The notes beneath the pieces were generated by a model. That model saw only the letters and a program-made list of their open reading frames with translations. It had not been told where the DNA came from and did not search any database. Shown one piece after another: positions 1 through 25,492 of a stretch of 25,492 bases of DNA. The position numbers and the translations under genes were made by a program. This DNA is from a virus, in the IMG/VR virus record IMGVR_UViG_3300042691_004849, positions 1-25,492 of that record. One strand, written 5' to 3'. Positions within the stretch are counted from its first letter, which is position 1; the number at the start of each line of letters is the position of its first letter.

Positions 1-760
1 TGTCATCGGTTACATAGGATGCCTTAGATTTGCGTCCAGTAAGCCATACACGCAACGAGTAAGCATAGGGTAGTGCTTTGCCACCGGGAGTGAAGTAAGG
101 CTCTACAAGGGCCTCTGCGGGCGTGCTAGTGATGTTTGTTTTAAGTTGATTTAATACTACCAAAGTAGATTGTTTATTTGCGATTGGCTGAACAAGTTTC
201 GACATACCTTTTGACAGAATACGTGGTTTTTGTGCCATTGTGGATTGAGGATTAAAATCTCCTTCAAGGTCGGCATTTGCTGGTGTTAAAGCAAGAGAGT
301 CCCAAATAAACAACATTTTATTGTTATTTGCACCAAGTAGTTCTTCAATAGTTTCAAGAACAAACTCAACAGATTGTGCTTGAACATACAAAATATTCTC
401 TACATTACATCCTGCTTTTGCAAGAAAATCGGAGTCAAGCGCAGACTCGGAATCAAAATAGATTACATCAATCCCTTGTTTTTGGGCATTAGCAGCAATT
501 TGTGCTGCCATATATGACTTACCAGAAGCAGAAAGACCAGCAATCTCTGTAATCTTTCCTACTGGAATACCTGCCATTTTTCCTTTACAAATAATTGAAT
601 CTAACCAACGAGAACCAGTTGGAATCCAATCGGACACATCAGTAGGATTATCATCAATAAGATTAAATGCTACTTCATTACCTGCTTTTTTATTGATTAA
701 ATCTTTAAGTTCTGCAATTGATAATTTTCCATTTTTAGTTGTTGTAGTCTTCTTAGCCAT
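1..760 (-). CDS. uvsX: UvsX/RecA-like recombinase (C-terminus beyond the window)
   Basis: ATP-dependent strand-exchange recombinase that coats single-stranded DNA and drives recombination-dependent replication and repair, working with gp32. The 253 visible codons begin at ATG 760, preceded by a GAGG ribosome site. The Walker A loop GLSASGKS is at residues 75-82, a YFDSESALD segment resembling RecA's FIDAEHALD at about 101-109, a Walker B strand MLFIWDS at about 149-155, and a loop-2-like TPGGKAL at about 224-230. The frame is open at base 1, so the C-terminal part is missing from the window, not from the gene. It has its own sigma70-like promoter and no copy of the ACTATTTA element, which suggests early or middle expression. 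The last 120 bases are noticeably richer in GC (about 52%) than the preceding 120 (about 36%). The RecA/UvsX family call is secure; choosing UvsX over RecA rests on the phage context. Confidence 0.93.
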   Translation of the reverse strand, partial: MAKKTTTTKNGKLSIAELKDLINKKAGNEVAFNLIDDNPTDVSDWIPTGSRWLDSIICKGKMAGIPVGKITEIAGLSASGKSYMAAQIAANAQKQGIDVIYFDSESALDSDFLAKAGCNVENILYVQAQSVEFVLETIEELLGANNNKMLFIWDSLALTPANADLEGDFNPQSTMAQKPRILSKGMSKLVQPIANKQSTLVVLNQLKTNITSTPAEALVEPYFTPGGKALPYAYSLRVWLTGRKSKASYVTDD

Positions 761-783
761 TATTAAACCTCAATGGTAAAACA

Positions 784-812
784 ACTATAACACCTTATGC
801 TAATACAATCAA
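784..812 (-). promoter_or_regulatory. sigma70-type promoter of uvsX
   Basis: On the minus strand a TTGATT -35 box (807-812) is followed by a 17-base spacer and a TATAGT -10 box (784-789), with TG one base before the -10 box (extended -10). The predicted start near 777 leaves a short leader containing the GAGG ribosome site. Match to the host consensus is good (4/6 and 5/6). Not experimentally shown. Confidence 0.6.
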
Positions 813-818
813 GGTTTT

Positions 819-1697
819 TTATATTATTTGCAATTGTTTGGCTTTTCTTTCTAAAACATTATAAAATGTTAAAAATTGATTGCTAATGTCTTTTCCATTT
901 TCATCAACCAAAAATGTTCTAGAATTTGAGCCTTTATGGATATTGATAACTAAATTTTTAACTGCACTTGTAAATGCTTCTACTGGATTTACCATACGAT
1001 TATCTGCTGGTAGTGCTTTGCGAATATCTCTTAAAAATGGATTTCTCATGGCTTCTGGAATTTGTTGTATTTGATTAAAATTAGGTCTATCTTTTGTACC
1101 TTTTGTAAATACTTCTACAAATAATTTGTATAAATCATTACTACCAATTTCTTCTGGCAACTTATCTTTACCGATTGTTTCAATAATTCTATTGTATATC
1201 CAATTACCAAATGGCTTAGGATTAGTTCCAGAATATCCATTTTGTAAATAATACACTATGGTTTCCATAATATTCATCCACAAATCGTATTGCTCAAGAT
1301 TACCTTGTTTTTTTAAGAATTGTTTATATGAAAATCTTAAAATCATTTCGTGGAGTAAAGCGTGCATAATATCACCAGCAAGTGGTTTATCTTTGCCTTT
1401 TATTGTAACATCAGCGATAAGTTTTCTTCTTCCTGCTAATGTAGAAGTTAGTTGTGTATAATAATTATCAGTATTAAAAATACGATCAAAGTTTTTTGCT
1501 GCAAACTGAACAAACTCGTCATTTACTTGTTGTTCTTGTTTGTTTTGTGGTATTTTGCCTTTTAAGGCACCATAATGACCAGCAGGAGAAATCTTGTCTG
1601 TATTGGCATCTTCTTTTGCTCTCCAATCGGGAGAAATTTCAACTAAATTGGATGTATATTTTTTCCAATTTTCAAGTATTATATCAAACTTGGTCAT
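819..1697 (-). CDS. Unknown protein, 292 residues, possibly virion-associated
   Basis: I do not recognise this protein. It is mostly helical in character, soluble, with no signal peptide or membrane segment and no obvious catalytic motif. I prefer the start MTKFDIILENWKKY at 1697; an in-frame ATG at 1721 lies inside the T-tract of the upstream terminator and would add only eight residues (MFYLLFIV). There is no Shine-Dalgarno sequence before 1697, and a promoter-like ACTATTTA octamer ends just five bases before the ATG, so the message may be leaderless. The gene is cut off from gp32 by a strong terminator and followed by uvsX with a separate promoter, so it forms its own transcription unit. 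Sharing the octamer with capsid and tail genes suggests late expression and perhaps a structural or internal virion role; that is inference. Confidence 0.75.
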   Translation of the reverse strand: MTKFDIILENWKKYTSNLVEISPDWRAKEDANTDKISPAGHYGALKGKIPQNKQEQQVNDEFVQFAAKNFDRIFNTDNYYTQLTSTLAGRRKLIADVTIKGKDKPLAGDIMHALLHEMILRFSYKQFLKKQGNLEQYDLWMNIMETIVYYLQNGYSGTNPKPFGNWIYNRIIETIGKDKLPEEIGSNDLYKLFVEVFTKGTKDRPNFNQIQQIPEAMRNPFLRDIRKALPADNRMVNPVEAFTSAVKNLVINIHKGSNSRTFLVDENGKDISNQFLTFYNVLERKAKQLQII

Positions 1698-1702
1698 AAC
1701 AA

Positions 1703-1710
1703 TAAATAGT
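1703..1710 (-). promoter_or_regulatory. Putative late-promoter octamer ACTATTTA
   Basis: Exact copy of the octamer seen upstream of the capsid and tail genes. It follows the gp32 terminator directly and ends five bases before the ATG at 1697. Confidence 0.5.
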
Positions 1711-1755
1711 AAATAAAACAAAAAAGGACGGGTATATCACAAGATATACCCGTCC
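1711..1755 (-). terminator. Intrinsic terminator after gp32
   Basis: A perfect 13-bp stem (1726-1738 with 1743-1755) with a four-base loop, followed on the minus strand by a T-rich tract beginning TTTTTTG. It closes the transcription unit that ends with gp32. The A-run beside the stem is on one side only, so it should act on minus-strand transcription. Confidence 0.92.
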
Positions 1756-1773
1756 CATTAGTTTATTTAAGAA

Positions 1774-2556
1774 TTACTTAGCCGAAAATTCCTCAAATGC
1801 TGCATCAACAGACGATGCAGTACCCTTAGATTTAACTCCACCCTTTACAATTTCACGGGATGAAGTTTCTGCACTTTCATCGGATGCAAGAGCACTATCA
1901 AGAATCTTTTGCACATCAGCAGTAGTATGACGCTTGTAAAGTGTAGTAAAATCTGGAATAGTATCAAGAAGTTCCTTACACTTAGCGGGGCCACCATATG
2001 CTGGATCGCAAAGTGGAGACTCCTTACGACGAGGAGTGATCTTAGTCTCTGGGAAGGCACCGGGAGTAGTTGGCTTAGTATAGTCAATTACAAGATCAAA
2101 CCCAGTTTCTGGATCAGTAATATCGCCATAATCTGGATTTAGAACAAGTTGAATAAGGGTTTCATATGCACGCTTGCCATATGACCAGATTTGTACACCC
2201 TTCTTTTCATCACCACGAACGATGATTGGAGACATAAAACGTTGGCGAGGGAACAAGTCCTTTGCCATCTTTTGGCTTTCCTTATCTTCGTTAGCAGTAC
2301 CCTCACGCCAGAGTTGTGAAGCAAATTCACATACAGGACAAGTCTCGTTGTAATTCTTCTTTGGACAAAGGAAATTTTGATTTCCTACACCATAGTGAAA
2401 CCACATTTCCTTAAATGGATCACCATCTTCGGTAGGAACAATACGGATTGAGTGTTGTCCTGCCTCAATCTTCCACATATTTGTATTTGATGACCCACCA
2501 CTCTTTCCGTTAAGTGAATCAAGTTTTGCCTTCATTTTTGCAAGATCAAGTCCCAT
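1774..2556 (-). CDS. 32: Single-stranded DNA-binding protein gp32
   Basis: Cooperative single-strand DNA-binding protein of the replication fork and of UvsX-driven recombination. The N-terminus (MGLDLAKMKAKLDSLNGK) is basic, as in the cooperativity domain of T4 gp32. A zinc site is visible as H54, C64, C73 and C76, close to the H-C-C-C arrangement of T4 (H64, C77, C87, C90). The C-terminus is acidic and ends in VDAAFEEFSAK, the region that in T4 contacts partner proteins. The 260 residues compare with 301 in T4. Start at ATG 2556 with an AAGGAGT ribosome site. Codon choice looks more GC-rich than in neighbouring unknown genes, fitting high expression. A 54-base leader with a stem-loop precedes it and a strong terminator follows it. 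Confidence 0.93.
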   Translation of the reverse strand: MGLDLAKMKAKLDSLNGKSGGSSNTNMWKIEAGQHSIRIVPTEDGDPFKEMWFHYGVGNQNFLCPKKNYNETCPVCEFASQLWREGTANEDKESQKMAKDLFPRQRFMSPIIVRGDEKKGVQIWSYGKRAYETLIQLVLNPDYGDITDPETGFDLVIDYTKPTTPGAFPETKITPRRKESPLCDPAYGGPAKCKELLDTIPDFTTLYKRHTTADVQKILDSALASDESAETSSREIVKGGVKSKGTASSVDAAFEEFSAK

Positions 2557-2584
2557 AATAATACTCCTTGTTGTTGTTAAGAAC

Positions 2585-2606
2585 GAAACAGCAAATTTCC
2601 TGTCCC
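2585..2606 (-). promoter_or_regulatory. Stem-loop in the gp32 leader
   Basis: On the minus strand GGGACAG (2600-2606) can pair with CTGTTTC (2585-2591) around an eight-base loop, giving seven pairs including two G-U. It lies about 30 bases upstream of the gp32 start and is followed by an A/C-rich unstructured stretch before the ribosome site. T4 gp32 represses its own translation through a structured leader; a similar role here is inference from position. Confidence 0.3.
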
Positions 2607-2610
2607 GCCA

Positions 2611-2874
2611 TTAGAAAATATAACCACTACTAAACACAGAGTCAAGAGAGATTGTTTCAATTTGTCCAATCATGGTTTTTTCGTTGATGATACGAAAATC
2701 CCTTGCCTCTAGATCATATACTACACGATTTCCATCTTGTAGAACACGATTCACACCACTATTTTTAATTCTATCACTAATCAGTTGTTTTGGTAAATCT
2801 TTAACTTCACAGAAAAGCATAGTACGTAGAGTACCATCCTTCTTAGTGAAGGTAATCTTGTATGCAGATTCCAT
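2611..2874 (-). CDS. Small SH3/WYL_2-like protein
   Basis: An 87-residue protein beginning MESAYKITFTKKDGTLRTM, a strand-turn-strand pattern (TFTKKDG, then a VVYDLEARDFR strand) typical of the small Sm/SH3-like barrel proteins found in many T4-like phages and grouped as WYL_2. Members have no firmly established function. It starts at ATG 2874 with AGTAGG as ribosome site; that site overlaps the TAG stop of the preceding gene, so translation is probably coupled. The family call is from pattern recognition, without a search. Confidence 0.65.
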   Translation of the reverse strand: MESAYKITFTKKDGTLRTMLFCEVKDLPKQLISDRIKNSGVNRVLQDGNRVVYDLEARDFRIINEKTMIGQIETISLDSVFSSGYIF

Positions 2875-2879
2875 AATAC

Positions 2880-3698
2880 CTACTTTTGTATATAAGGGGA
2901 TTTATAAACTACGTAACAATAATTTACGTCATAATTGGACGAATATACGCCAAACATAATAGAACAGTTTTCTTCAATTTTAGAATCAATTTGATTGCTT
3001 ATGGTGTCAAATAACTCTCCATCGGTGTTAAGTTGTTTGTCATTGATACAGTAATAATATCTCTTCTCTCTAACATTGTCAAGCATGAAGAATTTATTTT
3101 CTTCTCCATCATCAAAATTCATAAGTCCAATAGTATTGATACAATATGTAACTGGTGTTTCTTGATAATTTGACATAACTGGTTCATTGTTATCAAGAAA
3201 ATTGATCATGTGAATATTAGAACAAATATGAGTATGTAATTTATCTTTGACTTGTGTAAGAGGAACTTTTCCTATCGTTTTGACAAGTATATCATACTCA
3301 AAGATAAACATCGAGTCAAATCTTTTGGAACGTGTATATTCTTGTAATACATTATACACAACTTTGTCTGTCATCCTTTGTGTCTCGGACAAAAACTTTT
3401 GTTGTGGTTTAATATAAAATATTCTTATTGTGCAATCTTTATAGTTTTCAAGAATTCTTAATGATGAAGCACACATAAGGTCTTCACCACACATGATTAC
3501 ATCTAACTCAGTTTCAATCTTGAAATTAGGATTTATAATTTGATTATCGTATTGCTCTGGATCGGATAAGTCTTCAAGAAAATAGTTGCTCTTATCTGTC
3601 TTAACATCTGGAGATATCTTGAATACAGAATATTGTGGATAACTATTAAACTTTTCTGCTATTGCAGAACCTATTTTTCCAATCCCAAGGATATTCAT
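2880..3698 (-). CDS. Candidate divergent tubulin/FtsZ-like protein
   Basis: A 272-residue protein whose order of segments follows the FtsZ/TubZ fold. An N-terminal nucleotide-type loop NILGIGKIGSAIAEKF is at 2-17. A strand DVIMCG at 66-71 runs into a short loop (GEDLMCASS, 71-79) where FtsZ has GGGTGSG. A strand TIRIFYIKP is at 90-98, a helix at 102-124, and a strand MFIFEYDILVKTIG at 130-143 resembles the FtsZ 'IPNDRLL' strand. The segment INFLDNNEPVM (165-175) sits at the T7 loop position, with N166, D169 and E172 as acidic candidates. The C-terminal FGVYSSNYDVNYCYVV strand pair resembles the FtsZ C-domain. The phosphate-loop glycines are largely lost, so GTPase activity is doubtful. Its ATG overlaps the Nudix stop (TAATG). 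The main alternative is a Rossmann-type NAD-binding protein (GxGxxG at the start). Confidence 0.45.
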   Translation of the reverse strand: MNILGIGKIGSAIAEKFNSYPQYSVFKISPDVKTDKSNYFLEDLSDPEQYDNQIINPNFKIETELDVIMCGEDLMCASSLRILENYKDCTIRIFYIKPQQKFLSETQRMTDKVVYNVLQEYTRSKRFDSMFIFEYDILVKTIGKVPLTQVKDKLHTHICSNIHMINFLDNNEPVMSNYQETPVTYCINTIGLMNFDDGEENKFFMLDNVREKRYYYCINDKQLNTDGELFDTISNQIDSKIEENCSIMFGVYSSNYDVNYCYVVYKSPYIQK

Positions 3699-4111
3699 TA
3701 GTAATAGCCTAATGGTATCTCAAGAGCATCAGCAATAAACTGCTTAAGTTTTGGTGTTGTCTTGTGGTTGTCAACATCATCAATTGTGATCCACTTGTGA
3801 TCTGAGTGCTCAAAGTTAAGTTTTACATCACCATCAAAATCATCACAAACATAAAGATAAAGTTTATTGTTATTAAATGCTTTTTTGGTTCCAACATAAC
3901 TAATCATTTTTGCTTTGATACCAGTTTCTTCTTCAAGTTCACGTTTAGCAGCATGATATGGAGTTTCTCCTACCATAATATGTCCACCGGGCAAACTCCA
4001 ATGCAAAGGCATCCAATAATCAGTTTTTGAGCGTTGAACGATTAAAACCTTCTTATCTTTTACAACGACAATAACAACTGTCTCGTTTGTGTCTTTTGGA
4101 TTTCTTTCCAC
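3698..4111 (-). CDS. Nudix hydrolase
   Basis: Hydrolase of nucleoside diphosphates linked to another group; phage members act on (d)NTPs, ADP-ribose, dinucleoside polyphosphates or capped RNA. The complete Nudix box is present: G43, E49, R57-E58, E61-E62 and G64 (G-x5-E-x7-RE-L-x-EE-x-G-I). The 137 residues are the usual size of a single-domain Nudix enzyme. Start is GTG at 4111, with a GGAG ribosome site five bases away; no in-frame ATG comes before the first strand. The stop overlaps the next start by one base (TAATG). Substrate cannot be read from the sequence. Confidence 0.93.
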   Translation of the reverse strand: MERNPKDTNETVVIVVVKDKKVLIVQRSKTDYWMPLHWSLPGGHIMVGETPYHAAKRELEEETGIKAKMISYVGTKKAFNNNKLYLYVCDDFDGDVKLNFEHSDHKWITIDDVDNHKTTPKLKQFIADALEIPLGYY

Positions 4112-4128
4112 GTTTTCTCCACTAATAC

Positions 4129-4896
4129 TTATTTAACACCACGGAGGATATTTGTAAATGGGTGCTCCTGTGCTTTTTTGCCGGGATAAGTTAAAGCCTT
4201 ATCACCTCTTGCTTGTACTGCTTTTTTAATTGCTTCATCAGCAGACATACCAAATAACTGCATAGCAGTTAAACAAGCACCAGTAGCAGAACGATTTAAT
4301 CCGTGCGAACAAGTAAACAAAACAGATGATTGAGGATTTTGCTGTAAGAATTTAACAGCATCATTACCAGATGAAAGTAATTTAGTCTTTTCATCATCAG
4401 TAGGATTTTCTGTATCATTTATAGAATAAGATAAAACTAATTTACTTGGTATACTTTCGTTAGTTCTATCGTAATAATTCTTAATTACATCTGCAACTTG
4501 ATTAGACATAATATAAATTTTATCAAACTCTGGGTTATCCAGTACATTAGCCATTACTTTGCCTTTATTTATTGGTGCAGAGCCAATGTATATTCTATCG
4601 TGCATCTTATCAAAATCTGTATATTTTTCAGTTTCTTTTTGTTCTGGTTTATCTTTCTTCTTAAAGAAATCAAATAATCCTTCGTCTATGTGATAAACGT
4701 TTTCTCCAATTGGAGGAGCAGACTTAGAACGTTCCATTGATGGTTTTTGGGTAAATGGAGGAGTATTTGCTTGTCCACCATGACCAATAACCCTTTTCTT
4801 AAGACGAGAGTGTTTTGCTCTCATCTTTCTTTGGAAAGGTTCGTTTTGCTCTACAAGGTTTTTACACTCTTGAATTATTTGTTTCTCTTTTCTCAT
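4129..4896 (-). CDS. Dual-specificity / tyrosine phosphatase-like protein
   Basis: The C-terminal half (about 97-255) resembles a cysteine-dependent protein phosphatase. The P-loop is TCSHGLNRSATG with C196 and R202 in the required C-x5-R spacing followed by S203, and D161 is a candidate general acid (SYSINDTENP). The histidine that usually precedes the cysteine is replaced by T195. The N-terminal 60 residues are basic and look disordered, followed by GLFDFFKKK at about 73-81. Phosphatases of this class remove phosphate from proteins, RNA 5' ends or lipids; the substrate is unknown here. There is no Shine-Dalgarno sequence before ATG 4896, which is one base past the preceding stop region (stop 4900-4902), so translation may be coupled; M25 is an alternative start. 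Phosphatase family likely, role unknown. Confidence 0.75.
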   Translation of the reverse strand: MRKEKQIIQECKNLVEQNEPFQRKMRAKHSRLKKRVIGHGGQANTPPFTQKPSMERSKSAPPIGENVYHIDEGLFDFFKKKDKPEQKETEKYTDFDKMHDRIYIGSAPINKGKVMANVLDNPEFDKIYIMSNQVADVIKNYYDRTNESIPSKLVLSYSINDTENPTDDEKTKLLSSGNDAVKFLQQNPQSSVLFTCSHGLNRSATGACLTAMQLFGMSADEAIKKAVQARGDKALTYPGKKAQEHPFTNILRGVK

Positions 4897-4899
4897 AGT

Positions 4900-5253
4900 T
4901 TATTTAAGTGTCAACAAGTATTTCAACTTGTTAAGAAGTGCGAGTATTTCATCACGAATATTAAGTAGATCAGTATCAGCATCGCTTAATTCATTTGATA
5001 TAGAAACAAGAAAGTTTGTATATTCTTCAAGTTTCTCTTCTACATTTTCACCTAAGTCTTGAAGTTGGATAGATGATGGAGCAGAAACTCTATCATATTT
5101 ACCCATATAGACTTCCATAAATGAGTCAATTAAATCACCAAGGGCACCGTAAGTTTGTCCATATGCTTGGTGTCTTGAAAAAAGTTTTGTCTGCCAATGC
5201 CATATGCGGAGTTGTTGCTCCATCTCGATCATCTTTTCAACAACTTGGTCCAT
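4900..5253 (-). CDS. Ferritin-like/Dps-like small helical protein (DUF5856 type)
   Basis: A 117-residue all-helical protein. The first half, with LRIWHWQTKLFSRHQAYG then LGDLIDSFMEVYMGKYD, has the spacing of conserved H19, H28, D40 and E47 seen in Dps/ferritin-like helices (histidine on helix one, acidic pair on helix two). Proteins like this are common in large T4-like phages and carry no assigned function; iron or DNA binding is not shown. The second half (about 65-117) is a likely helical hairpin. Start ATG 5253 has an AAAAGGA ribosome site. A putative late-promoter octamer overlaps the polymerase stop codon just upstream, so this gene may begin a new transcript. Confidence 0.65.
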   Translation of the reverse strand: MDQVVEKMIEMEQQLRIWHWQTKLFSRHQAYGQTYGALGDLIDSFMEVYMGKYDRVSAPSSIQLQDLGENVEEKLEEYTNFLVSISNELSDADTDLLNIRDEILALLNKLKYLLTLK

Positions 5254-5271
5254 TATAATAATCCTTTTGCA

Positions 5272-6474
5272 TTAAATAGTTTGTTTATAACTAATTTTCT
5301 TCATTTCTCCAAAGTTTGATCCTGCTTTGATATTTACCAAAAACTTACCAAACTCTGTTGCTGAGAATACATCTACAATCTTTGGAAGCAAATGCTTTTC
5401 GTCATCTGCCAAATCAACAATAATGTTGTCGTGAATTGTAAATGCAATATAAGATTTATAGCCCTCCAATAGTTTTGCAACTTTTACCATTTGCTTGAGC
5501 ACCAAATCAGCAAACGTAGATTGAACAATATACGAAAGTGAGTGGTGTTTATCTGCTTCTATCTCTCTTCCCCAATACGTTGTAACTTTGCTTCCATCCC
5601 AATGTTTACTTCTTACCAATTCTTTGTTGTATATCTCTTCTGCTTTCTTATTATCAATATCACCATATAACCATGCAAAAATCTTCTTCTTTGCGTCTTC
5701 TCTATCCATATCACCATTAAAAATGTTCTCTATGTTCCAATCATGAATATCAACTTTTGGCTGTTCTTTACCAGCAAGTGCAAGAAATGTTCGTAGTTCT
5801 GCTCCGTTAAAATCAAGTTCCAAAAACCAATCGTTTGTTGGTTTAATTACGTTTCTATATTCCTTATCAAGTTGATGAATAGGAAACGAATTTGGAATAG
5901 TAGAAAGTCTTCCTGTCTTTGTTCCAAAAATATCATACTTGATATACGGAGACAAATTATTGTACTTAATCTTTGCTCTTTTTACAGCAGGATTTGCAAT
6001 TTTAAGATCAAGCACGGAAGTATCAATATTAAGTTGTTGTTTAGAAATGTTATTGCAAACTTTCATAACCTCAACAAGATGGTCATAATTGTTTGGCTTT
6101 TGATAATTCTCAACAACATGCTGAATTATCTTGGTCTTTACAGAAAAGTAATCAACCAAGAAGGACAACGGCACCATATCGTAATAGCAGTTCTGTTCCA
6201 AGTCAATCTTAGAAAGAAAAAATGATCGGAAGAAAGCCTTAAACTTATCATTTAAGTATTTCCAATCTTCTGCAAGATGTTGAGGACATACTTCGCTAAT
6301 TGTTTTTCCACCACAATATAACGAAACATAATGGACATTACTATAATTATCCAAAACTGGATTATAAGTCCAACAAAAATGTTGTTCATCTTTATCTGGT
6401 GGACTATGAGAAATGTTGCCGTCAAAGAAATAACCAAAACAATCGTACTTATTGTCGATTACCTCAAAAATCAT
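5272..6474 (-). CDS. Family A DNA polymerase, polymerase domain only
   Basis: Template-directed DNA synthesis. Family A motifs are all visible: TGRLS at 187-191; motif A with D221 and E226 in LELDFNGAELR; the O-helix with R258, K262, F266, Y270 and G271 in the same spacing as E. coli Pol I (R754, K758, F762, Y766); VQSTFADL at about 317-324; and motif C as H348-D349-N350, where most family members have HDE. At 400 residues it covers only a polymerase domain, with short connections between motifs; no 3'-5' exonuclease domain is present and I find none elsewhere in the window. Rhodothermus phage RM378 is known for polymerase and exonuclease on separate genes, so a distant partner is plausible. 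The ATG overlaps the preceding gene by four bases (ATGA), implying coupled translation. Confidence 0.92.
   Translation of the reverse strand: MIFEVIDNKYDCFGYFFDGNISHSPPDKDEQHFCWTYNPVLDNYSNVHYVSLYCGGKTISEVCPQHLAEDWKYLNDKFKAFFRSFFLSKIDLEQNCYYDMVPLSFLVDYFSVKTKIIQHVVENYQKPNNYDHLVEVMKVCNNISKQQLNIDTSVLDLKIANPAVKRAKIKYNNLSPYIKYDIFGTKTGRLSTIPNSFPIHQLDKEYRNVIKPTNDWFLELDFNGAELRTFLALAGKEQPKVDIHDWNIENIFNGDMDREDAKKKIFAWLYGDIDNKKAEEIYNKELVRSKHWDGSKVTTYWGREIEADKHHSLSYIVQSTFADLVLKQMVKVAKLLEGYKSYIAFTIHDNIIVDLADDEKHLLPKIVDVFSATEFGKFLVNIKAGSNFGEMKKISYKQTI
5273..5280 (-). promoter_or_regulatory. Putative late-promoter octamer ACTATTTA
   Basis: Exact copy of the octamer, here forming the last codons of the polymerase gene (ACT ATT TAA). 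It lies 19 bases upstream of the ferritin-like gene's ATG. As it overlaps coding sequence it is the weakest of the exact copies. Confidence 0.35.
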
Positions 6475-7706
6475 GAACCCTTCAGTCTGTTCTCTAAACT
6501 TAACACAATAGAATTGATCGTGCCAGATCCAACTAATTCTTTCTGTTTTATCTGGCTTTCAACATAATTTGTGGCAAATTGTACACCTAAGTTATTGAAC
6601 TGTGAAAGTGTTTTGGAAACAACAGAATTTAATTCTTGATCAGAAAATTGTATGTTTTGTTCGTTGGCTCTCATTTTAATATATATTTTTAGTGCTTCTT
6701 CGTTACTTACCATAGAGGTAACGGAAGTTTTTGTCAATAGCGTTCTATCAACAAATTGAGACTTTAATGTTCTATTAGTACACTCGTATACTAATTTCTC
6801 AAATGGTCTTTTTTTAACAAAACCATTATAACCATTATAAAACATATCTCTTATATTTTGTATTTCTAAATTTGTAACATTATCAAAATGTGATTGAAAT
6901 ATGAAGTCTCTATTGTATCCCAAACTAGCCATTGCATCAATCATAACAGGTGAGTCAATATCTGCAACAATTCTACTAGGTGAATTATAATCAATAAAAA
7001 ATCCATGTTTTATACATGCGTTCATAAAAAAATCAAAGTTTGGAGATTGTACAAAGTTATACTTTTGTGTATCATTAGAGTATTGCAAGTTTGCTATCTC
7101 TATTACCAACCCCGATACGTTCATAGGACAGAAATTACTTTTAAGAAATCCACTCTTTGTCATTGGATTAGTTTGAGCATTTAGTGTATTATATTTTATA
7201 AAGAAATCCATATAATTATTAAAATCTAATATTTTAGTAGCGTTTCTTGTAACTTCTACATTGTTAAAATTTGTAATTAAGTTAGACATATATTCATTAT
7301 ATCTATCATCTAAAGAAACAAATGCTTTTTCTGGTTTTATAACAGATAGAAATTTATCATCTTTTTTAATTGTCCCAATTGTTGCACATTTTGTAAAAGT
7401 TTCGACTAATAAATTAAATTGTTTTTGGACAAAATCTAAAACAAACAATCCATTTTTTTGTGATATAAGTTTAAGTTTTTCTTTTCTTGCGAAAACTGCT
7501 TGTAAGTTTTCATCTACTTTGCCATAATACTGATATTCTCCAACAAAGAACTTTTTCATTGGTTTTGGAATTTGTGTTTCATCAACAACTTGTGAACCAG
7601 TTACATTGTGAGTAACAATACCAATCTCATATTTTAATCTTTCATTAAATGCTTGTTTTGATGAAAGATTGTTGTTACCATTAAATGAAGAATATCTTGA
7701 TTGCAT
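6471..7706 (-). CDS. Unknown protein, 411 residues, probably baseplate or virion
   Basis: I do not recognise a domain. The protein has no membrane segment or signal peptide, is rich in Asn, Phe and Lys, and has a central segment (about 195-280, including SGLVIEIANLQY and a following FFIDYNSPSRIVADID) of strand character; the last 70 residues look helical. It lies at the end of the tail and baseplate run, after the hub-like protein and before the polymerase, so a baseplate or other virion role is the natural guess. Start ATG 7706 is preceded by AAAAGGA; its TGA overlaps the polymerase ATG. Confidence in the gene is high, in the role low. Confidence 0.85.
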   Translation of the reverse strand: MQSRYSSFNGNNNLSSKQAFNERLKYEIGIVTHNVTGSQVVDETQIPKPMKKFFVGEYQYYGKVDENLQAVFARKEKLKLISQKNGLFVLDFVQKQFNLLVETFTKCATIGTIKKDDKFLSVIKPEKAFVSLDDRYNEYMSNLITNFNNVEVTRNATKILDFNNYMDFFIKYNTLNAQTNPMTKSGFLKSNFCPMNVSGLVIEIANLQYSNDTQKYNFVQSPNFDFFMNACIKHGFFIDYNSPSRIVADIDSPVMIDAMASLGYNRDFIFQSHFDNVTNLEIQNIRDMFYNGYNGFVKKRPFEKLVYECTNRTLKSQFVDRTLLTKTSVTSMVSNEEALKIYIKMRANEQNIQFSDQELNSVVSKTLSQFNNLGVQFATNYVESQIKQKELVGSGTINSIVLSLENRLKGS

Positions 7707-7721
7707 TATTATATATTCCTT

Positions 7722-10700
7722 TTACTTTCTGTTTACTGGTGTGTTGGAACCATAAATGTTTCCACTATCACCCTTAACTAATGGTGAAGAATATCCAGAA
7801 CCTATCCATTTTGCTTTTACTCTTGTCTCAAATCCATCTATTCCTAACATATTTTCTACACGATAAACCAAATGATACCCTCCAAGTTTGAGTTTATATG
7901 ATATTGAACTTGGATCATCTGGTTGTCCTATTTTTCTACCAAACCCAGATGGATTTATGAATATCATCATACCGTTATACATTAAATTGTTTCCAACCAT
8001 TGTTATTTCTAAATCATATGGTGTCATCAATTGTTCTAAGCCTAAACCACTAGACTCACGTACATAATTTAATTCACGCGATCCAATTGTTTGTGTTCTA
8101 GTAAAGTTAATTTTCTTAACTAATCCTCTATCTTTTCCAAAATAAAAATGATATCTTCCTTTTTTCTCATCTACTTCGCAGTCAATTGTGGGTGGTGCTC
8201 TTCTGTCTTGACAATATATAGCAATATATTCTTGTAAGTTTTGAGTTTCTCCAAGTTTTGGTGCGTAATCATGCACATAATCATTTATTTGTGGATCAAC
8301 AGGTAAATCATCTGCTGGAGCAATTCCTTGTTCTATTAATATATCGGATTGTTCATTAATATCTTTTCCAAATCTTTTAATTGGAAACAACAATGTATTA
8401 ATTTTATTTCTGCTTCTTAATACACCAGACTTATCACAATAAGAATTAACCAAGTTATCAATTATTTTGCTTGATAGATCACGAATAAAATATAACAATG
8501 GATATACTTCTCTTTGCTGAGAAATAATTTCATTTGCAAACCACTCTGTAAACCACTCAACACTTACAGGAACATCAAGAATATTGACGCTTGTTAAAGA
8601 TGTAGTATCTTTAACATCTCTAAATAATGCAGAACCAAATATAAATTTTGGTTTTTCTAAATTCTGTGAAGTATCGACGGTAACTTGTAATCCTTGAGAA
8701 GTTGTAATTGTATCAACTTCCATTTTTTGATACATCCTTTTTATAGCAATGGCAAATAAATCACCTAAATAAAAGAAAGATACTGTTTTATGACCATCTT
8801 GCTCTTCTGGAACGAGACTGCTCAAATCAGTATTAGATTGTCCAGATGTTGCACCACGAATTGCTTTTATTGCATCTGTTGCTATTTGCGATGGAGCAGG
8901 TTTTTTGTTTAATACGTTTCCAAATGTTGTAGTTGCTGCACCAAGAGATGTAATTGGTAATGCGTTTAATTCTGTTTGCGCTTCTGTAATTTTTCGTTGT
9001 AAACCTGCTACTTTAGTACGGTCTGTAAAAGTTACAGCACCGCTAGAATTAATATCTCTAACTTGTTGTTTTAATGCTGCAATTTGTGCTTCTAATGTTT
9101 GTCTTTCGGCATTTATTCTTTCTATTTCTGTTTGGCTAAGATTAGAACTTTGCTTAACTCCTTGTTTTGCTTGTGCATATGCCTCTACGTTAACTTGAAT
9201 ATAATAAATTGCTCCTTTATTATTTAATTCATTTACAATGCTAGCAAAGGCATCTTGATTTAATCTATCAATTGTTTCTTGATATTTCTTAGTTGCTGCT
9301 TCGTGACTTTTCTTTGCAGCATCAATATCACCTTGATTAACCCCGCTATCTGGATCTTTCGGATCAGAAGAAAGAATTTTATTGTCTATATACAAACGAT
9401 TTCGTATTGTGTCAACTTCTACTTGTTGTTCATAAGTTCTAATAAAATCTGCATCTTGACTTGCTAAAACACTTTCTGTATATGCTCTGTAATCTGCTGT
9501 TAACGTTACAGAACCATCTTGATCAAAACTGAAACTATGATCGACTAATGTTAAAGATAAGGTAGTTGTATTTACTTCTAAACTATCTCTTTGAGGTTGA
9601 TCGAATAAAGTTGTATTTTCTGTTTTCCAACCAATTTGTATTTTTAATTTATAGTATTTTGGATCGTATTGTTTAGCATCGTTAAACTTTTTACCACTTC
9701 TTAAAATCAAATCAGCGTACTTAAATCTTTGTATTTGAGGTTGTGGATTATCATAGTTAAAAACATCAAATTCTTCAACTAAGTCAGTTAAACTTTTTGC
9801 AAACAAAACAAGTTTTGCTTTGATATCAACTTTGGAAGATACTGGATTTGATCCCTCAAATTGCCAATCAAAACTTTTCAATCCTACATTAATTGGCGAT
9901 TGATTATTTGGATCAAAAGCATTAAGACTTTGCAAATCATTTTTAAGAATTTGACCCGTATTTGTTGTTGCATTTAACCAAGCAGCATGTGTTGGAAAAG
10001 GAATTAAATAATCTAATGTTGAACCATCTTCTTGTTGTTGTACTTTGTATAGTTTTACAACTGGTGTTAATGAAGAGAGTTGTGCTGTTGTGAAATCAAG
10101 AAACTTTCCTTTTAATTGTGAGCCATTGATTAAAGATGAAAAATCTTCTCCATCGCCTGTCATACCAATCATATAATAGTTTTTTGTTCCTCCACCACCA
10201 TTAGCGGTTGCTTTATCATAAAAGTCTTTATTGTTACTTGTGCTTTTTCTCCATTTGTAATTGTCTTGCGATAATGTGCTTATGTAATCAATTAAGATGC
10301 ATTGTGCTTCAATTCTTTCATCTGCCGCAGAACCTGTTGTTGATGCGGGGGCTGTTGTTGCAGGAGTTGGTGCGGCTGGGGGTGCGGGTGGAGGAGGTGG
10401 AGGGGGTGTGGCTGCGGCGGTACCTGCTGGAACTATGACGCTGCCCGCTCCGCTGGGACCGGAAGCAAAAGTACCACCAGAAGTAGCAGTTGATGTAGAA
10501 CTAGCAGCAGCAGTTGGTGCTGGTGTCGCAGGAGCAGCGGGAGGTGCTACAGCAACTGCTGGTGGTGCTACTGCTGTAGATGCTGCGGTGGCAGTAGTTG
10601 GTGCTTTTGTCGGGGGAGTGGTAGCAGAATTAGAATTATTTGTTGACGATGCTGTTATACTTATTGGAGAACTAGAGTTGGTAGTAGCAGGAGAAGGTCT

Positions 10701-11012
10701 GGTACCTCTTATTCTACCGGGATAACGAACTCCATTTAACAAGAGCCAACTTGCACGAACTTCTTTGCCATTATATTCAACATATCGTGTGCTTTGTCCA
10801 GTATAAGTACCCCAATCAATATTTCCCGGACTATAATATTCAACCACTATTTTAGATGCACCTTGTATCCATAAAATATACGCTTCTCTTACTGCTGGAC
10901 CTCCAGATACTGTTAGTCTATTTTTTTCAATTTCAGTAATAACATTATTCTGGAATAACAAGTTTGCTTCTTCAACTTCACTAGAATTACCGGGTGGTGG
11001 ATAACTTGCCAT
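7722..11012 (-). CDS. Large baseplate hub-like structural protein with Pro/Ala/Thr linker
   Basis: A 1096-residue protein in the baseplate cluster. It has a small N-terminal domain (1-103), a low-complexity linker of Pro, Ala, Thr and Ser (about 104-230, including seven consecutive prolines at 203-209), and a strand-rich middle part (about 231-525). A coiled coil follows at about 625-685 (TEIERINAERQTLEAQI region), then a C-terminal strand-rich domain. The C-terminal segment with MVGNNLMYNGMMIFINPSG and the LGGYHLVYRVENM strand resembles hub/spike proteins of contractile tails, which carry a puncturing device at the tail tip. No lysozyme or peptidase motif is evident. Start ATG 11012 lies just after the gp53 stop, with AGAGGT inside gp53 as ribosome site. 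Hub identity is an inference from position and C-terminal pattern. Confidence 0.7.
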   Translation of the reverse strand: MASYPPPGNSSEVEEANLLFQNNVITEIEKNRLTVSGGPAVREAYILWIQGASKIVVEYYSPGNIDWGTYTGQSTRYVEYNGKEVRASWLLLNGVRYPGRIRGTRPSPATTNSSSPISITASSTNNSNSATTPPTKAPTTATAASTAVAPPAVAVAPPAAPATPAPTAAASSTSTATSGGTFASGPSGAGSVIVPAGTAAATPPPPPPPAPPAAPTPATTAPASTTGSAADERIEAQCILIDYISTLSQDNYKWRKSTSNNKDFYDKATANGGGGTKNYYMIGMTGDGEDFSSLINGSQLKGKFLDFTTAQLSSLTPVVKLYKVQQQEDGSTLDYLIPFPTHAAWLNATTNTGQILKNDLQSLNAFDPNNQSPINVGLKSFDWQFEGSNPVSSKVDIKAKLVLFAKSLTDLVEEFDVFNYDNPQPQIQRFKYADLILRSGKKFNDAKQYDPKYYKLKIQIGWKTENTTLFDQPQRDSLEVNTTTLSLTLVDHSFSFDQDGSVTLTADYRAYTESVLASQDADFIRTYEQQVEVDTIRNRLYIDNKILSSDPKDPDSGVNQGDIDAAKKSHEAATKKYQETIDRLNQDAFASIVNELNNKGAIYYIQVNVEAYAQAKQGVKQSSNLSQTEIERINAERQTLEAQIAALKQQVRDINSSGAVTFTDRTKVAGLQRKITEAQTELNALPITSLGAATTTFGNVLNKKPAPSQIATDAIKAIRGATSGQSNTDLSSLVPEEQDGHKTVSFFYLGDLFAIAIKRMYQKMEVDTITTSQGLQVTVDTSQNLEKPKFIFGSALFRDVKDTTSLTSVNILDVPVSVEWFTEWFANEIISQQREVYPLLYFIRDLSSKIIDNLVNSYCDKSGVLRSRNKINTLLFPIKRFGKDINEQSDILIEQGIAPADDLPVDPQINDYVHDYAPKLGETQNLQEYIAIYCQDRRAPPTIDCEVDEKKGRYHFYFGKDRGLVKKINFTRTQTIGSRELNYVRESSGLGLEQLMTPYDLEITMVGNNLMYNGMMIFINPSGFGRKIGQPDDPSSISYKLKLGGYHLVYRVENMLGIDGFETRVKAKWIGSGYSSPLVKGDSGNIYGSNTPVNRK
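10323..10703 (-). repeat. Low-complexity Pro/Ala/Thr coding tract
   Basis: About 380 bases of GCN/ACN/CCN codons encoding residues 104-230 of the hub-like protein. Local GC content is clearly higher than in the surrounding gene, and the tract creates a spurious long open frame on the plus strand. Confidence 0.85.
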
Positions 11013-11013
11013 T

Positions 11014-11340
11014 TTAACCTCTATAATACGTTACAATTCTCTCAAAAGGAACAGGAATATAAACTTCATCACCAATTGTCAAGTGTGCTTCTGTTGGTTT
11101 TCCGTTGAACCTTGCAATAATCCACCAATATGTTGGATCTTGATAATACTTAGTAGATAGTTTATGATATCTATCTCCTTCTTTCCAAATATGAGTAAAG
11201 AATTGCAATGAATTAAATTGTCCATCCGTTAATGGAGGAAAGTTTGGTGTGATAAAGTGAGAGATACTTTTTAAGTCTCTTAAATCTTTGACAAGTTCGT
11301 TTGTTGTTGTTATTACTCTTGTTCTTGATATTCTTGACAT
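11014..11340 (-). CDS. 53: Baseplate wedge protein gp53 (LysM-like)
   Basis: A 108-residue protein. The C-terminal half (about 55-105) fits a LysM-like fold as in T4 gp53: KEGDRYHKLSTKYYQDPTYWW, then IARFNGKPTEAHLTIGDEVYIP. The final 'GD.VYIPVP' strand is typical of gp53/gpX-type baseplate proteins. gp53 completes and links the wedges of the T4 baseplate. It is shorter than T4 gp53 (196 residues), as in many marine T4-like phages. ATG 11340 is preceded by a modest AGGA ribosome site; the stop lies one base before the next ATG, so translation is coupled to the hub-like gene. Confidence 0.8.
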   Translation of the reverse strand: MSRISRTRVITTTNELVKDLRDLKSISHFITPNFPPLTDGQFNSLQFFTHIWKEGDRYHKLSTKYYQDPTYWWIIARFNGKPTEAHLTIGDEVYIPVPFERIVTYYRG

Positions 11341-11358
11341 TATTTGTTATCCTGTGGT

Positions 11359-12348
11359 TTATACGATTTCGCCTGAGGGTGCATTGCTTGGTACATTTAA
11401 TGTATTGGTTGCTTGTACTGGAGTATAATCAAATGGATTTTGTTTATTTCCCGTGGCTTGTCTTGTCAATATATTATTTTCAGTTTCATCGTTACCCCAA
11501 GGAAAATCTGTTGCACCGTTAGTTTCACCAGTATTATCTTTTAGTTTTCCTATCCAATGATATACACCGTTAGTAGCCTTTCTCCAACCGAGTGTTTCTT
11601 CATGAACAACTGTAAAGTTCATTGATATTTTTATTTCTTTTGCAAACAAGTGAACCTTTTCATTTACAAAGAAACCTGCTTCCAAGTTTGGAGCATAAGC
11701 AAAAGAAGAAGGAGCAACAAGAAGACCATTGTTGATATAGTTTTCTCCTAAGTCTGGGTTTTCACCTAATGTTCTTGCATTTTTCTGCATAAGATTGGCA
11801 AATCTAATTCTTAATAAAGGTGATTCACGAATAACAGAAGCATTAGAACAAGAACCATCTGGATTATCATAAACAGGATATAAGAATTGTGTTAATGCGG
11901 AAAGTGCGTGTCCGTTTCTATGTGCATGATCTTCATCATATGCCAATACTTTCCATGAAACATTAATTTTTCTTGTTGTGTTTTGATATCTTTGTATTGG
12001 GTCCATCCTGCCATAAACTTGTTCGGCGTTAAAGTTAACTGAAAATGATTCATCATATGCATCTAAAATTGCTGGAAATGCTACAGAATATCCTGTTGCA
12101 AGGTGTCTAATGAAAAGTTTTGCTGCTCTTGCTGTGCCATAATAACTGTTGTAATCTTCTGGTCCATTATCTCCTCTCTCAATAGAAGTATCAATAGAAT
12201 TTAGAACAGCACCTCCGTTATTGTCTGCTATTTGCCACTCTTTTGCTTTTTCTGGAGTGTTGGCAATATAATAGTCAGCAGATGTATAAGTTGTTGATTG
12301 TGGTTTAGGTGGTTTAATACTACCGGGATTTCCAGTAAAAAATGCCAT
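11359..12348 (-). CDS. Tail tube/baseplate junction protein (gp48/gp54-like)
   Basis: A 329-residue structural protein. Its central motif VNFNAEQVYGRMDPIQRYQ followed by NTTRKINVSWKV (about 105-135) is a pattern I associate with tube-fold proteins at the baseplate end of myovirus tails, the position of gp48 and gp54 in T4; they form the platform on which tube polymerisation starts. A strand-rich C-terminal half contains AKEIKISMNFTVVHEET. No membrane segment. ATG 12348 has a strong AAAGGAGA ribosome site 16 bases after the tape-measure stop. The gene order (tape measure, this gene, gp53, hub-like) supports the placement. Which of gp48 or gp54 it matches cannot be decided by eye. Confidence 0.6.
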   Translation of the reverse strand: MAFFTGNPGSIKPPKPQSTTYTSADYYIANTPEKAKEWQIADNNGGAVLNSIDTSIERGDNGPEDYNSYYGTARAAKLFIRHLATGYSVAFPAILDAYDESFSVNFNAEQVYGRMDPIQRYQNTTRKINVSWKVLAYDEDHAHRNGHALSALTQFLYPVYDNPDGSCSNASVIRESPLLRIRFANLMQKNARTLGENPDLGENYINNGLLVAPSSFAYAPNLEAGFFVNEKVHLFAKEIKISMNFTVVHEETLGWRKATNGVYHWIGKLKDNTGETNGATDFPWGNDETENNILTRQATGNKQNPFDYTPVQATNTLNVPSNAPSGEIV

Positions 12349-12364
12349 GTTCTATCTCCTTTAT

Positions 12365-14374
12365 CTATCGAGGTTGTACTTTTGCTACTTCTGTAGCAAA
12401 TCTTGAACCATCATCAAAAATTATTTGTTGTACTTTTGACTTAAATGCTGTTGTATCATCAAACTTAACGTGTATTTCTTTAATTGATATGTTTACTTTT
12501 TCTGCCATTGTAGTTGTTACAGGAGCAACAGTAGTAGTACCAACACCAGTTGTTCCTCCTGCTGTTTTCATAATGTTTCCTGCTTTTTCAATTCTCTCTA
12601 ATATTTCAAGATTTGTTGGTGTGTTTAAGGCATCGACAACATTAATAATTGCATCAGCAACGATGTTTAAGCCTGCTGCAACTCCTGTTAAATGTGTAAA
12701 ACTAAGTTTTTCTAGGGCTTCTAATGTTGGAGTTAATTTGGCAAATGAAGAAATAAAATTTCCCATACCTGTCGCAGCAAGATAAATACCGCCACCAAGG
12801 AGAACGAAGGCGGCTCCAATGGCCAATATTACTGGTACTGCTGGTGCTGCTGCCGTTAAGGAAGCCAAACCTGCTGAAAGACCAGTTAAAAATGTTCCTG
12901 CTGCTGCCCCGGCAGCACCTCCAAATGCTCCACCCATTGCTGCTCCAAATCCACCGAGAGCCGTTGTTGCTGTACCAAGAGTGCCCGTTAAAATACCTAA
13001 TACAATAACAACAGTACCAATTGCCATTGACCATCCCGGTGAATCTTTCAGCCACATACTTAATTCTTCTGCATATGGAGTAAGAGCGGAGAGGACGGAA
13101 TTAATTCCGGTAAAAAATGGCGAAAATAAAGCAGTAAGACTTTGCATTGTTTTCATAAAGGATTCCATAGCAGGTACAGAATTGTTGATAAGTGCATTTA
13201 ATCTTTCTTGTGCGTTTGCACTATCTTCTTCTTTTTTGGCTTTTTCGGCTAATATCTCGCCTCTCTCAAACTCATTTGTATTTAAGAATCTTAATGCTTC
13301 TGTTTGACTTTTAAGACCAAGTGTACTTTGTATTGTTGTTGCCAAAAACTTCTTTTGTATTGGGTCCATACCTTCAATAGAAACACCAGCATCTTGAAAT
13401 GCTTGCGAAATCAATTTTACTTGTTCTTGAGGTTCAGCAAACATCATTTCTGTAACGCCAAGATAATCTGCACCTAATAAGGAATTAAACCTTCCAACTG
13501 TTTCTCCAGCACTCTCAAACGTATCAAATTTAGAACCAACTTGCACTAATGAATCAAGAGCAATACCTGTTGCTGTTGCTTGTCCTTGTAATTTCAACAA
13601 TGTATCATTACCAAATATCTGTACAATATCGCCATATGTCTGCATTAATTGTGCAGACTCTGTTAATGAACCGTTCATACTTGCTAAAGCAAGAGTTGCT
13701 TTAACAGTTTCATCTCCTGCTTGTTTTGTGCTTGTAGCAGAAAGTCCCATAGATTCTGCTACAAGTCTTACGTTTTGAGCAGTTGTTTTAGAGTTAACTC
13801 CTAATTTTTCCAATTGACTAATTTGTGTTGTTGTATAAATTAAATTTTCTTTTTGTGCATCGGTAAAAGCATTTACACCTTCTGTTGCTCTCACAAACTC
13901 CATAGAAATTTGTGGAAGAGATGTTCTAATTGCAAGAGCAGCATTTGATGTATCAACACCAAAACCAGCAATATTGTTAGATGCTTCTATCATAACCTTT
14001 GACATTTCACTAGTAGGAGTTATAATATCGCCAGTTGCTTTAACATAATTGGCTCTCATTTGCTCAAATGCATTTGCCAACTGCTGGCTATTCCCAACTA
14101 TTGAGTTGCCAATATTATTAAATAAGTTTGACAATCCCTCAAATGTGAGAAATGTTTTACCTACTGCTTCAGCAACATTTAGCAAACCTTTTCCAACAGA
14201 TTCGCTTTTTTGTGTTAATTCACCAAATGCTTTAACCAAATCAACATTTGATGAAGCCAATTTATTAAATGATTCACTTTGTTTTTTAGCGGCTTCGTTA
14301 ACGTTTTGTCCTGTTTCGTTAACAAACTTGGCCGCATTTTCAACATCTTTCATTGCATCATCAATATTAGCCAT
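12365..14374 (-). CDS. Tail tape measure protein
   Basis: Sets tail length and is ejected at infection. The 669 residues show the usual build. A helical N-terminal two thirds is rich in Ala, Ser, Asn and Gln. A hydrophobic region at about 449-535 contains two likely membrane segments (AIGTVVIVLGILTGTLG and VPVILAIGAAFVLLGGG) separated by a Gly/Ala-rich stretch (about 470-500). A short strand-like C-terminus follows. At about 1.5 angstrom per helical residue the length corresponds to a tail near 100 nm, close to T4 (gp29, 590 residues). ATG 14374 follows a terminator and a late-promoter-like element, with GTAGGGAT as a distant ribosome site. It heads the baseplate transcription unit. Confidence 0.85.
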   Translation of the reverse strand: MANIDDAMKDVENAAKFVNETGQNVNEAAKKQSESFNKLASSNVDLVKAFGELTQKSESVGKGLLNVAEAVGKTFLTFEGLSNLFNNIGNSIVGNSQQLANAFEQMRANYVKATGDIITPTSEMSKVMIEASNNIAGFGVDTSNAALAIRTSLPQISMEFVRATEGVNAFTDAQKENLIYTTTQISQLEKLGVNSKTTAQNVRLVAESMGLSATSTKQAGDETVKATLALASMNGSLTESAQLMQTYGDIVQIFGNDTLLKLQGQATATGIALDSLVQVGSKFDTFESAGETVGRFNSLLGADYLGVTEMMFAEPQEQVKLISQAFQDAGVSIEGMDPIQKKFLATTIQSTLGLKSQTEALRFLNTNEFERGEILAEKAKKEEDSANAQERLNALINNSVPAMESFMKTMQSLTALFSPFFTGINSVLSALTPYAEELSMWLKDSPGWSMAIGTVVIVLGILTGTLGTATTALGGFGAAMGGAFGGAAGAAAGTFLTGLSAGLASLTAAAPAVPVILAIGAAFVLLGGGIYLAATGMGNFISSFAKLTPTLEALEKLSFTHLTGVAAGLNIVADAIINVVDALNTPTNLEILERIEKAGNIMKTAGGTTGVGTTTVAPVTTTMAEKVNISIKEIHVKFDDTTAFKSKVQQIIFDDGSRFATEVAKVQPR

Positions 14375-14397
14375 AAATTAAAGTATCCCTACATCTA

Positions 14398-14405
14398 TAA
14401 ATAGA
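14398..14405 (-). promoter_or_regulatory. Putative late-promoter element, one mismatch (TCTATTTA)
   Basis: Seven of eight bases match the ACTATTTA octamer. It lies directly after the terminator of the tube/gp26 unit and 23 bases before the tape-measure ATG. The plus strand here also reads TATAAATA, identical to the T4 late promoter core but pointing away from the gene. Confidence 0.4.
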
Positions 14406-14441
14406 AAACAAATAAAAAATGCAGAGGTTTATCTCTGCATT
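14403..14441 (-). terminator. Intrinsic terminator after the tube-gp26 unit
   Basis: A perfect nine-base stem (14418-14426 with 14433-14441) with a six-base loop, followed on the minus strand by TTTTTTATTTGTTTT. It separates the 55-residue gene from the tape-measure gene. Confidence 0.9.
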
Positions 14442-14461
14442 GTTTACGTTGAAGTATTTAT

Positions 14462-14629
14462 CTATTTCTTTTTATTTGCTTCTTCTGTTTGTTTATTTTC
14501 TTTTTCTATTTGATTTGATAATCTTTTAACGAACCAATTTCTCAAACCAATTGGAAGATTATAAAATTCTGTAAAACTCCAACCGCTATAGTATTTCATA
14601 TAGAAAAAGTTTTCATAAACTGATTCCAT
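14462..14629 (-). CDS. 55-residue protein after gp26, possible assembly chaperone partner
   Basis: A small protein starting MESVYENFFYMKYYSGWSF at ATG 14629 and ending in a charged Lys/Glu tail. The pattern of a short hydrophobic N-part with YSGWSF, then YNLPIGLRNWFVKRL, recurs after gp26 in T4-like phages in my recollection; T4 gp51 works with gp26 in hub assembly. It lies between the gp26-like gene and the tape measure, the position of tail-assembly chaperones in other phages. There is no Shine-Dalgarno sequence and the start comes five bases after a tandem TAG-TAA stop of gp26. The open frame extends upstream through the gp26 end to 14710 in the +1 frame, so coupling or frameshifting is possible. 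Gene likely, function inferred. Confidence 0.6.
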   Translation of the reverse strand: MESVYENFFYMKYYSGWSFTEFYNLPIGLRNWFVKRLSNQIEKENKQTEEANKKK

Positions 14630-14636
14630 ATATTTA

Positions 14637-15473
14637 CTACTTAGGCCAAAAGAACTCTGCCGTAAGCGGGATATCGACCTCCTGCGTATGAGAACAAGAG
14701 GAACAAACAAAGTCAGTTTTCATATCAAGAGAAGGAGAAATCTTCTTATACATTGTTCTTAAATATTTTGCATCCATTGCTCTTATAGTAGAAATGAATT
14801 TATCAATTGTTTGTTGATCAGAAATCCCATTAATACCAACAATTGACATTCTTAGTTGATCTGTCGATGCTGCTTCCAAAAGGTTCTTTCTTTTTCTGTT
14901 TTCGTTTAACTCAAAAAGATTTCTTTCATCACGACCATTTAATAATCTCATTTCTACTTTGTAGCCTGTCTTTGGGATGGTTACCAAAAAGGTTCCAATA
15001 GGAGAATATTGAATTTCTCCTTCTTCATGATTTTTACCATAATTAACATTAGCAGAAGTAAGGTCGTATTTAACTTCGTTTTTTGTTCCACAAGATGGAC
15101 AATTTAAGTTGAAGTTATATTCTTCGCCATAGCCTGTTATTCTTGCGGCAACCATAAGAGCAGAACGATCACAAGATAATAATTGTTCAACGCTTATTGC
15201 TTTATTGACAATTATGTTTTGCAACATCTTGTCAATTGCTATGCCTTTCTTGATTAGTGTTTGAGAAGTTAATAAATCTTCTTCTCTTGCAGTCATATGT
15301 CTAAATTCTATTTGTTGTTGTTTATGTAGAATATGACCGGCAGGGTAAAACTCACCACCAGATGGTATTTCCACAAACTCAGTAGGTACAACAAATTCTA
15401 ATGTTGTGCTTGGTACTGATTGATCGTGGGGAACATCTGGTGATTGATTAAATCTATCACCATTATTACGCAA
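14637..15473 (-). CDS. 26: Baseplate hub assembly protein gp26-like, zinc ribbon
   Basis: A 278-residue member of the T4 gp26 baseplate-hub group. The N-terminal signature VEIPSGGEFYPAGH (about 34-47) followed by IEFRHMTAREEDLLTSQ (about 55-71) is typical. Two CxxC pairs, C125/C128 (CPSCGTKN) and C257/C260 (CSSC), should form a zinc ribbon; T4-like relatives in cyanophages carry the same kind of pair. It assists hub assembly rather than enzymatic work. Start is TTG at 15473, with AGAGGTG as ribosome site; there is no ATG before residue 60, so TTG is needed to include the conserved N-terminus. It ends in a tandem TAG-TAA stop. Expressed with the tube gene from the 16133 element. Confidence 0.85.
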   Translation of the reverse strand: MRNNGDRFNQSPDVPHDQSVPSTTLEFVVPTEFVEIPSGGEFYPAGHILHKQQQIEFRHMTAREEDLLTSQTLIKKGIAIDKMLQNIIVNKAISVEQLLSCDRSALMVAARITGYGEEYNFNLNCPSCGTKNEVKYDLTSANVNYGKNHEEGEIQYSPIGTFLVTIPKTGYKVEMRLLNGRDERNLFELNENRKRKNLLEAASTDQLRMSIVGINGISDQQTIDKFISTIRAMDAKYLRTMYKKISPSLDMKTDFVCSSCSHTQEVDIPLTAEFFWPK

Positions 15474-15491
15474 TATACACCTCTATTATTT

Positions 15492-16109
15492 TTATATTAA
15501 TGTGTCGTCGCTACTTGTATCTTTCCAGTATGATTTGGAATCGTTAACACTAACTGCATTAGATTGATTAGCAGGATCAAGACTCTTTGCTTCTTTTATA
15601 CAAGAAGCCCAATCGTAAGTAACTGTTAATTTTAACGTATTTAAGTCATCACTATCATATTTGTATGAACCCCAATCAAATTTTTTAACAAATGCTTGAT
15701 TTAACGTCCATTGTTCTATTGGCTGTCCTTGATCATCTATTTGAGATATAGTTATTGTACCAAGAGCAGTAGTTGCTTTTCTTTTAGAAATATTGATCAA
15801 ATTTGACTCGCCACTTGGAATTTGATAGCCCATAAAAGCCAAAAGTTGTGCTAATGATGCTGCTGCATCAACTGGATCAGTTGGATCTACTAACTCAATA
15901 TCAACATCGTTCCAAGTAACTGAACCGGGATAATTAAACGTATGATTTAGAAATCTGTGTTGTGCTGTTTTAACTTCAGCGGCGGGCTTGGTACAAGACT
16001 TAGCATACCACACAGTCTCTTTATTATTTAAGGCAGGAATAGATACCTTAAATCTTGATTGTCTTTTTGGATCATGACTTGTTCCGTTAACAGCACTCCA
16101 GAATGGCAT
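15492..16109 (-). CDS. 19: Tail tube protein gp19
   Basis: Forms the rigid inner tube of the contractile tail. The 205 residues compare with 163 in T4 gp19. The N-terminal FWSAVNGTSHDPKRQSRFKV segment, then VWYAKSCTKPAAEVKTAQHR and WNDVDIELVDPTDPVDAAAS are the usual opening, loop and helix of the tube fold; the end carries LKLTVTYDWASC. ATG 16109 has a clear AAGGGAGA ribosome site. It comes right after the sheath gene, as in T4, and has its own promoter-like octamer, fitting the high copy number of the protein. Confidence 0.9.
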   Translation of the reverse strand: MPFWSAVNGTSHDPKRQSRFKVSIPALNNKETVWYAKSCTKPAAEVKTAQHRFLNHTFNYPGSVTWNDVDIELVDPTDPVDAAASLAQLLAFMGYQIPSGESNLINISKRKATTALGTITISQIDDQGQPIEQWTLNQAFVKKFDWGSYKYDSDDLNTLKLTVTYDWASCIKEAKSLDPANQSNAVSVNDSKSYWKDTSSDDTLI

Positions 16110-16132
16110 TGTTTAATTTCTCCCTTATATCC

Positions 16133-16140
16133 TAAATAGT
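16133..16140 (-). promoter_or_regulatory. Putative late-promoter octamer ACTATTTA
   Basis: Exact copy between the sheath stop and the tube start, 23 bases before the ATG at 16109, with the ribosome site in between. Upstream lies an A/T-rich stretch with a repeated AAAATCT on the plus strand and no terminator hairpin. Confidence 0.55.
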
Positions 16141-16172
16141 ATCAATTTATAAAAATCTAAAAATCTAATAAA

Positions 16173-19073
16173 TTATGCTGGTGATGTTGGTAATGTCGCA
16201 CCAGAGCGTGTGATGATAAAGTCAATTGCAATAAACTCTATTGATCTTGCTGGTTTGATATATACTTTGGCGTACATAATATTTCTATCAATCAAATCTG
16301 GTGTTGTTGTAGTATTATCAAGAATAACTCTGTAATCTGTAAGACCACCACGGGAAGCAACATTTCTTAAGAATATATTTGCTTTGTTGCTAAACTCAGC
16401 CCAAGTTGCTTCAACGTTTTGCTCAAACAAAATTTGTTTTGATATCTTTGTTATTTCTCTCTTGACATATAACATTAATCTACGAACGTTAATTCTGTCA
16501 AGTGCAGATGGTGTTACTTGTAGTGTCTTTTGGCCATATATAACCAAACCCTCGGATGGGAAAGAAGCAATTGGATTTATGTTGGCTTCGTAAAGTTCAT
16601 CTCTTTCATCAGCATTTAATCTGTATGAAATACCAATTACGTTCAAGCCTGCGGCTCCTGCTGAAATTCCACCTCTAACGAAGCCTGCTGGTGCAAACCA
16701 TACTTCGCTTGCTGCCTCGGAACTTGCAAAGGTTCCAAGAGCAATGACGGATGGTGGTACAAACAATTGTTGTTTGACAGCATCATCTTGAATTTTGACG
16801 TATGGGTAGAAAGCGCAACCATAACTTGAGTTGATGCTTCTATCAACTAAGTTGTCTGCTGCTTCTTGTGGATCTGGTCTTCTGCTTGAAGCATCAAGTG
16901 AGATATCTTCATAGACAGGAACGTAATCGTTTTCAACATCGATAATACCTAATGCATCACCTCTTTCTTGACAAACTTCAACTAAGTTTTCAGTCAATGT
17001 AGTATTGGTGACACCGGGCATTGTAATCAAGTTACACTCAACAAAGTCAACATCGTCAATAGTGTCTAATGCTCTTTGTAGTGAGTAATAAGCATAACTT
17101 GTTGTTTCGGTAGCACCATCTAAGATGTTATTGTTAACGATTGGTTCTTTTTCTTTTATATCGAAACCATCATAACCACCATAAAGTGCTACGGTGAATT
17201 TAGGAAGTACGTCGTTTTGTAAAACATAAGAGTAACCACCAGAAAGTGCGGTAGCAGAAGTACCTGCAACTCTTGAACCTTCTGTGTATGAAACACCAGT
17301 TACTGCTCCAACTGCATTTCTTGTAACGATTAAGTCATCAAGAGAGAATTTATAAGAGTATTGAGTAGCAGATGATGTGTTGTCAAATGTGGAGAACTCT
17401 GGTGGCAATGGGAAAGCAAGATCGCTTATACCTCTGTCGAAAACAACGCTTGTGTCGGATGTTTGATAATCTGCACCAAAGTATGCTTTTTTAACATTTC
17501 TTATTCCGTGGTCTGTATAATCAGCACGGGTTGCAAATGATGGGAATACGAAAGAACCAGTAAATGCTACTGGACCTGTGTTGACGAACAAGTTTGCGTT
17601 TCCAGCAGTATCAGCGATACCTGCATTACCTTTTGCATAAACATCTGTAAATTGTGTTGAAGCAGATGTTGATGAACCAAATGTTGAAGCATATGCGCTG
17701 CCAGAGAATACTGTAAATCCCTTGAACTTCATACCACCAAGAATACCAAATGGAAGGTAACGTGCATCGGTTGCAGCAGCATCAACATCCTCGTTCATAA
17801 CAATTCTAATGTATTTGGATTTGTTATCGTAGTTTCCAAATTCATTTAATCTTTCGTTAGCATCATCCCACTCGTAATATTTATCACCAATTTTTCTTGC
17901 GATATAATCTTCCGAGTTTGGATCAAGATTTACTGCGGTAAATGTCTCTAAAACACCTCTTGATTTATCAAGATCGGATGCACTTCTTACTTCAATATCA
18001 AATGAGCCATATGGATATATATCTGGATATGCTGCTGCTTTGATGTTGGCCAAAGAAACTTTTACGTTCTTTTGCGACCATTCACCTTCTTCAATAGCAA
18101 CAAATTTGAACAATTTAGCCATATCAACTGGATTGTAAGAACTAGTATTGCTTGTAAGGTCTTGAGAAATGAACCAGCCAGTTTCTGCTGCTTGTGATTC
18201 CATTCTCATATTGCCTTTGTTGGAAGAACCACTTTGCAATGCAAGTATCATACCAAATCCATAATTGGCAGTTAAGGTAGAGACAGGACCAACAACTTCT
18301 GCAATTGATCTTTCAAATGTTTCACCTAACCAATAGATTTCTCTGTTAGCAGTTGTTGTTACATTGGAGTTTACAAATGTTGGATTTGTATTGAAAACTT
18401 TTCTTATGTATAAATCCGAACTTGGCTCAAAGTTGAAAGCAGTTTTTGTTACTTGATTGCCAGATGCATCTCTTATTATGGCAGTAAACTCAGCATTATT
18501 GCCAGTTGCGCCAACTATGATTGAAGAACCTGTTACTTGAACTGCTCCACCTCTAAGTGTTCCAGAAAGCGAAATTGAGCCACCATTATTGATGTACCAA
18601 ACTGCTGCAAGAGTACCAGTTACTGGCACAGCAGATACTTGTTGTGCAAATACAAACAAGCCATATGCACCACCATTTGATGCAACTGTTGCGCTTGCTG
18701 TTGCTGCTGTGGTTTGCCATCCTGCTTTTCCAGCAGTTGTTGCGCTTGGTGATTGCTTACCTGTGATACGGAAGAAAGTAACAGGACCAACGCCAGCATT
18801 TAAATATGCTTGAGCAGCATATGGTGCATAGGTTGGTGCAGCATAGTTTCCTTCTCTCCAAACATCGCCACCAATATTACCGGGAATAGGCTCACCAAAT
18901 GATTGAACGAAATCCTCATAAGAAGCAACTTGTACTGGTCGCATTGATGGTCCGTGTTGTGATCTACCAATGATAATTGGGCCAACTCCAACCTCATCTG
19001 CTGGAACAACAGACATATCTAATTCTGATATGTAAACTCCGGGAGAAACGAAACGGATTCTTGATGCGGACAT
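16173..19073 (-). CDS. 18: Tail sheath protein gp18
   Basis: Contractile sheath subunit. The N-terminus FVSPGVYISELDMSVVPADE followed by VGVGPIIIGRSQHGPS is diagnostic. The conserved C-terminal domain is present at about 825-960: LVIYGQKTLQVTPSALDRIN, VRRLMLYVKREITKISKQIL, and ARSIEFIAIDFIIT, which includes the strand that interlocks sheath subunits. At 966 residues it is much longer than T4 gp18 (659); the extra length lies in the middle, about 110-550, in Ser/Thr/Gly-rich strand-like sequence that probably makes added surface domains. ATG 19073 is preceded by AGGAGTCCTCC, a strong ribosome site, and by its own promoter-like octamer at 19112. Confidence 0.95.
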   Translation of the reverse strand: MSASRIRFVSPGVYISELDMSVVPADEVGVGPIIIGRSQHGPSMRPVQVASYEDFVQSFGEPIPGNIGGDVWREGNYAAPTYAPYAAQAYLNAGVGPVTFFRITGKQSPSATTAGKAGWQTTAATASATVASNGGAYGLFVFAQQVSAVPVTGTLAAVWYINNGGSISLSGTLRGGAVQVTGSSIIVGATGNNAEFTAIIRDASGNQVTKTAFNFEPSSDLYIRKVFNTNPTFVNSNVTTTANREIYWLGETFERSIAEVVGPVSTLTANYGFGMILALQSGSSNKGNMRMESQAAETGWFISQDLTSNTSSYNPVDMAKLFKFVAIEEGEWSQKNVKVSLANIKAAAYPDIYPYGSFDIEVRSASDLDKSRGVLETFTAVNLDPNSEDYIARKIGDKYYEWDDANERLNEFGNYDNKSKYIRIVMNEDVDAAATDARYLPFGILGGMKFKGFTVFSGSAYASTFGSSTSASTQFTDVYAKGNAGIADTAGNANLFVNTGPVAFTGSFVFPSFATRADYTDHGIRNVKKAYFGADYQTSDTSVVFDRGISDLAFPLPPEFSTFDNTSSATQYSYKFSLDDLIVTRNAVGAVTGVSYTEGSRVAGTSATALSGGYSYVLQNDVLPKFTVALYGGYDGFDIKEKEPIVNNNILDGATETTSYAYYSLQRALDTIDDVDFVECNLITMPGVTNTTLTENLVEVCQERGDALGIIDVENDYVPVYEDISLDASSRRPDPQEAADNLVDRSINSSYGCAFYPYVKIQDDAVKQQLFVPPSVIALGTFASSEAASEVWFAPAGFVRGGISAGAAGLNVIGISYRLNADERDELYEANINPIASFPSEGLVIYGQKTLQVTPSALDRINVRRLMLYVKREITKISKQILFEQNVEATWAEFSNKANIFLRNVASRGGLTDYRVILDNTTTTPDLIDRNIMYAKVYIKPARSIEFIAIDFIITRSGATLPTSPA

Positions 19074-19111
19074 GCTTGGAGGACTCCTATGTTTATTTAA
19101 ATATCTGGAAG

Positions 19112-19119
19112 TAAATAGT
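19112..19119 (-). promoter_or_regulatory. Putative late-promoter octamer ACTATTTA
   Basis: Exact copy in the gap between the gp15-like stop and the sheath ATG, 38 bases before that start. The leader carries a TTTAAATAAA stretch and the ribosome site. No terminator hairpin separates it from the upstream gene. Confidence 0.55.
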
Positions 19120-19145
19120 TACAAAATTATTAAAATACCATTGTT

Positions 19146-19970
19146 TTATTTAAGTGTATTAATAATAACACTTTCTCTTGGTAACTTAAATTCAACAACT
19201 GTTTCTCTTATAATAATATTTGGTGTGTCACTCTGGTCTGTATCAGAAAATATATATCCCAAAACATCAAACTTAATTTCGGACATATATGTTCTTTCAT
19301 TATTTTGCATGTTCTTTACATTATTATTTAGTGTGACAATAGAATCAGTTGGATATAATAATTCATAACTATGTCCATCACGACGTATGGAAAACACTCT
19401 TGATTGTCCATTAACAGCAACAAACTGAGTTATCATACTATTCATTTGTTCTAAGTAATAACTTTTTAACGTTATTGTATAAGAACATTTTACGTGTACA
19501 GGAATAGGTGCAGATATTATTTCATATACTATTTTTTTATTCTTTGACTTTTGGTTGAATTGTTGTGCTTTTCTAAAAACATCAGCATTTGCAAATTCTG
19601 TTGTTTTTGCTTGTTGAATTAACTTATCAATCGATATAACACCAGAACCATTGTAATAATCAAACTTAGATGGTATTGATGCTTGAAATTTACCTCTAAA
19701 GTTTGCAGCAGGACTTGTACCTGTTCTATCAACAGAAATCAAAGGGAGAATTAATCTACCAGCATCATCTCTTAAGTCTTTGTTGTTTTTGCTTTGAAAT
19801 GCTCTTTCTGCTGAAGTCCAAATGATAGGAACTTTTTTATATCCTTCATGCGATAATAGATTAACATTTATTCTATCATTTAGCCAATCATATACAGCAT
19901 AATCAATAGTTTCTAATTTTGATGGTGATAAAGGTAATGTAAATTTTTTAGCGTCTATTGGTCTTTGCAT
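19146..19970 (-). CDS. 15: Tail terminator/sheath completion protein gp15-like
   Basis: A 274-residue protein, almost the length of T4 gp15 (272). Features shared with gp15 are the KKVPIIWTSAERAFQSK segment near residue 47, then a LILPLISVDRTG strand, and the central PIPVHVKCSYTITLKSYYLE and MNSMITQFVAVNG (about 155-190). A C-terminal KFDVLGYIF strand follows. gp15 caps the finished tail and connects it to the head. It lies between a neck-type gene and the sheath gene, as gp15 does relative to gp13, gp14 and gp18 in T4. Spacing of five bases from the previous stop suggests co-translation; the ribosome site (TGGGAT) is weak. Confidence 0.7.
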   Translation of the reverse strand: MQRPIDAKKFTLPLSPSKLETIDYAVYDWLNDRINVNLLSHEGYKKVPIIWTSAERAFQSKNNKDLRDDAGRLILPLISVDRTGTSPAANFRGKFQASIPSKFDYYNGSGVISIDKLIQQAKTTEFANADVFRKAQQFNQKSKNKKIVYEIISAPIPVHVKCSYTITLKSYYLEQMNSMITQFVAVNGQSRVFSIRRDGHSYELLYPTDSIVTLNNNVKNMQNNERTYMSEIKFDVLGYIFSDTDQSDTPNIIIRETVVEFKLPRESVIINTLK

Positions 19971-19975
19971 TTATT

Positions 19976-21250
19976 TTATCCCACAAATATCAAGGATGGT
20001 ATTTTTTGTCCAACCTTTTGAAGATTGTCCGACATAGCACCTTGTTGTTCAATAATCTTTGGATATGTCATTTCGGCAAGAATTGTTTTTAATTCATCTC
20101 GCAATTCTTTCTTTTCAGTTGTTGCTTCGGTTAGCAATGCTGGTCCGTTTAGTGTAACATTTTCACCGGGAATTGGGATAGTTGCGAACTTAGAACGAAT
20201 ATGACCTAGTATTTCTTTACATACTGCAAGTGCATATCTACGTATCCATTGTTTACCAATTGAATTGATGCTTTCATAGGGTATATTTGCAAATGGCAAA
20301 GTGTTCATATTGTTTACACCATTTACACCAGTATCAATTCCTGTCTCGCTTTCTGTCCAAGGATCGGATGGAATAGAGAATTCAACCCAGAAGTTTTGAG
20401 GAGTTGCGATATTTGGAACTGGAAATAATCTTAACTTATTGTTTTTGATCTCAAATGAATAATGAGAGTTTCTTGTATAAATTGCTGTCTCAAATGCCAT
20501 TGCTTGAAGTTTGTTTTGCCATGTTGGAATAACCTCAAACGAACTATCATCAGCATATTGACCATAAGATGAAAGATTACCAACAGCATTTAATCCGCCA
20601 TAGTAACCAAAAAATCTCCACATTGATTGTGGTGTTCTATAGAAAACTCTTCTAATAATAACTTTCTTTGATCCTACTTTTCCTGCATATGGTACGTTAT
20701 TTCCATCAACATCAATACCAGATACGGAAGCAGATTCAATTATGTCTTGCAAATCATAATCTTGAATATCAACAATCGTACTTAATGATGCTGAATATAT
20801 TGGATCGTTTGATGACAAACCGCCTTCAAGTGCATATGCTTTTCCAAAGTTTCTAACAAAATCAAGAGAATATTTAGGATACTTTAATGCAACATTTGAT
20901 GCTGATAATGCATTTGTTATCTCGCCATCTTGATCAAATGAGCCTGTTGATTTACCAAGCATTGATGGTAAAGCATTTACTGCTTGATGTAAATTGACAA
21001 GATAAGAATATTCTAATACTGCTTCTTCATATGCTGCATAAACATTGCCAGTTGTTAGTTCAATATCAAGAACATCACCACCAAGTTTCTTGTACACATA
21101 TGCTACTTCATCAGCAGCACCAGATATAAATGCAGCAGAATTAGAATAAATACCAAATGGTAATGCAGATGGAACATCAGCAAGATTACCAGCAGAAGGA
21201 AGCACAACAGCACTTAATGTGCTGGCAGGAGTTAAGGTAGGAACAGCCAT
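19976..21250 (-). CDS. Neck / head-tail adaptor protein (gp13-like position)
   Basis: A 424-residue protein. Helical segments such as NVYAAYEEAVLEYSYLVNLH (about 68-87) are typical of head-tail adaptor proteins, which bind the portal and begin the neck. The C-terminal WIRRYALAVCKEILGHIRSK, FATIPIPGENVTLNGPALL and helix ending in KIIEQQ recur, in my recollection, in large marine phages as a neck protein. It precedes the gp15-like gene, where T4 has gp13 and gp14. ATG 21250 has no ribosome site; the ACTATTTA element ends four bases before it, so the message could be leaderless. No other ATG in a better context is close. Identity as neck protein is probable, precise gp13 equivalence unproven. 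Confidence 0.6.
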   Translation of the reverse strand: MAVPTLTPASTLSAVVLPSAGNLADVPSALPFGIYSNSAAFISGAADEVAYVYKKLGGDVLDIELTTGNVYAAYEEAVLEYSYLVNLHQAVNALPSMLGKSTGSFDQDGEITNALSASNVALKYPKYSLDFVRNFGKAYALEGGLSSNDPIYSASLSTIVDIQDYDLQDIIESASVSGIDVDGNNVPYAGKVGSKKVIIRRVFYRTPQSMWRFFGYYGGLNAVGNLSSYGQYADDSSFEVIPTWQNKLQAMAFETAIYTRNSHYSFEIKNNKLRLFPVPNIATPQNFWVEFSIPSDPWTESETGIDTGVNGVNNMNTLPFANIPYESINSIGKQWIRRYALAVCKEILGHIRSKFATIPIPGENVTLNGPALLTEATTEKKELRDELKTILAEMTYPKIIEQQGAMSDNLQKVGQKIPSLIFVG

Positions 21251-21254
21251 ACAA

Positions 21255-21262
21255 TAAATAGT
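21255..21262 (-). promoter_or_regulatory. Putative late-promoter octamer ACTATTTA
   Basis: Exact copy directly after the terminator of the 141-residue gene and four bases before the neck gene ATG at 21250. Confidence 0.55.
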
Positions 21263-21264
21263 TT

Positions 21265-21298
21265 ATAATAAAAGAAACCCCTTTCTTTTGGAAAGGGG
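21265..21298 (-). terminator. Intrinsic terminator after the 141-residue gene
   Basis: CCCCTTTC (21291-21298 read on the minus strand) pairs with GAAAGGGG (21278-21285) over a five-base loop, followed on the minus strand by TTTCTTTTATTAT. It ends transcription of the small beta-rich gene. Confidence 0.8.
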
Positions 21299-21311
21299 CT
21301 CTCATAAAACA

Positions 21312-21331
21312 TAAACTAAAGTTTTAGTTTA
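21312..21331. repeat. AT-rich inverted repeat
   Basis: TAAACTAAA and TTTAGTTTA form a nine-base inverted repeat with a two-base centre, placed between the stop of the 141-residue gene and the terminator. It could be a protein-binding palindrome or a 3' end stabiliser; its role is unknown. Confidence 0.6.
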
Positions 21332-21333
21332 GA

Positions 21334-21759
21334 TTAGGCGTTTCCACCCCATGCAACAATCCATTTATCACCAACACTTGAAGAAGCATATACACATACG
21401 GCACCTTGACTTCCAGTTAAGTTAAGTGCAGCATTTGGTGCGAAACCATTAAATGCTGATCCTGTGCTTGGATAGAGTTTCAATGTTTGATTGGAAACAA
21501 TATTTCCAACTACATAAACTTCACCATTTGTTGCTGCTGGAAGTTGTACACCTTTTGTACCATCGGCAGCAGTAACCATAGTAACATGGCTTACAATTGC
21601 AGCAGAAGATGAAACACTTGAACCAGATGCTGCTACAGTTCCAACATCGGACAAAACTAAACCAGATTGAAATGTACTATCAGCAGAAACTGTTACGCTT
21701 GTCATTGTTTGTGCTGCAAGTTCTTTTCTCATTCTTGAAACGCTAAATTTAGAACCCAT
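21334..21759 (-). CDS. Small beta-rich virion-like protein, possible capsid decoration
   Basis: A 141-residue protein with a short basic helix (FSVSRMRKELAAQTM) and then Ser/Thr/Ala/Gly-rich strand sequence, including VQLPAATNGEVYVVGNIVSN and a C-terminal VYASSSVGDKWIVAWGG strand pair. I do not recognise the family. It stands alone between the capsid gene and the neck gene, with its own promoter-like octamer, a strong AGGAGG ribosome site, and terminators on both sides, so it is probably made in large amount. An abundant capsid-surface (decoration) or head fibre role fits, by inference. No catalytic or membrane motif is seen. Confidence 0.8.
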   Translation of the reverse strand: MGSKFSVSRMRKELAAQTMTSVTVSADSTFQSGLVLSDVGTVAASGSSVSSSAAIVSHVTMVTAADGTKGVQLPAATNGEVYVVGNIVSNQTLKLYPSTGSAFNGFAPNAALNLTGSQGAVCVYASSSVGDKWIVAWGGNA

Positions 21760-21792
21760 AATAAAAATCCTCCTATTGGATAACTAACATAT

Positions 21793-21800
21793 TAAATAGT
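21793..21800 (-). promoter_or_regulatory. Putative late-promoter octamer ACTATTTA
   Basis: Exact copy immediately after the capsid-gene terminator and 33 bases before ATG 21759; the AGGAGG ribosome site lies between. Confidence 0.6.
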
Positions 21801-21803
21801 AAG

Positions 21804-21833
21804 AAACCCCCCGATATTTCTACCGAGGGGTTT
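21804..21833 (-). terminator. Terminator after the major capsid gene
   Basis: A 13-base stem (21804-21816 with 21821-21833) including G-U pairs, closed by a GAAA tetraloop on the minus strand. The T-tract on the minus side is weak (CTTACTATTT), so it may act partly as an RNA-stabilising hairpin. Confidence 0.7.
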
Positions 21834-21856
21834 CTTTTGCTAATAGCGTTTAACTA

Positions 21857-23599
21857 TTAAGCGCCGGACTCACCGAATAAGCCACGGATGACGACCAAAC
21901 CGTAGAAGTCTGGACGGATCATCTTCTTGGCATAACGGGTCATAACGCCCTTACGTGGTACGAAGTCCTCGATACCAAAGATGGTTGGAGTGACTTGGAG
22001 TGGTACGTATGGAGCATATACGAAGCCGCTTTCAAGGAAGGAACTTCCCTTACGACCGACGAGGATGACGTTGCGGAGGAAGTATGGGTCAACGTATACG
22101 TCAAACTTCTTGGAGATTGCACCAACGTTTTGTACACCAACTTCACCCTTGTCATCATCTACTGCGATACGAGCACGGAAACCAGCAGTCATTTCAAGAA
22201 TTGAAGCGGTTTCTGGACCACATACGAGGAAGTTTGCACCACCACGTAATGTCTTTCTGTGGATTTGAGCAGAAACGTCATTGATTGTTTCAATGAGGGT
22301 TTCGTACCACATGCTGACGTTACCAGTAAAGTCTGGAGCCTTGGCAGATGCACCAACTTCTACGCCAGTAAGTTTATTGACGAAGAGGCCGGGGCTTCTA
22401 GACCAGTAGAAGGTTCCAGCGGTTGCACCTTTGATAAGGTCTTCAAGAATTTCACGATCAATTTCAAGACCGATTTGCTCGGAGAGGATTGATGTGAGTT
22501 CTACTTCTGCATCCAAGTTGTGGTAAGCATTGAGGTCTTGTCCAAGTTCTGGGGACCATTTTGCTTTCATTTTCTTGGTGATAGCAGTAACGCTTACAGA
22601 ATCGACTTTGATATCGATTTCTGGGATTGCGGTGTTACCTTCAAGACCCCATGAATCAGTACCAACTACTGCGCCAAGAGCATTGGTTGTACCTGCTGCT
22701 GGAGTTCCAGAGAAGTCGTCTGTGATTGTGAATGTACAAGCAGTAACAGCGGCAAGTGCAGTATTACAATTTGCTGCGGTCATTGAACCAGTTCCTTCGA
22801 CAACAAACAAAACTTTGCTTGAATCAGTTGGGTCAATTCTAGTAAGACGACGAGCTTGGCGACCACTACCCAAAGAGGTAAGTGTTACAGTAACAAAGTC
22901 TTTAACATTGAATTGTTGTGCAGTAAGTGAAGAAAGACCGATTGTACCAACTGCGAATGCTGAACCACTTACTAAGTCTGCGTCGAATCTTAATAAGTTT
23001 GCAAGTTCGTATGCATCTGTTGAAGTAGCTTCAAACAATGGGTAACCACCATCAGTTACTGTACCAGAAGCAACTACTGTAATTGTCAAACCAGTAGCAG
23101 AACCAGTTGGTGAGGTGTAGCCGTTGTTAAGGTTGTAGAAACCTTTTTCAACGTTTGCACCAGTTAAACTAACACCGCCTGTGATTTGTTGACCGAGAAC
23201 ACCACCACCGTATACGGAGTCACCAGCAGCATATCCTAATCTTGGTCCAGATCCTGCTGTTGAGGAAATGTTGAAGTCAAGGAAGAAGATAAGACCGCTT
23301 GGGAGTGACATTGGTTGAACGGAAACGAGGTCGTTTGCGATCAAGCCAGCGAATACTCTACGGACGATTGGAAATGCTACGGCAGCAAAACCTTCAACAT
23401 CGCCAGCAGCCATTGTTGAGGATTCACGGAGAAGTTCTTTGGCTTGGTTTTCAAGCAAACGAGCCATGCCGTGACGAGTTCTTTCGTCGGTGATGCCTTC
23501 AAGAAGGCCAGTTTTTTCCCACTTTTGAAGAAGAGCATGACCTTCTTTGCGTAAGTCTCTGTGGACCATGCCTTCTGTTAATTTTTGAATAATAGACAT
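21857..23599 (-). CDS. 23: Major capsid protein gp23
   Basis: Main shell subunit of the head. The N-terminus (MSIIQKLTEGMVHRDLRKEG, then KWEKTGLLEGI) precedes AAGDVEGFAAVAFPIVRRVF, which resembles the T4 gp23 region just after the maturation cleavage. A prohead protease site of the LxE type is visible at LLRE, so cleavage after E59 is likely (T4 cleaves gp23 after residue 65). The C-terminal half has the expected P-domain segments, such as WSPELGQDLNAYHNLDAE and IGLEIDREILEDLIKGA. The 580 residues compare with 521 in T4. ATG 23599 has an AAGGAG ribosome site. Codon use is more GC-rich than in most neighbours, consistent with very high expression. Co-transcribed with gp22 and closed by a terminator. 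Confidence 0.95.
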   Translation of the reverse strand: MSIIQKLTEGMVHRDLRKEGHALLQKWEKTGLLEGITDERTRHGMARLLENQAKELLRESSTMAAGDVEGFAAVAFPIVRRVFAGLIANDLVSVQPMSLPSGLIFFLDFNISSTAGSGPRLGYAAGDSVYGGGVLGQQITGGVSLTGANVEKGFYNLNNGYTSPTGSATGLTITVVASGTVTDGGYPLFEATSTDAYELANLLRFDADLVSGSAFAVGTIGLSSLTAQQFNVKDFVTVTLTSLGSGRQARRLTRIDPTDSSKVLFVVEGTGSMTAANCNTALAAVTACTFTITDDFSGTPAAGTTNALGAVVGTDSWGLEGNTAIPEIDIKVDSVSVTAITKKMKAKWSPELGQDLNAYHNLDAEVELTSILSEQIGLEIDREILEDLIKGATAGTFYWSRSPGLFVNKLTGVEVGASAKAPDFTGNVSMWYETLIETINDVSAQIHRKTLRGGANFLVCGPETASILEMTAGFRARIAVDDDKGEVGVQNVGAISKKFDVYVDPYFLRNVILVGRKGSSFLESGFVYAPYVPLQVTPTIFGIEDFVPRKGVMTRYAKKMIRPDFYGLVVIRGLFGESGA

Positions 23600-23618
23600 A
23601 ATAATAACTCCTTAAATG

Positions 23619-24647
23619 TTATTTATTTTTTGATTTAATACCTGCGAGAATTTGCATTCTATCAATAACAGGTGATGTTACTGAATTGCGATCTATTCTC
23701 TCTGCAATAGACATTGAATTTCTTTCGATTGCTTCGCTCAACGATTTTGGTCCAGATGCAGTATTTGCACCTTGCGTTGTGCTTTGAAGTGTCTCATAAA
23801 TTACTTTTGCTTGTTCTATTGTTTTTGCGTTAGTAAGCGATTCGACAATCTTATTCTTTTGTCGCTCATTCAAGGAGGGGTTGCTTAAAACGCGATTTTT
23901 ATAGAGTAACTTGGCATTTGATAATGTTAAATTGTCAAGTTTCTCTTGAAGAGTTTGTACAGCGGCTTCGTATTGCTCAACTTTGTTGGCTAATGCTTCT
24001 GCTACTGGAACTAACTCTTTCATCTTATTGTGATAAGATAAAACTTTTGTTTTTAATTCTTTATTTTCTTTTTTGACTTTGCCATATTCTTCTTCCATTT
24101 CTTTATCGATTTGGACTTTCTTTGCATTGGCAATATCAAAAGCATGTTCGATTTCTGCTTGTGTTGCAAGATAAACGTGTCCGTGTGGAACAACTCTTGC
24201 ATCTACTGTCAATTCTTCAAACACATTTAATAATTCGTTTTTATCAACTTCAAAAACGTTTGTATCTTTTTGAACACGATTTAATTTAATGTTAAGTGCT
24301 TCTGCGATATTCTTTAATGGAATTTCAACTTGCTCTTCATCTTCTGGGCATGGTTGATTATCACAGAGTTTTTCTTTGTCTTGGATGCCTTTTGAGTTTC
24401 TATCCTTAAAAGCAAAAGGAAGATCATCAACTATGTTTGTTTCTTCGCTTGGTACTGTACCTATGTTTGGAACTGTTGGCGCAACACCCAAATCACTAGC
24501 ACCCAAATCTTCTTGTTCGTTTAGAAGATTTTCTAATGCTTGTCTTACGTCAACTGAGTATTTTTCCAATACCATTGCCTCTGCATTTTTTAATGCGGCT
24601 TCTTTAAGTGTAATAGCATCTACTATGGCTTCATCAAGCAAAGACAT
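23619..24647 (-). CDS. 22: Prohead core scaffold protein gp22
   Basis: Internal scaffold for capsid assembly, later digested by the prohead protease (not in this window). The 342 residues include an acidic, low-complexity N-terminal third, a long coiled coil at about 180-245 (EMEEEYGKVKKENKELKTKV), and the signature LLYKNRVLSNPSLNERQKNK followed by IVESLTNAKTIEQAKVIYET (about 250-285), which I recognise from T4-like gp22. It sits directly upstream of the capsid gene, as in T4. ATG 24647 has a TTGGAGA ribosome site and an upstream promoter-like octamer, so this gene probably starts the head transcription unit. Confidence 0.88.
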   Translation of the reverse strand: MSLLDEAIVDAITLKEAALKNAEAMVLEKYSVDVRQALENLLNEQEDLGASDLGVAPTVPNIGTVPSEETNIVDDLPFAFKDRNSKGIQDKEKLCDNQPCPEDEEQVEIPLKNIAEALNIKLNRVQKDTNVFEVDKNELLNVFEELTVDARVVPHGHVYLATQAEIEHAFDIANAKKVQIDKEMEEEYGKVKKENKELKTKVLSYHNKMKELVPVAEALANKVEQYEAAVQTLQEKLDNLTLSNAKLLYKNRVLSNPSLNERQKNKIVESLTNAKTIEQAKVIYETLQSTTQGANTASGPKSLSEAIERNSMSIAERIDRNSVTSPVIDRMQILAGIKSKNK

Positions 24648-24677
24648 TAAATATTCTCCAATTATGGTTATTCAAAA

Positions 24678-24685
24678 TAAATAGT
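24678..24685 (-). promoter_or_regulatory. Putative late-promoter octamer ACTATTTA
   Basis: Exact copy 30 bases before the gp22 ATG, heading the scaffold-capsid unit. Confidence 0.6.
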
Positions 24686-24695
24686 GTTCTTTATT

Positions 24696-24713
24696 ACAAA
24701 ATACCAATTTTGT
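24696..24713. other. Short hairpin after the 75-residue gene
   Basis: ACAAAAT and ATTTTGT form a seven-base stem with a four-base loop just past the stop at 24715. It has no T-run on the minus side, so it is at best a weak terminator. Confidence 0.35.
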
Positions 24714-24714
24714 T

Positions 24715-24942
24715 TTATATTAGAGAACTAAAACCTTTTGCTTTGTGAACAAGAGTGTTGTTTACATCATAAAACTCACAAACTTCTTCATCATATTCTG
24801 CTTCATATAGTTCAACAACAATCGTTTTGTTGTTCACTTCAATTGTTGGTTGATATTGATACAACTTAGTTATTTTAACTTTTGTTATTTCAATGTTTTC
24901 GTTTGTTAAAAACGATAAGATACAATCTTTTATTGTTGCCAT
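24715..24942 (-). CDS. Small unknown protein, 75 residues
   Basis: I do not recognise this protein. It begins MATIKDCILSFLTNENIEIT, has alternating strand-like segments (TIEVNNKTIVVELYEAEYDE) and a Glu/Asp-rich middle. There is no membrane segment. ATG 24942 lies two bases after the previous stop with AAAGG as ribosome site inside the preceding gene, so it is translationally coupled to a virion-like protein. It precedes the scaffold gene, but is separated from it by a hairpin and a promoter-like element. Confidence 0.7.
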   Translation of the reverse strand: MATIKDCILSFLTNENIEITKVKITKLYQYQPTIEVNNKTIVVELYEAEYDEEVCEFYDVNNTLVHKAKGFSSLI

Positions 24943-24944
24943 TT

Positions 24945-25492
24945 TTATGCCTTTAATAATATTGCTTGACCAACAGTAGTTGAATTTGCACCAACCACAT
25001 ATCCACTTGGTACACTAGAAGCAACAAGTTTTGTGTTGTTCAAGCCTTGTGTAAACATGAGAACTTCTCTTAATCTACCATAAAATGTAGTACCATCATT
25101 TTTCATCATATATAATGGTAGTTGAACGTATTCATTTGCTGTGTTTCTTAATACAGTAGTAGTTGTTGCGCCAAGACCATTTGCTCTATAAGCAGCAACA
25201 ACAGAAGAAGTTCCAAAAGTCATAATATAATTTTTAGTTCCGCCTGCACCACCATCAAAATAAAGAAGAGTGCTGTTTGCATATGCAGATATAGAAATAC
25301 CACCAGCAAGTGCATATCCTGTTGAACACAAGCCATAGATTTTACCATCACTTTCTGCACAAGATGCATTTGATGTTTCTGGGTCTATAATTGCACCACC
25401 ATAAGACATATATACTGCTTTGGTAGATGTTTCGCACATTACAAAGACAGAATCTTGTGTCTCAAATGCGTGTACGTTTGTTACTTGTGTTG
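24945..25492 (-). CDS. C-terminal part of a virion-like structural protein (start beyond the window)
   Basis: The frame stays open to the right edge: codons upstream of the first in-window ATG at 25439 read TQVTNVHAFETQDSVFV without a stop, so the true start is outside. The visible 182 residues are Gly/Ser/Thr/Ala-rich with many short strands (STGYALAGGISISAYANST, then NYIMTFGTSSVVAAYRANG) and a conserved-looking LREVLMFTQGLNNTKLVASS near the end. The composition suggests a fibre, appendage or other virion protein; I do not recognise the family. Confidence 0.7.
   Translation of the reverse strand, partial: TQVTNVHAFETQDSVFVMCETSTKAVYMSYGGAIIDPETSNASCAESDGKIYGLCSTGYALAGGISISAYANSTLLYFDGGAGGTKNYIMTFGTSSVVAAYRANGLGATTTTVLRNTANEYVQLPLYMMKNDGTTFYGRLREVLMFTQGLNNTKLVASSVPSGYVVGANSTTVGQAILLKA

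Follow-up and report, generated by a model that had tools for sequence, protein, structure and literature searches.

Does a T4-like phage lineage encode a relative of tubulin, and if so, what would the protein do? The question is raised by the window analysed here (the whole 25,492-nucleotide stretch of IMG/VR record IMGVR_UViG_3300042691_004849), a 25.5-kb virus sequence with T4-type structural genes. A gene at positions 2880..3698 of its minus strand encodes a protein, here designated TUB, that a preliminary description had proposed to be an undescribed phage member of the tubulin/FtsZ superfamily. Phage tubulins have been reported mainly for the nucleus-forming Chimalliviridae and for only a few large phages besides (PMC11835377), and TubZ represents the partition type (PMC7950403).

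The TUB gene

The TUB open reading frame begins with ATG and encodes 272 amino acids (aa); its start codon overlaps the stop codon of the upstream Nudix gene as TAATG. All sequence motifs quoted in the preliminary description were located in the translation: GIGKIGSA (residues 5-12), DVIMCG (66-71), GEDLMCASS (71-79) and TIRIFYIKP (90-98) in the N-terminal part, followed by MFIFEYDILVKTIG (130-143), INFLDNNEPVM (165-175) and FGVYSSNYDV (249-258). Since length and reading frame are kept in relatives with 83, 71 and 64% identity, and dN/dS values are low (0.06-0.15 in nine pairs, with 0.125 in both tested pairs that include the window), TUB is a real gene. It is under purifying selection, also in the clade to which the window belongs.

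Predicted structure

The window TUB was modelled with AlphaFold2 from a 50-row alignment (pLDDT 95.3, pTM 0.92), and the order of strands and helices in the model is that of the tubulin/FtsZ fold. The top 50 matches in a Foldseek comparison with the PDB were all FtsZ or TubZ (E from 5e-11 to 1e-9), the best being FtsZ (E 5e-11). VIA-align gave Z scores of 22.8 for CetZ, 21.7 for TubZ, 21.5 for FtsZ and about 20 for tubulin, with 250-267 of the 272 residues aligned. The model of a relative that keeps the loop glycines, L034 (pLDDT 94.9), matched CetZ with Z 25.3 at 2.8 Å over 253 residues. In both confident models the tubulin topology, i.e. an N-terminal nucleotide-binding domain, the central helix H7 (residues 147-169 by DSSP in the window; 3192..3260, minus strand) and a C-terminal domain (residues 187-272; 2883..3140, minus strand), is matched with Z 20-25 over 250-272 residues. 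The C-terminal domain ends in SPYIQK, whose Q271 is found in 61 of 68 relatives. Among viral structures (BFVD) the best matches were phage FtsZ/tubulin proteins; for L034 this was A0A6J5RW92, annotated as "FtsZ" of an uncultured Caudovirales phage (TMq 0.81, E 3.6e-13, 18% identity), which has 452 aa compared with about 275 aa in TUB.

The preliminary description would have been contradicted by a dehydrogenase-like model. A Rossmann-type enzyme or an NAD(P)/nucleotide sensor, resembling tubulin only in its core, could explain why the KtrA RCK profile (E 1.4e-4 to 0.0037) and TrkA_N match the N-terminal part of TUB. However, these NAD-type matches are limited to the glycine loop and the first strands, whereas the structural match extends over the entire length of TUB, with H7 and the C-terminal domain included, and the top-ranked Foldseek chains are all tubulin/FtsZ, so we regard this explanation as very improbable. 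Structure prediction yielded a tubulin/FtsZ fold and no dehydrogenase, and the proposed superfamily assignment is upheld by full-length matches of both models to FtsZ, TubZ, CetZ and tubulin. TUB almost certainly belongs to the tubulin/FtsZ fold as modelled, and by predicted shape it is a small, hitherto unclassified relative of FtsZ and tubulin.

Sequence similarity to known families

None of the curated libraries Pfam, PHROGs and NCBIfam contains a family that matches TUB above cut-off, as anticipated by the earlier remark that ordinary searches may miss this protein. The model matching most members was NCBIfam ftsZ (TIGR00065), with 9/49 and 7/58 members (best E 2.8e-4, below cut-off), and Pfam Tubulin (PF00091) matched 4/58 (best E 0.0047, also below cut-off); the window TUB itself was matched by neither. 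Profile-profile comparison, which the preliminary description had proposed, gave a divided result. With hhalign the PhuZ profile scored 25.0, and none of 30 column shuffles exceeded 18.3, which is a weak signal under curated cut-offs, while the comparison with FtsZ (P 0.17-0.24) fell inside the column-shuffle range. Sequence homology between TUB and FtsZ is for that reason not claimed, and the homology of TUB rests on predicted structure; the sequences themselves are suggestive of a tubulin/FtsZ relationship.

Genomic context and distribution

About 130 relatives of TUB were identified, all on uncultivated virus contigs. In the IMG/VR collection 65 loci were found by TUB motifs and a few more via other members, and about 80 by way of the polymerase, partly on the same contigs as the motif-found loci; the motif scans were seeded with the YNVLQEY part of a signature in helix H5. 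Three TUB family members used as queries retrieved nothing from 50,697 named phage genomes, 179 of which carry a PhuZ match, and a scan of the genomes of 84,980 bacterial and archaeal species yielded no relative. Eight contigs of 106-204 kb each carry one copy of the gene (in one of them reported as two adjacent pieces). A frameshifted TUB, seen as two overlapping hits, occurs at L078:8001-8790 and also in L013, and may be a sequencing error or a decayed copy.

The gene order large ORF - gp8-like ORF - PolA - TUB - gp32 - UvsX was observed in about 70 loci, on one strand and down to 25% identity. In the collection gathered through PolA only, TUB directly follows PolA and precedes gp32 in 73/73 testable loci (those with at least 1 kb downstream of PolA, among the best 80 of at least 588 polymerase-bearing IMG/VR stretches), a count that applies to polymerases of this neighbourhood. 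TUB thus belongs to the core of the replication operon in this group. The usual upstream neighbour is a short family-A DNA polymerase (in the window 400 aa; 5272..6474, minus strand; PF00476 E 7e-13 and synteny), and the constant downstream neighbour is a gp32-like single-strand DNA-binding protein (1774..2556, minus strand; PF08804 E 4e-16). The polymerase size of about 400 aa is constant throughout the group.

The immediate surroundings in the window are as described earlier, with a Nudix hydrolase gene upstream (3698..4111, minus strand; PF00293 E 4e-23) and gp32 downstream. Between TUB and gp32 there is an 87-aa WYL_2/Sm-like ORF (2611..2874, minus strand; PF10902 E 0.004, below cut-off), which is present in part of the loci only. 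Genes for Nudix, phosphatase-like and DUF5856 proteins are insertions essentially confined to the window clade. The dual-specificity-phosphatase-like ORF of this clade lies two genes upstream of TUB (window 4129-4896, minus strand; L128:3931-5451; L247). In phiKZ and phage D6 a dual-specificity phosphatase gene directly follows PhuZ; the resemblance is possibly a coincidence, and the phosphatase-like gene of the window is an insertion specific to its clade.

The Far-T4 group is known mostly through metagenomics (PMC4360716) and has been tied to Flavobacteriales by host prediction (PMC13037479). The gp23 of the window, compared over 97% of the protein, is 48% identical to that of the Flavobacterium immuto phages, 40% to RM378 and 37% to Microcystis phage Mel-JY01, with 31-35% for cyanophages. 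By the identities of this protein the window genome is Far-T4-like, being nearer the RM378/immuto group than T4 and the cyanophages, and RM378, the immuto phages and Mel-JY01 are closest or among the closest for both gp23 and gp32. The immuto phages and Mel-JY01 share the order PolA - gp32 - RecA with the window. Unlike the window, however, RM378, immuto and Mel-JY01 have no TUB: a profile search of Mel-JY01, LR756508, immuto and RM378 found none, apart from one 11-bit fragment elsewhere in the immuto genome that we take as chance. TUB therefore marks a subgroup of the Far-T4-like phages. Relatives of the window by gp23, namely immuto, Mel-JY01 and LR756508, have an unrelated protein of 129-151 aa behind PolA instead. 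Proteins of this post-PolA slot are encoded at L328:1346-1801, L210:3813-4256 and L211:5374-5763 and match one another in phmmer with E of about 1e-28 to 1e-40; a truncated TUB was considered for them and ruled out (4.8 bits, hhalign P 0.51). As to the idea that TUB replaces the sliding clamp of T4, the clamp model PF02916 had no match above cut-off in the eight large contigs, RM378 or immuto, but it is likely insensitive at this distance and we draw no conclusion from it.

Tubulin is unmentioned in the two Far-T4 studies cited above (PMC4360716, PMC13037479), and the literature covered, which is that readable without subscription, yielded no account of one in Far-T4 phages.

Putative nucleotide-binding site

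The loop register of TUB was set by the loops of FtsZ, tubulin and PhuZ, together with hhalign registers. In this presumed register T1 corresponds to GIGKIGSA (3663..3686, minus strand), T4 to GEDLMCASS (3462..3488, minus strand) and T6 lies at Y135 (3294..3296, minus strand), with the guanine position of H7 at H155. Residues were counted in 68 distinct proteins gathered via PolA and not via TUB. The T1 glycines G5, G7 and G10 (GxGxxG) are present in 68/68 and Asp at position 29 in 61/68. Asn is found at 135 (T6) and at 155 (start of H7) in 63/68 each, the window having Tyr and His155, respectively; judging from the alignment, Asn135 and Asn155 probably read guanine in most members. Position T4 is mostly GSGxIS, unlike the GGGTG[ST]G form, and GED in the window. 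In the alignment called for in the preliminary description, relatives do have glycines at 71-79.

The window, L006, L008, L009, L012 and L014 form one group with support of 100/100. At position 135 these proteins have Tyr or another residue, never Asn; Asn155 is present in L008, L009 and L012 and missing in the window, L006 and L014. Asn135 is also missing from two further groups, so that the tree requires three changes; if only its strongly supported branches are considered, a single change is forced. Because most members have the glycines and the Asn residues, theirs is the usual family state and the window represents a degenerate branch. Its T4 sequence GED is probably derived; the tree has no outgroup, and the direction of change is inferred. 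On this alignment, the best reading is that nucleotide residues were largely lost from the window's clade and that the window form is nucleotide-degenerate.

Filament elements missing from the models, and comparison with PhuZ and other tubulins

Loop T7, the base of helix H8 and the catalytic Asp of T7 are important for protofilaments, and these elements are common to the protofilaments of tubulin, FtsZ and PhuZ (PMC3678025). In both TUB models DSSP assigns no helix between H7 and S7, i.e. H8 is absent from the T7 region (residues 170-186; 3141..3191, minus strand), and no column at 168-186 is acidic in more than 63% of the 68 relatives. The segment INFLDNNEPVM, earlier called T7-like, does sit at the T7 place, but it has neither an H8 helix nor a conserved acid. 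In the modelled TUB the elements of the canonical protofilament and of its GTPase site are absent, and without T7 and H8 the protein is unlikely to form a classic filament.

Outside the nucleotide loops L80, Q119 and R123 are invariant, and S124, H163, N166 and Y214 nearly so. Three of these residues lie in the H5 signature YNVLQEYTRS (residues 115-124; 3327..3356, minus strand), with Q119 and R123 in 68/68 and S124 in 67/68 relatives. The invariance of YNVLQEY was dropped as evidence, since this motif was the scan seed; loci found through PolA vary here (FNVLQQY, FGVLQEY and other forms), and the firm part of H5 is only Q119, R123 and S124.

PhuZ of the phiKZ-like nucleus-forming phages is, like TUB, a phage-encoded protein of the tubulin/FtsZ fold, shares with it a glycine loop of the type GGxGxx and a T4 of the type GGSGS, and gives the weak profile match above shuffles. 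However, PhuZ, with about 312-327 aa, possesses both T7 and H8 and assembles into canonical protofilaments (PMC3678025), whereas TUB has about 262-290 aa and models without H8, and lies between PolA and gp32 in Far-T4-like phages rather than in nucleus-forming ones. TUB was not assigned to PhuZ, there being no sequence match in the phage set that contains PhuZ and only the weak profile match. CetZ, TubZ and FtsZ match the TUB fold over its full length with Z 20-25, but at 8-16% identity, and TUB differs from them in lacking the T7 acid and H8 and in falling below every curated cut-off. Taken together, we put at roughly 85% the probability that TUB represents a new tubulin/FtsZ-fold family that lacks filament elements and is core to an uncultivated phage group.

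A cytomotive filament of the PhuZ/TubZ kind, built through an altered longitudinal interface and serving to position or segregate phage DNA during its replication, would nevertheless accord with several observations. The fold is the same, guanine residues and glycine loops are kept in most members (a conservation that might just as well reflect polymerisation via a non-canonical interface), TUB is co-localised with replication genes, and phage tubulins are known to position DNA (PMC7950403). H8 and the conserved T7 acid, the shared protofilament elements (PMC3678025), are missing, however, and the window clade has lost nucleotide residues yet is under purifying selection; such a filament therefore seems unlikely to us.

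Possible function of TUB

The fixed operon place of TUB suggests a role in replication or DNA positioning. Among the functions proposed in the preliminary description, namely a filament, a decoy of host FtsZ or a DNA-positioning factor, the classic filament is disfavoured by the missing T7 and H8, and DNA copying or positioning is suggested by the place of the gene. A decoy or cap that blocks host division by binding FtsZ would suit an FtsZ-like fold in which one canonical filament face remains and the T7/H8 face is gone. However, one would expect an early host-takeover gene to change its place and to be variable, whereas TUB is in the replication operon in all 73 loci, and the residues of the nucleotide face are gone from the window clade. 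The strict place between PolA and gp32 points to replication and not to a decoy, which we consider quite improbable.

We favour, at slightly better than even odds, the view that TUB, a fixed member of the replication-recombination operon, is an accessory of replication in Far-T4-like phages; counting against it, a place in the operon is no proof of a role in replication, and the same operon carries unrelated inserts (Nudix, phosphatase-like). The slot between PolA and the single-strand DNA-binding protein, the lost filament elements and the persistence of TUB where nucleotide reading is lost fit a replication-accessory scaffold, under nucleotide control in most members and independent of nucleotide in the window clade. 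In most TUB members a guanine nucleotide would be bound, either as a switch or as a structural ligand, and a TUB without T7 and H8 would form neither a canonical protofilament nor a polymerisation-activated GTPase site. The protein may assist the phage replication machinery through contacts with PolA, with gp32 or with DNA under replication, and the invariant H5 surface LQ-Y-x-R-S would be one of the surfaces involved; the window clade keeps this surface, whereas nucleotide reading would have been lost there, leaving a nucleotide-independent scaffold. TUB is probably a nucleotide-binding, non-filamentous replication accessory of tubulin fold. More tentatively, and at somewhat less than even odds, we hypothesize that the tubulin fold was recruited as a non-filamentous, nucleotide-controlled replication component and that some lineages dropped the nucleotide and kept the interaction surface.

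With TUB the tubulin fold reaches a group of phages represented by at least 588 polymerase-bearing IMG/VR stretches (TUB having been checked in the best 80), where it has a constant replication context and lacks the elements of canonical filaments. The family would also give a name to a core gene that annotation pipelines call hypothetical. What is new in this protein is the absence of H8 and of an acidic T7 from both models, together with nucleotide residues that most members keep and the window clade has largely lost. It offers a direct way to ask whether tubulin works without polymerising; if the proposed role is true, TUB would be a tubulin relative that acts at the replisome and not in a filament.
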